Assembly (NCBI GenBank): GCA_012842745.1 | Contig: DUSF01000056.1 | Coordinates: forward strand, 186,001 to 250,000 | DNA from: Bacillus sp. (in: firmicutes) | GTDB lineage: Bacteria > Bacillota > Bacilli > Bacillales > Bacillaceae_J | Length of the DNA: 64,000 bases | Direction: 5' to 3' | Shown: piece by piece, positions 1-64,000 of the stretch | Numbering within the stretch: the first letter of the stretch is position 1 | How the letters are laid out: each line of letters starts with the position of its first letter | Made by a program: the position numbers and the translations under genes | Notes under the pieces: generated by a model | What the model was told of the DNA's origin: nothing | The model's input: the letters and a program-made list of their open reading frames with translations, nothing else | Database searches by the model: none

Positions 1-69
1 ACTTAAATGAATTAAGTATTAAACTAAAATGCGGAGAGAATAAAAACATCTGTGTTTTTAACAGCCATA

Positions 70-105
70 AAATAATAAAAAAGAGAAGACATTCGTCCTC
101 TCTTT
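70..105 (-). terminator. Terminator of the lipoprotein gene at 137-1078
   Basis: Read on the minus strand, an 11-bp stem with one mismatch (arms 95-105 and 80-90, loop of 4) is followed by a run of T. It lies about 30 bases beyond the stop codon of the minus-strand lipoprotein gene. Confidence 0.6.
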
Positions 106-136
106 CATCAGAGACAAGCTAATCGATTTGTGAAAT

Positions 137-1078
137 TTAACTTGGAAAATCAGTTAAATTTTTTCTAAATGTATCTACCTCGTCAGTTAATGTATCATTA
201 TTATTTGCCAAAACTTTAAGAAAGCTTTTCAGCATTTCTGTATAATCACTATCGATTCCTTTATTAATTGTATCTACATAAACAGCCTTTGCCTCAGGGT
301 CAATTTTTTTAGTATCATAACTAAACAACGGTGTATTATTCAGTCCAAAGAAAGTAAACATTTCATATCTTTTATAAAGATCGGTCATTTGATCCAGTCT
401 TTCAGAATTTTGATATTGCTTTAAAAATGCTTCTTGGGCTAGTGCTCTCTCGACAATTTCGTCCCAACTGATCATTAAGGCAGCATCCTTGGCCGGCACC
501 TGATTTGATTCAATGGACATGATTTCGATATAATCCTGTATTTCCTCAGTTGCTCTTGAACTGAATGTTTTATAAAACTGATAATCTATAATTGGGAAAT
601 AATACCCCTCTGCTGTTTCAATTTTATAACCGCTGTTTTTTGTCTCTTCAAGCAAAGTCTTTATCTCAGCATCAGCAATATTTTCTATTTTACTAGTATC
701 AGCAACACCTTCAAAAACATCCCTAAATTTTACTTGCAAGTCTTCACTGCTTGTAAATTTTTCTTCAAATGTTGGTAAATAATTAATTTGTAAATCTTCT
801 GATGCTAAAACCATATTAGAAACGTTTTGCGGTGATAAATTAGATACGTTGTCCTTCATAAATTGAAGAACTTCACTAATCTTTGGGGTGTTAGCAATTA
901 AAGTGTTAAAGTCACTCATCACTTGTTCTTCACTTGCTTGTGGCTTCTCTTCTGGTTGAACAACCTCCACTGGTTCACTGCTATTATTTTCATTTGTTTG
1001 ATTTCCTAAAGTACAACCTGCAGAAAAAATTAACACTGAAGCAAGCATTGATGCAGTCAATGTTTTTTTATTAAACAT
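137..1078 (-). CDS. Putative lipoprotein, function unknown (313 aa)
   Basis: The N terminus is a lipoprotein signal peptide: positive residues (NKK), a hydrophobic stretch and the lipobox FSAGC with the lipidated Cys at residue 22. The next 30 residues are a low-complexity N/S/E/P linker, as expected for a protein tethered outside the membrane. The rest is acidic and probably mostly helical, with no family I recognise. I chose the ATG at 1078 rather than an upstream in-frame TTG because AAAGGAG sits 8 bases before the ATG and the TTG lies just ahead of that site. It stands alone on the minus strand with its own terminator at 70-105. Lipoprotein call firm, function unknown. Confidence 0.75.
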   Translation of the reverse strand: MFNKKTLTASMLASVLIFSAGCTLGNQTNENNSSEPVEVVQPEEKPQASEEQVMSDFNTLIANTPKISEVLQFMKDNVSNLSPQNVSNMVLASEDLQINYLPTFEEKFTSSEDLQVKFRDVFEGVADTSKIENIADAEIKTLLEETKNSGYKIETAEGYYFPIIDYQFYKTFSSRATEEIQDYIEIMSIESNQVPAKDAALMISWDEIVERALAQEAFLKQYQNSERLDQMTDLYKRYEMFTFFGLNNTPLFSYDTKKIDPEAKAVYVDTINKGIDSDYTEMLKSFLKVLANNNDTLTDEVDTFRKNLTDFPS

Positions 1079-1227
1079 TTCATCATCTCCTTTCAATTGA
1101 TAAGACGTTCCTTCGACAAAAAAGTTACAAAAAATTTTTGGCTGCGATAATGTTGCGGAAGGAATAATTTTACTGGTCTAAAAGGAAAAATATATTAATG
1201 AGCTTGATGAAAAATGGGGGGATATTT

Positions 1228-1613
1228 TTGATTAATAATGTTGGTCAAATTATGTTATATGTAGATAATCAAGATGAGGCAGTGAGATTTTGGACTGAAA
1301 AAGTAGGGTTTTGTGTTATAACTGAATAAGATAATGGTCAAGGACTTAGATGGATTGAGATTTCTCCAACAAAGGAAGCTGAGACAAGTATTGTACTCCA
1401 TAATAAGGAATTCATTGCTAAAATGCAGCCTCAACTAAGCCTCAGTACGCCTTCTTTAATGTTTTTTCAGAAAACCTTGATCAATTACACAATGATTTAT
1501 CGAATAAAAACATTATAGTTGGAGAAATTGTCAATATGCCTTCTGGTAGAGTATTTAACTTTGCAGATATGGAAGGAAACTATTTTGCGGTGATGGAAAA
1601 AAGTAAATTGTAA
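1228..1613 (+). pseudogene. Broken VOC/glyoxalase-family gene
   Basis: Translation from the TTG at 1228 gives a typical VOC-fold start (MLYVDNQDEAVRFWTEKVGF), then an in-frame TAA at 1327-1329. Reading resumes in the same frame with the family-like WIEISP and SIVLHN segments. A one-base loss in the T run near 1463-1470 then shifts the frame; the remainder (SENLDQLHNDL, and RVFNFADMEGNYFAVME near the end) is found in another frame up to a TAA at 1611-1613. VOC proteins of this type are dioxygenase or glyoxalase-like and often act in antibiotic resistance. With one nonsense and one frameshift change the copy is almost certainly dead. Confidence 0.75.
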
Positions 1614-1658
1614 AAGAGTAATACGACAAATTAAAACCTAATTGAATAAACAATAAAC

Positions 1659-1697
1659 CGTCGTTTCGTACTTTTTTGTAAGAAACGATGTTTTTTT
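1659..1697 (+). terminator. Rho-independent terminator after the VOC pseudogene
   Basis: A 13-bp arm at 1659-1671 pairs with 1678-1690 (two non-canonical positions), with a six-base loop, followed by seven T. Confidence 0.7.
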
Positions 1698-1734
1698 CTG
1701 GGCACATTGCTTACGTTGGAAAGTGTTGCACAAA

Positions 1735-2076
1735 CTAGCTATTGGTCCCAACATTAGAATTGTAAGTTTGTAACATTTTTTTTCGCCTGATAAATAATAC
1801 AATGATTAAAATTGCTTCGCTTATAATCAACAAACCTACACCTAATAACAACCCTCCGAAAAACATAAATTCATTTATACGCCACGAAAAGAAAAACCAC
1901 CCCACTATTGCACAAATCCCCAATAAAAAGTTGAGTGTACTGGCAATAATCGTCTGTATACCGAATAACCCTGTTTTTTCAATCATTTTTGAACCAAAAA
2001 CATAACAAATAATCAAAGAAATTACTATAGAAGCAACATAAATGGCTAAAGCTATGTCACTGTTTTCTAACAGCAT
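1735..2076 (-). CDS. Small integral membrane protein, unknown (113 aa)
   Basis: The 113 residues contain three clear hydrophobic segments (about 9-29, 40-65 and 70-97), a charged RRKK after the last one, and a polar C-terminal tail. AAGGAG lies 9 bases before the ATG at 2076. I do not recognise a family. It could be a small multi-span protein of the kind common in Bacillus accessory regions. No partner gene is evident: the plus-strand neighbour on the left is a pseudogene and the gene on the right is divergent. It is a real gene by ribosome site and composition; function cannot be stated. Confidence 0.7.
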   Translation of the reverse strand: MLLENSDIALAIYVASIVISLIICYVFGSKMIEKTGLFGIQTIIASTLNFLLGICAIVGWFFFSWRINEFMFFGGLLLGVGLLIISEAILIIVLFIRRKKMLQTYNSNVGTNS

Positions 2077-2376
2077 AGTTTTTCACTCCTTAACTTTCAT
2101 TTATCACCAATTACAAGTTGTCTCGTTTAAAAAATACTAAATTCTGTTAATTAAAGCGTATCATAACTAGAATTGGATGAGAATAAGCAATTATCAATAA
2201 TCATTTTCTTAAATGGTACTTTTAAGAGAGAGAAACTGGGTCTTTATGGTAAAATGAATGATAGTTTCACCTAAAAGTGAAATGAATGTCAAATATCACT
2301 ATAAATTATCCTCCACTTAAATGTATAATAATACAAAACTATGAATAATTGCTTAGCTTGAAAGGGAGAGGATTGG
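2077..2376. other. 300-base intergenic stretch with palindrome and weak promoter
   Basis: This divergent spacer holds no gene. It contains a perfect 6-bp inverted repeat TTTCAC/GTGAAA with a six-base loop (2265-2282) and a TATAAT at 2324-2329 without a good -35 box, which may be the -10 of the transglutaminase-like gene. The palindrome is a possible operator, but nothing links it to a regulator. Confidence 0.35.
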
Positions 2377-2985
2377 ATGAATATGATTTGTGAGTCTGAA
2401 ACATTAGATGAATACTTACTCGAATTAAATGTAGCTGATTATTCTAATCCTATAATTAGAAAAAAAGTTGAGGAACTTTTTAATCCCTTCCAAACAGAAT
2501 TTGAAAAAGCAAGAGTAGCTAATGAGTTTGTCCGAGATGAAATATCTCATTCTTGGGATATTCAAGGAAAACGAGTCACTTGCAATGCATCAGACGTATT
2601 AGCCTATAAAGAGGGTATATGTTATGCAAAATCACATTTATTAGCGTCTTTATTACGTTCACAAGGAATTCCAACCGGTTTTTGTTATCAACGCTTAATG
2701 TTGTTTGATACGCCAGAAAAAGGATATTGTATTCACGCTTTGAATGCTGTCTTCTTTAAATCACTTAATAAATGGGTAAGGTTAGATGCTCGTGGAAATA
2801 AAAAGGGAATTGATGCCCAATTTTCGGTTGATGAAGAAAAATTAGCTTTTCCCATTCAAGAGGAATTCGGTGAAAAGGACTACCCCGTTATTTATGTAAA
2901 ACCACATCCAAAAACGATAGATGTATTAAAGGAGCATACTGATGTATTAGAATTGTATAAAAGTCATTTACCAGATAGTTTATAA
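2377..2985 (+). CDS. Transglutaminase-like cysteine protein (202 aa)
   Basis: The sequence carries the three signatures of the transglutaminase/protease-like superfamily in order: Cys82 in EGICYAKSHLLASLLRSQGI, His120 in YCIHALNAVFF, and Asp137 in WVRLDARGN. These form the expected Cys-His-Asp triad. The N-terminal 75 residues are helical and contain the usual region before the catalytic Cys (ANEFVRDEISHS). Bacterial members act as peptidases, amidases or crosslinkers; the substrate here is unknown. No signal peptide is seen, so it is probably cytoplasmic. The start is an ATG preceded by GGGAGAGG. It looks monocistronic, and family membership is clear. Confidence 0.85.
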   Translation: MNMICESETLDEYLLELNVADYSNPIIRKKVEELFNPFQTEFEKARVANEFVRDEISHSWDIQGKRVTCNASDVLAYKEGICYAKSHLLASLLRSQGIPTGFCYQRLMLFDTPEKGYCIHALNAVFFKSLNKWVRLDARGNKKGIDAQFSVDEEKLAFPIQEEFGEKDYPVIYVKPHPKTIDVLKEHTDVLELYKSHLPDSL

Positions 2986-3299
2986 TTATTTATCTAACGG
3001 GGCAAGAGTTGAAGGTTTGGCTGCTAATGGCATCTTATTAAAATAACTGTTATCAGACTTACGTAGGAAGTTTCGTTGAAGAGGATTGTTGTTTTTATTA
3101 AAGTAAGAAGCGTATTCAACTTAAAATAACGAATACGCTTGTTCTCCCTCTCGTGAGGCGAATCATTACATTGATTCCCTTTTGCGTGATTATACGAGGT
3201 GTATCACAGAATTAAGCAATTATTTGTTCTCAAAGTATCCCGCAACTGTATCTAAATAATATTTGCTCTCAAAATTTTTATGTCTTTTTAAAGCAGACT
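2986..3299. other. 314-base intergenic stretch with a perfect hairpin
   Basis: No gene is seen. A perfect 10-bp inverted repeat, AAGCGTATTC and its complement (3108-3117 and 3131-3140, loop 13), sits between two converging genes. It has no T run on the plus strand and only a poor one on the minus strand, so it may be a weak bidirectional terminator. Confidence 0.35.
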
Positions 3300-3863
3300 T
3301 TAAGGATACCACGAAAGTTTGGTATCACCGTTTAGTGGTTGGGTTTTAATTTCTGTACTTAAGGTATTGAACCATTTACTTAAAATTTCATCCTTTGCTA
3401 GATTTGCATTGTCATCATCTTCCCAAATTACATGAGAAAACCAAGCTCCAGTTGCCCATTGAAATTGTAGCTCAGCATAGGCAATCTTAGGGTGTTCAAT
3501 TTGAGTAAAATTCCCATTTACTGCAGAAGCAACAGTAGATGCTTGGGGTAGTAATTCGTTTTGAATCTTATCTTTTATGATAGGATTCTCAAGTTGGTTC
3601 CACATAACAAGCAAGCCATCTACTTGATAAAAAATGTCGAAAGAAGGTCGTTCACCCATATTGATTAAAACAAAGGCACGTTCTACTGTGTTGTTAGTCG
3701 CCTTAACCGCATTCACGATAATATTCTGTGCAATTTCCACCCAAAAATTCATTGCTTCTTCTTCTGGAGACTCTATATAAAACTCAGATTCTAGTTCAGA
3801 AACATCAGCCTCTCCTTTATTAACTTTTTCTATCTTCTTAAAAAAGCGATTAAAGAACCCCAT
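3300..3863 (-). CDS. Hypothetical protein of unknown function (187 aa)
   Basis: The protein starts with a basic amphipathic segment (GFFNRFFKKIEKVNKG), followed by an acidic linker and a globular domain rich in aromatic residues (FDIFYQVDGLLVMWNQL, FQWATGAWFSHVIWEDDD). It has no signal peptide, membrane span or motif that I recognise. Size and composition would fit a polymorphic-toxin immunity protein, but no toxin gene is adjacent and I do not assert it. The ATG at 3863 is preferred; a GTG nine bases upstream lies too close to the GAGG site. A functional call cannot be made. Confidence 0.6.
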   Translation of the reverse strand: MGFFNRFFKKIEKVNKGEADVSELESEFYIESPEEEAMNFWVEIAQNIIVNAVKATNNTVERAFVLINMGERPSFDIFYQVDGLLVMWNQLENPIIKDKIQNELLPQASTVASAVNGNFTQIEHPKIAYAELQFQWATGAWFSHVIWEDDDNANLAKDEILSKWFNTLSTEIKTQPLNGDTKLSWYP

Positions 3864-4092
3864 TACATGCACATCCTCAAGTTCTATTTAATAAAAAGGA
3901 ATACAATTTGATTTAGATGTTCATTAGCAATACACCTCAATATAGATTATTATTCTGCAAATTTTACCAAAAGCCTTGTTAGGCTATTAGTATATTTGAT
4001 AAAAGACAGGATTGATAAACACAAAATTAGTAATTAATGGTATTATTTTACGAGAGGGTATTAAATTGAGTAACAAAAAGGGAGAGGGAACG

Positions 4093-4806
4093 ATGGGTAA
4101 AAAAGTTTATTTTCTATTAACTGAAACAGGCACACTTTTGTCTGAAACCATCAAATTATATACAAAGGCCAAGTATAATCACGTATCACTTGGATTGGAT
4201 TATGAGCTACGGCAACTATATAGTTTTGGCCGTAAAAATCCCATTAATCCGTTAGACGGAGGTTTTGTTCATGAGGATTTTGAACGCGGCACTTATAGTT
4301 GGCATCCACATACTACAGGTGCCTTATATGAATTAGCAGTATCAGAAGAAGTGTATAAAAACATGGAACAGGTCATTACTGAATTTCAAATACACAAGGA
4401 TAAGTATTTGTATAATTTCATTGGACTTTTCGGGGTTTGTTTAAATAGACCGTTAGAAATAGATTCAGCTTATTTTTGTTCTCAATTTGTCTCGGAAGTT
4501 CTAAACAGAAGTGGATTATCACTTTTTGATAAACCTAGTGCATTGGTAACTCCAGAAGATTTTTATAAAATAAAGCAAACGACTCTTGTCTATGAAGGGA
4601 GAATCTATGAATATGAACCGATAAAACAAAGATTAATAAGAAATCCATATGAATATCATTCTTTTCCATTCCGTAAGTACATGTGGCAACAAATAAATAT
4701 TGAAGGAAAAAACGAAGAACGCCCCTTATCTTTTAGGGATGGCTATTTAAAACCAAAAAAAGTATTTGTTGATACAAATTTAAAAAAGCTGAAGAAAAGA
4801 AAATAG
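4093..4806 (+). CDS. YiiX-like papain-fold cysteine hydrolase (237 aa)
   Basis: Two segments characterise the permuted NlpC/P60-papain (YiiX/YebB-like) fold: YNHVSLGLD, with probable catalytic His30, and AYFCSQFVSEVL, with probable nucleophile Cys129. In this circularly permuted group the His precedes the Cys, as here. Members act on acyl, amide or peptide bonds of lipids or cell wall; the substrate is unknown. No signal peptide is evident. The ATG at 4093 has a good site (GGGAGAGGGAA); an in-frame start 81 bases upstream lacks one. A partial second copy of its 5' end lies at 5536-5613, so the region once held a paralogue. The C-terminal tail is very basic. Confidence 0.75.
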   Translation: MGKKVYFLLTETGTLLSETIKLYTKAKYNHVSLGLDYELRQLYSFGRKNPINPLDGGFVHEDFERGTYSWHPHTTGALYELAVSEEVYKNMEQVITEFQIHKDKYLYNFIGLFGVCLNRPLEIDSAYFCSQFVSEVLNRSGLSLFDKPSALVTPEDFYKIKQTTLVYEGRIYEYEPIKQRLIRNPYEYHSFPFRKYMWQQINIEGKNEERPLSFRDGYLKPKKVFVDTNLKKLKKRK

Positions 4807-4859
4807 GTCAGGCACCGCCCGAATTAAAGGAGAAGATGCTCTTTTGTTTTTAAATGATG

Positions 4860-4885
4860 CTCCAGAAAGTATCTGGGGATTTTTT
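4860..4885 (+). terminator. Terminator downstream of the YiiX-like gene
   Basis: A 7-bp stem with G-U pairs (4860-4866 with 4872-4878, loop AAGTA) is followed by ATTTTTT. Confidence 0.6.
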
Positions 4886-4920
4886 GTGTAACGAAGGAAA
4901 TTTTTAAAAGACTAGTTAAA

Positions 4921-5016
4921 ATGGGAACATTGGATGAATTTATTAATGCTGGTTACTTCAAAAATATTGTCAAAATGGAAAATATTATAAATGATGATTA
5001 TGTATGTCCGATATAA
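4921..5016 (+). pseudogene. Possible 3' remnant of an unidentified gene
   Basis: An open frame encodes MGTLDEFINAGYFKN and on to DDYVCPI before a stop at 5014-5016. It has protein-like composition but no ribosome site, and the frame extends upstream into a terminator hairpin. It looks like the C-terminal scrap of a deleted gene. I cannot name the family. Confidence 0.3.
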
Positions 5017-5051
5017 GCTATAGGAACTACTATTTTAAAGAGGTGAAGAAT

Positions 5052-5528
5052 TTGAGAATACAAGCGGTTGGAAATGCTGCAACAAATCCAATTACGGCTA
5101 CTCAAAGAAGTGAAGCTAGCTTTGAAGACGTATTAATGAATACACAAGTGACAAAAAAGGATAATCCAGAAAATACCATAACAAATATTTATGAGAATCT
5201 ATCCAATAAATATGATGTTCGAAAGGCAACATTTGAAGAAATAAAAGAGATTTCTCATTCGCTATATGAAGCGGGTGAAATTTCTTTGAAGGAAGTTGCA
5301 ATTCTTACATTTGATTATGAAAGAGCAACGAATGATATCAAAAATCAGGTTGGAAGTGTATCACCTAATTTCAGCTTATATGAAACAGAAGCTAACAAAA
5401 ATGGGCAAAGAGATTGGATTGCAGAATACGAAGCAAGAGCAGCAAAATTCTTTCAGTCTGGCGATTTAGTTGGTTATCAAAATAGTACGAAAATATTAAA
5501 TATTTTAAGAGAGATACAAAAAAGGTGA
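5052..5528 (+). CDS. Hypothetical protein (158 aa)
   Basis: I place the start at the TTG at 5052 because GAGGTG lies 7 bases upstream; an in-frame ATG at 5004 has no site. The protein has a Ser/Thr/Ala-rich N terminus (RIQAVGNAATNPITATQRSE) and then a helical, acidic body ending in a basic C terminus. It has no signal peptide, membrane span or recognisable motif. The N-terminal style resembles small Bacillus proteins related to flagella or secretion, but that is impression only. It is followed closely by a fragment of the YiiX-like gene and then the DUF3160 operon. Confidence 0.55.
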   Translation: MRIQAVGNAATNPITATQRSEASFEDVLMNTQVTKKDNPENTITNIYENLSNKYDVRKATFEEIKEISHSLYEAGEISLKEVAILTFDYERATNDIKNQVGSVSPNFSLYETEANKNGQRDWIAEYEARAAKFFQSGDLVGYQNSTKILNILREIQKR

Positions 5529-5535
5529 AGAGTGA

Positions 5536-5613
5536 GTCATTACACATTTTGATGAAACAGGCACACTTTTGTCCGAAATTATCAAAATTGATTATAAAAG
5601 GAGGCAATTGTAA
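5536..5613 (+). pseudogene. 5' fragment of a second YiiX-like gene (duplication scar)
   Basis: Twenty-one bases at 5553-5573 are identical to 4122-4142, near the start of the YiiX-like gene, apart from limited divergence after the match. Translation gives DETGTLLSEIIK against TETGTLLSETIK of the intact gene. The copy then runs into unrelated sequence and stops at 5611-5613, inside the ribosome-site region of the next gene. It is the scar of a duplicated and deleted paralogue. Confidence 0.6.
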
Positions 5614-7772
5614 TGTCATGGAAAGAAAAATTTTCAGTAGGAATGATTAGCCTTGTTCTTCTTGTGCCCGTTGCAACTGCAGGGTGCAGTGTGAATTCCA
5701 ATCAAATAGGACAGAAGCGTACTGGGGAAAAGATTCATATGCCGGTATCTATGGCTACGGATTTTGCAAATTACAAAGAGGTGCCTGTGAGTTCAACAGC
5801 GACCGTTAAGCCTTATGTAATAGAGCCGGATTTAAGTAACGTAACGAATACAGAGATGTTTCAGTTTTCCAATGAGGCGGAACGTATGTTGATAGAAAAT
5901 GGCTTTGTCGTTATTCCAAGTCAATATCGGGAATTTTTTATGCTTTATGAAGTCAACCGCTATCAACCAGTACCCAATTTCATTACAACCGACTCCATGC
6001 TTCATAACTATCATTTATACTTTAATCATTTACTGCGCGTGGTAGAAAAGGACAAGCTAGCACCGTTGTTAAATGAGCTTACGGCAGCCATGCTTTCTGA
6101 ATCTGAAAAACAGTATAAAGCCCTTAAAGGAACAGATTGGGAGAATGCTGCTAAAAGGAACATCGGTTTTTTCACCGTAGCTAGTAAACTTTTAAATCCT
6201 GAAATTCCTGTTTCAGGAATAGTAAAGGTGGAAGTGGAAGAAGAACTGCGACTTATTGAAAACAGAGGAGGAATTCAGGACTCTCCTTTAATGAATATGG
6301 GGCAAAATGTGAAAGGAACAGAAATCCTCCGAGAGGATTATTCGCAGTACATCCCGCGTGGTCACTATGATAAAGATGAACTTTTACAGTCGTATTTCAA
6401 GGCGATGATGTGGTATGGAAGAATGACTTTTAGACTTCAAAGCGACGATGAAACGAAGTCCGCAATCTTACTGACGTTGGCTCTTAGTAGTGGAGACAAC
6501 GGACAAAAGTGGGATCAAATATACCAGCCGACAAACTTTTTTGTAGGAAAAGCCGACGATTTGTCCTTTTTAGAGTACATTGTCCTTTTGGAGAAAATAT
6601 ACGGGGCCGATGTGGGGCTTGAGGATTTAACAGCCGATGACGGAAAATTGCTTTCTTTTAAGGAAGCTGCTTCAAAGATGGAGCCGGCACTTATCAATTC
6701 AATTCCAATTTTTGATGAAGATATCCAACCTGACCGTGCAAAAGCAATCAATGGTTTTCGCTTTATGGGGCAGCGTTTTACACTTGATGCGGCTATTTTT
6801 CAACGGTTGATTTACCGTGATGTAAAAGAAAATAGTGAGGGTCAGAGAAGATTGCTTCCAAAGGTACTTGATATCCCTGCTGCAATGGGATCTAAGGAAG
6901 CTCATACCATTTTAGAAGACGAAGGGCAAACGAGGTATGACGGTTATCAAAAAAATATGAGCAAACTACAAGAATATATTGCCAATCAGGGTAAAGAAAT
7001 ATGGACCCAAAACCTTTACTGGGGTTGGCTTTATACTTTGAATTCTCTGCTTGATGAAAAAGGTGAAGGTTATCCATCATTTATGCAAAACCGAAATTGG
7101 CAGAGAAAAGACTTGAATACGTTTGTATCTAGTTGGACCGAGCTTAAGCATGATACGCTTCTATATACGAAACAGGTTTACGCTGAAATGGGTGGAGGAG
7201 GAGAAGATGTGGATGACCGCGGTTATGTCGAGCCTAACCCAGTTCTCTTTGCGCGTCTGGCTGCATTGGTAGACATGACACGGGAGGGGCTAGCTTCGCG
7301 GAATCTTTTGGATGAAAGAGACCGTGAAAGTCTCGACCGCATGGAGCAATTGGCTCTTTCCTTAAAAACTATTGCAGAAAAAGAACTTTCCAATACCCCA
7401 CTTTCGGATGAGGAGTATGATTTAATCCGTTCCTATGGAGGGCAATTGGAGCATTTCTGGCTTGAGGCATTGCGGGATGTTGGTGTAGACCACCCTTCTT
7501 TAATAGGTGAAAACCCTGCAGCCTTAGTGGCTGATGTGGCCACTGATCCAAATGGACAAGTACTGCAAGAGGCTACAGGCCATATTTTTGAAATTTATGC
7601 TGTCGTTCCTGTTGACGGTCGTTTGAGAATCGCTAGTGGTGGTGTTTATTCCCATTATGAGTTTCCATGGCCACTTGCTGATCGGTTGACGGATAAAAAA
7701 TGGCATGAAATGCTAGACACTGGTGAGGTTCCACCACTATCTGGTTGGACTAAAAACTATATAGCCCAATGA
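5613..7772 (+). CDS. DUF3160-domain lipoprotein (719 aa)
   Basis: A signal peptide with lipobox ATAGC (lipid-anchored Cys25) is followed by a long soluble body typical of DUF3160: the early segment VPNFITTDSMLHNYHLYFNH and a late EIYAVVPVDGRLRIASGG stretch ending near YEFPWPLADRLTD. The family is predicted to be extracytoplasmic and its biochemical role is unknown. Length is normal for the family. The ATG follows AGGAGGCAATTGTA. The next gene overlaps by ATGA (7769-7772) and the one after by ATGA again, so three lipoproteins are translationally coupled and probably work at the same place outside the membrane. Confidence 0.85.
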   Translation: MSWKEKFSVGMISLVLLVPVATAGCSVNSNQIGQKRTGEKIHMPVSMATDFANYKEVPVSSTATVKPYVIEPDLSNVTNTEMFQFSNEAERMLIENGFVVIPSQYREFFMLYEVNRYQPVPNFITTDSMLHNYHLYFNHLLRVVEKDKLAPLLNELTAAMLSESEKQYKALKGTDWENAAKRNIGFFTVASKLLNPEIPVSGIVKVEVEEELRLIENRGGIQDSPLMNMGQNVKGTEILREDYSQYIPRGHYDKDELLQSYFKAMMWYGRMTFRLQSDDETKSAILLTLALSSGDNGQKWDQIYQPTNFFVGKADDLSFLEYIVLLEKIYGADVGLEDLTADDGKLLSFKEAASKMEPALINSIPIFDEDIQPDRAKAINGFRFMGQRFTLDAAIFQRLIYRDVKENSEGQRRLLPKVLDIPAAMGSKEAHTILEDEGQTRYDGYQKNMSKLQEYIANQGKEIWTQNLYWGWLYTLNSLLDEKGEGYPSFMQNRNWQRKDLNTFVSSWTELKHDTLLYTKQVYAEMGGGGEDVDDRGYVEPNPVLFARLAALVDMTREGLASRNLLDERDRESLDRMEQLALSLKTIAEKELSNTPLSDEEYDLIRSYGGQLEHFWLEALRDVGVDHPSLIGENPAALVADVATDPNGQVLQEATGHIFEIYAVVPVDGRLRIASGGVYSHYEFPWPLADRLTDKKWHEMLDTGEVPPLSGWTKNYIAQ

Positions 7773-8521
7773 GAGTAGCTTTATTGATATTTAGCGCTTT
7801 GTTGATGATAGGAATGCTATTTGGTTGCGGTTTTACTACTCAACAGAAGGATAGAAATAACAGCGCTTTTCATGATATTTCATCTTTTAGAGAAAGTCGT
7901 ATGAAGTTGCCAGAAAAAAGAGAGTCAAATTGTTTTGCGATAAGGGAAGATATAAAGCCGTTATCGAACAAGGGCTTCGCATCAGAAATGTTTCAAGATC
8001 AAAAGTTGCTACCGGCATACAGACTGGTGAAAACCGAGTATTTCGACTTGGATGGAAATGGAATCAAGGAAGAATTTGCATTGCGTGATGGTAAGATAAC
8101 GGTCAAAGCGGACTCTCGGCTAATCTGGCAGTCACCGAAAAATTGGTGGGTCGACTATTTTTTTCTTGGAGATACGAACAATGATGGTATTTCCGAGCTT
8201 AACCTTTTAGTTTGGAAAGAAGGGAGCTTTGGCTCCCAAAAGCCCTTTTGGATAGAGGAAGAGGATACGGAGGTTAAAAATCACTTCTTTATTTTCAAAC
8301 TAGAACAAGGTGATATGAAACCGGTCTGGCAATCTTCCAACCTTGATTTCCCTAATTACTGTGCTGACAATATTAACTTCAATAGTGATGGTGAAACTGA
8401 GTTACTAACGGTAGAGGGTAGTTATACAGACCCCTACAAGCGGGAAGTTACTTTATGGAAGTGGGATGGTTGGGGATTTTCTAGGAGTGACTTTGAGGCT
8501 GGGGGAGCGGAGATAAAATGA
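7769..8521 (+). CDS. Lipoprotein with FG-GAP/EF-hand-like calcium repeats (250 aa)
   Basis: The signal peptide ends in the lipobox MLFGC (Cys20). The mature protein has two D-x-D/N-x-D/N-G repeats, DLDGNGIKEE near residue 93 and DTNNDGISEL near residue 135, and a third degenerate NFNSDGETEL. These match the calcium loops of FG-GAP/VCBS beta-propeller blades. Such proteins are extracellular and usually structural or ligand-binding. Start and stop overlap the neighbours by ATGA on both sides, with no strong ribosome site of its own, so translation is coupled to the DUF3160 gene. Its operon position suggests a shared envelope function that I cannot define. Confidence 0.75.
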   Translation: MRVALLIFSALLMIGMLFGCGFTTQQKDRNNSAFHDISSFRESRMKLPEKRESNCFAIREDIKPLSNKGFASEMFQDQKLLPAYRLVKTEYFDLDGNGIKEEFALRDGKITVKADSRLIWQSPKNWWVDYFFLGDTNNDGISELNLLVWKEGSFGSQKPFWIEEEDTEVKNHFFIFKLEQGDMKPVWQSSNLDFPNYCADNINFNSDGETELLTVEGSYTDPYKREVTLWKWDGWGFSRSDFEAGGAEIK

Positions 8522-9045
8522 AAAAAATTCTATTAATTTTGTTAACTATGCTTTTAGTAATTGTGGTTACTGCATGCAATGATACAACTACGCAAAAAGA
8601 AGTGAATAATATAAGAAATGATAATGAAATTGCTGTTGATACGGAAGGAACAGTTGATCATAGTAACTATGACAAAATAAGTGCCTATATGGAAGAAGAA
8701 TGCAAAAACGTCTTTTCTCCATATTATGAGTTATTAGCTTTTGAAATATCAGATTATCAGGAAGAAGTTGTGAATGGAAACGTTGAAGCGACCTTCTTCT
8801 ATAAATTAATACACAAAAATTATGATAAAGACCCGGATACAGTGGGATATATTAAAGAAGCGAAGGAAAGTGGTAATGTCAACTATCAACAAATGTACGA
8901 TGAATACTTACAACCGAAAGAAATGAATTTCGAGTTAAAAGCCATGATAGATGAAAATGATGGAATCACGCTGTATTCTAATGTTTCTCCAAAAGGAATC
9001 GAATGGGAAGAAACAAAAATGTCTGATTTTATCATTAGTAAATAA
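8518..9045 (+). CDS. Putative lipoprotein (175 aa)
   Basis: A short, very hydrophobic signal ends in the lipobox VVTAC with lipid-anchored Cys20. The mature part is acidic, has no repeats and no family I recognise. It is the third lipoprotein of the operon, starting within the stop codon of the preceding gene (ATGA); GGAG lies just upstream of the ATG. A small membrane protein follows 26 bases later. Function unknown; co-expression with the DUF3160 protein is the main clue. Confidence 0.7.
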   Translation: MKKILLILLTMLLVIVVTACNDTTTQKEVNNIRNDNEIAVDTEGTVDHSNYDKISAYMEEECKNVFSPYYELLAFEISDYQEEVVNGNVEATFFYKLIHKNYDKDPDTVGYIKEAKESGNVNYQQMYDEYLQPKEMNFELKAMIDENDGITLYSNVSPKGIEWEETKMSDFIISK

Positions 9046-9071
9046 TTAATTAAAATCATTGGAGGTAAAAT

Positions 9072-9257
9072 ATGTTATCAAATATTGGTGCAGGTGGTTT
9101 CATTCTGTTTGTTAATATTATTCTTTTAATTGTTGGTCTATTTATTCTATACTTCGTCATTTCAACAGCAGTCAAGGTTGGTATTAACAAGTCTGTGGTT
9201 GGTCAATATATCGAAAAGAAGTATGGGGTTAATGAGGATAAAGAAATTAATTCTTGA
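9072..9257 (+). CDS. Small single-span membrane protein (61 aa)
   Basis: The ATG is preceded by GGAGGTAAAAT. Residues about 9-35 form one transmembrane helix, followed by a short basic and then acidic cytoplasmic tail. It is probably the last gene of the lipoprotein operon, since a terminator follows at 9324-9350. I do not recognise a family. Confidence 0.6.
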   Translation: MLSNIGAGGFILFVNIILLIVGLFILYFVISTAVKVGINKSVVGQYIEKKYGVNEDKEINS

Positions 9258-9323
9258 TAGTGATTTGAATGGTGACAGGTAAAATGGCTTATTGTACAAA
9301 CAGTGGTTATTGCATAATAGCGG

Positions 9324-9350
9324 AGATCGTCAAAACGGCGGTCTTTTTTG
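9324..9350 (+). terminator. Terminator of the lipoprotein operon
   Basis: Arms AGATCGTC (9324-9331) and GGCGGTCT (9337-9344) pair with G-U wobbles over a loop of five, and a T run follows. Confidence 0.6.
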
Positions 9351-9453
9351 TTTAAGAGTAGTAATGTTGAATAAGTACTCAACAGTGCTTAGTGTAGCGG
9401 TGTCATCTATGGTAAAATATAGAACAGAAATCGTTGGAAAAGGCGTGAGTTAA

Positions 9454-10110
9454 ATGAATGATAAATATAATTTGTCGAAGCATGAAAATATGTTTTTAGC
9501 TAAAAAAACATTAATAGCTAACATATATTACACCGCAAAAATTGAAGGAGTCAATATTACTTTTCCGCAAACAAAAACAATTTTAGAAGGTGTTTCTGTT
9601 AGCAACTTGGATATGGATGATGTGCAAAAAATTTTAAATCTTAGAAATGCTTGGAAATATACATTAAACAATATAGAGAAACCATTTGATTTAGACTTTG
9701 CAAAAAAATTAAATGAATTTGTTGCGTATAACGAAAGTATTGAATGGGGTGTTCTCCGAACGGGGAATGTAGGAATTTCAGGAGTAGAATACCAACCTGC
9801 GATTCCAGTAGAAAGTGAAGTAAAACTTGAAATGGAGCAAATTTTAAGTATTCCTTGTGTAACAGAACGAGCATTGACTTATATGCTGTGGGCGATGAGA
9901 AAACAATTGTTTTGGGACGGAAATAAACGTACAAGTATTATTTCAGCCAATAAAATTCTGATTGAAAATGGCAAAGGTATAGTAAGTGTCGAAGAAAAAA
10001 ATTTAGGTGAATTTAATGAAAGGTTGTCAAAGTTTTACGAAACGAATGATTATAATCACATCATTTACTTTTTATATGACAAATGTATTTTCGGTATTGA
10101 TTATAGCTAG
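9454..10110 (+). CDS. Fic-family protein with altered active-site motif (218 aa)
   Basis: Fic proteins usually transfer AMP to target proteins using the motif HxFx(D/E)GN(G/K)R. Here the motif region, residues 151-160, reads QLFWDGNKRT: everything after the first position is kept, but the catalytic His is Gln. The N terminus has TAKIEG (residues 27-32), which fits the (S/T)xxxE(G/N) inhibitory helix of class II Fic proteins. The protein may be an inactive or re-purposed Fic fold, or use different chemistry. The ATG has no strong ribosome site. No antitoxin partner is adjacent. Family assignment good, activity doubtful. Confidence 0.75.
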   Translation: MNDKYNLSKHENMFLAKKTLIANIYYTAKIEGVNITFPQTKTILEGVSVSNLDMDDVQKILNLRNAWKYTLNNIEKPFDLDFAKKLNEFVAYNESIEWGVLRTGNVGISGVEYQPAIPVESEVKLEMEQILSIPCVTERALTYMLWAMRKQLFWDGNKRTSIISANKILIENGKGIVSVEEKNLGEFNERLSKFYETNDYNHIIYFLYDKCIFGIDYS

Positions 10111-10184
10111 ATTTTTGGAAACTTCACATATTTAGTGGAAACCTCAATTTTTTCATTAGGAAAATATTTAAAGGAGTGTCATGA

Positions 10185-10643
10185 ATGATACTTGTAAGTT
10201 CCTGTTTGGCAGGATTGAAAGTAAGATATAACGGTGCCCATTGTTTAGATAAGACGGTTAGCGAATTAGTTAAAGCGAACAAAGCCGTTACAGTCTGCCC
10301 TGAAGTGCTTGGCGGGCTTACCACTCCAAGAGAACCTGCAGAAATAGTTGGTGGAGACGGCAATGATGTTTTGAATGGAAAGGCAAAAGTAATTACCAAA
10401 ACTGGGGAAGATGTAACGGACTGTTTCCTAAAAGGGGCTTATACTGTCTTACAAAAAGCGAAAGAAATAAAGGCAACCATTGTTGTACTTAAGGAAAATA
10501 GCCCATCCTGCGGCAGTTCAATGATATATAATGGTGAATTTTCCGGTAAGAAAATTGCAGGGAATGGCGTTGCGGCTGCTTTACTTAAAAGAAATGGAAT
10601 ACAAGTTATTTCAGAACAAGAATTTGCCGAAAATAGCTATTAG
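10185..10643 (+). CDS. DUF523-family protein (152 aa)
   Basis: This is a compact single-domain protein with the DUF523 signatures: the N-terminal ILVSSCLAGLKVRYNG, the central TVCPEVLGGLTTPREPAEI and the C-terminal LKENSPSCGSSMIYNG. The conserved Cys residues in each (Cys7, the Cys of VCPE and the Cys of SPSCG) suggest metal or sulfur chemistry, but no activity is established for the family to my knowledge. Length is normal. AAAGGAG precedes the start. It stands between the Fic-like gene and the toxin-antitoxin pair without clear operon links. Confidence 0.85.
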   Translation: MILVSSCLAGLKVRYNGAHCLDKTVSELVKANKAVTVCPEVLGGLTTPREPAEIVGGDGNDVLNGKAKVITKTGEDVTDCFLKGAYTVLQKAKEIKATIVVLKENSPSCGSSMIYNGEFSGKKIAGNGVAAALLKRNGIQVISEQEFAENSY

Positions 10644-10727
10644 AACTGTCCGTACTATATTCAGGGGTGGGATTATTTTGTTAATTGTATATAGTGGTTA
10701 TAAAATAAACAAGTAGTAGTAATCTTT

Positions 10728-10859
10728 ATGTTTGTTATTATTATAGGTTTTATTATTTTTCAATATTCATTAAGCATCCAAAATTTTACCCATTCGGTTA
10801 AGAGTAGAGCTGATATACAGAGATTGAATGCAATGATTGATTATTATAATAGCCTATAA
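10728..10859 (+). CDS. Possible small membrane peptide (43 aa)
   Basis: An open frame encodes a hydrophobic N-terminal segment (MFVIIIGFIIFQYSLSI) followed by a polar, basic tail. There is no ribosome site and the frame is open slightly upstream of the ATG, so it may be the end of a lost gene rather than a functional peptide. Confidence 0.25.
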   Translation: MFVIIIGFIIFQYSLSIQNFTHSVKSRADIQRLNAMIDYYNSL

Positions 10860-10916
10860 TTCAGTGTTAAAGTGAATTTTAAAATGATAAAATATTTTAA
10901 AAGGAGTGTGTTCACT

Positions 10917-11210
10917 ATGGAGATGGAATCTTTCCAAGTAAATTTGCCAAAAGAATTTTTACCTCTAATTAAAGCATTAGATGGCCCGAATCTTGATGCA
11001 AAAGTTAAATTATCTTTAGCGCTTGGTTTATTTGTTAATAAGCAGGTGACGCTTGCTAGAGCAGCCGAACTTTCTGGAAAATCATTAGGAGAATTTATTG
11101 ATTTTTTGCGTTCTAAAAACATTCCTTGGATAGAGTATAATGAAACAGATTTAAAAGATGATGAGAAAGCAATAGAGGATTTGCTAGGTGATTTGGATGT
11201 TGAAGAATAA
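10917..11210 (+). CDS. UPF0175-family antitoxin (97 aa)
   Basis: The sequence has the UPF0175 pattern: an N-terminal strand (FQVNLPKEF), a central helix pair typical of these small antitoxins (KLSLALGLFVNKQVTLARAA then ELSGKSLGEFIDFLRSKNI) and an acidic tail. UPF0175 proteins are DNA-binding antitoxins paired with DUF3368 PIN-domain proteins, which is what follows. The ATG at 10917 has AAAGGAG 9 bases upstream. Its 3' end overlaps the toxin gene by 14 bases, so the two are translated together. Autoregulation is expected from the family. Confidence 0.8.
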   Translation: MEMESFQVNLPKEFLPLIKALDGPNLDAKVKLSLALGLFVNKQVTLARAAELSGKSLGEFIDFLRSKNIPWIEYNETDLKDDEKAIEDLLGDLDVEE

Positions 11211-11703
11211 AATTATTACGAATTCAACTCCTATTATAGGTTTGTCTATTTTGGGAAAGTTACATCTTCTAGCTGATTTGTTTGAAGAAATTTATGTACC
11301 TAAAGCTGTTTTCGAAGAAATTATTGACAGTTATTCATCGCGACAGTACGGTAGAGACGAATTAGCAAGAATGGTTAGAGAAGGAACATTTCAATTATAC
11401 GATGTCCAGAACAGTGGCTTAGTGAAGAAATTATATGGTAAGCTCCATGAAGGTGAATTAGAAGTGATTGTAGGAGCTAAGGAACTTGATTTAAAATTCG
11501 TTGCCATAGATGAGCATGCTGCAAGAACACTTTCCAAAACATTTCTTTTACAACCAATAGGCACTATTGGAATTTTAATTCTTGCTAAGAAAGTAGGTTT
11601 AATTGAAGAGGTTAAGCCTTTACTTGATAAATTGCTAAAACATGATTTTTATATGTCAAAGAAATTATATCGCCAAGCTTTGAATCATGCTGGTGAAAGG
11701 TAA
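11197..11703 (+). CDS. DUF3368 PIN-like toxin (168 aa)
   Basis: The N-terminal IITNSTPIIGLSILGKLHLL matches the DUF3368 opening (usually SNTSPLI plus L and G positions). A central HEGELEVIVGAKEL and a C-terminal FVAIDEHAARTLSKTF supply the acidic positions of the PIN nuclease centre, and GTIGILILAKKVGLI is the typical following segment. PIN toxins cleave RNA; the first acidic residue is Asn/Ser in this subfamily, so activity is not certain. The ATG at 11197 lies 8 bases after AGGTGA inside the antitoxin gene. It forms a type II toxin-antitoxin pair with the preceding gene. Confidence 0.8.
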   Translation: MLKNKIITNSTPIIGLSILGKLHLLADLFEEIYVPKAVFEEIIDSYSSRQYGRDELARMVREGTFQLYDVQNSGLVKKLYGKLHEGELEVIVGAKELDLKFVAIDEHAARTLSKTFLLQPIGTIGILILAKKVGLIEEVKPLLDKLLKHDFYMSKKLYRQALNHAGER

Positions 11704-11836
11704 GGAAAAATATAGACAAGTGTCAGAATTTAACGGTTATGCAACACACCAATCCAATCTAAGCGACATCATTCTAGCATATTGGACAATCAATCCCGAA
11801 TACATCTAAACAAATAGATGAAGGGAGTGGTTGCTT

Positions 11837-12007
11837 ATGGGAAAACAACTAAATAATCAACTAAATAATAATGAAAAAGTTGGTAAAGAGAAGAGCACTG
11901 TGCAAGGAAAAACAGAAATAAAGATTATTGTTGAGGTTGCGAATGAGTTGGATACAAAAAAGGCTGTTCAAGAATATTATAAAGTGGTAAAAAGTGAACG
12001 TTTGTAA
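11837..12007 (+). CDS. Small hypothetical protein (56 aa)
   Basis: GAAGGGAGTGG precedes the ATG, and a terminator follows the stop by 6 bases, so this is a self-contained small gene. The product is very polar: an Asn-rich start, then a predicted strand (TEIKIIVEVAN) and an amphipathic helix with basic residues at the end. I do not recognise it. Confidence 0.55.
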   Translation: MGKQLNNQLNNNEKVGKEKSTVQGKTEIKIIVEVANELDTKKAVQEYYKVVKSERL

Positions 12008-12012
12008 ACGAA

Positions 12013-12040
12013 GGGGCAGGCATATGCCTCTTTTTTCTTT
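12013..12040 (+). terminator. Terminator of the 56-codon gene
   Basis: GGGGCA (12013-12018) pairs with TGCCTC (12025-12030) with one G-U pair over a loop of six, followed by TTTTTTCTTT. Confidence 0.65.
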
Positions 12041-12133
12041 TGACATACATAGTTAATATAACAGTAGTGATTAGAGTGGAATATTTTGATAAAATAAATG
12101 TAACAATTTTTTGTTTAAAGGAGGGGATATCCA

Positions 12134-12391
12134 ATGCTATGGGAAGATGTTAGACAAGCTTATCCTAATAAGTGGGTTGTATTCGAAGCGATAGAAGCTC
12201 ATTCTGACAATAATTTTCGTATCGTTGATGATATTGCTGTTGTTGACACTTTTGATGATTCTATGGATGCGTTTAGAAGACATGCGGAGTTACACAAGCA
12301 AAAACCACAACGAGAGTTTTACTTTTTTCATACATCACGCGAAAACTTAGATATTCATGAAAAGAAATGGGCAGGGTTGAGAATGATATGA
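12134..12391 (+). CDS. Hypothetical partner of the retropepsin-like protease (85 aa)
   Basis: An 85-residue acidic protein with aromatic clusters (WVVFEAIEAHSDNNFRIVDD, REFYFFHTSRENLDI). No motif is recognised. GGAGGGGATATCC lies before the ATG. The stop codon overlaps the ATG of the aspartyl-protease gene (ATGA at 12388-12391), so the two are translationally coupled and may form a complex or a substrate-enzyme pair. Confidence 0.65.
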   Translation: MLWEDVRQAYPNKWVVFEAIEAHSDNNFRIVDDIAVVDTFDDSMDAFRRHAELHKQKPQREFYFFHTSRENLDIHEKKWAGLRMI

Positions 12392-12771
12392 TAAAGATAA
12401 ACGAAAAAGTTGGTCTTCCTTTTATCGAAGCATCTGTAACATTTCGAGGTAAAAGTATTAGATTAGAAAATGTTCTTATTGATACCGGATCCGCTGGTAC
12501 TATATGTAATGTTAATCGACTAGAAGAAATTGGAGTTAAACCAGAATCTAATGATGTAACACACACGATTCAAGGTATTGGCGGTCTTGAGTTCGTTTAT
12601 ACGAAACAGATTGACCAAATTGCTATTTCAGATAAGATTGCTATTAGTAATTTTGATGTTGAACTAGGATCGATGGATTATGGAGTAGAAATCGATGGAA
12701 TTATTGGTTATGATTTTATGAAGGAACTTGGTTTAACGATTGATCTAAAAAAATTAAAATTAAGTATTTAA
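12388..12771 (+). CDS. Retropepsin-like aspartyl protease (127 aa)
   Basis: The catalytic motif LIDTGSAGT (Asp32) and the downstream hydrophobic-hydrophobic-Gly motif GIIGYDFM are the two hallmarks of a single-domain retropepsin/clan AA protease, which would act as a homodimer. No signal peptide is present, so it is cytoplasmic. The ATG at 12388 overlaps the stop of the preceding 85-codon gene, which supports this start over an in-frame one 21 bases upstream. A terminator follows directly. Substrate unknown; the coupled upstream protein is the obvious candidate to test. Confidence 0.8.
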   Translation: MIKINEKVGLPFIEASVTFRGKSIRLENVLIDTGSAGTICNVNRLEEIGVKPESNDVTHTIQGIGGLEFVYTKQIDQIAISDKIAISNFDVELGSMDYGVEIDGIIGYDFMKELGLTIDLKKLKLSI

Positions 12772-12775
12772 TATG

Positions 12776-12798
12776 AGTGGCTTGTGCCGCTTTTTTTA
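12776..12798 (+). terminator. Terminator of the protease pair
   Basis: AGTGGC (12776-12781) pairs with GCCGCT (12786-12791) over TTGT, followed by a T run. Confidence 0.65.
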
Positions 12799-12870
12799 TG
12801 TGGTCATAGTAGTAAACTATTTAAGCTATAAATAGGTTAACCCCAATGGTACCCTTCATCAACAACACAC

Positions 12871-13215
12871 GATTGTATGGTGATTGCACCATTAACCGGA
12901 AATTCCATGAGCAAATTTGCGAATGCCTTAACTGACAGCCCTGTATTAATGGCTGCAAAAGCAACATTAAGAAATCTAAATCCTGTAGTCCTTGGCATTT
13001 CAACTAACGATGCCTTAGGATTAAATGGCATGAATTTAATGAAGCTAATGGCAACAAAAAATATCTATTTTATTCCTTTTGGCCAAGATGACCCATTAAG
13101 AAAGCCAAATTCGATTGTGGCGAGAATGGATGCTTTATTAGAGACGGTGGAAGCAGCGCTAAACGGGCGGCAATTCCAACCAGTATTAATTGAAAGATAT
13201 CGAGATGGAGAATAA
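12871..13215 (+). CDS. dpaB: 3' part of dpaB (spoVFB), dipicolinate synthase subunit B, 5' end missing
   Basis: From DCMVIAPLTGNSMSK onward this matches the C-terminal 60 percent of dipicolinate synthase subunit B, the flavoprotein-like partner of DpaA that makes spore dipicolinate in the mother cell. About 86 N-terminal residues of a protein near 200 are absent. Reading the same frame upstream gives a non-homologous stretch and then a stop at 12838-12840. There is no ribosome site, so it cannot be translated alone, yet the remaining 114 codons are intact to a normal stop. dpaA is not upstream. The left part was displaced by the accessory DNA before it. See the findings for the split-gene hypothesis. 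Confidence 0.85.
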   Translation, partial: DCMVIAPLTGNSMSKFANALTDSPVLMAAKATLRNLNPVVLGISTNDALGLNGMNLMKLMATKNIYFIPFGQDDPLRKPNSIVARMDALLETVEAALNGRQFQPVLIERYRDGE

Positions 13216-13271
13216 GCAAGATTTCTGATAATATAAAGTTGGTTATAAAAATTCTTTCCTAAGTAATGGAA

Positions 13272-13282
13272 TATGATACAAT
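13272..13282 (+). promoter_or_regulatory. Extended -10 promoter for asd-dapG-dapA
   Basis: TATGATACAAT at 13272-13282 is an extended -10 element (TRTGn plus TACAAT). It lies between the dpaB fragment and asd, so the lysine/DPA branch can be transcribed without the dpaA promoter. Confidence 0.5.
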
Positions 13283-13351
13283 AATTTTTATAATTTAAAA
13301 ATAAATTAACGTTGGATAAAATATTTGTATAGTAAGGGAAGGAGAAAAATA

Positions 13352-14401
13352 ATGGAAAATGTAAGAGGATATCATGTAGCAGTAGTAGGAGCAACAGGTG
13401 CGGTAGGGGAGAAAATGCTTTCTACGTTAGAAAAGCGAAACTTCCCCATTTCAAAACTAACTTTATTATCATCAGAGCGTTCCGCTGGTAAAAAGCTAGT
13501 CTTCAAAGGCGAAGAGTATGTTATTCAAGTAGCAAAGCCAGAAAGCTTTGAAGGCGTTGATATTGCCTTATTTAGTGCTGGTGGATCGGTTTCAAAAGCT
13601 TTAGCTCCTGAAGCAGCTAAAAGAGGTGCCATTTGTATTGATAATACGAGCGCATTTCGGATGGACCCAGAAGTACCGTTAGTTGTACCAGAGGTTAATG
13701 AAGCAGATATTCATGAGCATAAAGGAATCATTGCTAATCCAAACTGCTCTACAATTCAAATGGTAGTAGCGTTAGAGCCGATTAGAAAGGCTTTTGGATT
13801 AAAGAAGGTGATTGTATCTACGTACCAAGCAGTTTCAGGTGCAGGTGCAATGGCAATTAAAGAAATGAAGGAGCAATCGCAAGCTGTATTAAGTGGCGAA
13901 GCTTTTACACCGGAAATTTTGCCTTGTGGGTCTGACAAAAAACATTATCAAATCGCTTTTAATGCTGTTCCACAAATTGATAAATTCCAAGATAATGGCT
14001 ACACATACGAAGAAATGAAAATGATTAATGAAACGAAGAAAATTATGCATATGCCTGAATTAGCAGTTGCCGCAACGTGTGTTCGTGTTCCAGTAGAATA
14101 CGGTCATTCAGAATCTGTTTACATTGAAGTTGAAAAAGAAGGTGTAACAGTTCAAGAAATGAAAGATCTTCTTTCTAGTGCAGAAGGCATTATTTTAGAA
14201 GACAGACCAGAGGAGCAAGTTTATCCAATGGCCGTCACTGCTACTGGTAAATTAGAAACATTTGTTGGCCGTATTCGTAAAGATTTAGATAATGATAAAG
14301 GATTCCATATGTGGATTGTTGCTGATAATTTATTAAAAGGTGCAGCATGGAATTCAGTACAAATTGCTGAACGTGTAATTTCATTAGGAATTCTTAAATA
14401 A
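13352..14401 (+). CDS. asd: Aspartate-semialdehyde dehydrogenase
   Basis: The enzyme reduces aspartyl phosphate to aspartate semialdehyde, the branch point for lysine, diaminopimelate, dipicolinate, threonine and methionine. The N-terminal nucleotide-binding motif [13 protein letters not shown], the catalytic Cys in NPNCSTIQ (about residue 132) and the late GHSESVYIE segment with the active-site His are present. Length (349 aa) is normal. The ATG at 13352 follows AAGGAGAAAAATA; a TTG 27 bases upstream is not preferred. It starts the asd-dapG-dapA cluster and has its own extended -10 promoter. Confidence 0.97.
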
Positions 14402-14499
14402 ACTTTTAAATAAACGATATGAAAACTGCTTGGGCTTAATTGGTGGGCTAAGGACACACTGGCTACAATAGTGATTTTACAACTTTGAAGGGGTGTCTT

Positions 14500-15708
14500 A
14501 TGAAAATTATTGTCCAAAAATTTGGCGGAACATCGGTGAAGGATGAGGAAGGTCGTCTACAAGCAGAGTCCCATATCTTGAATGCATTAGAGGAAGGATA
14601 CAAGGTCGTCGTTGTTGTTTCAGCGATGGGTCGAAAAGGTGACCCATATGCAACGGATACACTGCAAAGCCTTGTCGATGTTACGAAGATTAGCAACCGT
14701 GAACATGATTTACTGCTTTCATGCGGAGAAACGATTTCGGCCATTGTTTTTTCCAATATGTTAAAGGGTCGTGGGATACCCGCAATTGCTTTGACAGGTG
14801 CACAAGCAGGTTTTCGAACAAATGACGAGCATACAAATGCCAAAATAGTTGAAATGAAATGTGAACGCATTTCTCGTGAACTCGAAACATATGATGTTGT
14901 TGTCGTTGCTGGATTTCAAGGGATTTCTAAAACAGGCGAAGTAACCACTTTAGGCCGGGGTGGCAGTGATACATCCGCTGCTGCCTTAGGTGTGGCATTG
15001 AACGCTGAATGTATTGATATTTTTACAGATGTAGATGGTGTGATGACAGCTGACCCGCGCATTGTCGAAGGGGCCCGGCCTTTAACTGTGATGACCTATA
15101 ATGAGATTTGTAATTTAGCACACCAAGGTGCGAAAGTGGTTCACCCTCGTGCTGTTGAAATCGCCATGCAAGCAAAAATCCCATTACGGGTGCGCTCGAC
15201 TTATTCAGATGGATTAGGAACATTAGTTACAACGACAGTTGAGAATAAGAAGAGCGGCGACATTTGTGATCGTGTCGTGACTGGAATTGCTCATGTTCCA
15301 AATGTTACCCAACTAACCGTTATAGCTGGGAAAGGGCATTATAATATCCAATCAGAAGTATTTAAAGCGATGGCGCAAGAAGGCATTAGTGTTGATTTTA
15401 TTAATATTTCACCTAATGCCATCATTTATACAGTTATGGACAAAATGGCGGATCGTGCCATTACTGTTTTAAAAGAATTAGGCTATGAACCGAAGAGCAT
15501 TCGAAATTGTGCGAAAGTTTCTGCGGTTGGAGCGGGGATGACTGGCGTTCCGGGGGTTACTGCAAGAATTGTCAACGCTCTTTCAAAGGAAGGCATTCAA
15601 ATCCTGCAATCAGCTGATAGCCATACAACGATTTGGGTGCTCGTTCATGGAGAAGATATGGTTCGGGCAGTTAATTCATTACATGATGAATTCATCAATA
15701 ATGTGTAA
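14500..15708 (+). CDS. dapG: Aspartate kinase I
   Basis: The protein phosphorylates aspartate, the first step towards diaminopimelate and lysine. The N-terminal IIVQKFGGTSVKDEEGRL is the aspartokinase signature, the central GRGGSDTSAAALGVAL lines the active site, and two ACT domains occupy roughly the last 140 residues. In Bacillus the enzyme in this position is the diaminopimelate-sensitive isozyme DapG. Length (402 aa) is normal. The ATG at 14500 follows GAAGGGGTGTCTT. dapA starts 14 bases after its stop, so the two genes are cotranscribed. Confidence 0.96.
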   Translation: MKIIVQKFGGTSVKDEEGRLQAESHILNALEEGYKVVVVVSAMGRKGDPYATDTLQSLVDVTKISNREHDLLLSCGETISAIVFSNMLKGRGIPAIALTGAQAGFRTNDEHTNAKIVEMKCERISRELETYDVVVVAGFQGISKTGEVTTLGRGGSDTSAAALGVALNAECIDIFTDVDGVMTADPRIVEGARPLTVMTYNEICNLAHQGAKVVHPRAVEIAMQAKIPLRVRSTYSDGLGTLVTTTVENKKSGDICDRVVTGIAHVPNVTQLTVIAGKGHYNIQSEVFKAMAQEGISVDFINISPNAIIYTVMDKMADRAITVLKELGYEPKSIRNCAKVSAVGAGMTGVPGVTARIVNALSKEGIQILQSADSHTTIWVLVHGEDMVRAVNSLHDEFINNV

Positions 15709-15722
15709 GGGGTTGAACATAT

Positions 15723-16595
15723 ATGGTTTTTGGTCGCGTCGGTACAGCGATGGTAACACCTTTCGATGCGAATGGTCATATTGATTTTCAGAAGACTACG
15801 AATCTTGTGAACTATTTAATAGAAAACGGAACGGATTCGCTCATTGTCGCAGGAACAACGGGAGAATCGCCGACACTTTCTACAGAGGAAAAGGTTGCTT
15901 TGTATCGCCATGTTGTTGAGGTTGTAAATGGCAGGATTCCGGTTGTTGCCGGAACAGGGAGCAACAATACAAAGTCAACAATGGAGCTTACGAAAAAAGC
16001 AGAAGAGACGGGCGCAAATGCAATTATGCTTGTTGCTCCTTACTACAATAAACCTGACCAAGATGGGTTATATGAGCATTTTAAAGCGATTGCTAATGTA
16101 ACAAGCTTGCCTGTTATGCTTTATAATATTCCAGGGCGCTGTAGTGTCAATATTTCGGTCGATACAATTGTTAAACTATCGGAAGTGGAAAATATTGTTG
16201 CTGTAAAAGAAGCAAGTGGAGATTTAACTGCCATGACTGAAATTATCACCCGAACAAATGATAATTTTTATTTATACACTGGTGATGACAGTAATACTTT
16301 ACCAATACTGTCCATCGGCGGAAGAGGTGTTATTTCTGTTGCTTCCCATGTCATCGGAAAAGAAATGCAAGAAATGATTTCACTTTTCGAAAGTGGTGAA
16401 GTGAAAAAAGCAGCCCAGCACCATCAACGTTTATTACCAATCATGAAAGGATTGTTCATCGGTCCAAACCCTGTGCCTTTAAAATATGCTTTACAAACGA
16501 AAGGTATTGATGTTGGTTCGGTGCGCTTACCATTAGTTCCGCTGCAAAAGGAAAAACAAATAATCATTGATGAACTTCTAAAAACGAGCCTGTAA
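15723..16595 (+). CDS. dapA: 4-hydroxy-tetrahydrodipicolinate synthase
   Basis: This TIM-barrel aldolase condenses pyruvate with aspartate semialdehyde. The Schiff-base lysine is Lys162 in VAVKEASGD, the catalytic Tyr lies in MLYNIPGRC, and the substrate-binding AGTTGESPTLS loop is near residue 43. Length (290 aa) is normal. AAGGGG precedes the ATG by 10 bases. The stop codon lies within a strong terminator hairpin, so this is the end of the asd-dapG-dapA unit. Its product feeds both lysine and, through DpaAB, spore dipicolinate. Confidence 0.97.
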   Translation: MVFGRVGTAMVTPFDANGHIDFQKTTNLVNYLIENGTDSLIVAGTTGESPTLSTEEKVALYRHVVEVVNGRIPVVAGTGSNNTKSTMELTKKAEETGANAIMLVAPYYNKPDQDGLYEHFKAIANVTSLPVMLYNIPGRCSVNISVDTIVKLSEVENIVAVKEASGDLTAMTEIITRTNDNFYLYTGDDSNTLPILSIGGRGVISVASHVIGKEMQEMISLFESGEVKKAAQHHQRLLPIMKGLFIGPNPVPLKYALQTKGIDVGSVRLPLVPLQKEKQIIIDELLKTSL

Positions 16596-16609
16596 TTTAG
16601 GCTCGTTTT
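16581..16609 (+). terminator. Terminator of the asd-dapG-dapA unit
   Basis: A perfect 11-bp stem AAAACGAGCCT and its complement (16581-16591, 16599-16609) with a 7-base loop. It overlaps the end of dapA. Confidence 0.85.
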
Positions 16610-16611
16610 AC

Positions 16612-16641
16612 TTGTTTTAAAATTCTTCCATACGGTATAAT
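16612..16641 (+). promoter_or_regulatory. Sigma-A promoter of rnjB
   Basis: TTGTTT (16612-16617) and TATAAT (16636-16641) are 18 bases apart, about 50 bases before the start codon. Confidence 0.65.
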
Positions 16642-16690
16642 AAAGATAAGTGACTTTGAGCGGTTCAAAATTGAATAGGAGGATTTTGAT

Positions 16691-18358
16691 TTGGTAAAAA
16701 GAGAAAAAAATCCAGTTAGAATTTTTGCGCTTGGAGGCCTCGGAGAAATCGGGAAAAACATGTATTGTGTTGAAGTTGGTCCCGAAATATATGTCATCGA
16801 TGCTGGATTAAAATTACCGGAAAATGAATTGCTTGGAATTGACACCGTCATCCCTGATATTACTTATCTTGAGGAAAATGTTACGCGAATGAAAGGAATT
16901 TTTCTTACACATGGCCATGAAGACCATATAGGGTCTTTATCTTATGTATTGCGCCGTATACAAGTTCCAATATACGGTACAAGGTTAACGCTTGGCTTGG
17001 TGGCTAATTTGTTAGAGGAATCAGGGTTGAAAAATGCAGCAACACTACAAGAAATTGATGCAGATACCGTTTTAGAGTTTGAGTGTGCGAGTGTTTCTTT
17101 TTTCACAACAACACATAGTATCCCGGATTCAGTTGCAGTCGTTATTCATACACCAGAAGGCGCAGTCGTACATACAGGTGATTTTAAATTAGATCAAACA
17201 CCTGCAGATGGTGTTCGTTTTGACTTTTTAAAAATGGCTAAACTCGGTAGAGACGGTGTTCTATGTTTATTATCTGATAGTACGAATGCTGAAATACCTG
17301 GAACGACAGGGTCAGAAAGCTCTGTAGGTGAAGAATTATGTGATTGTATTAGTGGTTCAGAGGGCAGAGTTATTGTTGCTACTTTTGCTTCTAATATCCA
17401 CCGAATTCAACAAGTATTTGATGCAGCAGCCTTTGCCAATAGAAAAGTGGCCATCATCGGCAATAGCATGAAGCGGGTCATTGAAATCTCAATGGATTTA
17501 GGATATTTACATGCCCCAGAAAAATTAATGATCCCGATTTCGGAGATTGATAAATGGGATAATCGCCGTCTTGTCATTTTAGCAACAGGTGTTTACGGTG
17601 AACCTTTAGAAGCATTATCTCGAATGGCTTGTAAATCACATCGTCAGACTTCTATAAAAGCTGGAGATACAGTTATTATTGCTGCATCAATCATTCCTGG
17701 TTATGAGAAGCTTGTTTCTAGTACGGTTGATTTACTTTTCAGAGCAGGTGCCAATGTCATTTATGGGAATAGGAAAGTCCATGTATCAGGTCATGCAAGC
17801 CAAGAGGAACTTAAAATGATGATTAGCGTCATGAATCCTGAATATTTTATCCCAATTCAGGGTGAGATGAAAATGCAACGGGCACATGCGAAACTGGCTG
17901 AGGCAACAGGAATGGATAGTGACCAAATCTTTTTACTAGAAAATGGTGATGTTTTTGAATATAAAAACGACCACGCCCGAATTGGTGGAAAGATTCCATC
18001 TGGAAATGTATTAATTGATGGTTTAGGAATTGGGGATGTCGGTAATATTGTTTTAAGAGATCGACGGTTATTATCACAAGATGGCATATTAATTGTTGTT
18101 GTTACAATATCAAAAGAAAAAAATCAAATTATTTCTGGCCCCGAAATTATTTCAAGAGGCTTTGTTTATGTAAGAGAATCCGAACAATTATTTGGTAAAT
18201 CCACTGAAATGGTTGAGCAGATTATTATGAAGTGTTTAAAGGATCGGACAATGGATTGGTCAACTTTAAAAACAAATATTCGCGAATCGCTTAGTCACTA
18301 TTTATACGAAAAAACAAAAAGAAGACCGATGATCTTACCGATTATTATGGAAATTTAA
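16691..18358 (+). CDS. rnjB: Ribonuclease J (RnjB position)
   Basis: This is a 555-residue metallo-beta-lactamase/beta-CASP ribonuclease with the zinc motif THGHEDHIGS, a downstream HTGDFKLD and the CASP-domain VHVSGHASQEEL. RNase J acts as a 5'-3' exonuclease and endonuclease in RNA turnover. Gene position after dapA and before tepA is that of rnjB in Bacillus subtilis. All zinc ligands of the first motif are present, so it is probably active. The TTG at 16691 is the start because AGGAGG is 8 bases upstream. It is monocistronic: its own promoter precedes it and a strong terminator follows. Confidence 0.92.
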   Translation: MVKREKNPVRIFALGGLGEIGKNMYCVEVGPEIYVIDAGLKLPENELLGIDTVIPDITYLEENVTRMKGIFLTHGHEDHIGSLSYVLRRIQVPIYGTRLTLGLVANLLEESGLKNAATLQEIDADTVLEFECASVSFFTTTHSIPDSVAVVIHTPEGAVVHTGDFKLDQTPADGVRFDFLKMAKLGRDGVLCLLSDSTNAEIPGTTGSESSVGEELCDCISGSEGRVIVATFASNIHRIQQVFDAAAFANRKVAIIGNSMKRVIEISMDLGYLHAPEKLMIPISEIDKWDNRRLVILATGVYGEPLEALSRMACKSHRQTSIKAGDTVIIAASIIPGYEKLVSSTVDLLFRAGANVIYGNRKVHVSGHASQEELKMMISVMNPEYFIPIQGEMKMQRAHAKLAEATGMDSDQIFLLENGDVFEYKNDHARIGGKIPSGNVLIDGLGIGDVGNIVLRDRRLLSQDGILIVVVTISKEKNQIISGPEIISRGFVYVRESEQLFGKSTEMVEQIIMKCLKDRTMDWSTLKTNIRESLSHYLYEKTKRRPMILPIIMEI

Positions 18359-18370
18359 CAATCACAGAAG

Positions 18371-18402
18371 AAGAACTGGCTGCACTTTAGCCAGTTCTTT
18401 TT
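18371..18402 (+). terminator. Terminator of rnjB
   Basis: Perfect 11-bp stem AAGAACTGGCT with its complement (18371-18381, 18389-18399), loop of 7, then TTT. Confidence 0.85.
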
Positions 18403-18474
18403 GCATGGTAAGAATTAAATGCTCTATTGGGATTCATACTATATGTAGTTTGATTTTATGAAAGGAGTTCCGAT

Positions 18475-19248
18475 ATGGCGAATATAGAGAACAATCCGTC
18501 CTTAAGGCAAGCAGACGAGGATCAAGATCAGGATCAAGAAAAAAAGGACGTAAAGGAATCAATAGTAGATAAAATTCAGCAGCTCGGTCAAACAAATGTG
18601 CCGCAAATGGGCCAAGAATCAAATATTCACTGCCTAACAATCATCGGCCAAATCGAAGGACATATGCAATTACCGCCACAAAATAAGACAACGAAATACG
18701 AGCATTTAATCCCGCAAATTGTTGCGATTGAGCAAAATCCTAAAATAGAAGGGTTGCTACTTATTTTAAATACAGTTGGCGGTGATGTAGAAGCTGGTCT
18801 CGCAATAGCAGAAATGATTGCATCATTATCAAAACCAACCGTTTCTATCGTATTAGGAGGCGGACATTCTATCGGTGTTCCAATCGCGGTTAGTGCTGAT
18901 TATTCTTTTATAGCAGAGACGGCAACGATGACAATTCATCCTGTTCGGTTGACAGGCCTCGTTATTGGCGTACCGCAAACATTTGAATATTTGGATAAAA
19001 TGCAAGACCGTGTTGTTCATTTTGTTACGTCCCACTCTAATATTACGGAAGACCGATTTAAAGAATTAATGCTGTCAAAGGGTAATTTAACTCGAGATAT
19101 TGGGACAAATGTTGTTGGGCGGGATGCGGTCAAATATGGTTTAATTGATGAGGTAGGCGGTGTTGGCAAGGCAATTGCGAAGGTAAATGAATTGATTGAG
19201 GAATATCGACTCACAAAGCCTGCCAATGAAGGAGAACTACTGCAGTGA
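18475..19248 (+). CDS. tepA: TepA, ClpP-like translocation-enhancing protein
   Basis: This is a ClpP/crotonase-like protein (257 aa) with an acidic, charged N terminus of about 55 residues, then the family core: the [17 protein letters not shown] oxyanion region, [17 protein letters not shown] holding the nucleophile-like Ser, and [15 protein letters not shown] with the His. In Bacillus subtilis TepA was linked to protein secretion and is thought to degrade signal peptides or act in membrane quality control. AAAGGAG precedes the ATG. The small ylzJ gene overlaps its stop codon, as in relatives. Confidence 0.9.
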
Positions 19249-19466
19249 TTATGTATACAACAATGCCGCTAGAATTAATTTACCAAGAAAATAATGAATC
19301 TTTTGAAGCACAATCGATTATCGAATGTAATGGTTTGTCCTTAGTTGTCGAACCGCTACCTAATAATCAATGCCGCGTTGTCCAAGTGCTAAGCACAAAT
19401 CCATACGATTTCTTAAACGAGTCCTATAAACCGGGCTCAATCTTAATGCTCAAACCTCAATTTTAA
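19245..19466 (+). CDS. ylzJ: YlzJ-like small protein (73 aa)
   Basis: The protein opens [14 protein letters not shown] and contains the family pattern around [23 protein letters not shown]. Function is unknown. The GTG at 19245 overlaps the TGA of tepA; GGAG is 10 bases before it, and the following ATG would be too far away. It is always next to tepA in Bacillus, so translational coupling and shared function are likely. Confidence 0.85.
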
Positions 19467-19508
19467 ACTTCATTCAACAAAAGTCGAAATAGTCGTGATT
19501 GTCTATAT

Positions 19509-19519
19509 TATGGTATAAT
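19509..19519 (+). promoter_or_regulatory. Extended -10 promoter upstream of spoIIIE
   Basis: TATGGTATAAT at 19509-19519 is a perfect extended -10 element without a good -35 box. A terminator hairpin begins about 15 bases downstream. Confidence 0.55.
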
Positions 19520-19533
19520 AGATAAAAACCAAC

Positions 19534-19566
19534 AAAGCAGCCTTTTGATGTGGCTGCTTTCTTTTT
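19534..19566 (+). terminator. Terminator or attenuator between ylzJ and spoIIIE
   Basis: AAAGCAGCC (19534-19542) pairs perfectly with 19552-19560 over a 9-base loop, then CTTTTT. It lies just downstream of the extended -10 promoter and just before spoIIIE, so it may end the tepA-ylzJ transcript or attenuate the new one. Confidence 0.75.
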
Positions 19567-19601
19567 GATACTATACGGAAATTAAAACCTAGGTGATTAA
19601 A

Positions 19602-21974
19602 ATGGCAAAATCTAAGAAAAAAAGATCAGAAAAAAGAGCCTTAGACTGGAAAAAGACGCTTTACTTTGAACTTGGTGGACTTGGTCTTCTGGCAATCTCA
19701 ATCATCGCCCTCGCTAATATTGGTGGTGTAGTTGGACAAGCCTTAGTGCAGCTATCGCGCTTCTTTTTTGGAGAGTGGTACAGCGTTTTATTAGTAGGGC
19801 TCTTTGGGCTATCTTTATACTTTATTATTCGAAGGAAATGGCCTCCTCTTGCAACAAGAAGATTGGCTGGTGTTTATACGATTATTGCGGCCTTTCTATT
19901 ATTTTCCCATGTTGAAGTTTTTGGTGAAATTAACAATCACGCACCATTAGGGAATCCCTCTATTATAAAAAATACTTGGAGTCAATTTTGGGGAGAGGCA
20001 AAAGGCCAAACACCAACAGAATTAGGAGGAGGAATGGTAGGAGCGATTTTATTCGCAATATCATATTTTCTATTTGATGCAATTGGTACTAAAATTATTT
20101 TTCTATTTTTACTATTAATCGGACTCATACTTGTAACAGGCATTTCCCTCCATGATGTATTATCTACGGGAAGCAGACGAATCATTCAATTTATTAAAAA
20201 TCAATTTACTAGTTTTGGAACAGATATACAAACATGGATGGCTGAAAGGCAGAAAAAACATGGGGAAAAACAAAGCGATGGAAAAAATGGAAAACATCAG
20301 GATGGCGAGAGTGAAATAGAAGAGCCGAAAACTGAAACGATAATTCTAGACCATAGTTCTAGTGAATTTGAAGAACCAATCATATCTGATTTTAGTGAAG
20401 TGGCTAGTCTTGATACTACTATTCATAATGATGAAACGAATGTACGCCAAATTCATCATCTGAAAAATGCCCACCAACAAGATGAAACCGAAGCATTTGA
20501 AACATCTGAAACAGGTGTCGCGATAAAGTTTACGGAAATTGCCAACGAAGCCTATCAATTGCCAACTGTTGAATTATTGAAAAAACCAATCCATAATGGG
20601 CAAAATCAGGAAAAAAAATTAATTTCATCGAATGCCCAAAAACTAGAGAAAACCTTTGAAAGCTTCGGTGTAAAAGCAAGAGTAAAAAAGGTCCATTTAG
20701 GTCCAGCTGTTACAAAATATGAGGTTCATCCCGCAGAGGGTGTAAAGGTTAGTAAAATCGTTAGCCTTAGTGATGATTTAGCATTGGCCTTAGCGGCAAA
20801 GGATATTCGGATTGAAGCACCAATCCCGGGTAAATCGGCTATTGGCATTGAAGTTCCAAATCAAGAAGTGGCAATGGTTACGTTGCGGGAGGTTTTGGAA
20901 TCAAAACAAAATCAGTCTAATGCCAAGCTCATGGTTGGTCTTGGACGGGATATTTCTGGGGAAGCAATCCTAGCAGAACTAAATAAAATGCCGCATTTAC
21001 TTGTGGCTGGAGCAACCGGGAGCGGGAAAAGTGTTTGTGTAAATGGAATTATCATTAGCATCTTAATGCGGGCAAAACCACATGAAGTAAAATTGATGAT
21101 GATTGACCCAAAAATGGTCGAGCTGAATATGTATAACGGGATTCCGCATTTGCTTACTCCTGTAGTGACAGACCCGAAAAAGGCATCACAAGCATTAAAA
21201 AAAGTTGTCTCAGAAATGGAACGGCGTTACGAACTATTTTCACATACAGGAACGAGAAATATTGAAGGATATAATGAACATATTCGCAGCGAAAACGAGG
21301 AGACAGGTGAAAAACAGCCGGAACTGCCATTCATTGTTGTCATCGTTGATGAGCTTGCTGATTTGATGATGGTTGCCTCTAGTGATGTCGAAGATGCGAT
21401 TACAAGACTTGCACAAATGGCCCGGGCGGCAGGTATTCATTTAATTATTGCTACCCAACGTCCGTCTGTTGATGTCATTACCGGTGTTATTAAAGCAAAT
21501 ATCCCTTCAAGGATCGCCTTTAGTGTTTCTTCCTCTGTTGATTCACGGACAATTCTTGATATGGGCGGTGCCGAAAAACTATTAGGACGAGGCGATATGT
21601 TATTTTTGCCTGTAGGGGCATCAAAACCAGTTCGGGTCCAAGGCGCCTTCGTCTCAGATGCCGAAGTAGAGGAAGTTGTAGATTATGTCATTTCACAACA
21701 AAAAGCACAGTACCATGAAGAAATGATGCCGACCGAGGAAAATGAAATTCATGTCGAAGTTGATGATGATTTATTTGAGGAGGCTGTTGAACTCATTATT
21801 GAAATGCAAACTGCCTCCGTATCAATGTTGCAAAGACGTTTTCGTATTGGCTATACACGAGCAGCAAGGCTGATTGATGCCATGGAAGCGAAAGGTATTG
21901 TTGGCCCATACGAAGGCAGCAAACCACGCGCTGTTTTAATAGCAAAAGCGAAAGATGAAGTATCCAATCAATAA
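19602..21974 (+). CDS. spoIIIE: DNA translocase SpoIIIE (FtsK family)
   Basis: SpoIIIE pumps the chromosome through the sporulation septum. The 790-residue protein has four N-terminal transmembrane segments (within about 20-190), an acidic/charged linker, and a motor domain with Walker [16 protein letters not shown] and Walker [15 protein letters not shown]. The C-terminal gamma domain is a winged helix ([20 protein letters not shown]) that reads SRS sequences. The position before ymfC is that of spoIIIE in Bacillus subtilis. The ATG at 19602 follows AGGTGA; a GTG nine bases upstream is less likely. Confidence 0.93.
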
Positions 21975-22095
21975 TTGGAAGCAGGGGCGGTTCTCTTGCT
22001 TCATTTTTCTGCTTCCTTTGTCGAAATGAAAATGATATAGTAAATAGTATAAAGTTAGAGGTCTGATGTCTCAATTTTTTTTGGAGGATGAAAAT

Positions 22096-22818
22096 GTGAT
22101 TAAACCGGATACAAGACATCTATATTTACTAGTGGTCGATCGAATCAAAAAGGATATCGATAGCGGTGCTTATAAGGAAGATGAAAAACTTCCTTCTGAA
22201 TTTGATTTAGCAAAACAATTAGGAATTTCAAGAGCAACTTTACGGGAAGCCTTACGGGTATTGGAAGAAGAAAATATTATCATCCGCAGACATGGGGTAG
22301 GAACTTTCATCAATCCGAAGCCTGTATTCACTTCGGGTATTGAAGAATTGTTTAGCGTTACTGATATGATTAAACGTGCTGGCAAAAAACCGGGAACAAT
22401 CTTTGTGTCAACAACTTCTAGGCAAGCAACAGATGATGATATTTTTAAATTTAATTGTGCTCCTGATGAAGAAATTGTTGTAGTCGAACGTGTTCGGACC
22501 TCAGATGATGAGCCTGTTGTCTATTGCATTGATAAAATTCCGAAATCAATATTACCGATGAACTATACGCATGAGTTAGGCTCTATCTTTGATTTGTTTG
22601 AACGGGAAGCAGGTTGTCATATTACATACGCGATTACCAACATCGAGCCATTAGGTTTTTCAGAGAAAATATCGCCAATCCTGCATTGTGAAGTAGATGC
22701 TTCTCTATTAGTAATGAAGCAAATGCATTTTGATGAGAATGATCAGCCAGTTTTTTATTCATGCAACTATTTTCGAGCCGATAAATTTTTGTTCCATGTT
22801 TTACGAAAAAGAGTGTAA
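22096..22818 (+). CDS. ymfC: GntR-family regulator YmfC
   Basis: An N-terminal winged helix of the GntR type (KLPSEFDLAKQLGISRATLR, then the wing RRHGVGTFI) is followed by a UTRA-type ligand domain (EEIVVVERVRTSDDEPVVY). This is the HutC subfamily architecture. The ligand of YmfC is not known to me. The GTG at 22096 has GGAGG 8 bases upstream; an in-frame ATG 30 bases earlier has no site. Product length (240 aa) matches the Bacillus subtilis protein. Targets may include the ymfFHI cluster that follows. Confidence 0.88.
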   Translation: MIKPDTRHLYLLVVDRIKKDIDSGAYKEDEKLPSEFDLAKQLGISRATLREALRVLEEENIIIRRHGVGTFINPKPVFTSGIEELFSVTDMIKRAGKKPGTIFVSTTSRQATDDDIFKFNCAPDEEIVVVERVRTSDDEPVVYCIDKIPKSILPMNYTHELGSIFDLFEREAGCHITYAITNIEPLGFSEKISPILHCEVDASLLVMKQMHFDENDQPVFYSCNYFRADKFLFHVLRKRV

Positions 22819-22828
22819 CGAAAAACGG

Positions 22829-22854
22829 AAGAACTCCTTAAGGGGTTCTTTTTT
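22829..22854 (+). terminator. Terminator of ymfC
   Basis: AAGAACTCC (22829-22837) pairs with GGGGTTCTT (22842-22850) with one G-U, loop of four, then T run. Confidence 0.75.
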
Positions 22855-22982
22855 GCTTTCATTAGAAATTATTAGTAAGATTACGTTATATTGGGAATAC
22901 TTATGAGTTTATTTTCGTACTTTTAAACAAAACATATTGACAGATGAATCATATTTGAACTTGCCATAGAGGAGGAAATTAG

Positions 22983-24266
22983 ATGAATCTTGTGAAGGAA
23001 GAAAGTGTACAATTAAATGGATTGACACTTCATGGGATTGAAACGTTGAAATATAAGACGAATACGATAGCTTTACGGCTGAAAGCCCCACTTTCGGATG
23101 ATACGGTAACAACAAGAGCGCTTCTCCCTTATGTTTTACAAAGCGGTACTGAAAAATTCCCGTCAACGCTAAAGCTGCGCACGAAACTTGATGAATTATA
23201 CGGTGCATCTTTAAATGTGGATGTTGGGAAAAAGGGAGAATATCAAATTATTACAATTCGAATGGATATCGCTAATGAGAAATATTTAACAGACACGACT
23301 CCATTACTTAAGAATGGCCTTGAACTAATGGCAGAAATATTATTTTCACCGGCTACGGAGAATGAGGGGTTTTTGAAGACAATCGTTGAAAAAGAAAAAC
23401 GTGCCTTAAAGCAGCGCATCCAAGCCGTTTATGATGATAAAATGCGTTATGCCAATATGCGCCTCATCGAAGAAATGTGTAAAGAAGAGCCTTATCGCTT
23501 AAATGCCCATGGCACGATAGAAGATTTAGAGAAAATCACTGAAAAGTCGTTATATGAATATTATCAAGCAGCCTTATTGAACGATGAAATCGACTTGTAT
23601 ATTGTCGGTGATATTCATTTTGATACAGTTAAAGAAATAGTCGAGAAAGCCTTTATTTTACCATCTAGTCGCAAAATGAATTTTGTCAAAACAAATGTTG
23701 CTCATAAAAAGGTAGCAGCCGTGAATGAAGTCGTTGAGCAGCAAGATATTAAACAAGGGAAGCTCCATATTGGCTGTCGTACAAATGTAACGTATAAAGA
23801 TAATGATTATTTTGCCTTACAAATGTACAACGGCATTTTCGGTGGTTTTTCCCACTCGAAACTATTTATAAATGTCCGCGAAAAACAAAGTTTAGCCTAT
23901 TATGCAGCCTCAAGGTTTGAAAGCCATAAAGGGCTGTTAATGATTATGAGTGGGATTGAGTTTGTCAATTATGAAAAATGTGTAAACATCATTAAAGAGC
24001 AGATGGAACAAATGAGGAACGGCAACTTTACAGATGATGAAATTTCGCAAACAAAAGCCGTCTTAAAAAATCAAATTCTTGAAACAATTGATACGCCCTC
24101 TGGCTTAATAGAAGTGCTCTACCACAATATTGTTTCAGGTCATAAACGTCCGATTGAAGATTGGATTACGAAAATTGATAGTATTGCGAAAGAAGAAATT
24201 ACAGCAGTTGCCGCGAAAGTGGAGCTTGACACGGTCTACTTCCTGAAGGGATTGGAGGGAGCGTAA
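22983..24266 (+). CDS. ymfF: M16-family peptidase-like protein YmfF (no zinc motif)
   Basis: The fold is that of M16 (insulinase/processing-peptidase) proteins over 427 residues, with family segments TTRALLPYVLQSGTEKFP, LRTKLDELYGASLN and YFALQMYNGIFGGFSHSKLF. The HxxEH zinc-binding motif is absent, so on its own it is probably the non-catalytic partner. The next gene, 2 bases after its stop, is the zinc-bearing M16 protein; the pair resembles the heteromeric M16 couples such as AlbE/AlbF. Native substrate is unknown. AGGAGG precedes the ATG. Confidence 0.88.
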   Translation: MNLVKEESVQLNGLTLHGIETLKYKTNTIALRLKAPLSDDTVTTRALLPYVLQSGTEKFPSTLKLRTKLDELYGASLNVDVGKKGEYQIITIRMDIANEKYLTDTTPLLKNGLELMAEILFSPATENEGFLKTIVEKEKRALKQRIQAVYDDKMRYANMRLIEEMCKEEPYRLNAHGTIEDLEKITEKSLYEYYQAALLNDEIDLYIVGDIHFDTVKEIVEKAFILPSSRKMNFVKTNVAHKKVAAVNEVVEQQDIKQGKLHIGCRTNVTYKDNDYFALQMYNGIFGGFSHSKLFINVREKQSLAYYAASRFESHKGLLMIMSGIEFVNYEKCVNIIKEQMEQMRNGNFTDDEISQTKAVLKNQILETIDTPSGLIEVLYHNIVSGHKRPIEDWITKIDSIAKEEITAVAAKVELDTVYFLKGLEGA

Positions 24267-24268
24267 AT

Positions 24269-25552
24269 ATGGAGAAAATTGTTTTTAACCAGTTAAAAGA
24301 GACATTATATTATGAAAAATTAGCAAATGGATTGGATGTTTACCTTTTACCTAAAGAGGGCTTCAATAAGACGTATGCAACGTTTACAACGAAATATGGT
24401 AGCATTGACAATCGCTTTGTGCCTATCGGTCAAAATAATGAATTGCATGTACCTGATGGTATCGCCCATTTTTTAGAGCATAAACTTTTTGAAAAAGAAG
24501 ATGGCGATGTGTTCCAGCAGTTTAGCAAGCAGGGGGCATCGGCCAATGCGTTCACTTCTTTTACAAGAACGGCCTATCTTTTCTCCAGCACCTCCACCGT
24601 TAAAGAAAATTTAGAAACATTAATTGATTTTGTGCAAAGTCCATATTTTAGCGACCAAACGGTTGAAAAAGAAAAAGGGATTATCGGCCAAGAAATTACG
24701 ATGTATGACGATAATCCAGATTGGCGCGTTTATTTCGGCTTAATTGACAATATGTATAAAACACATCCTGTTAAAATAGATATTGCCGGAACGATTGAAT
24801 CGATTTCAAAAATAACGAAAGAGCTTTTATATACTTGTTATGAAACATTTTATCATCCAAGCAATATGCTTCTTTTTGTTGTCGGGCCGATTAATGAAGA
24901 AGAAATCATGAATCTAATCCGTGAAAATCAAAACAAAAAGGAATTTAAAGAAGCAAAGGAAATTAAGCGTTTCTTTGACGAGGAGCCAACTGAAGTGGCA
25001 AGTCAGAAGCAAGTGTTAAAAATGCCGGTGCAAACGCCAAAATGTTTAGTCGGTTTTAAAGCGAAAAATCCAAATCGTCGCGGCAAAGCATTATTAGAGC
25101 GAGAATTGTCAATCAATGTTTTATTTGATTTATTGTTCGGAAAAAGCTCTGAAAATTATGAAAGCCTTTATAATGATGGTTTAATCGATGACAGTTTTTC
25201 TTTTGACTATACAGAGGAATATGGCTTTGGTTTCGCGATGGTCGGCGGGGACACAGAAAATCCCGAAGAGTTGGCAAAACGCCTTAAGGATATGATGATT
25301 AATTTTAATATCAACAGTATTTCTGAAGATTATTTAGCAAGAATGAAAAAGAAAAAAATCGGCTCCTTTTTGCGAGCATTGAATTCGCCAGAATATATTG
25401 CCAATCAGTTCACAAGGTATCAATTTAATGAAATGAATTTATTTGATATTGTGTCGGTGCTAGAAGGCATTCAAATGGCTGATTTACAAGAAGTGGCCAA
25501 AGACTTATTCGATGAAAAATGCTTTACAGTATGTGAAGTTGTGCCAAAATAA
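24269..25552 (+). CDS. ymfH: M16-family zinc peptidase YmfH
   Basis: The inverted zinc motif HxxEH appears as AHFLEHKLF near residue 72-76, with the downstream ASANAFTSFTRTAYLF substrate segment and the third ligand region EKEKGIIGQEITMY, so the active site is complete. The 427-residue protein matches YmfH. It sits 2 bases downstream of ymfF, so the two are coexpressed and probably form a mixed M16 peptidase. A terminator follows before ymfI. Confidence 0.9.
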   Translation: MEKIVFNQLKETLYYEKLANGLDVYLLPKEGFNKTYATFTTKYGSIDNRFVPIGQNNELHVPDGIAHFLEHKLFEKEDGDVFQQFSKQGASANAFTSFTRTAYLFSSTSTVKENLETLIDFVQSPYFSDQTVEKEKGIIGQEITMYDDNPDWRVYFGLIDNMYKTHPVKIDIAGTIESISKITKELLYTCYETFYHPSNMLLFVVGPINEEEIMNLIRENQNKKEFKEAKEIKRFFDEEPTEVASQKQVLKMPVQTPKCLVGFKAKNPNRRGKALLERELSINVLFDLLFGKSSENYESLYNDGLIDDSFSFDYTEEYGFGFAMVGGDTENPEELAKRLKDMMINFNINSISEDYLARMKKKKIGSFLRALNSPEYIANQFTRYQFNEMNLFDIVSVLEGIQMADLQEVAKDLFDEKCFTVCEVVPK

Positions 25553-25558
25553 TCGATT

Positions 25559-25587
25559 GCGCCCCTAGAAATGAGTGGGCGCTTTTT
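25559..25587 (+). terminator. Terminator between ymfH and ymfI
   Basis: GCGCCC (25559-25564) and GGGCGC (25577-25582) pair perfectly over a 12-base loop, followed by TTTTT. Confidence 0.65.
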
Positions 25588-25622
25588 CTAATGATTGGGA
25601 AAGGATGAGGTGTTTCACATTT

Positions 25623-26339
25623 ATGAATAAATGGGCATTAATTACTGGGGCGAGCGGTGGAATTGGTCAAGCGATTGCCAAGGCCTTAGCGGAAGAGGGC
25701 TATAATCTTTATTTACATTATAATAAAAATGAACAGGCGGTAAAAACATTAGTAAGTCATTTACCTGTACAATCGAAATGTATTTGTGCTGATTTATCAA
25801 GCCCAGATGGTTATCTTGTATTAACCGAACAAATGGAACATTTTTTGGACGTCGTCATTTTTAATGCGGGATTTAGTCATGTTGGTTTAATAACGGATCT
25901 ATCCGATGAAGAAGTACAAAAAATGGTCCAGCTTCATATTACAAGCCCGTTTTTAATAGCAAAGCATTTGATTCCTGAAATGGTACGCAATAAGCGGGGG
26001 AAAATCATTGTTATATCATCCATTTGGGGCTTTGTTGGCGCCTCTTGTGAAGTTCTTTATTCGATGGTAAAAGGCGGGCAAAATACGTTTGTAAAGGCAT
26101 TGGCAAAGGAAGTGGCTCCCTCTGGAATGAATGTAAATGGGATTGCCCCGGGGACGATTGAGACAAAAATGCTCGACCATTTTTCTGATACTGATAAACA
26201 AGAAATACTTAACGAAATTCCGATGGGCCGTTTTGGAAAACCAGAAGAAATTGGTCATGCTGTGACATTTTTAATTTCAGAGAAAGCTTCCTACATTAAT
26301 GGAGAAATATTAAATATAAATGGCGCATGGTATACATGA
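25623..26339 (+). CDS. ymfI: Short-chain dehydrogenase/reductase YmfI
   Basis: This is a classical SDR of 238 residues: cofactor motif TGASGGIGQ at the N terminus (with basic or polar residues after strand 2), NAG in VVIFNAGFSHVG, catalytic Ser in VISSIWGF and YSMVKGG supplying Tyr and Lys. The sequence is FabG-like, but substrate is not known. I use the ATG at 25623, which starts right at the SDR fold; an upstream in-frame start overlaps the terminator hairpin. The ribosome site AGGTG is 10 bases away. Confidence 0.87.
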   Translation: MNKWALITGASGGIGQAIAKALAEEGYNLYLHYNKNEQAVKTLVSHLPVQSKCICADLSSPDGYLVLTEQMEHFLDVVIFNAGFSHVGLITDLSDEEVQKMVQLHITSPFLIAKHLIPEMVRNKRGKIIVISSIWGFVGASCEVLYSMVKGGQNTFVKALAKEVAPSGMNVNGIAPGTIETKMLDHFSDTDKQEILNEIPMGRFGKPEEIGHAVTFLISEKASYINGEILNINGAWYT

Positions 26340-26398
26340 ATATTTTTTAAAAGAACATGGCATCATAATCATGAATAAATCCAAAAGGAGTGATGATG

Positions 26399-26647
26399 AT
26401 GTCAGTACTAGATAACTTTGAACAATGGAAAGATTTTTTACAAGACCGCATGAACCAAGCGAAAGGTAGCGGTATCGATCAAGGCACAATATCAAACATA
26501 GCTGTTGAAGTAGGAGAGTATTTGGCAAATGAGGTTGATCCGAAAAATCCTGAACAAAGACTTCTTTCTGAACTATGGAATGTTGCTTCTGAACAGGAAC
26601 AACAGGCAATTGCAAATATGATGGTAAAATTAGTACAAAAATCATAA
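26399..26647 (+). CDS. ymfJ: DUF3243-family protein YmfJ (82 aa)
   Basis: A small helical protein with the DUF3243 pattern: FEQWKDFLQDRMNQAKGSG, IAVEVGEYLANEVDPKNPEQ and a C-terminal LWNVASEQEQQAIANMMVKL. Function is unknown. Several ATGs are in a row; the one at 26399 has AAAGGAG at the best distance (8 bases). Position between ymfI and ymfK is conserved in Bacillus. Confidence 0.88.
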   Translation: MSVLDNFEQWKDFLQDRMNQAKGSGIDQGTISNIAVEVGEYLANEVDPKNPEQRLLSELWNVASEQEQQAIANMMVKLVQKS

Positions 26648-26844
26648 AAGGTTTTATTTATTATGTTAAAGGGAGGCTTCTAAACGGGACCTCTCTTTTG
26701 TTTTTATCCTATGAATTGATCTGTTATGACAAATTTTGATATTTTTATGATTATTTTGTCTGGTTTTGTTTATTGTTCTTTTCTATTATAAAAAAATCAT
26801 TTATTATAGTAGTAGTTAAGAATGGAAAGTAAGGGGACAGGCGC

Positions 26845-27639
26845 ATGGAGAAGGAAGAATGGTATTTAGAGTATGAAATTGTCATTAATCGTCCAGGACT
26901 CCTTGGGGATATATCTTCCTTATTAGGTATGTTATCTATTAATATAGTTACAATAAATGGTGTAGAGACGATGCGCCGTGGTTTACTTATAAAATGTGAA
27001 AAACAACAACAAATAGAGCGTCTTGAATCAATTCTACAGACAATTGATAACATAAGAGTAACAAAGCTAAGGAGACCAACATTACGTGATCGCCTTGCTG
27101 TAAGACATGGTCGTTATATTCATCGGGAAAAAGATGATAAAAAAACGTTTCGCTTTGTTCGCGCAGAAATTGGAATTCTCGTTGACTTTATGGCAGAGCT
27201 GTTTAAGAAAAATGAGCATAAATTGATTGGCATCCGGGGAATGCCGCGGGTTGGAAAAACAGAATCAATTGTCGCTGCAAGTGTATGTGCTAATAAAAGA
27301 TGGGTTTTTGTGTCCTCCACGCTATTAAAACAAACAATCCGTAGCCAATTAATAGATGAAGAATATTACAGCGACCATTTATATATTATCGATGGAGTTG
27401 TTTCATCGAAAAGAGCACCAGAGAAGCATTGGCAATTGGTACGGGAAATCATGCGTATGCAAGCCGTAAAAGTAATTGAGCATCCAGATATTTTTGTTCA
27501 GCATTCCGAATATACGCTTGACGATTTTGATTATATTATCGAACTTAGAAATGATTATGATGAAGAATTTACATATGAGGTTGTGGATCAACAACACTCC
27601 ACAGATGCTGGATTTGGCTTTTCAGCCTTTGATTTTTAA
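26845..27639 (+). CDS. ymfK: DUF3388 protein YmfK
   Basis: The N-terminal 75 residues look like an ACT-type regulatory fold (EIVINRPGLLGDISSLLGML). A central RGMPRVGKTES resembles a P-loop, and the C terminus is acidic. These features match YmfK/DUF3388, whose role is not established. The 264-aa length is normal. The ATG follows AAGGGG at 11 bases. rodZ begins 20 bases after its stop, so YmfK and RodZ may be coexpressed. Confidence 0.85.
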   Translation: MEKEEWYLEYEIVINRPGLLGDISSLLGMLSINIVTINGVETMRRGLLIKCEKQQQIERLESILQTIDNIRVTKLRRPTLRDRLAVRHGRYIHREKDDKKTFRFVRAEIGILVDFMAELFKKNEHKLIGIRGMPRVGKTESIVAASVCANKRWVFVSSTLLKQTIRSQLIDEEYYSDHLYIIDGVVSSKRAPEKHWQLVREIMRMQAVKVIEHPDIFVQHSEYTLDDFDYIIELRNDYDEEFTYEVVDQQHSTDAGFGFSAFDF

Positions 27640-27659
27640 TTAAATGGATGGTGTTATCA

Positions 27660-28607
27660 TTGACTGAATTGGGAAAACGATTAGAGGAAGCGAGATTGCT
27701 AAAAAATCTTACCCTTGATGAATTACAAGAAATAACGAAAATACAAAAAAGATACTTACAAGCTATTGAGGCCGGAAACTATGATATTCTCCCTGGAAAA
27801 TTTTATGCAAGGGCATTTATTAAGCAGTATGCTGAAGCTGTTGGCCTTGATCCTGAGAAAATTTTTGATGAGTTTGCCTCTGAGGTACCAAAAACAGAAA
27901 CAGAGGTTACTAGTGGCTTATCAAGGGCACAGAAGAAGCAAACGCCGGTTTTAAATACTTCTTCATTATTTTTTTCCATCCTCCCGAAGCTGCTAGTTGT
28001 TGTTTTAGTCGTTAGTGTAGCCGCTTTTTTTTGGCTATATTTTCAAAAAAATAATGGGCAAAATAATGCGGATGGAAAACTTGAGGAAAATGTTGTTGAA
28101 AGTCAGGAAGATGAAAATGTAACGATTGTTAATCCAAATGAGGAAACAGAAGTCCCAAGTGAAGAAGAACAGCAAAATGAAGTGCCAACTGATATAGAAG
28201 AAACGCCAAATGGTACAGAAACGAACCTTGAAGATACAGAGCCACTTCCTGAGGAAACGGCAACAGTTCAGCAATTGAATCAAATTGGCCAAAAAACTGG
28301 GAATTCTCCTACCACAACATATGAGCTTAAAGGCATAAATCAATTTATGGTTGAACTAACATCGACGGGCAACAGTTACATTGGAATTAAAAATGGAAAA
28401 GGGAAGTCTTTTTATGGCGCTGAGTTAAAAGAAGGTGAAAAGATTTCTTATGATTTTTCAGAAGAACAAGAAATTGAATTAAACATTGGACGCACTTTAG
28501 ATGTGGCTATTAAAATCAATGGACAGGATTTTGAATTCCCATTTCCACCTAGCGAAAAGGTACATCAAAAAATCAAGATTACTTTTAATAAAGAAATCCA
28601 ACAATGA
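27660..28607 (+). CDS. rodZ: RodZ, cell-shape protein (YmfM)
   Basis: RodZ links the MreB cytoskeleton to the membrane. The N-terminal Cro-type HTH covers residues 1-70 (TELGKRLEEARLLKNLTLDE and the FYARAFIKQYAEAVGLDP segment), a single transmembrane helix lies near 103-124, then comes a long acidic Glu/Pro-rich spacer and a C-terminal DUF4115 beta domain. I chose the TTG at 27660 because GGATGGTG is 7 bases upstream; the ATG at 27648 has no site. The gene is followed by an unusual 93-bp palindromic element. Confidence 0.9.
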   Translation: MTELGKRLEEARLLKNLTLDELQEITKIQKRYLQAIEAGNYDILPGKFYARAFIKQYAEAVGLDPEKIFDEFASEVPKTETEVTSGLSRAQKKQTPVLNTSSLFFSILPKLLVVVLVVSVAAFFWLYFQKNNGQNNADGKLEENVVESQEDENVTIVNPNEETEVPSEEEQQNEVPTDIEETPNGTETNLEDTEPLPEETATVQQLNQIGQKTGNSPTTTYELKGINQFMVELTSTGNSYIGIKNGKGKSFYGAELKEGEKISYDFSEEQEIELNIGRTLDVAIKINGQDFEFPFPPSEKVHQKIKITFNKEIQQ

Positions 28608-28613
28608 GAGGAG

Positions 28614-28706
28614 GCTGTCTAAAACATGTCTGGCATCCACAAACGTAATACCACTTGAATTTACATGGCTGGTATTATGTGCCTGACGCGTTTAGACAGC
28701 TATTTT
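28614..28706. repeat. Long imperfect palindrome (possible MITE or terminator) between rodZ and pgsA
   Basis: GCTGTCTAAA at 28614-28623 is the exact complement of 28691-28700. Inside, TAATACCA (28646-28653) pairs with TGGTATTA (28670-28677), with extra matches GGCA/TGCC between the two stems. Six T follow the outer arm within TATTTTTTGC. It can act as a terminator, but the outer sequence resembles the ends of Bacillaceae insertion sequences, so a miniature transposon is possible. Confidence 0.6.
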
Positions 28707-28736
28707 TTGCTTATCATAGGAACGGAGGATTTAAAC

Positions 28737-29315
28737 TTGAATTTACCGAATAAAATTACGATATCAAGAATCATTCTTATTCCGATTTTTTTAATGTTTA
28801 TGTTAGCTCCTATTGGTTTTGGCGACCTTTATCTAATCAATGAATCACTGCCTGTTTCTCATGTAATAGGTGCTTTTGTTTTTATTATTGCCTCGACAAC
28901 AGATTGGATTGACGGACATTTAGCAAGAAAGTACAATCTTGTGACAAACTTAGGTAAGTTTCTTGATCCGCTAGCAGATAAATTACTTGTGTCAGCCGCT
29001 TTAATTGTGTTAGTAGAACTTCAGCTTGCTCCTTCATGGATGGTGATTGTTATCATCAGCCGTGAATTTGCTGTGACAGGCTTACGATTAGTGGCTGCTG
29101 GTGAAGGGCAAGTTATGGCGGCAGGCCAAATGGGGAAGTTGAAAACAGTTTTCCAAATTATTGCAATTTCTGCACTGTTACTTCATAATGTACCATTTAA
29201 AGGATTCGGAATTCCGTTAGGTGAAATTGCGCTTTGGATTGCGGTGATTCTTACCGTTGTTTCTGGATGGGATTACTTTGCAAAAAATAGGGATGTTTTT
29301 AAAAATTCAAAGTAA
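28737..29315 (+). CDS. pgsA: CDP-diacylglycerol-glycerol-3-phosphate 3-phosphatidyltransferase
   Basis: PgsA makes phosphatidylglycerol phosphate, the first committed step to phosphatidylglycerol. The CDP-alcohol phosphotransferase signature DGxxAR(x8)GxxxDxxxD is complete in [20 protein letters not shown] and the following ADK. Several transmembrane helices span the 192-residue protein, which is the usual length. The TTG at 28737 follows GGAGGATTTAAAC, and [11 protein letters not shown] is the typical family start. Confidence 0.95.
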
Positions 29316-29332
29316 ACGGGGGCTTTAAGGAC

Positions 29333-30574
29333 GTGAATGCGGAAATTATTGCTGTTGGAACGGAGCTCCTTCTTGGACAAATCGCCAATACGAATGCCCA
29401 GTTTTTATCAAAGGAGCTGGCAGAGCTTGGCATAAATGTATTTTATCATTCAGTTGTTGGTGATAATGAAGCGCGCTTAAAACATGTAATTGAAACCGCA
29501 AGAAATAGATCGGATGTACTTATTTTCACCGGTGGTCTCGGACCGACGAAAGATGATTTAACAAAGGAAACACTAGCTTCTGTTTTGGCGCTTCCTTTAG
29601 TTGAAGATAAAAATGTGCTAGAAACAATCGCTAGTTATTTTAAAAAGCAGCATCGGCAAATGACAGAAAATAATCGAAAACAGGCATTGGTGATTGAAGG
29701 CTCGACTATACTGTCGAACGATTTTGGCACGGCTCCAGGACTAGCTTTAGTTTGTGGTGACTGTATTTATATGCTTTTTCCCGGGCCACCTTCAGAATTA
29801 AAGCCAATGTATAAGAACTATGGGCGCAAAATTTTATTAGAACAACTTGAAATCAACGAATGTATTGAATCAAGAGTACTCAAGTTTTTCGGTATTGGCG
29901 AAGCGCAGCTTGAAACAGAGATTGAAGGTTTAATTGAAACGCAGACAAATCCGACGATTGCTCCGTTGATTGAAGACGGTGAGGCAATGTTAAGATTAAC
30001 AGCTAAGAATTTATCTATAGAGAAAGCCCGCAAAATGCTAGATGACGTTGAAAGCGCGATTCAAAAACGAGTGGGTCATTATTTCTATGGATATAATGAT
30101 TCGACCCTTTATCAAGAGCTCTTCCAATTATTAAAAAAGAAGAACATGACGATTGCGAGTGCTGAAAGTTTAACAGGCGGGGCCTTTTCGAAGGAATTAA
30201 CGAATTTGGCGGGGGCCTCTACTGTTTTTAAAGGAAGCATTGTATGCTACGATACTGAGGTTAAGAGGAATGTCTTGAAAGTTCCAGAAAAAATAATTTA
30301 TGAGCAAGGTGTTGTTAGTCAAGATTGTGCCAACTATATGGCGGAAAATGTTCGGCAGCTTTTAAATACCGATATCGGCATTAGTTTTACAGGTGTGGCC
30401 GGTCCAGATGAACAAGAGGGCAAACCGGTTGGTACAGTGTTTGTTGGTATTTCAATCACTGGGGAAGAAACAAAGGTTTATCCGCTAAAATTAGCAGGAA
30501 ATCGAGACGTGATTCGAACGAGAACGGTTAAGCACGGATTCTTTTACCTGTTAAAAATTTTATTAGCAGATTGA
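29333..30574 (+). CDS. cinA: CinA, competence-damage-inducible / NMN amidohydrolase family
   Basis: The protein has an N-terminal MoaB/Mog-like domain ([34 protein letters not shown]) and a C-terminal CinA deamidase domain ([40 protein letters not shown]), 413 aa in total. The C-terminal domain of family members deamidates nicotinamide mononucleotide; the N-terminal part hydrolyses ADP-ribose in some. The start is GTG. A terminator lies after the stop, so recA has its own promoter here. Confidence 0.93.
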
Positions 30575-30580
30575 GAAATT

Positions 30581-30618
30581 AAAAATTCAGGGGGATTTCC
30601 TTCTGAATTTTTTATTTT
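30581..30618 (+). terminator. Terminator of cinA
   Basis: AAAAATTCAG (30581-30590) pairs perfectly with 30603-30612 over 12 bases, followed by more T. Confidence 0.75.
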
Positions 30619-30667
30619 TTCTAAGAGAAAATTGGATTTCTTTAAGGTATTTACCATGAAAAATGGA

Positions 30668-30681
30668 CGAATAAATGTTCG
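30668..30681 (+). promoter_or_regulatory. LexA (DinR) SOS box of recA
   Basis: CGAATAAATGTTCG at 30668-30681 differs from the Bacillus SOS consensus CGAACNNNNGTTCG at one position. It lies just upstream of the -35 box of recA. Confidence 0.8.
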
Positions 30682-30689
30682 TTTAAAAG

Positions 30690-30718
30690 TTGGCAAAATG
30701 AAAAAAAACAGGTATGAT
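30690..30718 (+). promoter_or_regulatory. Sigma-A promoter of recA
   Basis: TTGGCA (30690-30695) and TATGAT (30713-30718) with 17 bases between. Confidence 0.8.
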
Positions 30719-30752
30719 AGTGATAGTTTAAGAGAAGGAGGAATTCATTTTT

Positions 30753-31796
30753 ATGAGCGATCGTAAAGCTGCCCTTGAGAAAGCATTGAGGGATATTGAA
30801 AAACAATTTGGTAAAGGCTCGATTATGAAATTAGGAGAGCAAACAGATAGAAGACTAGCAACCGTATCAAGCGGGTCATTAGCACTTGATATCGCGCTAG
30901 GAATTGGTGGCTATCCGCGTGGAAGGATAATAGAGGTGTACGGACCAGAAAGCTCAGGAAAGACAACTGTAGCACTCCACGCGATTGCTGAAGTACAACA
31001 ACAAGGAGGTACTGCGGCATTTATTGATGCCGAACATGCGCTCGATCCGATTTACGCAGAAAAGCTAGGCGTTAATATCGATGAGCTTCTGTTATCCCAA
31101 CCAGACACGGGTGAGCAGGCGCTCGAAATTGCTGATGCTCTCGTACGTAGCGGAGCCGTAGATATTATTGTTGTTGACTCTGTTGCAGCATTAGTACCAA
31201 GAGCGGAAATCGAAGGCGAAATGGGTGACTCCCACATGGGGTTACAAGCGCGTTTAATGTCACAAGCATTACGTAAGCTGTCTGGTGGTATTAATAAATC
31301 AAAAACAATTGCCATATTTATCAATCAAGTCCGTGAAAAAATTGGGGTTATGTTTGGAAACCCTGAGACTACTACTGGGGGCAGGGCGTTGAAGTTCTAT
31401 TCCTCCATTCGTCTCGAAGTGCGCCGTGCTGAAACAATTAAGCAAGGCACTGAAATGGTTGGAAGCAAAACAAAAATTAAAGTTGTAAAAAACAAAGTGG
31501 CACCACCATTTAAAACAGCTGATGTAGATATTATGTATGGAGAAGGAATTTCTAAAGAAGGAGAGCTTATTGATATTGCCTCAGAGCTAGACATTGTCCA
31601 AAAAAGCGGCGCATGGTACTCATATAACGAAGAACGCTTAGGACAAGGCCGTGAAAATGCAAAGCAATTTCTGAAAGAAAATCCCGATATTCTTCAGCAA
31701 ATTCAAATGCAAGTCCGCGCTCATTACGGATTAGACGAAGTAGTACCTGTTGCGGAAGTAGAAAACGCAGCTGCCCAAGAGGAATTCTTTGAATAA
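30753..31796 (+). CDS. recA: Recombinase RecA
   Basis: RecA forms nucleoprotein filaments for homologous recombination and activates LexA cleavage. Walker A GPESSGKT is at residues 64-71, Walker B is in [13 protein letters not shown], and loop L2 is in [19 protein letters not shown]. The 347-residue length is normal with an acidic C-terminal tail. AGAAGGAGGAA precedes the ATG. It has an SOS box and promoter upstream and a strong terminator downstream. The pbpX gene that follows recA in Bacillus subtilis is absent. Confidence 0.98.
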
Positions 31797-31801
31797 CAGT
31801 G

Positions 31802-31833
31802 AAAAGGCTTGGTGTAAAAACCAAGCCTTTTTT
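31802..31833 (+). terminator. Terminator of recA
   Basis: Perfect 11-bp stem AAAAGGCTTGG with its complement (31802-31812, 31821-31831) and a T run. Confidence 0.85.
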
Positions 31834-32058
31834 AGCGCACGTTACAAGCAACAAAGCTATGATACTTGACAATGCAAATATCCACAATTACAATTAGTAT
31901 GTATAATTTCACTATTTTTAGATATTGAAAATTATGAAGAACATGTGCTGTATGTTGAAAATTTCGATGTAAGAAGCGAACGATAGCTTACATCAAAACG
32001 AGAATGATTTTATTGTTCACAAAAGATGTACAAGTCGATAGCAAGAGGAGGTGAAATG

Positions 32059-33618
32059 ATGGACCCAATAACTATCATCTCCGTTTTGCTGGCCATACTT
32101 GTCGGTGCAGTTGTTGGTTATTTTGTTAGAAAATCCATTGCAGAAGCAAAAATTTCTAGTGCAGAACATGCAGCTGAGCAAATTATTGATGATGCCAAAC
32201 GTGAAGCTGAAGCATCCAAGAAGGAAGCGCTTCTTGAAGCAAAGGATGAAAATCATAGAATTCGTACAGAAGCGGAACGAGAAATCCGTGAACGAAGGAG
32301 CGAGCTACAGAAACAAGAAAATCGATTGATGCAAAAGGAAGAGATACTTGATCGGAAAAGTGAAAGCTTAGACAAACGTGAAGCAACACTTGAAAAGAAG
32401 GAAGAATCTCTTGTCAAAAGACAACAGCATATTGAAGAGTTGGAAAGCAAAATGGATGAAATGGTTCGTCAACAGCAAGCAGAACTTGAACGAATTTCAG
32501 GCCTTTCTAGGGAAGATGCTAGACAAATTATCATTGATAATATTGAAAAAGAGCTTTCATATGAAGCTGCAATGATGATAAAGGAAAATGAGAATCGTAT
32601 TAAGGAAGAGTCTGACAAAAAAGCAAGGGAAATCCTTTCTTTAGCCATCCAAAGATGTGCAGCAGATCATGTTGCAGAGACAACTGTTTCTGTCGTTAAT
32701 TTGCCTAATGATGAAATGAAAGGTCGAATTATCGGACGGGAAGGACGTAATATTCGTACGATTGAAACTTTAACAGGAATAGACCTCATCATCGACGATA
32801 CTCCTGAAGCAGTCATTTTATCTGGCTTTGACCCTATTCGACGGGAAACAGCAAGATTAGCTTTGGAAAAACTTGTTCAAGATGGTCGTATTCATCCGGC
32901 TAGAATTGAGGAAATGGTTGAAAAGTCTAGACGTGAGGTCGATGAACATATCCGTGAAGTCGGAGAACAATCAACGTTTGAAGTTGGTGTTCACGGTTTA
33001 CATCCTGATTTAATTAAAATTCTTGGTAGGTTAAAGTATCGGACAAGTTACGGCCAAAACGTGTTAAAGCATTCCATGGAAGTTGCTCATTTAACGGGGT
33101 TAATGGCAGCAGAATTAGGTGAAGACATAACTTTAGCGAAAAGGGCAGGTCTTCTCCATGATATCGGCAAAGCGATTGACCACGAGGTGGAAGGAAGCCA
33201 TGTTGAAATTGGTGTAGAGCTTGCCACGAAATATAAAGAGCATCCAGTTGTAATCAACAGTATTGCTTCACACCATGGTGATACAGAAGCGACATCTACT
33301 ATAGCAGTGTTAGTGGCTGCTGCAGATGCCCTTTCCGCTGCAAGACCTGGTTCAAGAAGTGAAACGTTAGAGAATTATATTCGCAGATTAGAAAAGCTTG
33401 AAGAAATTTCAGAGTCATACGAAGGTGTTGAAAAATCATTTGCCATTCAGGCAGGCCGTGAAATTAGAATTATGGTTAAGCCGGATACTGTTGATGATTT
33501 GCAAGCACATAAATTAGCGAGAGATATTCGGAAGCGAATTGAGAGTGAATTAGACTATCCTGGTCATATAAAAGTGACTGTTATACGTGAAACTCGCGCG
33601 GTCGAGTATGCAAAATAA
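32059..33618 (+). CDS. rny: Ribonuclease Y
   Basis: RNase Y is the membrane-bound endoribonuclease that starts much mRNA decay. Residues 1-25 form the membrane anchor, a long charged coiled coil follows to about 200, then a KH domain ([19 protein letters not shown]) and an HD domain with [17 protein letters not shown] near residue 365. The 519-aa length and near-identity to the known protein in the KH-HD part make the call secure. The start is the ATG at 32059 following AGGAGGTGAAATG. About 225 bases separate it from the recA terminator; the promoter there is not clear. Confidence 0.97.
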
Positions 33619-33650
33619 AAAGAAGTGGTGAATATTTCACCACTTCTTTT
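33618..33650 (+). terminator. Terminator between rny and ymdB
   Basis: A perfect 15-bp stem (33618-33632, 33636-33650) with a TAT loop and terminal T run; it starts in the stop codon of rny. Some read-through into ymdB is likely, as the genes are usually cotranscribed. Confidence 0.8.
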
Positions 33651-33687
33651 GTTACTACGAAATAGAATAAAGATAGGGGCTACCAAA

Positions 33688-34488
33688 TTGAGAATTTTAT
33701 TTATTGGAGATGTTGTTGGATCTCTTGGACGAGATATGATAAAACATTATTTACCAAAATTGCAAAAAAAATATAAAGCCCATGTCACGATCATTAATGG
33801 TGAGAACGCTGCCTCTGGAAAAGGAATAACAGAAAAGATATATCGTTCCTTTTTAGAAGCAGGCGCCAATGCCGTAACACTTGGTAATCACACATGGGAT
33901 AATAAGGATATTTTTGAATTTATTGATCATGCCAAATATATGGTGAGACCTGCTAATTTTCCTGTAGAGACACCTGGCAAAGGGCATGTTGTTTTGAATC
34001 TTAATGGAATTGAAATTGGCATCATTAATTTGCAAGGGAGAACTTTTTTGCCTCCTATCGACTGCCCATTTAAAAAAGCAGACGAATTAATAGCGGACAT
34101 AAAGAAAAAAACAAATATTATTTTTGTAGATTTCCACGCGGAAGCTACGAGTGAAAAACAAGCGATGGGATGGTACTTAGATGGTAAAGTATCGGCTGTT
34201 GTTGGGACACATACACATGTTCAAACATCCGACGCACGGATTCTTCCTAACGGAACTGCCTATATAACAGATGCGGGGATGACCGGGCCTTATGATGGCA
34301 TTCTAGGAATGGAACGGGAAGCTGTTTTAAAAAAATTTCTCACAAATCTACCGGTAAGATTTGAAGTAGCATCTGGGCGTGAGCAATTGAACGGTGTTAT
34401 TGTTGATATTGACCCGAAAACCGGAAAAGCGCAAAAAATTGAAACAATTTTAATAAATGATGACCATTTGTTTTTGAGTGAATTTTAA
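33688..34488 (+). CDS. ymdB: Phosphodiesterase YmdB
   Basis: YmdB is a metallophosphodiesterase that acts on 2',3'-cyclic nucleotides and influences biofilm-motility choice in Bacillus subtilis. The metal-binding motifs are LFIGDVVG at the N terminus, INGENAA, TLGNHTWDNKDI, and VDFHAEATSEKQA with GTHTHVQTSDA near the C-terminal half. The start is the TTG at 33688 (MRILFIGD), preceded by AGGGGC. The 266-aa length is normal. spoVS follows with its own sporulation promoter. Confidence 0.93.
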   Translation: MRILFIGDVVGSLGRDMIKHYLPKLQKKYKAHVTIINGENAASGKGITEKIYRSFLEAGANAVTLGNHTWDNKDIFEFIDHAKYMVRPANFPVETPGKGHVVLNLNGIEIGIINLQGRTFLPPIDCPFKKADELIADIKKKTNIIFVDFHAEATSEKQAMGWYLDGKVSAVVGTHTHVQTSDARILPNGTAYITDAGMTGPYDGILGMEREAVLKKFLTNLPVRFEVASGREQLNGVIVDIDPKTGKAQKIETILINDDHLFLSEF

Positions 34489-34516
34489 AACTTTTTTGAA
34501 AAATTATTAGAAGTAG

Positions 34517-34546
34517 GCAGGAATAACTGGGAATTTCGTGAATATA
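34517..34546 (+). promoter_or_regulatory. Candidate sigma-H promoter of spoVS
   Basis: GCAGGAATA (34517-34525) matches the sigma-H -35 consensus RnAGGAWWW, and GAATAT (34540-34545) the -10 core GAATWW at the right distance; only the R of the -10 is off. spoVS is known to be sigma-H dependent in Bacillus subtilis. Confidence 0.6.
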
Positions 34547-34599
34547 GTAGAAGAAGAAATGTTTTTAGATTTACTTATTCATACGAGGAGGAACCAGGA

Positions 34600-34860
34600 A
34601 TGGAAATATTAAAAGTTTCAGCAAAATCTAATCCTAATTCTGTAGCTGGGGCACTTGCAGGGGTTTTACGTGAACGGGGCGCTGCTGAGATCCAAGCAAT
34701 TGGTGCAGGGGCCTTAAACCAAGCTGTTAAGGCAGTTGCGATTGCACGAGGATTCGTTGCACCGAGCGGAGTCGATTTAATATGTATTCCTGCTTTTACA
34801 GATATTTTAATTGACGGCGAAGAACGCACAGCCATTAAATTAATTGTTGAACCACGCTAG
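34600..34860 (+). CDS. spoVS: Stage V sporulation protein S
   Basis: This small basic/acidic mixed-fold protein (86 aa) is almost invariant among spore formers: KVSAKSNPNSVAGALAGVLR, IQAIGAGALNQAVKAVAIAR and DLICIPAFTDILIDGEERTA. It belongs to the Alba-like fold and is needed for spore coat and stage V progress. GAGGAGGAACC precedes the ATG. A sigma-H-like promoter lies upstream and a palindromic terminator downstream. Confidence 0.97.
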   Translation: MEILKVSAKSNPNSVAGALAGVLRERGAAEIQAIGAGALNQAVKAVAIARGFVAPSGVDLICIPAFTDILIDGEERTAIKLIVEPR

Positions 34861-34879
34861 AAAATATCATGCTGACTTT

Positions 34880-34930
34880 AAAAGGGGTCTGACCCCCACA
34901 TTCGTATTGTGGGGTCAGACCCCTTTTTTT
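34880..34930 (+). terminator. Long palindromic terminator after spoVS (REP-like sequence)
   Basis: A 20-bp stem with one bulged C (34880-34900 and 34908-34927, loop of 7) is followed by T. The core GGGGTCTGACCCC is unusual for a plain terminator and resembles a scattered repeat seen elsewhere in the window. Confidence 0.75.
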
Positions 34931-34946
34931 AAGAGGTGAAAAATAT

Positions 34947-35876
34947 ATGAATAAAATTTTTGATGCTCATTGTGATGTTTTATATAAAATGTGGCTAAAT
35001 AATAAAATTTCATTCAAAGATAGTGAGATTCTTCATGTGAACTACAAAAATTTAGTATTTGCCGGCAGTAAAGTGCAATGCTTCGCTATTTATATACCAG
35101 AAAGTGTAAGATTTAATGACAGATTTGATGTGGCATTAGAGATGGTCGATATTTTTTACGAAAGAGTGCTTACCGTACATTCAAAGCTAAAACTTATTTT
35201 AAAAAAGGCAGATCTTGAACAACTTAAGGATGATGAAATTGGGGCTATTTTAACATTAGAAGGCTGTGATGCTATCGGATATGATCTTGTAAAATTGAAA
35301 ACATTATATCGCCTTGGTGTCCGTTCTGTAGGATTGACATGGAACTATGCCAATGCAGTGGCAGACGGGGTTTTGGAAGAAAGAAATGGCGGTTTGTCGA
35401 ATTTCGGTAAGGAAGTTGTTGAATTAAATAATTATTTAAGAATTTGGACTGACGTTTCCCATTTAAGTGAAGCTTCCTTTTGGGATACGATTGAGTTAGC
35501 GAAGTTTCCGATTGCATCACATTCTAACGCCTACTCGCTATTTCAACACTCGCGAAATTTAAAAGATAGGCAAATAAAAGCGATTATTCAAAAAAATGGA
35601 GTCATAGGTATTACATTTGTTCCAGATTTTTTAAGTGAAAATCAACAAAATGCCTATATTAATGATGTTATTTCGCATATTGATTATATTTGCTCTTTAG
35701 GCGGTGAAAATAATATTGGATTGGGCTCTGATTTTGATGGAATAGAGGAAACTGTCAATGGATTAGAGGATTTTAGCTGTTACAAAAAGCTCATTTCTGA
35801 ACTGCAAAAACACTTTTCTAATGAGCAGGTTTTTAAAATTTGTTATCAAAATTTTGCGGATAAGTTCCCGAAATAA
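34947..35876 (+). CDS. Membrane-type dipeptidase, peptidase family M19 (309 aa)
   Basis: Family M19 zinc dipeptidases hydrolyse a broad range of dipeptides. The N-terminal HxD is in FDAHCDVLYK, the bridging Glu in TLEGCDAIG, and later metal ligands lie in WTDVSHLSEASFWD and PIASHSNAYSLF, with GLGSDFDGIEE near the C terminus. No membrane anchor is seen, so it is cytoplasmic. AGAGGTGAAAAAT precedes the ATG. The position between spoVS and korAB is common in Bacillus outside B. subtilis. Confidence 0.88.
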   Translation: MNKIFDAHCDVLYKMWLNNKISFKDSEILHVNYKNLVFAGSKVQCFAIYIPESVRFNDRFDVALEMVDIFYERVLTVHSKLKLILKKADLEQLKDDEIGAILTLEGCDAIGYDLVKLKTLYRLGVRSVGLTWNYANAVADGVLEERNGGLSNFGKEVVELNNYLRIWTDVSHLSEASFWDTIELAKFPIASHSNAYSLFQHSRNLKDRQIKAIIQKNGVIGITFVPDFLSENQQNAYINDVISHIDYICSLGGENNIGLGSDFDGIEETVNGLEDFSCYKKLISELQKHFSNEQVFKICYQNFADKFPK

Positions 35877-35926
35877 CCTTATTAAAAAATTAATACACAA
35901 ATTTGTCAAAAATGTGAGAGAAGGAC

Positions 35927-35955
35927 TTGATTTTTTTGAGTTATACGTCTAGAAT
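35927..35955 (+). promoter_or_regulatory. Sigma-A promoter of korAB
   Basis: TTGATT (35927-35932) and TAGAAT (35950-35955) separated by exactly 17 bases, 140 bases before korA. Confidence 0.7.
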
Positions 35956-35969
35956 TGTAAACGTTTAGT
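35956..35969 (+). promoter_or_regulatory. cre-like site at the korAB start point
   Basis: TGTAAACGTTTAGT fits the CcpA consensus TGWAARCGYTWNCW at all but one position. It directly follows the -10 box, where CcpA binding would block transcription. Confidence 0.6.
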
Positions 35970-36055
35970 ACCCTTCCATACAAAAATTTACTCAAATTTT
36001 TTGGTGAAGTTGGTAATTATTTTTTGTGGAATTGTGCTACACTTAAATACGCTAA

Positions 36056-36072
36056 ACATTTATCATAAATGT
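36056..36072 (+). promoter_or_regulatory. 17-bp palindrome in the korAB leader
   Basis: ACATTTAT-C-ATAAATGT is a perfect 8-bp inverted repeat around one base, 22 bases before korA. It may be a repressor operator or an RNA hairpin close to the ribosome site; regulator unknown. Confidence 0.45.
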
Positions 36073-36094
36073 ACATTCAAAAGGGGTGTAAGAG

Positions 36095-37834
36095 ATGATC
36101 AATCAACTTTCATGGAAAGTTGGCGGACAACAAGGGGAAGGAATCGAGAGTACAGGGGAAATTTTCGCAACTGCTCTTAATCGTTTAGGTTATTATTTAT
36201 ACGGTTATCGCCATTTTTCTTCCCGAATTAAAGGCGGCCATACAAACAACAAAATTCGTGTAAGCGCGAGTCAAGTTCGATCAATCTCTGATGATCTTGA
36301 TATTTTAGTTGCATTTGATCAAGAGACCATCGATGTAAACTTTCATGAGTTGCATGAAGGCGGAGTCGTTATTGCTGATTCCAAATTCAATCCAGTGATT
36401 CCTGAAGGTTCTAAAGTAACATTTTATTCAGTACCATTTACTGACATTGCAACAGAATTAGGCACTTCCTTAATGAAAAACATGGTAGCCGTAGGTGCAT
36501 CAAGTGCTGTTATGGAATTACCTATTGAATCATTCCGTGAAGTGGTCGAAGAAATCTTTGGCAAAAAAGGCCAACAAGTCGTTGACAAAAATATGGAAGC
36601 CATCCAAAAGGGCTATGAATATATTAAAAATCAAGCTGGGGCTCAACTTTCTACAATGCAGCTTGAAAAAGCAGATGGTAAAAAGCGTTTGTTTATGATT
36701 GGTAACGATGCCATCGCAATGGGCTTTGTGGCTGGTGGTTGCCGCTTTATGGCTGCATATCCAATTACACCGGCTTCTGAAATCATGGAATATTTAATTA
36801 AGAAACTTCCTGATTTCGGTGGAACTGTTATTCAAACAGAAGATGAGATTGCTGCCTGTACAATGACAATTGGTGCGAACTACGGTGGTGTTCGTGCGAT
36901 TACTGCTTCTTCAGGCCCAGGGCTTTCTTTAAAGATGGAAGCAATTGGTCTTGCTGGTATGACTGAGACACCAATCGTTATTGTTGATACGCAACGTGGT
37001 GGTCCAAGTACGGGATTACCAACAAAAATTGAACAATCTGATTTAATGGCGATGATTTATGGTACACATGGTGAAATCCCTAAAATCGTAATTGCGCCAA
37101 GTACTGTTGAAGAAGCATTTTACGATGCTGCAGAAGCATTAAACCTTGCTGAAGAGTATCAATGTCCTGTTATTTTATTAACAGATTTACAATTATCTTT
37201 AGGTAAACAAACAGTAGAACCTTTAGATTATTCAAAAGTTGAAATTCGTCGTGGCAAGCTAGACCTTAATGCTGAATTAGTGGCTGATGGACCTGACGGA
37301 CAGTTCAAGCGTTACCTTGTAACTGAAGATGGCGTTTCACCACGTGTAGTACCTGGAATGAAAAACGGACTTCACCATATGACTGGTGTTGAACATAGTG
37401 AAATTGGTAGACCATCTGAAGCTCCTACAAATCGTAAAGATCAAATGGACAAGCGTCTACGTAAGTTAAAGAACATTAAGTTTAAAAATGCTGTTCTTAA
37501 AAATGTAAAGCATGATGAAGCTGACGTTCTAGTGCTTGGATTCAACTCAACACTTGGTGTTATTGAAGAAGGAATGGGACGTCTTGAACAAGATGGTATT
37601 AAAGTGAACCATGCACAAGTTCGTTTAATTCATCCATTCCCAGTTGACGAAATTCAACCATTAGTTGATGCAGCAAAGAAAGTTGTTGTTGTTGAGCATA
37701 ATGCGACTGGACAGTTAACACAAATCCTTAAGTTAAACGTAGGAAATCACAATAAGGTAGAAAGTGTATTGAAGTATGACGGAAATCCATTCCTACCTAG
37801 TGAAATTTACAACAGAATTAAGGAGTTGTTATAA
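36095..37834 (+). CDS. korA: 2-oxoacid:ferredoxin oxidoreductase, alpha (gamma-alpha fusion) subunit
   Basis: This 579-residue subunit combines an N-terminal gamma domain (WKVGGQQGEGIESTGEIF, HFSSRIKGGHTNN) with the pyrimidine-binding alpha domain (MAAYPITPASEIMEYL, ITASSGPGLSLKMEAIGLAG) and a C-terminal domain. With KorB it oxidatively decarboxylates a 2-oxoacid, most likely 2-oxoglutarate, to the acyl-CoA using ferredoxin. It gives a ferredoxin-linked alternative to the 2-oxoglutarate dehydrogenase step. AAGGGGTGTAAGAG precedes the ATG. Catabolite control is suggested by the cre-like site. Confidence 0.92.
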   Translation: MINQLSWKVGGQQGEGIESTGEIFATALNRLGYYLYGYRHFSSRIKGGHTNNKIRVSASQVRSISDDLDILVAFDQETIDVNFHELHEGGVVIADSKFNPVIPEGSKVTFYSVPFTDIATELGTSLMKNMVAVGASSAVMELPIESFREVVEEIFGKKGQQVVDKNMEAIQKGYEYIKNQAGAQLSTMQLEKADGKKRLFMIGNDAIAMGFVAGGCRFMAAYPITPASEIMEYLIKKLPDFGGTVIQTEDEIAACTMTIGANYGGVRAITASSGPGLSLKMEAIGLAGMTETPIVIVDTQRGGPSTGLPTKIEQSDLMAMIYGTHGEIPKIVIAPSTVEEAFYDAAEALNLAEEYQCPVILLTDLQLSLGKQTVEPLDYSKVEIRRGKLDLNAELVADGPDGQFKRYLVTEDGVSPRVVPGMKNGLHHMTGVEHSEIGRPSEAPTNRKDQMDKRLRKLKNIKFKNAVLKNVKHDEADVLVLGFNSTLGVIEEGMGRLEQDGIKVNHAQVRLIHPFPVDEIQPLVDAAKKVVVVEHNATGQLTQILKLNVGNHNKVESVLKYDGNPFLPSEIYNRIKELL

Positions 37835-37835
37835 G

Positions 37836-38702
37836 ATGGCAACATTTAAAGATTTTCGTAATAGTGTTAAACCTAACTGGTGTCCAGGATGTGGGGATTT
37901 CTCAGTTCAAGCTGCAATTCAACGTGCTGTTGCCAATGTAGGTGTTGAGCCGCATGAACTTGCGCTGATCTCAGGAATTGGTTGTTCCGGACGTATTTCA
38001 GGCTATGTAAATGCTTACGGTGTGCATGGTATTCATGGACGTTCGTTGCCAATTGCTCAAGGTGTTAAAATGGCTAATAAAGATTTAACAGTTATTGCTG
38101 CTGGCGGTGACGGTGATGGTTTCGCGATTGGTATGGCTCATACAATCCACGCCATTCGTCGTAACATCGATATGACATACATCGTAATGGATAACCATAT
38201 TTATGGATTAACAAAAGGTCAAACATCACCACGCAGTGATTTCGGTTTCAAAACAAAAAGTACACCGAAAGGCTCTATTGAGCAGTCTATTCAAGCGATG
38301 GAAATGGCGTTAACAGCTGGTGCAACATTTGTTGCCCAAAGCTTCTCAAGCGATTTAAAAGAACTAACAGAAATCATTGAAGCAGGCATTAACCATAAAG
38401 GTTTCTCTTTAATCAACGTATTTAGCCCTTGTGTAACATACAATAAGGTGAACACTTACGATTGGTATAAAGAAAATCTTAAGAAGTTAAGTGATTTTGA
38501 AGGGTATGACCCATCGAACCGTAACATGGCAATGCAAACATTGATGGATAACCATGGACTTGTAACTGGTATTATCTATCAAAATAAAGAGCAAAAATCA
38601 TATCAAGAGCTTGTACATGGATACAGTGAAACACCACTTGTTCATGCAGACCTTAAAATTTCTGAAGACAAGTTCAATGAATTGGTGAAGGAATTTATGT
38701 AA
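37836..38702 (+). CDS. korB: 2-oxoacid:ferredoxin oxidoreductase, beta subunit
   Basis: The thiamine-pyrophosphate-binding subunit (288 aa) has the TPP motif GDGDGFAIGMAHTIHAIRRN ending at MDNHIYGLTKGQ, and the family Cys in PNWCPGCGDFS and ISGIGCSGRISGY that bind the iron-sulfur cluster. The ATG at 37836 is one base after the korA stop, with AAGGAG upstream inside korA; longer in-frame starts would overlap korA. It completes the two-gene korAB operon, which ends at a strong terminator. Confidence 0.93.
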   Translation: MATFKDFRNSVKPNWCPGCGDFSVQAAIQRAVANVGVEPHELALISGIGCSGRISGYVNAYGVHGIHGRSLPIAQGVKMANKDLTVIAAGGDGDGFAIGMAHTIHAIRRNIDMTYIVMDNHIYGLTKGQTSPRSDFGFKTKSTPKGSIEQSIQAMEMALTAGATFVAQSFSSDLKELTEIIEAGINHKGFSLINVFSPCVTYNKVNTYDWYKENLKKLSDFEGYDPSNRNMAMQTLMDNHGLVTGIIYQNKEQKSYQELVHGYSETPLVHADLKISEDKFNELVKEFM

Positions 38703-38709
38703 TATATTG

Positions 38710-38739
38710 AAAAAGCTGACCGATTTGGGTCAGCTTTTT
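38710..38739 (+). terminator. Terminator of korAB
   Basis: Perfect 12-bp stem AAAAAGCTGACC with its complement (38710-38721, 38728-38739). Confidence 0.85.
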
Positions 38740-38900
38740 CGTGCGCTTGGCAGCATCTTTTTAATATTCGTGCTTACTATTTGTCCAAAAAAAGACAAGT
38801 GATATATTATATTGTTTAGTTGAAATTAACAGTTTATAATTAGTAAATGTATGTTAAAATGTACTATTACTGTTTATTGCAATAATGAAAGGAGATATTC

Positions 38901-40454
38901 ATGAACGAGAAACAACGTTTAGAGCAAACTGCACAAATTAAAGTAGCTGAAAATCCTTCGGACAGAAAATCCGATCAGGACTACGCAAAATATTTTGAGT
39001 CTACTTATCAACCACCATCATTAAAAGATGCGAAAAAACGGGGGAAAGAAGAAGTCAAATTCCAGCGTGGCTATGATATTCCAGATGATATGATGGCCAT
39101 TGGCAAAGACAAGAAATTTTATATTCGCACATATGGCTGTCAAATGAATGAACATGACACAGAGGTAATGTCAGGCATATTTTCTGAGATGGGATTTGAA
39201 AGCACGGATTCTACCGAGGAAGCTGATATTATTTTACTAAATACTTGTGCTGTCCGTGAAAATGCCGAAAATAAAGTGTTTGGTGAAATTGGTCATTTGA
39301 AGCAATTAAAAAGAGAAAAACCAGATCTTATCTTAGGAGTATGCGGCTGTATGTCCCAGGAAGAAGGGGTGGTCAATCGTCTTCTTCAAAAACACCAACA
39401 AGTAGACCTTATTTTTGGAACGCATAATATTCATCGTCTTCCGCAGCTTTTAAGAGAAGCAATGTTAAGCAAAGAACGGGTCGTTGAAGTTTGGTCTAAA
39501 GAAGGCGATGTCATTGAAAATCTGCCGAAAGTAAGAAACGGAAAGATTAAAGCTTGGGTCAACATAATGTACGGCTGTGATAAATTCTGCACGTACTGTA
39601 TTGTTCCATATACTAGAGGAAAGGAACGAAGTCGTCGCCCTGAAGATATTATCGACGAAGTTCGCCACATAGCCGCCCAAGGGTATAAAGAAATTACGTT
39701 ATTAGGGCAAAATGTTAATGCGTATGGAAAAGATTTTGACGATATAAAATATGGTTTAGGCGATTTAATGGATGAAATCCGCAAGATTGACATCCCAAGA
39801 ATTCGCTTTACAACAAGCCATCCGCGTGATTTCGATGATCATCTAATCGAAGTGCTGGCGAAAGGTGGCAACTTAATGAATCATATTCATTTACCTGTTC
39901 AATCAGGAAGCACAGAAATGCTGAAAATCATGTCCCGCAAGTATTCAAGGGAGCATTACTTAGAACTTGTTCGAAAAATAAAAAAGGCAATCCCAGATGT
40001 TGCATTAACAACGGATATCATTGTTGGCTTCCCAAATGAAACTGAGGAACAATTTGAAGATACATTGTCATTATATCGTGAAGTAGAATATGATGGTGCT
40101 TACACATTCATCTATTCTCCGCGTGAAGGGACACCTGCAGCAGATATGGTAGATAATGTCCCGATGGAAGTTAAAAAGGAACGATTACAACGTCTAAATA
40201 GTCTTGTTAATGAGATTTCTGCAAAGAAAAACAAAGAATATCAAGACAAAATTGTAGAAGTTCTTGTTGAAGGAGAAAGTAAAAATAACTCCGACATATT
40301 AGCAGGCTATACAAGAAAAAATAAACTAGTAAACTTTAAAGGTCCAAAATCTGCCATTGGCCAAATTGTCAAAGTGAAAATTATAGAGGCAAAAACATGG
40401 TCATTGAATGGAGAAATGGTAGAAGAAACGATGGGGGTAACATATAATGGCTAA
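38901..40454 (+). CDS. miaB: tRNA methylthiotransferase MiaB
   Basis: MiaB adds the methylthio group to i6A at position 37 of tRNA, after MiaA. The N-terminal UPF0004 domain starts at [16 protein letters not shown], the radical-SAM cluster ligands are Cys226, Cys230 and Cys233 (GCDKFCTYC), and the C terminus is a TRAM domain. The 60-residue extension at the N terminus is as in Bacillus. Length is 517 aa. ricA overlaps its stop by 8 bases. miaA, the gene for the preceding step, lies in the same window near 47 kb. Confidence 0.95.
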
Positions 40455-40914
40455 ATATACAAAATCACAAGTAGTAGAAAAAGCGGCTGAGCTTGCAAAA
40501 CTAATTGCAGAAACAGAAGAAGTTGAATTTTTTAAAAAAGCTGAGGCTGCCATTAACAAAAATGAAAAAGTTCGCAGCTTAATGAGTGATATTAAAAGCT
40601 ACCAAAAGCAAGCGGTAAATTTTAAACATTACAATAAGCCTGAAGCTCTAAAGAAAGTTGATGATAAAATCGAATCATTGATGGCCCAGCTAGATGAAAT
40701 TCCTGTAGTAACTGAGTTTAAGCAATCACAAACGATTGTGAATGACTTATTACAGCTTGTTTCTAGTACCATCTCACAAACGGTTACGAACGAAATCATC
40801 ATATCTACAGGCGGCGACCTCTTGCAAGGTAAAACAGGCTCAGAACCAGGATGCCATCAAGAAGGTGGCTGTGAACATGATCATTTAATTCCAGAAGAAA
40901 TGAAACAAAAATAG
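40447..40914 (+). CDS. ricA: RicA (YmcA), RNA-processing/biofilm regulator
   Basis: RicA forms a complex with RicF (YlbF) and RicT (YaaT) that binds iron-sulfur clusters and steers RNase Y specificity, competence and biofilm formation. The all-helical YlbF/YmcA domain spans residues 10-120, and the Cys-rich tail [12 protein letters not shown] supplies cluster ligands. The ATG lies within miaB (8-base overlap) with GGGGG upstream, so the two are translated together. Its functional partner RNase Y is also encoded in this window. Confidence 0.92.
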
Positions 40915-40930
40915 TATATAAAAAGTGAGG

Positions 40931-40959
40931 AAAGGTTGGCTTTAAGGGCCAGCCTTTTT
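40931..40959 (+). terminator. Terminator of miaB-ricA
   Basis: AAAGGTTGGC (40931-40940) pairs with GCCAGCCTTT (40948-40957) with one G-U over 7 bases, followed by T. Confidence 0.75.
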
Positions 40960-41039
40960 CAATTTACAGATAGGCACACCTCTCCTTTACTATGCATAGA
41001 ATGAACTATGTACTAAGTTATTGAAAAGCAATTTATTGC

Positions 41040-41067
41040 ACACTAGTCATTCGCCCTGCATACGATG
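41040..41067 (+). promoter_or_regulatory. Candidate sporulation promoter of cotE
   Basis: CATACGATG at 41059-41067 resembles the -10 of sigma-E/sigma-K promoters (CATAnnnTA), with an AC at the sigma-K -35 distance (41040-41043). cotE is known to be read by these mother-cell factors. Confidence 0.4.
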
Positions 41068-41101
41068 AAATGGAACATAAGATTGAGGAGGTAGTGCTCA
41101 T

Positions 41102-41665
41102 ATGTCAACAGAAAAAGAGCATGAATTTAAATTTAGAGAAATCATAACAAAAGCCGTTTGCGGTAAAGGTAAGAAATTTACACAATGTACCCACACCATT
41201 ACACCTTCCCATAGACCGACTAGTATTCTTGGGTGTTGGATTATTAACCATGAATATGATGCTAAAAAGGCCGGAGATAACGTAGAGATTGATGGTTGCT
41301 ATGACATTAATGTATGGTATTCTTATAGTGACAATACAAAAACAGAGGTTGTAACAGAAACTGTTCACTATAAGGATGTCGTCCGCTTATCATCTAAAGA
41401 TGAGAATTGTATTTCTGATGATTTAGAGGTTGTGGCAAGAGTGTTGCAGCAACCAAATTGTCTGGAATGCTCGATTTCACCAAACGGCAATAAAATTGTT
41501 GTTCAAGTAGAACGGGAATTCATCGCTGAGGTGATTGGTGAAACAAAAGTTTGTGTGAAGATTTATCCAGATGCTTGTGAAGACGAGGATTCCGATGATG
41601 ACTTTGTCGATGAAGAATTTGAAGATTTAAATCCAGATTTTTTAATCGCTGGAGAGGAAGAATAG
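41102..41665 (+). CDS. cotE: Outer spore coat morphogenetic protein CotE
   Basis: CotE directs assembly of the outer spore coat. The N-terminal half ([32 protein letters not shown]) and the central [21 protein letters not shown] are hallmarks; the C-terminal 25 residues are very acidic, as in relatives, and 187 aa is close to the usual length. GAGGAGG precedes the ATG by 10-11 bases. A mother-cell promoter is suggested by the upstream CATACGATG, and a terminator follows. Its presence indicates the organism builds a Bacillus-type coat. Confidence 0.96.
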
Positions 41666-41666
41666 G

Positions 41667-41697
41667 AACTAGGAAGATGCCCCTTCCTAGTTTTTTT
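41667..41697 (+). terminator. Terminator of cotE
   Basis: Perfect 10-bp stem AACTAGGAAG with its complement (41667-41676, 41683-41692) and seven T. Confidence 0.85.
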
Positions 41698-41743
41698 GTG
41701 TTATAATTTTATATAACAAGCATTATTACTGGAGGATTTACGC

Positions 41744-44374
41744 ATGGCACAATACACGCCAATGATACAGCAATACTTAGCAGTAAAGGCACAATACAAA
41801 GATGCCTTTTTATTTTTTCGCTTAGGCGATTTTTATGAAATGTTTTTCGAGGATGCGATTAATGCATCACAAGAATTAGAAATAACGTTAACGAGCCGGG
41901 AAGGCGGGGCCGAGGAGCGCATTCCGATGTGTGGCGTCCCCCATCATTCAGCTGATAATTATATTAATCAATTAATTGAAAAAGGATATAAAGTTGCTAT
42001 TTGTGAACAGGTAGAAGATCCGAAGGAAGCAAAAGGTGTTGTCCGCCGCGAGGTAGTTCAGTTGATTACACCTGGTACGGTCATGCAAGGAAAAGTCATT
42101 GATGAAAAAGAAAATAACTATATCGCAACAATAACAAATTTTGATGATTGTAATTATGGTTTAGCGTATATTGATTTGACGACAGGGGAAGGACAAATTA
42201 CAATCATTGCTGGTGACTGGCTTGATGTTGTTGGCGAGCTATATTCTGTCGGTGCGAAAGAAGTTGTTTTAGCTACCAATCACCCAGAACATAAATTGCA
42301 GGAATTACGAGAGCGAATGAATGTTACCATTTCGGTTGAGGAAGAAACAGACATCCCGGAATCACTATCTGAAACTAGTAAATTCCTTGAACAAACAAAA
42401 TTAAAAGAAACGCTAGGTCGCCTTTTACAATATTTATTAAAAACACAAAAGCGCTCTCTAGAGCATCTTCAACCAGTTTCCTATTATGAAACGAATCAAT
42501 ATATGAAACTAGATATTCATTCGAAACGAAATCTAGAATTAACTGAAACGATTCGGACAAAAGGGAAAAAAGGCTCATTTTTATGGCTTCTAGATTCGAC
42601 TGTAACAGCGATGGGGGCACGGAGATTGAAGCAATGGATTGAGCGTCCTCTCCTTTCGCAAGTCGAGATTGAAAATCGCCTTAACATGGTAGAAACGTTG
42701 TTGAATAACTTTTTTATCCGTCAGGAATTGCGGGAAGCATTAAAACCAGTCTATGACTTAGAACGGCTTTCAGGGCGTGTTGCTTTTGGGAATGTAAATG
42801 CCCGTGATTTAATACAATTAAAAAAATCATTACAGCAAATTCCAATCATCCTTGGCTTAATTGAGCAACTCGAAAATAACTATGCTGATGTGCTTGCACG
42901 GAATATCGACCCATGTGAGCCACTATTTGAGATAATTGATAGAGGCATCAATGAAAATCCGCCGCTTACGATTAAAGAAGGGGCCATTATAAAAGATGGC
43001 TATAATGAAAGGTTAGATACGTACCGGGATGCAGTCAAAAATGGCAAACAATGGATTGCCGAACTTGAAATGAAGGAAAAGCAGGAAACAGGGATTAAGT
43101 CGTTGAAAATCGGTTATAACCGTGTGTTTGGTTATTATATTGAGGTTACAAAAGCAAATATTCATCTCTTACCTGAAGGCCGCTTCGAACGGAAACAAAC
43201 GTTAGCCAATGCGGAAAGGTATATAACACCGGAACTAAAAGAAAAAGAAGAGATGATTTTAGAGGCGGAGGAAAAAATAGTAGACTTAGAGTACGACTTA
43301 TTTGTTGAAATCCGTGAAGAGGTAAAAACATATATTCCGAAGCTGCAAGAGTTAGCAAAGCTTGTTAGTGAAATAGATGTTCTGCAGAGCTTTGCACAAG
43401 TGAGTGAAGAATACCAATACACGAAACCGGAATTTTCAACAGATCGAAAAATAGTCATTAAGGATGGGCGTCACCCAGTTGTCGAAAAAGTGCTAAATTC
43501 TGGAACCTATGTAGCCAATGATTGTTACCTAGATAGTGACCATGAAATGTTGCTTATTACCGGCCCAAATATGTCAGGTAAAAGCACATATATGCGGCAA
43601 ATTGCTTTAACAGCCATACTCGCACAAATTGGCTGCTTTGTCCCAGCTGATAAAGCTGAACTACCGATTTTTGATCAAGTTTTTACCCGTATCGGTGCGG
43701 CTGATGATTTAGTTTCAGGGCAAAGCACATTTATGGTAGAAATGCTTGAAGCAAAAAACGCGATAACAAAAGCAACGAAAAATAGTTTAATCTTGCTAGA
43801 TGAAATTGGTAGAGGAACATCTACCTATGATGGAATGGCATTAGCACAAGCAATTATTGAGTATATTCATGATGAAATTGGCGCAAAAACATTATTTTCA
43901 ACCCATTACCATGAATTAACAGAACTAGAAGAGTTTCTAAGCCGCTTAAAAAATGTTCATGTAAGTGCCATTGAAGAAGATGGGAAAGTTGTTTTTCTTC
44001 ATAAAGTGAAAGATGGCCCTGCCGACAAAAGCTATGGCATTCATGTAGCAGAACTTGCAGAGCTTCCCGAAAGCTTAATCGAACGTGCCAAAGAAATTTT
44101 GGACGAGCTTGAGAATGGACAAAACACAAAAGGAAATGTTGAAAAGCAAGAAAAACTGACACAACTTCCGAAAGATTTAGCAAATGAGGATACAGGTCAG
44201 CTTTCGTTTTTTATTACAACAACAGAAAAACAAGAGCGCAAAACTAAGCATGATTCATTAACTAAACAGGAAGAACAAATATTGAAAACACTTCAATCGA
44301 TTAATTTATTGGAAATGACACCGTTAGATGCAATGAATGAACTTTATAAGCTACAAAAATTAATAAAGTCGTAA
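41744..44374 (+). CDS. mutS: DNA mismatch repair protein MutS
   Basis: MutS recognises mismatches. The N-terminal mismatch-reading motif is in [11 protein letters not shown] (residues 29-39), Walker A is GPNMSGKST (about 605-613), Walker B with the signature is [16 protein letters not shown] (about 683), and the C-terminal tail carries the usual beta-clamp/tetramer region. The 876-residue length is normal. GGAGGATTTACGC precedes the ATG. mutL begins 15 bases downstream, so the two repair genes are cotranscribed. Confidence 0.98.
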
Positions 44375-44389
44375 AAACTAGGTGATATT

Positions 44390-46264
44390 GTGGGGAAAAT
44401 TAGACAATTAGATCATCAACTATCAAATAAAATTGCGGCGGGTGAAGTGGTCGAACGACCAGCTTCTGTCGTGAAGGAATTAGTTGAAAATGCTATTGAT
44501 GCTCATTCAACAAGAATCGAAGTGCATGTGAAGGAAGCGGGTTTAGCAGAAATCCGTCTTATCGATAATGGCGATGGCATCGAGCCAGAGGATTGTCTCT
44601 TGGCTTTTGAAAGGCATGCGACTAGTAAAATAAAAGACGAAAATGATTTGTTTCGCATCCGCACACTTGGGTTTCGAGGGGAAGCCTTGCCAAGTATCGC
44701 ATCTGTTTCAGAACTCGAAATGAAGACATCAATTGGTAATGGACCTGGAACGTATATGAAGTTAAAGGGCGGTCATATTGTTAAACATGAGGTGAGTGCC
44801 AGCAGAAAAGGAACGGAGATTATTGTAAGTAATCTTTTCTTTAACACACCCGCAAGATTAAAATACATGAAAACTGTTCATACTGAATTGGGAAATATTA
44901 CTGATTATTTGAATAGGATTGCTTTGGCTCATCCGGAAATTTCCATCCAATTAACTCACAATGGAAACCGGGTACTCTTCACGAGTGGGAACGGGGATGT
45001 TTTACAGGTTCTTGCCGCCATTTATGGAATGTCAATTGCAAAGCAAATGATTCCGATCAAGCTTGAAAATATTGATTTTGAAGTGCAAGGGTATGTGGCG
45101 AAACCCGAAGTAACGAGAGCATCAAGAAATTATATTTCAACGATTATAAACGGTCGTTTTATTAAAAATTATGCGCTCACGAAAGCCATTCAAGAAGGGT
45201 ATCATACACTATTGCCTATTGGTCGTTTTCCGATTGCCTTCTTGAACATTGTTATGGATCCTTTATTAGTTGACGTCAATGTCCATCCGGCAAAGCTTGA
45301 AGTGCGCCTTAGTAAAGAAGCCGAGCTATGTGAATTGATTACAGAAGGCATTCAGTCCGTTTTTCGCAAACAAACTTTAATCCCTGAGGTTATAAAAGGA
45401 AAGAAAGAACCTAAGCCAGTTACGGAACAACAAGAGATGTCATTTGAACATTCAATTGAAAATGACGAAAAGTCTGCATGGAAGCCGTTCCAGGAAGTGA
45501 TTAAAGAGGAGCCAGCGGAGGAACTAAGGGAAAAAGCTGTTATTACTATAAATCAAGAAGAGGTAGATAAAACGTTTGTCCCTATATCCCAAGAAGAAGT
45601 GAAAGAAGCCGAAAATGAATCGGAATCTATAGTTCAAAAAGCAACATTTATCTCCGAAAACACTGACAATGCGAAACGGGAGCGTATACCGCCGCTCTAT
45701 CCAATTGGACAAATGCATGGCACGTATATTTTGGCCCAAAATGAAAATGGCTTGTATATTATTGATCAACATGCTGCTCAGGAACGAATTAAATATGAAT
45801 ATTTTAAAGAAAAAGTAGGTCAAGTAGAGCCTGAATTGCAAGAAATGCTATTGCCGTTCACACTTGAATATTCAAAAAATGAGATATTTATAATAGAAGA
45901 ACATCTTGAAAAGTTAAAATGTGTCGGTATTTTTCTGGAGCCGTTTGGGGGAGGGAGTTACATCATTCGTTCACACCCACAATGGTTTCCGAAAGGGGAA
46001 GAAAAAGAACTCATCGAAGAAATCATCGAGCAAGTGCTGACGAAGAAAAAGGTTAGTATTCATGAATTACGCGAAGAAGCTGCCATCATGATGTCATGTA
46101 AAGGATCAATAAAAGCAAATCGTCATCTTCGAAATGATGAAATTTTTGCCTTACTCGAAACATTACGAAAAACAACCGACCCGTTTACATGTCCACATGG
46201 GAGACCAATCATCATTCACTTCTCGACGTACGAGATGGAGAAGCTGTTTAAACGGGTGATGTAG
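44390..46264 (+). CDS. mutL: DNA mismatch repair protein MutL
   Basis: MutL links mismatch recognition to strand incision. The N-terminal GHKL ATPase has [23 protein letters not shown] and the [15 protein letters not shown] lid. The C-terminal domain contains [12 protein letters not shown], the DQHA(x)2E(x)4E nicking endonuclease motif, so this MutL has latent endonuclease activity, as in bacteria without MutH. A flexible Glu-rich linker (about 345-430) joins the two domains. The start is a GTG after AGGTGATATT. Length is 624 aa. Confidence 0.97.
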
Positions 46265-46333
46265 AGGCTTTTTAAGGGAAGAAGGTGGGCTTTTGTCCAC
46301 TTTTTGCCCTCTTTTATAAATCTTTTAGTTGCT

Positions 46334-46756
46334 CTATCTAATTTTTCGCAAAATGATTTCTTCATGCTTGGTTACTTCAGCTTCTATCCTGTCCAATTTA
46401 TCTGAATTTTGTTTGTATCCATCAAAGAGAGCTGTTAATTTTTGTCCGTGATTATTTTCGATACGAACAACTGCTTTTTCTACCCCGTCTAATCGGCTTT
46501 CTACCTTACCTAATCGGTTTTCTACCCCGTCTAATCGGCTTTCTACCTTACCTAATCGGTTTTCTACTCCGTCTAACCGGCTTTCTACTTTATCTAATCG
46601 ATTTTCTACCCCGTCTAACCGACTTTCTACCTTATCTAATCGGTCGTTTACTTGCTCAAATCCTATTTGCATTTCACTGTAAACATTTTCAAATCCTTTT
46701 TGCATTTCACTGTACATTTTCGTCATTAATTCAAACATTTTTTCATCGTTATTCAT
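46334..46756 (-). CDS. Tandem-repeat coiled-coil protein (140 aa)
   Basis: Residues 39-94 are four 14-residue units of the type RLDKVESRLDGVEN; hydrophobic residues every 3-4 positions define a continuous heptad coiled coil. Just before them is an 11-residue repeat (YSEMQKGFENV, YSEMQIGFEQV). The remainder is charged helix, and there is no signal peptide or enzymatic motif. AAAGGAG is 8 bases before the ATG at 46756. It lies between mutL and miaA on the opposite strand. Similar proteins with variable copy number exist in Bacillus; function unknown. The DNA repeat makes length variation likely. Confidence 0.75.
   Translation of the reverse strand: MNNDEKMFELMTKMYSEMQKGFENVYSEMQIGFEQVNDRLDKVESRLDGVENRLDKVESRLDGVENRLGKVESRLDGVENRLGKVESRLDGVEKAVVRIENNHGQKLTALFDGYKQNSDKLDRIEAEVTKHEEIILRKIR
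46475..46642 (-). repeat. Four 42-bp tandem repeats within the coiled-coil gene
   Basis: The unit CTACCCCGTCTAATCGGCTTT...TAATCGGTTTT is repeated four times at a 42-bp period with few changes, each encoding 14 residues in frame. A two-codon difference (LDK versus LGK) marks two sub-types. Confidence 0.85.
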
Positions 46757-46887
46757 TCTGTTCACTCCTTTTTTAGCAAAGCAAGCTGTTTAAATATGCT
46801 ATATTTTTAAGGTTTCATAAATAGTAATTACATTACTCCCAACAATCTTTCAATCTACTAAATATAGTAACATACGGGAGGTAGGAA

Positions 46888-47028
46888 ATGAAAGAACTGT
46901 TAAAGCAATATAAACGTTACAATGTAGAAAATTTTCTTATTGGAAAAATGAATGAAAGTTTGTATTCATGCCAACAATTGTTTATTATGGATAGTAGAGC
47001 ATATAAAACTTTAGGTGACCTATCATGA
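46888..47028 (+). CDS. 46-residue protein overlapping miaA
   Basis: GGGAGGTAGGAA is an excellent ribosome site, and the stop overlaps the miaA ATG (ATGA, 47025-47028). The product is basic at its N terminus (MKELLKQYKRYNVENFLIGK) and otherwise polar, with no motif I know. It could be a real small protein or a leader whose translation controls miaA. No similar gene upstream of miaA comes to mind. Confidence 0.55.
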   Translation: MKELLKQYKRYNVENFLIGKMNESLYSCQQLFIMDSRAYKTLGDLS

Positions 47029-47966
47029 AGAAAAAAGTCATAGCCATCATTGGGCCAACAGCAGTCGGAAAAACAAAAATGAGCATTGAATTAGCTAGTG
47101 CGCTTGGTGGCGAGATTATTAGCGGCGATTCGATGCAAATTTATCGCGGTATGGATATTGGAACAGCGAAGGTAACAAAAGCTGAAATGGATGGCATTCC
47201 TCATCATTTAATCGATATTAAAAATCCTACAGAGGATTTCTCAGTAGCTGAGTTCCAAATGTTGGCAACAGAGCTAATTGACGACATTTGTAAGCGTGGA
47301 AAAATTCCTATTATTGCTGGAGGAACAGGTCTTTATATTCAATCGGTTCTTTATAATTACAATTTTTCGGACGCTACGTCTAATCTAGAATATCGCACAT
47401 TTCTTGAAAAACGGGTTGAAGAGGAAGGAATTGAAGATGTTTATAAAGAATTGCAACTAATTGACCCAGAAAGCTGTGAGCGCATCCATCCTAATAATGT
47501 TCGGCGAGTAATTCGAGCGTTGGAAGTGTACCATGAGACAGGCTTAACGATGACAGAATACTTGAAAGAACAAGAAAGTGAATCTTCGTTTAATCATCGC
47601 ATTATTGGTTTAACAATGGAACGCAATTTCCTTTATGAGCGTATTAATAAAAGGGTAGATATGATGATTGAACAAGGTTTAATTGAAGAAGTAAAAAAAT
47701 TATATGATGCCGGTATTAAAGATTGTCAATCGGTTCAAGCGATTGGCTATAAAGAGCTTTATGATTATTTTTCTGGTAAGGTTACAGTGGAGGAAGCGAT
47801 TGAGCTTTTAAAAAGAAATTCCCGTAGGTATGCGAAAAGACAGCTAACATGGTTTCGAAATAAAATGGATGTAGAATGGTTTGATATGTCCGAAGCTGTT
47901 TCAAGCACCTACGTCTTTGAAAAAAAAACAAAAGAAATTTTAAATTTAGTAGCAGGAAAGCTTTAG
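47025..47966 (+). CDS. miaA: tRNA dimethylallyltransferase MiaA
   Basis: MiaA transfers a dimethylallyl group to A37 of tRNAs reading UNN codons. The P-loop GPTAVGKTKMS is at residues 10-20, the DMAPP and tRNA site includes GEIISGDSMQIYRGMDIGTA, and the RRVIRALEVY and SVQAIGYKEL motifs are present. Length 313 aa is normal. It has no ribosome site of its own other than sequence inside the upstream 46-codon gene, which overlaps it by ATGA. hfq follows 49 bases later, the usual arrangement. Confidence 0.96.
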   Translation: MKKKVIAIIGPTAVGKTKMSIELASALGGEIISGDSMQIYRGMDIGTAKVTKAEMDGIPHHLIDIKNPTEDFSVAEFQMLATELIDDICKRGKIPIIAGGTGLYIQSVLYNYNFSDATSNLEYRTFLEKRVEEEGIEDVYKELQLIDPESCERIHPNNVRRVIRALEVYHETGLTMTEYLKEQESESSFNHRIIGLTMERNFLYERINKRVDMMIEQGLIEEVKKLYDAGIKDCQSVQAIGYKELYDYFSGKVTVEEAIELLKRNSRRYAKRQLTWFRNKMDVEWFDMSEAVSSTYVFEKKTKEILNLVAGKL

Positions 47967-48015
47967 CTTAAAGCGAAATAGATAATAAAGAAAGAGATGA
48001 GGAGGACTGTTCAAA

Positions 48016-48252
48016 TTGAAACAATCCATAAATATTCAAGATCAATTTTTAAATCAGCTTCGCAAAGAAAATATCTCAGTTACCGTTTTTTTATTAAATG
48101 GTTTCCAGTTGCGGGGTGTGATTAAAGCATTTGATAATTTTACCGTTCTCTTAGATACAGATGGCAAACAACAAATGATTTATAAGCACGCGATTTCCAC
48201 ATTTTCACCGCAAAAAGCAGTGCAAATTGATTTAGATGGCTCACAACAATAG
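48016..48252 (+). CDS. hfq: RNA chaperone Hfq
   Basis: This 78-residue Sm-like protein contains the Sm1 motif ([20 protein letters not shown]) and the Sm2 motif with YKHAIST, the RNA-binding signature of Hfq. The TTG at 48016 follows GAGGAGGACTGTTCAAA. It is downstream of miaA and probably cotranscribed; a strong terminator follows. Confidence 0.95.
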
Positions 48253-48259
48253 AAACAAG

Positions 48260-48304
48260 AAAAATACGGCTACATTCCAAAAAATTTGGGATAGCCGTAT
48301 TTTT
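48260..48304 (+). terminator. Terminator of miaA-hfq
   Basis: A perfect 13-bp stem AAAAATACGGCTA with its complement (48260-48272, 48292-48304). Confidence 0.8.
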
Positions 48305-48335
48305 GTATGCGAATATTTACATCTATGATAAAAAA

Positions 48336-49274
48336 TTAGAAGAACTTCTTTTTCCAAAAAATGATTGCAGTAATAGTTGAAAATATAATGGATAATGTCA
48401 TTGGTACATAAAAGGCACGTGGGTAATCTTGGAACGGAATATGAACGTTCATCCCATAAAAGCTTGCGACCATCGTTGGCAGGGCCAAAATAATTGTGAA
48501 TGATGTTAAAAACTTCATCACTATATTCAAATTATTGGAAATAACAGATGCAAAGGCATCCATCATCCCACTCAAAATTGTTGTATGTGTTTCAGCCATT
48601 TCAATCGCTTGCTGATTTTCGATAATAACATCCTCTAGCAGCTCTTTATCATCTTCATACATTCTCATGTAATTTGTTCGTAACATTTTCTGCATAACAA
48701 TGTTATTTGATTTTAATGAAGTAGTGAAATATGTTAAACTTTTACTCATATTTAATAATGTAAAAAGTTCTTTATTTTTCATAGACTGATGTAGTTCATT
48801 TTCAATTTCGTCAGTCATTTTGTTAATTTGTTTCAAGTATTTGAGGTATGAAGTTGCTGTTAAATATAAGATTTGGAGTGCAAATCTTGTTTTTTTGAAT
48901 GTGAAAAATTGTTTTACTTTATTTTGTAAAAAAAGGTGAAGAATGGAGTTATCCTTTAAACAAATGGTAACAAAGCACTCATTTGTGATAATCATCCCTA
49001 TTGGAATTGTATCGTAAATAGGTCTGTCAAATTCATCTTTTGAAACTAAAGGCATATTGATAATGATTAAAATATTGTTATCCTCTTTTTCAATCCTAGA
49101 ACGTTCTTCTTCATCTAAAGGATCTTTTAGAAAATCTAATGGAATTTGCAATTGCTTCATTAGATAATCAATTTCCTCTTCGGTTGGGGCAATAACATTG
49201 ACCCAGCAGCCTTTAGTGATTTCCTCTGTTTCTTGAATGATTCCATGCTTATTCGTTATATATGTTTTTAACAT
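48336..49274 (-). CDS. corA: CorA-family magnesium transporter
   Basis: CorA is a pentameric channel for Mg2+ (also Co2+ or Ni2+ in some members). The signature GMN is in FYGMNVHIP at the end of the first of two C-terminal transmembrane helices (about 250-275 and 285-305); the long N-terminal cytosolic domain binds divalent ions. The C terminus is the basic WKKKFF. Length 312 aa is normal. The ATG is preceded by GAGGAGG. The 5' leader can fold into two hairpins, one hiding the ribosome site. Confidence 0.9.
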   Translation of the reverse strand: MLKTYITNKHGIIQETEEITKGCWVNVIAPTEEEIDYLMKQLQIPLDFLKDPLDEEERSRIEKEDNNILIIINMPLVSKDEFDRPIYDTIPIGMIITNECFVTICLKDNSILHLFLQNKVKQFFTFKKTRFALQILYLTATSYLKYLKQINKMTDEIENELHQSMKNKELFTLLNMSKSLTYFTTSLKSNNIVMQKMLRTNYMRMYEDDKELLEDVIIENQQAIEMAETHTTILSGMMDAFASVISNNLNIVMKFLTSFTIILALPTMVASFYGMNVHIPFQDYPRAFYVPMTLSIIFSTITAIIFWKKKFF

Positions 49275-49364
49275 AAAAAATCCTCCTCATCTTAAAGAGG
49301 AAGCCAAGTTACCATTTTCCAAAAAGAAGTTGATTTTTTTTATAGTAATCAACTTTTTGGGAAT
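49275..49364 (-). promoter_or_regulatory. Structured leader of corA
   Basis: On the transcript, the segment at 49316-49364 folds as a long imperfect hairpin (AAAGTTGATT with its complement), then a U-rich tail. Nearer the gene CCTC...GAGG pairs across eight bases and would sequester the AGGAGG ribosome site. This suggests attenuation or translational control. It does not look like the known M-box magnesium riboswitch, being too short. Confidence 0.4.
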
Positions 49365-49546
49365 AAAGATGGTGATTGATTTCCTCAACGTTCAAACTGG
49401 GGTCAGGCTCTGTACATGGTAGATTACTCAAAAAAATCAACTCCTTTGCATTAAATATGTTTGTCCACCTTCATTATCATACTCTGACAAACTGCGATTG
49501 TAAACAAAATGTGGTGAGTGAATTAGGAATGACTGTAAAGATGCTT

Positions 49547-49798
49547 TTATTGGCTTTTCGTTCTAATCACTACTATATTTTTCAGAAATGGATAGAGCCA
49601 ATAGCCAAGGCACACCCCTACTAGGTTTAAGATTAAATCATCAATATCAAGGCTTCCTCGTTTCGTAAAAAATTGTAAACCCTCAATCATAGCAATTGAG
49701 AAAAAACTAATCGCAAGTAATGGTCTGATACCTTGCCTGTCTTTCGTATAACAATAATACATCCCAAATGGCAACTTTGTAAGCTTTCTTTCATACAA
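49547..49798 (-). pseudogene. VanZ-family remnant
   Basis: The 83 residues contain the C-terminal VanZ pattern (IEGLQFFTKRGSLDIDDLILN with LVGVCLGYW). Full VanZ proteins are about twice as long with four spans; here the first half is absent and the frame starts at a TTG next to the cwlJ promoter region. Either the gene is truncated or it has been cut by the cwlJ insertion. Teicoplanin-resistance and related functions are family knowledge only. Confidence 0.6.
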
Positions 49799-49799
49799 T
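49771..49799 (+). promoter_or_regulatory. Candidate sigma-E promoter of cwlJ
   Basis: CATACAAT (49792-49799) fits the sigma-E -10 (CATACAnT) and GCAACTT 14 bases upstream partly fits its -35. The start point would be very close to the ribosome site, which weakens the call. Confidence 0.35.
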
Positions 49800-49816
49800 A
49801 TTTTTGGGGTGAAAAA

Positions 49817-50260
49817 ATGCCAAGAGTAAATTACCGAAGTTCAGACATTGACTTAATGGCAAGGATGATGAGAGCAGAAGCTGAAGGTGAAGGAAAGCAA
49901 GGAATGTTATATGTTGGGAATGTAATCGTTAATCGTCTTAAAGCAAATTGTTTAGACTTTAAAGGTTTAAGAACAATTCCACATGTTATTTTTCAAGTGC
50001 AAGGAGGAAATTATTCTTTCGAAGCTGTTCAAAAGGGGAATGTATTTTATCAAAGAGCGAGAACTGCTGAAAAAAGATTAGCAAAACAGACTCTGGATTA
50101 TTGGGCACAACATCCAGGAAAATATGCCCTCTGGTATTTTAATCCATATGCTCCATGCCCTCCAACATGGTACGGTCAACCTTTTGCTGGTCAATATAAA
50201 AATCATTGTTATTATGAACCAAAAGCTGGAACATGTGCTGGTGTTTATAGCGGAGGTTAA
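49817..50260 (+). CDS. cwlJ: Spore cortex-lytic enzyme CwlJ
   Basis: CwlJ degrades spore cortex peptidoglycan during calcium-DPA-triggered germination. The SleB/CwlJ (Hydrolase_2) fold is clear: catalytic Glu in MMRAEAEGEGKQGMLYVGNV, then TIPHVIFQ and the C-terminal NHCYYEPKAGTCAGVY. The 147-aa length is normal and no signal peptide is needed for this spore-coat enzyme. GGGGTGAAAAA precedes the ATG at 49817. Its usual partner gerQ is not adjacent. Because CwlJ is activated by DPA, it matters that dpaB is broken at 12.9 kb. Confidence 0.92.
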   Translation: MPRVNYRSSDIDLMARMMRAEAEGEGKQGMLYVGNVIVNRLKANCLDFKGLRTIPHVIFQVQGGNYSFEAVQKGNVFYQRARTAEKRLAKQTLDYWAQHPGKYALWYFNPYAPCPPTWYGQPFAGQYKNHCYYEPKAGTCAGVYSGG

Positions 50261-50290
50261 GAATGGTAAAGTTAGCTTAACAAGCCCGTA

Positions 50291-50332
50291 AATAGAGTAG
50301 GCGCTCGAATGTATTCATGCGCCTACTCTATT
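50291..50332. terminator. Bidirectional terminator between cwlJ and the EAL gene
   Basis: A perfect 14-bp stem AATAGAGTAGGCGC with its complement (50291-50304, 50319-50332) separates the two converging genes. Confidence 0.85.
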
Positions 50333-50333
50333 T

Positions 50334-52463
50334 TCATTTATCCGGTTCAAATACAAAAGTTTTCGCTTTTCGTTGCAGTTGATCCCATTGTTGAAGGAAA
50401 TTCTCCGGTGCTACGGGTGGACTATAGAGATATCCCTGCACGTGAGTACACTGTTCTCTCCGCAAAATATCCATTTGCTCTGTCGTTTCTACCCCTTCTG
50501 CAATTACATCAAGCTGCAAATGTTGCGCCATTGAAATGATGGTGGATACAATCGTATCATCCTGCCCATTTTCTGCGATATCTCTAATAAACGATTGGTC
50601 AATTTTCAGGCGGTGAATCGGAAGATGTTTTAGGTAATATAGGGATGAATACCCTGTTCCAAAATCATCTATGGCGATTTTACATCCCAAAGACTTTAGA
50701 GCTTGCAAGGTTTTTGATGCGTGTTCCATATTCATCATCATGCTTTCTGTAATCTCAAGCTCCAAATCCTCAGGTGGTAATCCTGTCTCATCCAGAATTC
50801 CTTTCACCGTTTCGATTAAGTCCTGCGAATAAAATTGGCGAGAGGACAGGTTTACGGCGATTTGAAGGAATGAAAGCCCAAGATCGTGCCACTCTTTTAA
50901 TTGTCTACATGCTGTCCGAAGCACCCATTCACCAATTGGGATAATAAGCCCAGTGTTTTCGGCGATAGGGATAAATTCTGCTGGAGAAATGGAGCCATAG
51001 CTTGGATGGTGCCAACGAAGCAATGCCTCTACTCCTTGTATTTCACCAGTTACAATATCCACCTGGGGCTGATAGACGAGACGGAGTTCATTATTTTGTA
51101 AAGCATGATGCAAATGGTTTTCCAAAACAAGGCGATCGAATGCTTTGCCGTCCATAGATGGTTGGTACATTTGAAAAGGAACTTGTTGTTGTTGTGCTTC
51201 CATGAGCGCCATGTTCGCGTGTTGTAAAAACTCGTCCACTTCAATTCCATTGTTGGCATAGACAGTACAACCTATGGTCACAGACACGCTCAGGATGAGA
51301 TTCTTAACCTGCATAGATTCGTTAATTTGCTTTTGAATTTGTTTGCACACCGCGACATACTCGTCTTCTTGATCCAAACCAGGGTAAATAATTGCAAATT
51401 CATCCCCAGTTAGACGTCCAACAAATACGGGGGATGGAAATAGTTCTCTTAGCCTGTTTGCAACCGACTTTAGAATCGAATCAGCAAAGGAGTGTCCAAG
51501 GGCCTCATTGATTTGTTTGAACCGATCGATATCGAGTATCAGTAGTGTAAATGGTTTGTTACTTTGCATTTCCTGCGTCAGTTTCTCTTTAATGTAACGA
51601 AGATTGGGTAGTTTTGTTAAATCATCGTGAAATGCCATGTATCGTAATTGTTCTTCAGCCTTTTTTTGATTCTCTTTCATTCTATTAAAATTTAATACCA
51701 ATTCACCAATTTCATCCTTGCTAGTTATTTCAATCGGCTCTTGCGAATAGTTGCTACGGGCAATTAACTTTGCCTGTTCTGCTACTTGAAGAATGGGCTT
51801 CGTCAATTTTTTTGAAAACCATAGAATGACAATCACACCAGCAAGGAACGAGAATCCAAGAGTAATTAACAAGACATAAAGTACACGATTTGCTCCAGCG
51901 TTAAAGTCGACTAAATAGGCCCCGGCACATACAATCCAATCCCAATTTGGATCTTTTTCCGCATAGGTAATTTTTGGTTCATGCACATTAGGGTTATCGG
52001 GCAAGGGCCATTCATAAGTGGCAAACCCTCCACCATTGTTGGCTGCTTTTACAATTTCTTTGGTAGAATAAACACCGTCGGTTGTCTTTACATTCCATAC
52101 ATTCACCCCTTCAAAGTTTGGATGTGCGAGCTCAAGCCCTGCGGAATTAATAATGAATATAAAGCCGTGTTTTCCTAAGTTCAGGCGCGGATTGATAGGG
52201 CGATGCCCGTCCGCATCTTTTTCTCCCAAAATCGCTTCTTTGACTTGTTCCTGAGCGTCCTCCAATAAAACCTTTCCTTCTTTTACTTGTTTATCCAACG
52301 CTCCAATCATTTCAATGGTCATCCGTACATCGGTTTGCAGGCCTTCAGCGCCAAGAGTATTTAAACTATTTCTGGAAGATTGATAACCAATGATTCCAAT
52401 TAATAGACTTGGTACTGCTAGAAATAGTAAGGACATAATTATTAATTTTATACGTATGGGCAT
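50334..52463 (-). CDS. Membrane Cache-HAMP-GGDEF-EAL protein (709 aa)
   Basis: Domains in order: membrane helix at 8-30, an extracytoplasmic Cache-type sensor (GKHGFIFIINSAGLELAHP, WDWIVCAGAYL), a second span near 207-230, HAMP, then GGDEF and EAL. The GGDEF signature reads RLTGDEFAII (about residue 349-355), so the first Gly is Thr and diguanylate cyclase activity is doubtful. The EAL half is intact: EALLRWHH (about 479), NLSSRQF, ITESMMM, IDDFGTGYSSL and the Glu of AEGVET. It should therefore hydrolyse cyclic di-GMP in response to a small outside ligand. The ATG at 52463 follows GGGGGG. Confidence 0.9.
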   Translation of the reverse strand: MPIRIKLIIMSLLFLAVPSLLIGIIGYQSSRNSLNTLGAEGLQTDVRMTIEMIGALDKQVKEGKVLLEDAQEQVKEAILGEKDADGHRPINPRLNLGKHGFIFIINSAGLELAHPNFEGVNVWNVKTTDGVYSTKEIVKAANNGGGFATYEWPLPDNPNVHEPKITYAEKDPNWDWIVCAGAYLVDFNAGANRVLYVLLITLGFSFLAGVIVILWFSKKLTKPILQVAEQAKLIARSNYSQEPIEITSKDEIGELVLNFNRMKENQKKAEEQLRYMAFHDDLTKLPNLRYIKEKLTQEMQSNKPFTLLILDIDRFKQINEALGHSFADSILKSVANRLRELFPSPVFVGRLTGDEFAIIYPGLDQEDEYVAVCKQIQKQINESMQVKNLILSVSVTIGCTVYANNGIEVDEFLQHANMALMEAQQQQVPFQMYQPSMDGKAFDRLVLENHLHHALQNNELRLVYQPQVDIVTGEIQGVEALLRWHHPSYGSISPAEFIPIAENTGLIIPIGEWVLRTACRQLKEWHDLGLSFLQIAVNLSSRQFYSQDLIETVKGILDETGLPPEDLELEITESMMMNMEHASKTLQALKSLGCKIAIDDFGTGYSSLYYLKHLPIHRLKIDQSFIRDIAENGQDDTIVSTIISMAQHLQLDVIAEGVETTEQMDILRREQCTHVQGYLYSPPVAPENFLQQWDQLQRKAKTFVFEPDK

Positions 52464-52604
52464 TCTCCAAGAACCCCCCCTTAAAATGTATAATTGTTCC
52501 AACTAATTATATTGTAACTTGCAATTGAAATAGTACAATAGCTGTGATAACAAAAATACAAAAATATTGAAATTTTTCGCTTTTATTTAACTGTTGTCAA
52601 AAAT

Positions 52605-52618
52605 TTGACCTTGGTCAA
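52605..52618 (+). promoter_or_regulatory. CRP/FNR-type operator of the iron-sulfur repair gene
   Basis: TTGACCTTGGTCAA is a perfect inverted repeat (TTGAC-N4-GTCAA) of the FNR/DNR family type. It is centred about 44 bases before the expected start point, near the class II activator position. A second overlapping palindrome, GTCAAAAATTTGAC, lies at 52596-52609. Confidence 0.5.
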
Positions 52619-52620
52619 TG

Positions 52621-52649
52621 TTAGAATCCTCGTTATGCATTAGTATAAA
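52621..52649 (+). promoter_or_regulatory. Promoter of the iron-sulfur repair gene
   Basis: TTAGAA (52621-52626) and TATAAA (52644-52649) with 17 bases between. The weak -35 suits an activator-dependent promoter. Confidence 0.45.
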
Positions 52650-52712
52650 GGCAGAGGAAGAGAAAACAAAGTGGACTAAACAACTTCCACAAATGACGAG
52701 GAGGATTTTCTT

Positions 52713-53411
52713 ATGAATCAAATTATTTCTATTAACAATAAAACAACACTTGGTGAACTTGTAACTTATTTCCCTGCCATTACTACACGCCTGAATGAAC
52801 TGCATATAGACTATTGTTGCCAAGGGGATCGTGCACTTGAAGCCGTTATAGAAGAAGCGGGGCTAACACCGGATTTCGTTACTGAGCTACAGAACGCATA
52901 CAACGACTTTTTAGCTTCACCAGACAAGGAACTGCCAGTAACTGAGTTATCAGACGAAGAACTCATCGATCTTATTCTTGAAATCCATCATCAACCAGAG
53001 CGTGTTTTATTAAAGGAATTAGATCAACTGCTAAATAAAATTTTGCTTGCCCACTATGACCATGACAAAGAACTAGTTTTAATGCTGCATAAAAACTTCA
53101 GTGAGTTAAAGATGGAGTTAGAGATACATTTCGCCAAAGAGGAAAAGGAACTCTTCCCGGCAATTCGCAAACTTAATAAAACGCCGGAGGAAAGGGAGGC
53201 AATCCGCTTAAACATTCTCGAATTAGAAGGTGACCACGATGGCGCCGGGGAGATTATTAAGCACTTAATCAAAGAAACGAACGATTTTACGCCACCGGAG
53301 TTTGCGTGCCCTACGATGAAAGCAGCCTATGCGAAACTTCATGAATTAGCAGATGATATTTTCCTTCATATTGTTAAGGAAAATAGCGTACTATTCAAGC
53401 GCTACGAATAA
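52713..53411 (+). CDS. Iron-sulfur cluster repair di-iron protein (Ric/ScdA/YtfE)
   Basis: The N-terminal ScdA_N domain has the Cys pair in HIDYCCQGDRALEAVIEE, and the C-terminal hemerythrin-like domain supplies the di-iron ligands (EIHHQPERV, LEIHFAKEEKELFPA, LEGDHDGAGEI, HELADDIFLHIVKEN). Length 232 aa is normal. Such proteins repair clusters damaged by nitric oxide or peroxide. GACGAGGAGG precedes the ATG. A CRP/FNR-like palindrome upstream fits control by oxygen or NO. Confidence 0.93.
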   Translation: MNQIISINNKTTLGELVTYFPAITTRLNELHIDYCCQGDRALEAVIEEAGLTPDFVTELQNAYNDFLASPDKELPVTELSDEELIDLILEIHHQPERVLLKELDQLLNKILLAHYDHDKELVLMLHKNFSELKMELEIHFAKEEKELFPAIRKLNKTPEEREAIRLNILELEGDHDGAGEIIKHLIKETNDFTPPEFACPTMKAAYAKLHELADDIFLHIVKENSVLFKRYE

Positions 53412-53461
53412 AAAGTAGGCAAGCACCCATAAATGTACTTGCACATAAATATATTAAAGAT

Positions 53462-53493
53462 AAAAAGGCACAAGTGGTAGTTTGTGCCTTTTT
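53462..53493 (+). terminator. Terminator of the iron-sulfur repair gene
   Basis: Perfect 12-bp stem AAAAAGGCACAA with its complement (53462-53473, 53482-53493). Confidence 0.85.
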
Positions 53494-53599
53494 CATGTGG
53501 TGCTTACATATTTAAGTGACATTTACCCCTAAATTATGGTAAACAATTAGGTATATTGTAGTATAATGAGTGAAAAGGTCAAATTTTGGAGTGATAAAA

Positions 53600-55519
53600 T
53601 TGGCTTATACAGTACCAGAAACGATTCGTTCTTCAGCTACAACAGGAGAAAGATTACTTTTTCGGACGTTAAAAACTTATTTGCCTGATGATTATATCGT
53701 CTATTATGAGCCCGAAATTCACGGAAAGCGCCCAGATTTTGTTATTATTGGTCCAGACTTGGGGTTATTAGTGCTAGAGGTTAAGGATTATACAAAAAAT
53801 ACACTATTTCAATTAAATAGTGACGAATGGACGTTAGTGACATCTGCAGGTGAACAAACGAAAACGAAAAGCCCTGTAAAGCAAGCACGGGACTATATGT
53901 TTCATATTGTGAATGTACTAAAGAAGGATAAAAACCTAGTTCATTTAGAAGGAAAATATCAGTTTCAACTCAAGTTTCCTTGTGGGTTTGGCACCGTCTT
54001 TACTCGTCTTCACCAAAAAGATTTTATTGAAAACGGCCTGTATAGTGTAATTGAGCCGTCATTGTCCCTAACAAGAGACGAGATTGATCCTGAAAAAGAG
54101 GCTTTTTCCGAGGAAAACCTAATTGAAAAAATCACCAATATGTTTGTTGTACCATATAGATTGAGGGCACCATTAGTAAAAGAGGAAATTGATGCAATCC
54201 GATATCACCTTTTTCCAGAAGTTCGGATTAGTGCCGAGTTTAAAGAGCCCGTCCCATACCAAGATCAGTTGCTTTTGTCGCTGCACGATATTAAAGCAAT
54301 GGATTTACACCAAGAAAACCTTGCCAAGCAGATTGGCGACAAAAATCGCCTAATCCGTGGTGTTGCTGGAAGCGGTAAAACCTTAATTCTAGCAAGCCGC
54401 GCAAAATTACTAGTGAAGGATCATCCAGACTGGAAAATCCTAATTTTATGTTATAATATCTCGCTTTCACGCAGCATTGAACAAATGATTTATCATATGA
54501 TGAAGGAGCCTGACAGCCTTTTCGATTTTGATTTTACAAAAGAAGATTCAGATCTGGCATGTTCTAACCATAATATTTTGGTTCGAAATTTTCATGCATG
54601 GCTTAAACATGATTTGAAAATTACTGAGAGAGAGATTCCAGCGATTATTGAAAAAATTGAAAAGGGCGAAGCCATTCTGCCAATGTACGATGCAATTTTG
54701 ATTGATGAAGGACAAGACTTTGAAGTAGAGTGGTTTCAGCTTGTAAGCAGCTTGCTTAATCCTGAAACAAAATCACTGCTTTTAGTAGAGGATCGAGCAC
54801 AAGATATATATAAGCGGAAAAGAAGCTATCTTCAGGACACAGGACTAAGCTTTCAAGGGCGTTCCAAAATTTTAAGTATCAACTATCGGAATACTGCTCA
54901 AATCGTTACATTTGCCTGGGATTTTTATCAAAATAATTCTTCTTTACAAAATAAAGTTGTTTCGAAAGAATATGAGGGCGAAATCATTGCGCCGCAAAGT
55001 ACTAGAAGAAAAGGCGTAGAGCCAGCGATTGTAAAAGCAGCCAGCTTTTTTAAAGAAGCAAAAATAGTCGCTAGGCAAATTCGAAAGCTTCATGAGCAGT
55101 ACAAAGTTCCGCTTTCGGAAATGTTAATCCTTTACCGGGTCAAAAAAACGTACAATATGAGTTACATAGATGTATTGAAACGTGCCCTTGACGAAGAAGG
55201 CCTTCGGTATTATTGGCTAACAGAAAACAGTGAATCAAAACGAAATTTTGATAAGGATCAGGATACTGTGAAAATAAGTACAATTGAAAGCAGCAAAGGG
55301 TTGGACTTTCAAGCTGTGTTTATCGTTAATGTTGACAATATGCCATTTGCGCTAGTAGAAGATAAAGAGCGGGAAGCTTCATTATTGTATATTGGCATGA
55401 CTAGAGCGAAAGAATTTTTGTGCTTGTCATATTCGGGGGAATCAGAGTTTACTGAATATTTTGATCGGATTTTGGAGCAAAGGAAAGAAGAGAAAAAGTC
55501 TAGTGAAAAAAGCAGTTGA
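53600..55519 (+). CDS. NERD-domain superfamily I helicase (639 aa)
   Basis: The N-terminal NERD (nuclease-related) domain has PEIHGKRPDFVII and LLVLEVKDYT, with the D-ExK positions of a PD-(D/E)XK nuclease. A UvrD-like helicase follows: Walker A RGVAGSGKTLILAS, Walker B ILIDEGQDFE, the INYRNT motif and the C-terminal TIESSKGLDFQAVFI. Such fusions are often linked to DNA uptake or phage defence. The TTG at 53600 has GGAG 8 bases upstream. It opens an island rich in broken defence-type genes, with no terminator or operon link visible. Confidence 0.85.
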   Translation: MAYTVPETIRSSATTGERLLFRTLKTYLPDDYIVYYEPEIHGKRPDFVIIGPDLGLLVLEVKDYTKNTLFQLNSDEWTLVTSAGEQTKTKSPVKQARDYMFHIVNVLKKDKNLVHLEGKYQFQLKFPCGFGTVFTRLHQKDFIENGLYSVIEPSLSLTRDEIDPEKEAFSEENLIEKITNMFVVPYRLRAPLVKEEIDAIRYHLFPEVRISAEFKEPVPYQDQLLLSLHDIKAMDLHQENLAKQIGDKNRLIRGVAGSGKTLILASRAKLLVKDHPDWKILILCYNISLSRSIEQMIYHMMKEPDSLFDFDFTKEDSDLACSNHNILVRNFHAWLKHDLKITEREIPAIIEKIEKGEAILPMYDAILIDEGQDFEVEWFQLVSSLLNPETKSLLLVEDRAQDIYKRKRSYLQDTGLSFQGRSKILSINYRNTAQIVTFAWDFYQNNSSLQNKVVSKEYEGEIIAPQSTRRKGVEPAIVKAASFFKEAKIVARQIRKLHEQYKVPLSEMLILYRVKKTYNMSYIDVLKRALDEEGLRYYWLTENSESKRNFDKDQDTVKISTIESSKGLDFQAVFIVNVDNMPFALVEDKEREASLLYIGMTRAKEFLCLSYSGESEFTEYFDRILEQRKEEKKSSEKSS

Positions 55520-55600
55520 AGTGTTATTTTAGTTCAGAGTTATTGTTAAAGATACAATATTACAGTTGGTAAATTTCTATAAAAAAGAGGTGCGAATAAA

Positions 55601-55766
55601 ATGATAGAATATCATAAATTAGTCCGAGATTATATCCCTGAAATAATCCAAAAAGACGGGAAAGAAGCAATATCTAAAGTCCTGTCAGATGAAGAATATA
55701 AATCCGAACTTCAAAAAAAGCCCATGAAGAATTAGCAGAATATATGTCTGCGAAAACCGATAAGGA
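55601..55766 (+). pseudogene. Frameshifted MazG-like nucleotide pyrophosphohydrolase fragment
   Basis: The reading from the ATG at 55601 (AGAGGTG site) gives YHKLVRDYIPEIIQKDGKEA, a hallmark of the MazG-like/PRA-PH family. An A-run frameshift near 55714-55720 causes a stop at 55733; the other frame continues AHEELAEYMSAKTDKE. Homology then ends where helicase sequence starts. The gene is truncated and dead. Confidence 0.65.
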
Positions 55767-57349
55767 AAGCATTTTGAAAAGGTCATTTCGAATAAATCGA
55801 CCGGTCTCTATTATGGATCTGACAAGAATCCGAATGCAGATGCTGTTTTTGCGTCCGTTGTAACATTAAGTATGAAAAGACATCTTGCAGCTTTTAAACA
55901 AAAGGCTTTTGACTTAATTATTATTGATGAATTTCATCATGCGGCAGCCAATACATATCAGCGGGTATTAGAATATTTTGAACCAGAGTTCTTGCTAGGA
56001 ATTACAGCAACACCAGACCGTATGGATAATAAAGATATTTATGGAGTTTGTGATGGCAATGTTGCTTACCAAATGCATTTTACAGAAGCGATTGAAAAAC
56101 AGTGGTTAGCACCGTTTAAATATTATGGTGTTTATGATGAAACAGATTATACAAAAGTGAAATGGATTGGCACAAAATACGATCGTGAAGAGCTATTAGC
56201 AGTCCAATTAAGAGAGGACATGGCCCAAAAAACATTGAAGGCTTGGGCACAGCATAAGCAAACAAGAACACTAGTTTTCTGTTCAAGTATAAAACAGGCT
56301 GCATTTCTATCAAATTTTTTTAACGGTCATGGATTCAAAACAATAGCACTACATTCAGGACAAATTGAAGTTAGTAGAAAAGATGCAATTTTTTTACTTG
56401 AAAATGGAGAAATAGATGCTATTTTTACAGTTGATCTTTTCAATGAAGGTATAGACATACCCGCGGTTGATACTTTGCTGATTGTGCGCCCAACGGAGTC
56501 ATTGGCAGTGTTTACACAACAGGTAGGCCGTGGCCTTAGACGTCATCGTGATAAAACGTATTGCACCATTATAGATTTAATAGGAAACTATCGGAATGCG
56601 GATTTAAAGCTGAGCTTATTTGATACTAGTAGAAATGAAAAAAAGAAAGCAAAGTTGGTAGACCCAATCCCGCCAGAATTATGTGAAATCAATCTTGAGT
56701 TAAACGTTATTAATTTATTAAATGAGCTTGCACATAAACGGCAGCCGCGAAGAGAAAAGCTCCTATTTGCCTATCAAGAGTTAAAAGAAGAACTAGGTAG
56801 AAGGCCGTCCTATTTGGAATTACATTTAAATGGGAGTGCTGAATCAAAGGAGTACAAACAAGAATTCAAATCATACGTCAGCTTTCTTCATTGGGCGGAA
56901 GAATTATCTTATGAAGAAAACGAAGTCTATGAAAAGTGCAAATCATGGCTTGATGAAGTAGAATCAACAGGCATGAGCAAAAGCTATAAAAGGGTTGTTT
57001 TGCTGGCAATGGAGCAGAAAAGTGGCATTTGCCAATTACACCGGAACAAGTAGCATCTTTTTTTTAAGAGTATTACCAGCAGAAAAAATACCAGATGATC
57101 ATCGAGTTTTCAAAAGAGAAGGATAAAGGTGCTTGGCTTAATGATGGGACGAAATTAATCAATCAAATTAAAGCTATGCCAATGACCAAATGGAGCGGGA
57201 GTTCGAAAGGATTAGTGGAATTTAAGGGGAATCAGTTTAGGCTAACGTTTGAAATTGATAAAGCTCATTGGGACATATTGTATCGTTTTACTAAAGAAAT
57301 ATGTGAATACAGGTTGCATGAGTATTTTGAGCGGAAGGGGAAAGGGTAG
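55766..57349 (+). pseudogene. Truncated, multiply frameshifted superfamily II helicase (DUF3427 type)
   Basis: The largest open piece (55872-57053) has the DEAH-like IIIDEFHHAAANTYQ, the LLGITATPDRMD motif, and motif VI in FTQQVGRGLRRHRDK. These match DUF3427-type helicases, whose full length is about 900-1000 aa; the N-terminal part with Walker A is missing. Homology begins at 55766 with FASVVTLS, joined directly to a MazG-like fragment. A frameshift near 57018 puts the next segment (WHLPITPEQVASFF) in another frame to 57126, and a third frame carries the C-terminal YRLHEYFERK to 57349. Not functional. Confidence 0.7.
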
Positions 57350-57477
57350 GAAGTTAAAAAGAAAAAGTATCGAAGTGCCAAGCACATCAATATTACAGGG
57401 CATTTTATAAATATATCGAACTATTGAACTATTGAATTTTTATTTTTATAAATTGCAACACTAGTGGAAAAAGATAA

Positions 57478-57752
57478 ATAATGGAAAACCTATGACAGAC
57501 GTTTGGATTCTGCCTCATGTATCCCCAATAGAAAAAGAATTTGGATATCATCCCACACAAAAACCCTTACAATTACTTGAGCGGATTATATTGAGTTGCG
57601 CAAAACCATATGATTTAGTTCTTGATCCATTTAATGGTAGTGGAACTACTTCAGTTGCAGCTATTAAAAATAATAGGAGATTTATTGGTATTGAGAATAA
57701 TAAAAGCTTTTTTGAAATTAGTTCTGAACGTGTAGCTTTTTTACAAAAATAA
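57478..57752 (+). pseudogene. 3' remnant of a beta-class DNA methyltransferase
   Basis: The 86-residue open piece has NNGKPMTDVW, YHPTQKPLQLLERII and LDPFNGSGTTSVAAIKN, which is the C-terminal motif order (S-adenosylmethionine motif I last) of beta-class N6/N4 methyltransferases. The catalytic DPPY half is missing. It lies just before a Dam-type methyltransferase, in the arrangement of a DpnII-type cluster that has two methylases, so it may be the remains of the second one. Confidence 0.7.
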
Positions 57753-57885
57753 ATTCTTCTAATACAATATAACCCTTTTCATTTATTATTTGTGATTTAT
57801 TTGTTTAAGTAAAAATGTTATGATATAGTAGAAATTTTGTTCGTATATTTAATAGTTTTTTTGAAGTATAAGGGAGAGAAATATA

Positions 57886-58758
57886 GTGGCAAAAGTAATA
57901 AAAAAAAAGTTAGCTCAGCCTTTCCTAAAGTGGGCGGGTGGAAAGCGTCAACTGCTTCCAGAGATTCGTAAGTATGTTCCTAAAAGAATTAATACTTACT
58001 ATGAGCCTTTCATCGGGGCTGGAGCTGTCCTTTTTGACCTACAACCTAAGAAGGCTATTGTAAATGATATTAACGTTGAACTTGTTAATGTCTACAATGT
58101 TGTTAAAGATAAAGTAGACGAGCTTATTGAGGAATTAAAAATGCATGAGAATAGAAATGATAGTGAATATTTCTATACTATGCGGGATCTAGATAGAGAT
58201 AAGAAAAAGTACAACCAACTTTCCCAAGTGGAAAGAGCAGCGAGAATGATTTATTTGAACAAAACATGCTATAATGGTCTGTTTAGAGTAAACAGTCAAG
58301 GCCAATTTAATGTTCCTTTTGGTAAGTACAAAAACCCTCAAATAGTAAATGAGATTGTTTTAAAGGCTGTTCATAATTATTTAAGATTAAATGATGTAAC
58401 TATATGGAATAAAGATTTTTCAGAAGTTATTAATTCAGTTAAAAAGGGTGATTTTGTTTACTTTGACCCTCCATATGATCCAGTTTCAGACACATCTTCT
58501 TTTACTGGATACAGCTTGGCTGGATTTAATAGGGATGACCAACTCAGACTAAGAGATGTATGTGTAGAGTTGGATAAAAGAGGATGCAAATTCCTGTTAA
58601 GCAATTCTGCTACTGATTTTATTAAAGAAAAATATAATGAAAAAGGATTCCATGTTGAAATAGTATCGGCATCTAGACATATCAACTCAGTGGCTTCTAA
58701 GCGTGGAAAAATTGATGAAGTGCTGGTGATGAACTATGACCCAAACAAAAACGGATAA
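57886..58758 (+). CDS. Dam-type adenine-specific DNA methyltransferase (290 aa)
   Basis: Alpha-class N6-adenine methyltransferase of the Dam/DpnM type: motif X LKWAGGKRQLLPEI, motif I YEPFIGAGAVLFDL, motif IV YFDPPYDPVS, plus the LNKTCYNGLFRVNSQGQFN region that contacts DNA. Length is normal. The recognition sequence cannot be read from the gene; GATC is only the typical target. The start is a GTG after AAGGGAGAG. The restriction endonuclease gene follows in the same direction after 13 bases, so this is the protective half of a type II system. Confidence 0.9.
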   Translation: MAKVIKKKLAQPFLKWAGGKRQLLPEIRKYVPKRINTYYEPFIGAGAVLFDLQPKKAIVNDINVELVNVYNVVKDKVDELIEELKMHENRNDSEYFYTMRDLDRDKKKYNQLSQVERAARMIYLNKTCYNGLFRVNSQGQFNVPFGKYKNPQIVNEIVLKAVHNYLRLNDVTIWNKDFSEVINSVKKGDFVYFDPPYDPVSDTSSFTGYSLAGFNRDDQLRLRDVCVELDKRGCKFLLSNSATDFIKEKYNEKGFHVEIVSASRHINSVASKRGKIDEVLVMNYDPNKNG

Positions 58759-58771
58759 AGCCTAGGAAATA

Positions 58772-59902
58772 TTGTTTGAACGACATAAGATATTACAAAA
58801 GGTGCAACAAAAAGGCTTTTTTGAAATTAAAGCTAGTGAAATAAAGCATGTAAGAGAGCCAAGGTTAATGGCTAAATTTGACCACTTCAGCCACTTACCA
58901 AAGTTATTTAAGGACAATGGGTTATCAATATTACCTATCTCACGGTCTAGCTATGTAATTGGTGAGTTTGATGTTTATGAGAAGGTAACTTATAATCCGA
59001 AAATAAAACCAATTCAAGTAGAGTTTCCTAATGACATAACAACTATAGACCCTACTAATCTATATTCAGAAAGCTCAGCTCTCCATTGTGCTCATGTTAC
59101 TGGTATGATGGAAATGGTCATGGGTGAACTATCTATCCAGACTATCTCGGGAAGAATGTCATCAAAAGAATTTGATTTTAATATAAAAGCTAGAATAGGT
59201 ACTGACTGCCTCATTAAAATTAAGAATTCTCAGATTGAAATTGATGGGGGATATGAGGGTCAAAGAAAATTTATGATAGTGGAAGCTAAAAATGAGACTG
59301 TTGATGATTTCCACGTTAGACAGCTTTATTATCCTTATCGCTTATGGCAAGAAAAGACCTTTAAACAAGTTAAGCCAGTCTTTTTCACATTCTCAAATGA
59401 CATTTTTAGCTTTTTTGTTTATGAGTTTACTGACCCTTCTAGGTACAACTCATTAAGACTTATCGAGCAAAAAGATTTTATTATTGCTCATGAGGCCCTG
59501 AAATTTGATGATATTGTTGAGGTATTTCAATCGGTTAAAACTGTTCCAGAGCCAGAGTTGCCATTTCCACAAGCTGACTCTTTCACAAGGGTTGTTGACT
59601 TGTTAGGTTTGCTAGTTGAGAATGATTTGAGCAATGATGAGATTACATTAAATTATGCTTTTGACGAAAGACAAACAGGCTATTACACTAGGGCTGGAAT
59701 GTATCTTGGTTTAATGGAAACTTACAAAGATGAAAATAAAAGGATTATGTTCAGACTAACCAGAGCTGGAAAAGAAATATTGAGACTCAAAACAAAAGAT
59801 AAATTCTTGAGGTTGACAAGTTGTATTCTATCTCATGTACCATTCAGGTTGGTATTGGCTGAGTATTTTCAAAATGGTGCCCCCCAGAAAAGGCAAGGGT
59901 AA
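58772..59902 (+). CDS. Type II restriction endonuclease, C terminus lost by frameshift (376 aa)
   Basis: The protein resembles putative type II restriction enzymes of the DUF6996/DUF6997 kind. A PD-(D/E)XK-like core is in EIDGGYEG and MIVEAKNE. It lies 13 bases after a Dam-type methyltransferase gene. The start is a TTG with a weak site. At 59880-59885 a run of six C ends the good frame: the normal C terminus (KNCNLYNVKKESTFFRRSST, then INWILDLPETY) is encoded one base out of frame to a TAG at 60019-60021. The current protein lacks about 45 residues and may be inactive. Confidence 0.75.
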   Translation: MFERHKILQKVQQKGFFEIKASEIKHVREPRLMAKFDHFSHLPKLFKDNGLSILPISRSSYVIGEFDVYEKVTYNPKIKPIQVEFPNDITTIDPTNLYSESSALHCAHVTGMMEMVMGELSIQTISGRMSSKEFDFNIKARIGTDCLIKIKNSQIEIDGGYEGQRKFMIVEAKNETVDDFHVRQLYYPYRLWQEKTFKQVKPVFFTFSNDIFSFFVYEFTDPSRYNSLRLIEQKDFIIAHEALKFDDIVEVFQSVKTVPEPELPFPQADSFTRVVDLLGLLVENDLSNDEITLNYAFDERQTGYYTRAGMYLGLMETYKDENKRIMFRLTRAGKEILRLKTKDKFLRLTSCILSHVPFRLVLAEYFQNGAPQKRQG

Positions 59903-60021
59903 TTGAAATAATGAAAAATTGTAATTTGTACAACGTCAAGAAGGAGAGCACTTTTTTTAGAAGATCGTCGACTGTTATAGGTCGGATAAACTGGATTTTA
60001 GACTTACCAGAAACCTACTAG
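59884..60021 (+). pseudogene. Out-of-frame C terminus of the restriction endonuclease
   Basis: Reading from 59884 in the shifted frame gives PEKARVIEIMKNC, a predicted helix-turn-helix with TFFRRSSTVIGRINWIL, and a stop. Adding one C to the C6 run would join it to the endonuclease gene. Confidence 0.65.
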
Positions 60022-60114
60022 TGTGCTGAAACTTTGTAATTTACGGAAATGACGCAATCCTAGGTATAAAGTTCAGTCTATTTATACCAACTTTCCAACC
60101 CTCCTTAAACGCAA

Positions 60115-60450
60115 CTAAGTAGCTGTTTTTCGGTTCAATTTCAGTTGGAAAGTCCATATTTCGTATGATTCTTCAAAATATAACTCGGTAAATTTGTTTG
60201 GAACAATCCTATAGAAATATGCAATCTGATTTTTTATAGCATTTGTGCTTTTTATTTTGCGGATCAGTTGCTTGAATGAAGTGTTTGCTATGGCAAGCAC
60301 TTTTCGGTTTCTTTGTTAAAAATATTTTTACAGGCAGCGATTGTAACCATTCTCCAAAATTCTTCAATCATTTTTGCATCATTGAAGAAAGTTTTGAACC
60401 ATTGTACAAAAGACGTTGGAACGCAATCGCTTGTATATGTGTAATAATGG
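60115..60450 (-). pseudogene. C-terminal part of a broken HTH protein gene
   Basis: On the minus strand from 60450 the frame reads YTSDCVPTSFVQWFKTFF and FWRMVTIAACKN; a frameshift near 60300 leads to VLAIANTSFKQLIRKIKSTN and IAYFYRIVPNKFTELYFEE. To my recollection these segments follow the N-terminal half (60944-61438) in intact Bacillus homologues. The two halves are separated by an insertion of about 490 bp. Confidence 0.55.
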
Positions 60451-60494
60451 TTCCTGTCCCAAAAGGGATCCTTATTTTTAATTCAAAAAATATC

Positions 60495-60541
60495 AAAGCC
60501 GATGAAATTTTACCCGTCGTAAAATTTCATCGGCTTTTTCA
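60495..60541 (+). terminator. Strong palindromic terminator inside the insertion
   Basis: A perfect 19-bp stem (60495-60513, 60519-60537) with a 5-base loop and T runs on both strands; it would end transcription of the zinc-ribbon gene on the minus strand. Confidence 0.8.
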
Positions 60542-60585
60542 TCACAGAAGGGGTTTTGTCCCAGCCACTTTCATAGGAATTATTA

Positions 60586-60825
60586 TCATATTTGATTACA
60601 TTGTGTACCATTGGTAGCGGTTTTCTCACCCCTGCATGATGTACAATGACTTTGAATACCATCAGGATTATTGTTTGTAATACGATGAATAGTGGTGCCA
60701 AAATAACTATCAGGATAAAAAACATGTTCTTGATTCGGGTTTCTTTGTGAACAACTTGGACATGATTTATATCCGTCAATACGGATTGAAGTATCTAATG
60801 GTTTATGGCAATGCTTACAATTCAT
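60586..60825 (-). CDS. Small zinc-ribbon protein (79 aa)
   Basis: The ATG at 60825 follows AAAGGTGG. The sequence has NCKHCHKPL and SCPSCSQRN, then SHCTSCRGE: three CxxC pairs typical of zinc-binding ribbons. It has no other recognisable domain. The gene lies in an insertion that splits the HTH gene, and a strong hairpin lies beyond its stop. It could be a cargo of a small mobile element or simply an independent gene. Function unknown. Confidence 0.6.
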   Translation of the reverse strand: MNCKHCHKPLDTSIRIDGYKSCPSCSQRNPNQEHVFYPDSYFGTTIHRITNNNPDGIQSHCTSCRGEKTATNGTQCNQI

Positions 60826-60943
60826 ATGGGTACCACCTTTCAATAATATGGAAAACTATTAATATATTACACTAATCTTTTAGTAAATACTACTTGTTTG
60901 TGAATGTGTAATCGAGATGCTGGGAGAACCCTTTTGTTTGGCG

Positions 60944-61438
60944 CTACTCTTTTCCAGTAGATTCATTTTTACTAGGTTGTTCATTACGTTTATTTATATT
61001 TATTTGTTTAGTTTTTAAAAGATTATTAGTTTCATTATGGTGGTTCAGTTTTTCGCTTTTAGGTGGTTCATAATTAGGGAAACGATTAAACACGTAAAGA
61101 TTGCTTGACTGGGAGCCGTTTTGTCTTTCTGTTTCGTAGATTGTTAAAATTCCTAGTTTTTTTGCTTTTCCAATCATACGTTTAAAAGTTGCGCGGGAAA
61201 TGCCACTATCGTTGTATTGTTCATGAATTGCTTTTAAGATTGTGCCAATTTTGGCGTTCGAAACACTTGGGATTTTTGCCGAATAGCGAACAAGACGTTT
61301 TAAGCCGACAAGTTCAGCTTTTGTAAACGCCTGTTTATGCTCTAAATACCACATTTCCATATGGCGATTAAATTCTCCTAAACTTGTGAATTGTGAGTAT
61401 TGCTGAAATCCTTCAATTTGACCTGATTTTATATTCAT
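60944..61438 (-). CDS. N-terminal part of a helix-turn-helix protein (164 aa)
   Basis: The start at 61438 (AAAGGGTGG upstream) fits better than a longer frame that overlaps the nuclease gene. The sequence includes a winged-helix-like segment (SGISRATFKRMIGKAKKLGI and LTIYETERQNGSQSSNLYVF) and a charged linker, ending at STGKE. From memory, homologues in Bacillus continue for another 120 residues; those are found further left at 60115-60450, so this is the 5' piece of an interrupted gene. Replication- or phage-related roles are possible. Confidence 0.6.
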   Translation of the reverse strand: MNIKSGQIEGFQQYSQFTSLGEFNRHMEMWYLEHKQAFTKAELVGLKRLVRYSAKIPSVSNAKIGTILKAIHEQYNDSGISRATFKRMIGKAKKLGILTIYETERQNGSQSSNLYVFNRFPNYEPPKSEKLNHHNETNNLLKTKQININKRNEQPSKNESTGKE

Positions 61439-61541
61439 TTTTTTGCACCACCCTTTCACTAAAGAAATAGTGTGATAGGTGGGAAAAGGGAGAAAAAAAT
61501 ATTGCCAATATTTTAAATTTCTTGCAGGATATTCGTAATTT

Positions 61542-62384
61542 ATGTCGAAAAAGATAAAGAGCATTGACACTGATGATCTCCAATTGACAAAAGAATACCT
61601 CGATTTAAAATTTGATTTTATGTTTAAGCAATTATTCGGACAGCCCAGTCGAAAACACATTACTATTGCCTTTTTGAATGATCTTTTAGGAAGAACAGAT
61701 GATGATAAGATCACGGATTTAACATTTGAAAGCACTGAATATATTAAAGAGACGGAAGATGGAAAAACCGTCAGATTAGATTTTTCAGTATTGACGACTG
61801 CTGGTGAAAATATTAATGTTGAAGTTCAAGTTACGAATCAACATAATATGCAGGAGCGGACGCTTTTTTATTGGGCTAAAATGTTTTCAAATACCGTTCA
61901 TTCTGGTCAATCCTATGTGTTGGCTAAACCTACGATAATGATCTCCATTTTAAACTATCCACTTTTTCCATCAGAAACAGATTCATTTCATTCGATTTTT
62001 CATATTAAAGAAGACACAGAACTTTTCAATTGGAGCCAGCATCTAGAGTTCCATGTATTTGATTTAGGTGCGTTCATGGTACAATGGAGAAAATACCGCC
62101 GGAAAATGAGAAGCCTAGAAAAAAGTGAAGAGTTGCCATGGCTAATGATGCTATCGGCAGCGGATTATCAAAAGAAAAAATTGGATGAAGCAAGGAAAAA
62201 AGAGTTGATGGACTTACTTAGTAATCTTGAAGGTGCGCAAAGGTTGGGGGAAGAAAGAGGAATTAAAGAAGGTAAAAAAGAGGTTGCCTTAAAAATGCTT
62301 GAAAAAGGTTATGATATTGCAACTATTGCAGAAATCACAGGTCTTAGTGAACAGGAAATTCTGCAGTTAATAAATCAAAATTAA
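61542..62384 (+). CDS. Rpn-family recombination-promoting nuclease (280 aa)
   Basis: The N-terminal KFDFMFKQLFGQP and the PD-(D/E)XK core (VRLDFSVLTTAGENINVEVQ) place it in the Rpn/PDDEXK_2 family, sometimes called a putative transposase because of its mobility. The C-terminal half is coiled coil and ends in a DUF4351-like helix pair (GYDIATIAEITGLSEQEI). Members cut DNA and promote horizontal recombination and phage defence. The ribosome site is weak. The gene diverges from the HTH fragment. Confidence 0.85.
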   Translation: MSKKIKSIDTDDLQLTKEYLDLKFDFMFKQLFGQPSRKHITIAFLNDLLGRTDDDKITDLTFESTEYIKETEDGKTVRLDFSVLTTAGENINVEVQVTNQHNMQERTLFYWAKMFSNTVHSGQSYVLAKPTIMISILNYPLFPSETDSFHSIFHIKEDTELFNWSQHLEFHVFDLGAFMVQWRKYRRKMRSLEKSEELPWLMMLSAADYQKKKLDEARKKELMDLLSNLEGAQRLGEERGIKEGKKEVALKMLEKGYDIATIAEITGLSEQEILQLINQN

Positions 62385-62397
62385 TTCAGAAAAGAAA

Positions 62398-62422
62398 TGT
62401 CGAAGTGCCTAGTACTTCGACA
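62398..62422. terminator. Hairpin after the Rpn gene
   Basis: TGTCGAAGT (62398-62406) pairs perfectly with 62414-62422 over a loop of 7. A decayed half copy, TCGAAGTGCCAAGCAC, lies at 57370-57385. It lacks a strong T run on the plus strand. Confidence 0.5.
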
Positions 62423-62445
62423 AAATAAATTTTAATTTAAACGCT

Positions 62446-62484
62446 AAAAGTAGTGTGATTTTAATCCGGAAATCCACTGCTTTT
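62446..62484 (-). terminator. Terminator of the MFS gene
   Basis: Arms 62446-62460 and 62471-62484 form a stem with two mismatches just beyond the MFS stop codon. Confidence 0.5.
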
Positions 62485-62488
62485 GTAT

Positions 62489-63763
62489 TTATGAATCTTT
62501 CACATTTAATATGTGAATTTCCACACTAGACTGCTCCGCCTTTTTTCTTTTGTTAAGCAATAGCTTTATACAACCCAATCCACCGAACAACGCACTTACA
62601 CTGGAGAATAGAAAAGCGGAGAAATAGGAATTTGCATATTCGATAAGAAACCCTGTTATAATAGGTGAGACTAATTGCCCTGTGCTAAAAAATACTGTCA
62701 CGAATCCCATGGCGATTGTTATGTATTTTGGATGAATATATTCAATCACCGTAGCATTTATAATCGTTGGAACACCCCAAAGGGTCACGCCATATACAGC
62801 AGTAATTAAAAATAGTAGCACACTGTTTTCTGAGAAACTTAATGAGAGAAGAAGGAAACTTTGTGAAAAAAATACAATCATTAAAGTAAACATACGGCCT
62901 ACACGATCGGAAAGGCTCCCCCAAATAAAACCACTGATGATACTAGTGATACCTGCAATCGCAAAAAATGTACCTGCCGCTTCATTTGTAAATCCTACAT
63001 CAACAATAAGATAATCTACAAGAAAGGTCGAAAAAACTAAATAACTCATGCCCCAAGTAAAATAAATAAATCCTAGGAACCATATTGTTTTATTTTGATA
63101 AATAGTCGTTTCTTCACTGGCACCTGGTTGTTCCTTTATTAATAAAGCTTCTTGTCCTTTAACAATTGGCTTAAGGTTGAGATCCTCTGGTCTGTTTTTC
63201 AAGAATAATACGTTTAATAGAGTAATTAAAATTATAAGGGATGCAAGTAAATACCAGCCTATTCTCCAACCGTTATCCCCTGTTTGTTGAATAAGCATAG
63301 GCATTGTTAAGCCGCTAAAAACAATCCCAATCCCTGAACCACCCATAGCGATTCCTAGCGCCATGCCTCTACTTTTGCTTGCAAACCAATGACCGAGAAG
63401 TCCTAATGATGGCACGTAGGCTCCACCTGTTCCTAGACCAATAATCAAGCAGCCTAGAAAGGTGATATAGAAGTTTGAAGAATTTGCTGTCAGTACCATT
63501 CCTAACGCTATAAAGAATAATGAAAAAACAATGACTTTTTTTGCCTTGAATCGTATGACAAAATATCCAGCAACAATGACGGCGATAAAGTATCCTAAAA
63601 AAATGGAAGAAGCAAGATAGCCTGTTTCTTTGTAATCTAAGTGAAGGCCAGTTTTCATAAATGGAAGAATAGCACCAAATGAAAAGCGACCAAATCCGAG
63701 CGATGCTAAAACACAACATGTAATTAAAGTTAAAATGAACCAACCTTTATGAATATTTTTCAT
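62489..63763 (-). CDS. MFS transporter (424 aa)
   Basis: Twelve hydrophobic segments are spread over the 424 residues, with the MFS motif GSLSDRVGRMFT between helices and GRFSFGAILPFMK near the start. Sequence style resembles the YbfB/YjiJ or monocarboxylate-type transporters, but the substrate is not clear. A GTG nine bases upstream overlaps the GAGGGG ribosome site, so the ATG at 63763 is the likely start. It points away from a sigma-A promoter at 63927-63955 on the plus strand that serves a gene beginning at the window edge, perhaps its regulator. Confidence 0.85.
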   Translation of the reverse strand: MKNIHKGWFILTLITCCVLASLGFGRFSFGAILPFMKTGLHLDYKETGYLASSIFLGYFIAVIVAGYFVIRFKAKKVIVFSLFFIALGMVLTANSSNFYITFLGCLIIGLGTGGAYVPSLGLLGHWFASKSRGMALGIAMGGSGIGIVFSGLTMPMLIQQTGDNGWRIGWYLLASLIILITLLNVLFLKNRPEDLNLKPIVKGQEALLIKEQPGASEETTIYQNKTIWFLGFIYFTWGMSYLVFSTFLVDYLIVDVGFTNEAAGTFFAIAGITSIISGFIWGSLSDRVGRMFTLMIVFFSQSFLLLSLSFSENSVLLFLITAVYGVTLWGVPTIINATVIEYIHPKYITIAMGFVTVFFSTGQLVSPIITGFLIEYANSYFSAFLFSSVSALFGGLGCIKLLLNKRKKAEQSSVEIHILNVKDS

Positions 63764-63926
63764 AACATTCACCCCTCTTAATTTTTTGATTATTCAAAAT
63801 ATTAACATTCTAAATTTTACATAAGCTTGATGGAATTGTAAAATAAAAAAGAATTGTACTTTATTTGAAAATGCAAGTGCTTATTTCTCTTTTGGTTTTT
63901 AATTCCGATAAATCTCATCAAGATAA

Positions 63927-63955
63927 TTGACTAATATTAAAAAGCTTGTTAAAAT
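63927..63955 (+). promoter_or_regulatory. Sigma-A promoter of a gene at the right edge
   Basis: TTGACT (63927-63932) and TAAAAT (63950-63955) with exactly 17 bases between. A palindrome TGATTAATCA (63965-63974) and an AAGGGGGTG ribosome site follow, then the window ends. Confidence 0.65.
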
Positions 63956-64000
63956 AAACTCGACTGATTAATCAATCAAGGGGGTGAACGTTATTTCTGT

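Follow-up and report, generated by a model that had tools for sequence, protein, structure and literature searches.

An element with its own large serine recombinase splits dpaB (spoVFB) at codon 86 and is very probably a new sporulation-gene-intervening element

A dpaB gene in two halves

The window analysed here is a stretch of 64,000 nucleotides from a Bacillus sp., positions 186001-250000 of contig C56 (window position 1 is C56:186001) in a 3.50-Mb genome of 71 contigs that we call G000. It contains the 3′ part of dpaB (spoVFB), the gene for dipicolinate synthase subunit B. An earlier note on this DNA had recognised about 60% of the gene in a clean frame, and our measurement agrees: 345 of the 600 nt (57%) are present, with the frame open to the normal stop at 13215, and the gene is followed by asd and then by dapG- and dapA-type genes in the usual order. 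The 3′ half starts with a GA core at 12871, and position 12838 falls in the adjoining att arm. The 5′ half and dpaA, which that note had reported missing from the window, were located by a whole-genome family search on the same 390-kb contig, where dpaA and the dpaB 5′ half (C56:176443-177597) lie 8.4-9.6 kb upstream of the window, the 5′ half itself at 8.4-8.7 kb. The recombinase that the note had looked for in vain within the window, and had proposed seeking upstream, is found just outside it, at C56:177660-179183, as a large serine recombinase (LSR). The features of the locus are as follows.

C56:176443-177342, + strand: dpaA, intact, directly before the dpaB 5′ half
C56:177343-177597, + strand: dpaB 5′ half, codons 1-85
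C56:177598-177599: left GA core, after the dpaB 5′ half
C56:177598-198870: dpaB-intervening element, 21,273 bp, of which window 1-12870 is the right 60%
C56:177602-177630: candidate sigma-E-type promoter, GCATAGT-N14-ACATAAAAT, located 36 bp upstream of the start of the LSR gene, within the left att arm
C56:177666-179183 (or from 177660), + strand: LSR gene, 505 aa (or 507 aa)
Window 5613-7772, + strand: cargo, DUF3160 protein (Pfam 1e-234, 2-632 of 632)
Window 9454-10110, + strand: cargo, Fic-domain protein (Pfam)
Window 10185-10643, + strand: cargo, 2-thiouracil desulfurase family protein (Pfam 3e-47)
Window 10872-11703, + strand: cargo, overlapping UPF0175 and DUF3368 (PIN-like) genes (Pfam)
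Window 12367-12771, + strand: cargo, retropepsin-like aspartyl protease (Pfam), the last gene before attR
Window 12846-12897, + strand: attR, comprising the element right arm, the GA core (12871-12872) and the dpaB 3′ arm
Window 12871-13215, + strand: dpaB 3′ half, codons 86-199 plus stop

No second dpaB was found in G000: Flavoprotein family matches in the genome were confined to the two dpaB halves and one full-length 406-aa protein, which is probably CoaBC, and a separate search with the rejoined protein returned the halves only. Two of the outcomes that the earlier note had named as refuting its proposal, a genome without the dpaB 5′ half and a second, intact dpaB, were thus not borne out. 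The single copy of sigK in this genome is intact.

The two ends of the element share a single sequence that restores the frame, the dinucleotide GA, at C56:177598 and C56:198871 (window 12871), in line with the earlier proposal of a short shared repeat near 12860-12885 that would rejoin dpaB in frame. Joining at GA takes out 21,273 bp and leaves a 199-codon dpaB without internal stop, whose product is 86-88% identical to the intact DpaB of three congeneric species and of one sister genus. These three sister species, all that were sampled, carry an intact dpaB, and the predicted empty site, CCTTTAGATTGTATGG, is found exactly in two of them. GA makes up positions 1 and 2 of the Asp86 codon and is present in 29 of the 30 homologues read; LSRs typically use a core of 2 bp. 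A longer direct repeat at the ends was considered and rejected, as the longest frame-consistent match is GA and the 6-mer CATAGT is a chance match elsewhere. Neither a rejoined dpaB nor an excised circle is present in the G000 assembly, which is expected of vegetative DNA and equally of a dead insertion.

The element has a GC content of 34.8% against 38.7% in its flanks and encodes a single LSR with an intact frame, which adjoins the left end (68 bp from the left core; the 507-aa open reading frame lies 32 nt after the dpaB 5′ half). The likely start is the second ATG, at C56:177666, judging from its position 7 nt after GAGAGGTG. The protein has the N-terminal catalytic serine motif, IYLRKSR, and three domains above the Pfam cut-off (Resolvase, 1e-23; Recombinase, 2e-22; Zn_ribbon_recom, 2e-9). 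Further cargo identified by Pfam includes a chemotaxis receptor, a copper-amine-oxidase-N domain protein, a TipAS/MerR regulator, a DUF7010 protein, a transglutaminase-core protein and a protein of PF12118, named SprA-related in Pfam and distinct from the SPbeta recombinase. The UPF0175/DUF3368 pair is a probable toxin-antitoxin system and may stabilise the element. The earlier description of several neighbouring accessory genes as broken found no support among the genes tested: the DUF3160, 2-thiouracil desulfurase, TipAS/MerR, DUF7010 and Fic proteins cover the full or almost the full length of their Pfam models. Of the same note's suggestion that this junction could be the right end of a prophage-like element similar to skin or vfbin, the gene halves, the LSR and the core are as predicted, but the prophage-like character is not: among ten cargo proteins run against PHROGs we found no phage structural, packaging or lysis families, so that, within the cargo tested, the element resembles gin and not a prophage.

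A second element at the same codon and other split genes

Two separate dpaB matches were found in 11 of 399 genomes of the order surveyed, namely G000, a genome that we call G107, and nine genomes of genus g25. G107 is a single-contig chromosome from another family than G000, in which an element of 10,991 bp (L087, G107:C1) interrupts dpaB, again at the Asp86 codon. The core shared by its two ends, GATTG, contains GA, and dpaB rejoins over it without stop. The LSR of this element occupies the same location as that of G000 and is 64.6% identical to it over 505 aa, and the two form one clade with full support in our LSR tree. The att arms are also related, with 20 of 30 bases matching at the right end (0 of 20,000 random pairs were as good) and 17 of 30 at the left end (P 0.001), and in each element the attP arms show an imperfect inverted symmetry (12/25, P 0.02). 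Apart from the LSR no protein is common to the two elements; the right end of the G107 element retains a 41-bp, 83% identical remnant of the 3′ end of the G000 aspartyl-protease gene. The remaining G107 cargo differs wholly and consists of a TGL transglutaminase, assigned by Pfam (4e-107), and, as judged from sequence, an MFS transporter, a PurC-like protein, GNAT and SDR proteins and a large membrane protein. TGL is the family to which the spore-coat cross-linking enzyme belongs.

Excision by LSRs normally needs a directionality factor. When open reading frames of at least 25 aa were compared between the two elements, matches were confined to the LSR and to frames antisense to it, and no shared directionality factor was found. 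An 85-aa open reading frame near attR was rejected as a candidate, because 13 of 61 genomes carry it as a scattered accessory gene and the G107 element lacks it. A profile built from the two LSRs detected no third member among 400 genomes of the class or in the entire family to which G107 belongs, and no close relatives of the LSR were found in named genome contigs, IMG/VR or plasmids. Other groups in the LSR tree include phi3T-type recombinases by a split kamA and recombinases by truncated manganese-catalase genes. At L057 (G002:C48) and L062 (G010:C1), serine recombinases lie beside a manganese-catalase gene that is truncated and may be a further split gene, and phi3T-type recombinases adjoin a truncated kamA at L059, L060 and L063 (G003, G049 and G010), comparable to the kamA insertions described previously (PMC6957869).

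In genus g25, dpaB is split around codon 141 in nine of the 11 species sampled (L056, L088-L096; G027, G103, G182, G231, G253, G296, G316, G337 and G357) and intact in two, and the recombinase system at this site is unrelated to the one at codon 86. In all eight fully contiguous loci analysed, joining the halves over a core of 7-10 bp gives a DpaB of 199 aa. Seven of these elements measure 2.8-3.0 kb and one 9.2 kb; their LSR is encoded on the opposite strand, and they also carry a 178-186-aa open reading frame and, in seven of eight, a 61-65-aa open reading frame that is a candidate directionality factor. Across species the median dN/dS is 0.085 for the LSR, and values of 0.014 and 0.049 were obtained for the dpaB halves, which indicates purifying selection. 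A further system is represented by a prophage-like IMG/VR contig (UViG_2576861273; L100, 40.6 kb), which has codons 1 to ~110 of dpaB at its end. Next to them come a SprA-like LSR 39.8% identical to the SPBc2 integrase YokA and, as judged from sequence, phage terminase- and portal-like genes. The systems at codons 86, ~110 and ~141 thus indicate that dpaB has been struck at three codons by three LSR lineages.

G000 itself carries another interrupted gene. An insert of 26,300 bp interrupts its prkA (C27:7385-35580; L105, L106). This insert encodes a serine recombinase (LSR) of 483 aa and has ATGCATGAAGAT as its 12-bp core, and the rejoined PrkA comprises 631 aa without stop. PrkA has been tied to sporulation through sigma-K (PMC4415436), and our literature search found no report of a prkA-intervening element.

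Relation to known elements, a proposed mechanism and competing explanations

Intervening elements are known in sigK, spoVFB (vfbin), spoVR, gerE (gin), spsM, kamA and yabG (PMC4191935, PMC5595907, PMC6957869, PMC10747680). At the sequence level the G000 element shares with this class a split mother-cell gene, a recombinase by one end and a core that restores the frame, and no directionality factor was found. Its closest parallel in character is gin of Bacillus cereus ATCC10987, likewise a non-prophage element with accessory cargo and LSR-type excision restoring a mother-cell gene (PMC5595907); however, gin targets gerE and has a 9-bp core, three recombinases and the directionality factor (RDF) GirX, whereas the element described here targets dpaB and has a 2-bp core, one LSR and no RDF found. 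Like SpoIVCA of skin, the LSR is encoded directly after the 5′ part of the split gene and reads in the same direction (PMC10747680), but skin is prophage-like and lies in sigK, and the sigma-E promoter of spoIVCA is located more than 200 bp upstream (PMC6957869), in contrast to the candidate promoter inside the att arm of G000. The phi3T integrase (kamA) and SPbeta SprA (spsM) are phage LSRs that also split mother-cell genes, and phi3T-type recombinases are the best phage matches to the G000 LSR, at ~32% identity. These phages, active or defective, have other targets, and the G000 LSR falls in a distinct clade of the tree. In terms of target the nearest case is vfbin of Bacillus weihenstephanensis KBAB4, which interrupts the same gene (spoVFB is dpaB) and is excised in sporulation by a sporulation-expressed recombinase (PMC4191935, PMC5595907).

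The dpaA and LSR promoters considered here are consensus matches only. Upstream of dpaA, the pattern TCAC..N..CATA is common to all eleven genomes aligned and fits the sigma-K consensus; G000 has retained this promoter match, as ACC-N-CATATGATG at C56:176354, with spacing as described previously (PMC517825). The sigma-E-type match before the LSR gene recurs at the same offset in G107, a comparison that is confounded by the conservation of the att arm, and such scores arise at a background rate of 0.25 per kb per strand. This conserved match weakens the idea that read-through from dpaA is the only route of LSR expression, and we keep read-through as an alternative. Expression of the recombinase has been reported to be sporulation-specific for B. 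subtilis skin, vfbin and gin (PMC5595907).

We therefore favour, with considerable confidence, a new sporulation-gene-intervening element that is not a prophage, carries its own LSR, lies at dpaB codon 86 and would be excised in the mother cell, for which gin, vfbin, SPbeta, phi3T and yin provide precedents (PMC5595907, PMC4191935, PMC6957869, PMC10747680). The element would have been inserted by its own LSR into the Asp86 codon, and dpaB would stay split during vegetative growth and on the chromosome of the spore. During sporulation the mother cell would express the LSR from the att-arm promoter of sigma-E type, from the sigma-K-type promoter ahead of dpaA by read-through, or from both, and either route would confine the enzyme to this compartment. 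The LSR, presumably with a directionality factor, would then recombine attL and attR at the GA dinucleotide, freeing a 21.3-kb circle and restoring dpaA-dpaB, which would allow DPA to be made. Because the mother cell is discarded, the element would be passed on intact through the spore.

Alternatively, the element may be an ordinary island or a recent insertion that uses dpaB as its attB and is not excised on a sporulation cue, in which case the organism would form weak, DPA-less spores or would not sporulate. The failure to find an RDF and the restriction of shared proteins to the LSR in the comparison with G107 would suit such an island. The intact dpaB of the three sister species also fits, as the insertion can be recent, perhaps too recent for constraint on the gene halves to mean much. 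The dN/dS of the G000 halves against relatives, 0.02-0.13, is similar to that of intact pairs, but dS is saturated and the ratio cannot date the insertion, so that we regard this constraint as a weak sign, taken alone, of a living gene. Against an island stand the intact LSR, the use of the same codon by a diverged LSR in another family, and the codon-141 elements, which keep both dpaB halves and the LSR under purifying selection, unlike a dead gene, and which, by analogy, may offer stronger support that a split dpaB stays functional. On this evidence we consider a recent or dead island unlikely.

It is much less probable still that the element is vfbin or a degraded form of it. The gene is the same (PMC4191935, PMC10747680), but vfbin has been described with phage-related genes (PMC4191935), a description that sets it apart from the G000 element, in whose tested cargo none was matched. 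A search for vfbin in ten genomes of a genus that we guess to be the B. cereus group gave an intact dpaB in all of them. An assembly chimera joining unrelated sequence to a dpaB fragment might be suspected in a draft genome of this many contigs, but it would have to account for both halves lying in normal gene order on one 390-kb contig, for a break at the LSR core beside the LSR gene, and for the same arrangement in the single-contig genome G107; we find it barely credible.

Recurrent recombination at dpaB

If the intervening-element reading is correct, the few sporulation-specific gene rearrangements known so far would be joined by a family of non-phage elements whose LSRs form a clade of their own. 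The same codon has been struck in two genera by elements with entirely different cargo, which suggests that the recombinase and its att pair are constant and that the cargo is exchangeable. Asp86 would represent a conserved 'safe' integration site for which the LSR and both att sequences are defined, and could be used as a test system. The systems at codons 86, 110 and 141 also provide a comparison set for how such elements arise, lose cargo and join the spore programme permanently. More broadly, and here we lean only slightly towards acceptance, dpaB may be a general switch point for recombination in the Bacillales, split independently at codons 86, ~110 and ~141 by LSR systems that are unrelated and number at least three. 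One of these would have shrunk to a 2.8-kb excision cassette that holds, besides the recombinase, a candidate directionality factor and a further gene, and would have been kept for the life of the genus, such that the rearrangement has become a fixed, element-controlled step that gates DPA synthesis, and prkA of G000 may be under the same kind of control.

Follow-up and report, generated by a model that had tools for sequence, protein, structure and literature searches.

Organization of the locus

The window analysed here is a 64,000-nucleotide stretch of contig DUSF01000056.1 of a Bacillus sp. genome, and all positions given below are those of the window; the genome is a draft assembly (3.5 Mb, 71 contigs) with a completeness of 99%, and the lesions described were read in this one genome. 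Three elements follow each other on the forward strand: the 3′-remnant of a beta-class DNA methylase gene, an intact methylase gene of the Dam/DpnM family and an endonuclease pseudogene. The intact gene (57886..58758) codes for an alpha-class DNA adenine methylase with a predicted GATC specificity, which matches PF02086 over profile positions 1-248 of 253, as well as TIGR00571 (dam), and whose best match in the structural database is DpnM (2dpm; 304 bits, E 8e-90). The protein has the DPPY and FIGAGA motifs; with a full-length PF02086 domain and its catalytic motifs, it has what is expected of the cognate methylase in a functional type II restriction-modification (R-M) system. The gene is present in a single copy and is the sole member of the Dam/DpnM family in the genome. 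It is likely to be expressed and its product active, presumably still methylating GATC as an orphan.

Upstream of it, the region 57468..57752 (+) corresponds to the last 97 or so residues of a beta-class N6-adenine methylase of 262 amino acids (PF01555, profile positions 141-220 of 221), in agreement with the preliminary description, made from the sequence alone, which had recognized such a remnant. The remnant retains the HPTQKP and DPFNGSGTT motifs, i.e., the SAM-binding part, whereas the N-terminal catalytic part with its DPPY motif is gone. It is 62% identical to residues 166-262 of the methylase found at the corresponding locus of Bacillus renqingensis (L034), with 72% identity at the DNA level, and the N-terminal half was found nowhere in the window. 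In B. renqingensis an intact 262-residue beta-class methylase is encoded directly upstream of the methylase and endonuclease genes, which supports the suggestion that the system once had two methylases. Intact beta-class methylases are also found upstream in three other loci (L050, L051 and L082); since most members of the endonuclease family lack one, the beta-class enzyme is an occasional companion of the family.

Further upstream lies a second pseudogene (55767..57334, +; tblastn and PADLOC), coding for a DEAD/ResIII helicase (mREase_IV-like in PADLOC) that in its intact form has about 814 residues. Residues 1-283 are missing, and a frameshift is located between about 57011 and 57023: in a tblastn comparison with an intact 814-residue homologue (L111), identity is 79% over residues 284-699 and 73% over residues 707-810, the latter in another frame. 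Homologues of about 814 residues are widespread in the order, and the intact L111 copy (79% identical) comes from a genome of the same family. Several defence genes lie in ruins within this small region. An open gene for a 649-residue protein with NERD and UvrD-like helicase domains (53570-55519), whose best PADLOC match is C3a187 (NERD+UvrD; 379 bits), is found directly upstream of the broken helicase gene and is a candidate defence gene, and a PD-(D/E)XK recombination-promoting nuclease/transposase of the Rpn family (PF12784; 61542-62384) adjoins the R-M locus. Among the G/C runs of the window, the longest is a G7 on the minus strand (52474-52480), which lies shortly before the ATG of a Cache-HAMP-GGDEF-EAL gene (50334-52502); it is probably part of the leader, and its length could affect expression.

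Lesions in the endonuclease gene

The endonuclease pseudogene (58736..60021, +) was identified with Pfam, PADLOC (REase_II, PDLC03513) and alignments to sets of 16 and of 75 intact relatives; it is of type II and carries DUF6996, DUF6997 and DUF7226. Its natural start is the ATG at 58736, within the 3′-end of the methylase gene and overlapping the methylase stop; in the relatives, too, the endonuclease start lies within the last part of the methylase gene. From this ATG the frame reads MTQTKTDKA, meets an in-frame TAG at 58763..58765, and continues as EILFERHKIL. The TAG is codon 10 of the gene, which is TGG in the relatives: Trp occupies this position in all 76 intact relatives checked, and the six closest (L029, L030, L033, L034, L036 and L070; 76-79% identity) all have both the TGG and the C-terminal tail in frame. 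Because the TAG blocks the natural frame, the list of open reading frames has the gene start instead at a TTG (58772), three codons past the stop and preceded by an AGGA-like sequence. The residual open frame from this TTG (58772..59902, +) has 376 codons, as compared with 425-449 residues in homologues, and its product would be without the first 12 and about the last 47 residues of the endonuclease.

The residual frame ends five codons beyond a run of six C (59880..59885, +), the second lesion, at which multiple DNA and protein alignments place the loss of the endonuclease frame relative to all close relatives. As far as these alignments go, the loss is unambiguous. The run itself had been correctly described and the frame is indeed lost there; as the point at which the gene is switched off it does not stand alone, since there is a second lesion and the broken feature begins at 58736, not at 58772. 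Past the run, the conserved C terminus of the family (about the last 47 residues, STxxRRASTVxxWxxW), which makes up the last part of the winged-helix region, is read in a different frame (59884..60018, +), a frame matched in tblastn by the L019 and L020 proteins with 55-60% identity; the match to DUF7226 breaks off at profile position 102 of 142 because this part sits in another frame. The preliminary description held the C terminus to be intact but out of frame. Out of frame it is; it is not fully intact, as a TGG to CGG change replaces by Arg a Trp that is otherwise invariant.

The remainder of the gene is well preserved. Over 79 columns conserved to at least 95% in 75 relatives, only two departures were found among the columns covered, the stop and the Trp to Arg change in the tail; nine close relatives together show one departure over the same 79 columns. 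Of the 74 conserved columns in the N-terminal part, 73 are kept and the remaining one is that of the stop. The catalytic motif IEID...VEAK is intact, and its residues E156, D158, E162, E171 and K173 are invariant in 16 of 16 relatives. With a PD-(D/E)XK motif and with DUF6996, DUF6997 and DUF7226 in order, the gene is a decayed member of that family; the TAG at codon 10 and the frame loss at 59880-59885 deprive the locus of the intact endonuclease of a functional type II R-M system. Read in this way, the gene is disabled by two or more independent defects, its product would be inactive, and the state of the body of the gene, including the nuclease motif, marks the loss as recent. A branch-specific dN/dS estimate gave a hint of relaxed constraint and was discarded, synonymous sites being near saturation and the result dependent on the outgroup.

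The endonuclease family and its predicted structure

A scan found 484 relatives, of which 80 named ones were kept. The endonuclease frame is open in 77 of these 80 (422-476 residues) and broken in three, and in most of the 80 loci the gene lies directly behind that of a DpnM-like methylase. All 16 intact homologues from genomes of the order and from plasmids directly adjoin a DpnM-like methylase gene, one of them divergently. Family members with a broken frame include those of Lyngbya aestuarii (L096, 5941-7254), L094 and L099; as L096 has kept an intact methylase (293 residues), it may be another instance of such decay. An intact member on a Mammaliicoccus sciuri plasmid (L013, 3950-5257), with the methylase divergent, is labelled ‘translation elongation factor’, an erroneous annotation that has apparently been propagated.

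A structure model of the B. renqingensis endonuclease is confident throughout (pLDDT 94); its first helix holds the Trp that is a TAG in our gene, and the lost tail is the end of its C-terminal domain. No Foldseek match to the model was obtained at E≤0.001, and weaker matches were to winged-helix regulators and a Cas4-like nuclease. These matches are consistent with a PD-(D/E)XK core joined to a winged-helix region. A sequence search of the PDB gave nothing meaningful and no solved relative, the endonuclease was absent from the phage records searched, and our literature search found no paper naming DUF6997.

Avoidance of GATC in the host genome

Over 191 kb of the host genome, no four-base palindrome is avoided more strongly than GATC, which has 1.66 sites per kb and a Karlin index of 0.69; the threshold for avoidance in PMC4687349 is an index of 0.78 or below. 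In six comparators that lack the endonuclease, three from the same genus and three from the same family, GATC is found 2.8-3.5 times per kb (index 0.89-1.01). Moreover, ten genomes of the order that carry an intact homologue have lower indices than ten that lack one (0.57-0.97 vs 0.80-1.08; p = 0.003 in a Mann-Whitney test without correction for kinship), and GATC is avoided in half of the nuclease-positive genomes. The avoidance points to a long past activity of the system and to its specificity for GATC, a specificity that we infer from this avoidance together with the homology of the methylase. Another, unrecognised GATC nuclease could also have produced the avoidance; no nuclease of the DpnII (PF04556) or MutH families was found in the genome, while the control for the PF04556 search was matched.

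Probable decay of the system and alternative readings

We consider it very probable that the locus is what remains of a GATC-specific type II R-M system that broke down recently, with its DpnM-like methylase left as an orphan. The ancestral operon would have coded for two adenine methylases, one of the beta class and one DpnM-like, and for a PD-(D/E)XK endonuclease with a winged-helix region at its C-terminal end. The endonuclease gene of this lineage would have gained a nonsense codon near its start and lost its frame near its end, the beta-class methylase gene would have lost its 5′ two thirds, and the adjoining helicase gene would have decayed too, with the DpnM-like methylase surviving alone as an orphan; the order of these events is one that we infer. 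The preliminary description had offered a recent loss of this kind and a reversible slippage switch side by side, and the independent lesions in the endonuclease gene, next to an intact methylase frame, speak for the former.

A phase-variable switch, in which slippage in the C run toggles the endonuclease, would account for the run being placed exactly at the point of frame loss and for a frame that can otherwise be read beyond it to the end of the family's sequence. However, a change in run length leaves the nonsense codon in place, so that slippage cannot re-activate the gene: the tract is not the sole obstacle to expression, decay being present elsewhere in the gene in the form of the TAG at codon 10, at an invariant Trp, which the preliminary description had missed. 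Nor is the tract shared by relatives, as DNA alignment showed no C run at this site in any of the six closest; the tail, too, has lost its invariant Trp. Six bases are short for a contingency tract. The window has four C6 runs against a mean of 8.0 expected from shuffled sequence, and because such runs are no commoner than by chance the run by itself is no signal. A switch at this site is accordingly given next to no credence, and what is seen is ordinary gene decay. Programmed −1 frameshifting at the run was also considered and is unlikely, since the zero-frame reading GCC CCC CAG is no standard slippery heptamer and the relatives read through the site without any shift.

An endonuclease gene that is really intact and only appears broken through sequencing or assembly error might be suspected in a draft of 71 contigs, the more so as errors are most often indels in homopolymers and one of the lesions is of this type. 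The other lesions, however, are substitutions (TGG to TAG and TGG to CGG) and large truncations of two upstream genes, and other parts of the window contain long core genes, mutL among them, with open frames; we regard such an error as very improbable. It is just as doubtful that a shortened protein made from the TTG at 58772 has kept some function, in binding or weak nicking. Its re-initiation site lies beside the stop, and the catalytic motif is kept along with nearly all the conserved N-terminal columns; yet the protein would lack the invariant Trp of the predicted first helix among the missing N-terminal residues, as well as the end of its predicted C-terminal domain, and the frame loss and the Trp to Arg change in the unread tail point to drift. 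A further proposal, that the orphan GATC methylase has been retained for a new regulatory role with the truncated DUF6997 protein as its DNA-binding partner, seems to us highly unlikely.

With the proposed phase-variable switch removed, the locus offers a clear snapshot of an orphan adenine methylase arising, in which the wrecked partner genes are still present and GATC avoidance persists in the host. Indirectly, the comparison also backs GATC as the sequence recognised by a widespread family of endonucleases whose domains are still listed in Pfam as of unknown function.

Comparison with known systems

The closest parallel is found in B. renqingensis REN2, which has the same order of beta-class methylase, DpnM-like methylase and endonuclease genes, with 80% DNA identity across the last two; all three genes are open there, whereas the present locus retains only a piece of the first and has two breaks in the third. 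The PADLOC REase_II (PDLC03513) proteins with DUF6996, DUF6997 and DUF7226 match the endonuclease over residues 1-369 and have the same methylase partner, but they are intact proteins of 422-476 residues and the copy described here is a pseudogene. With the DpnII system of Streptococcus pneumoniae (DpnM, DpnA and DpnB) the locus shares a DpnM homologue, an adjoining beta-class methylase, here a remnant only, and the predicted GATC target; DpnA acts on single-stranded DNA (PMC3573125). The gene order differs, and the endonuclease belongs to DUF6997 and not to PF04556, a family without a representative in the genome, so that at the level of sequence families the enzyme is, as had been noted, unlike DpnII.

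Further parallels are the orphan methylases of the Dam family left behind when R-M systems decay, and the traces of lost R-M systems for which it has been proposed that avoidance makes the system useless, the system decays and the avoidance persists (PMC4687349). Our locus, by analogy, looks like the stage of decay at which avoidance remains: it shares with those cases an intact methylase next to a corrupted endonuclease gene and a persisting avoidance of the site. It differs from them in that fragments of the lost genes remain, and because these are still there the loss would be recent.
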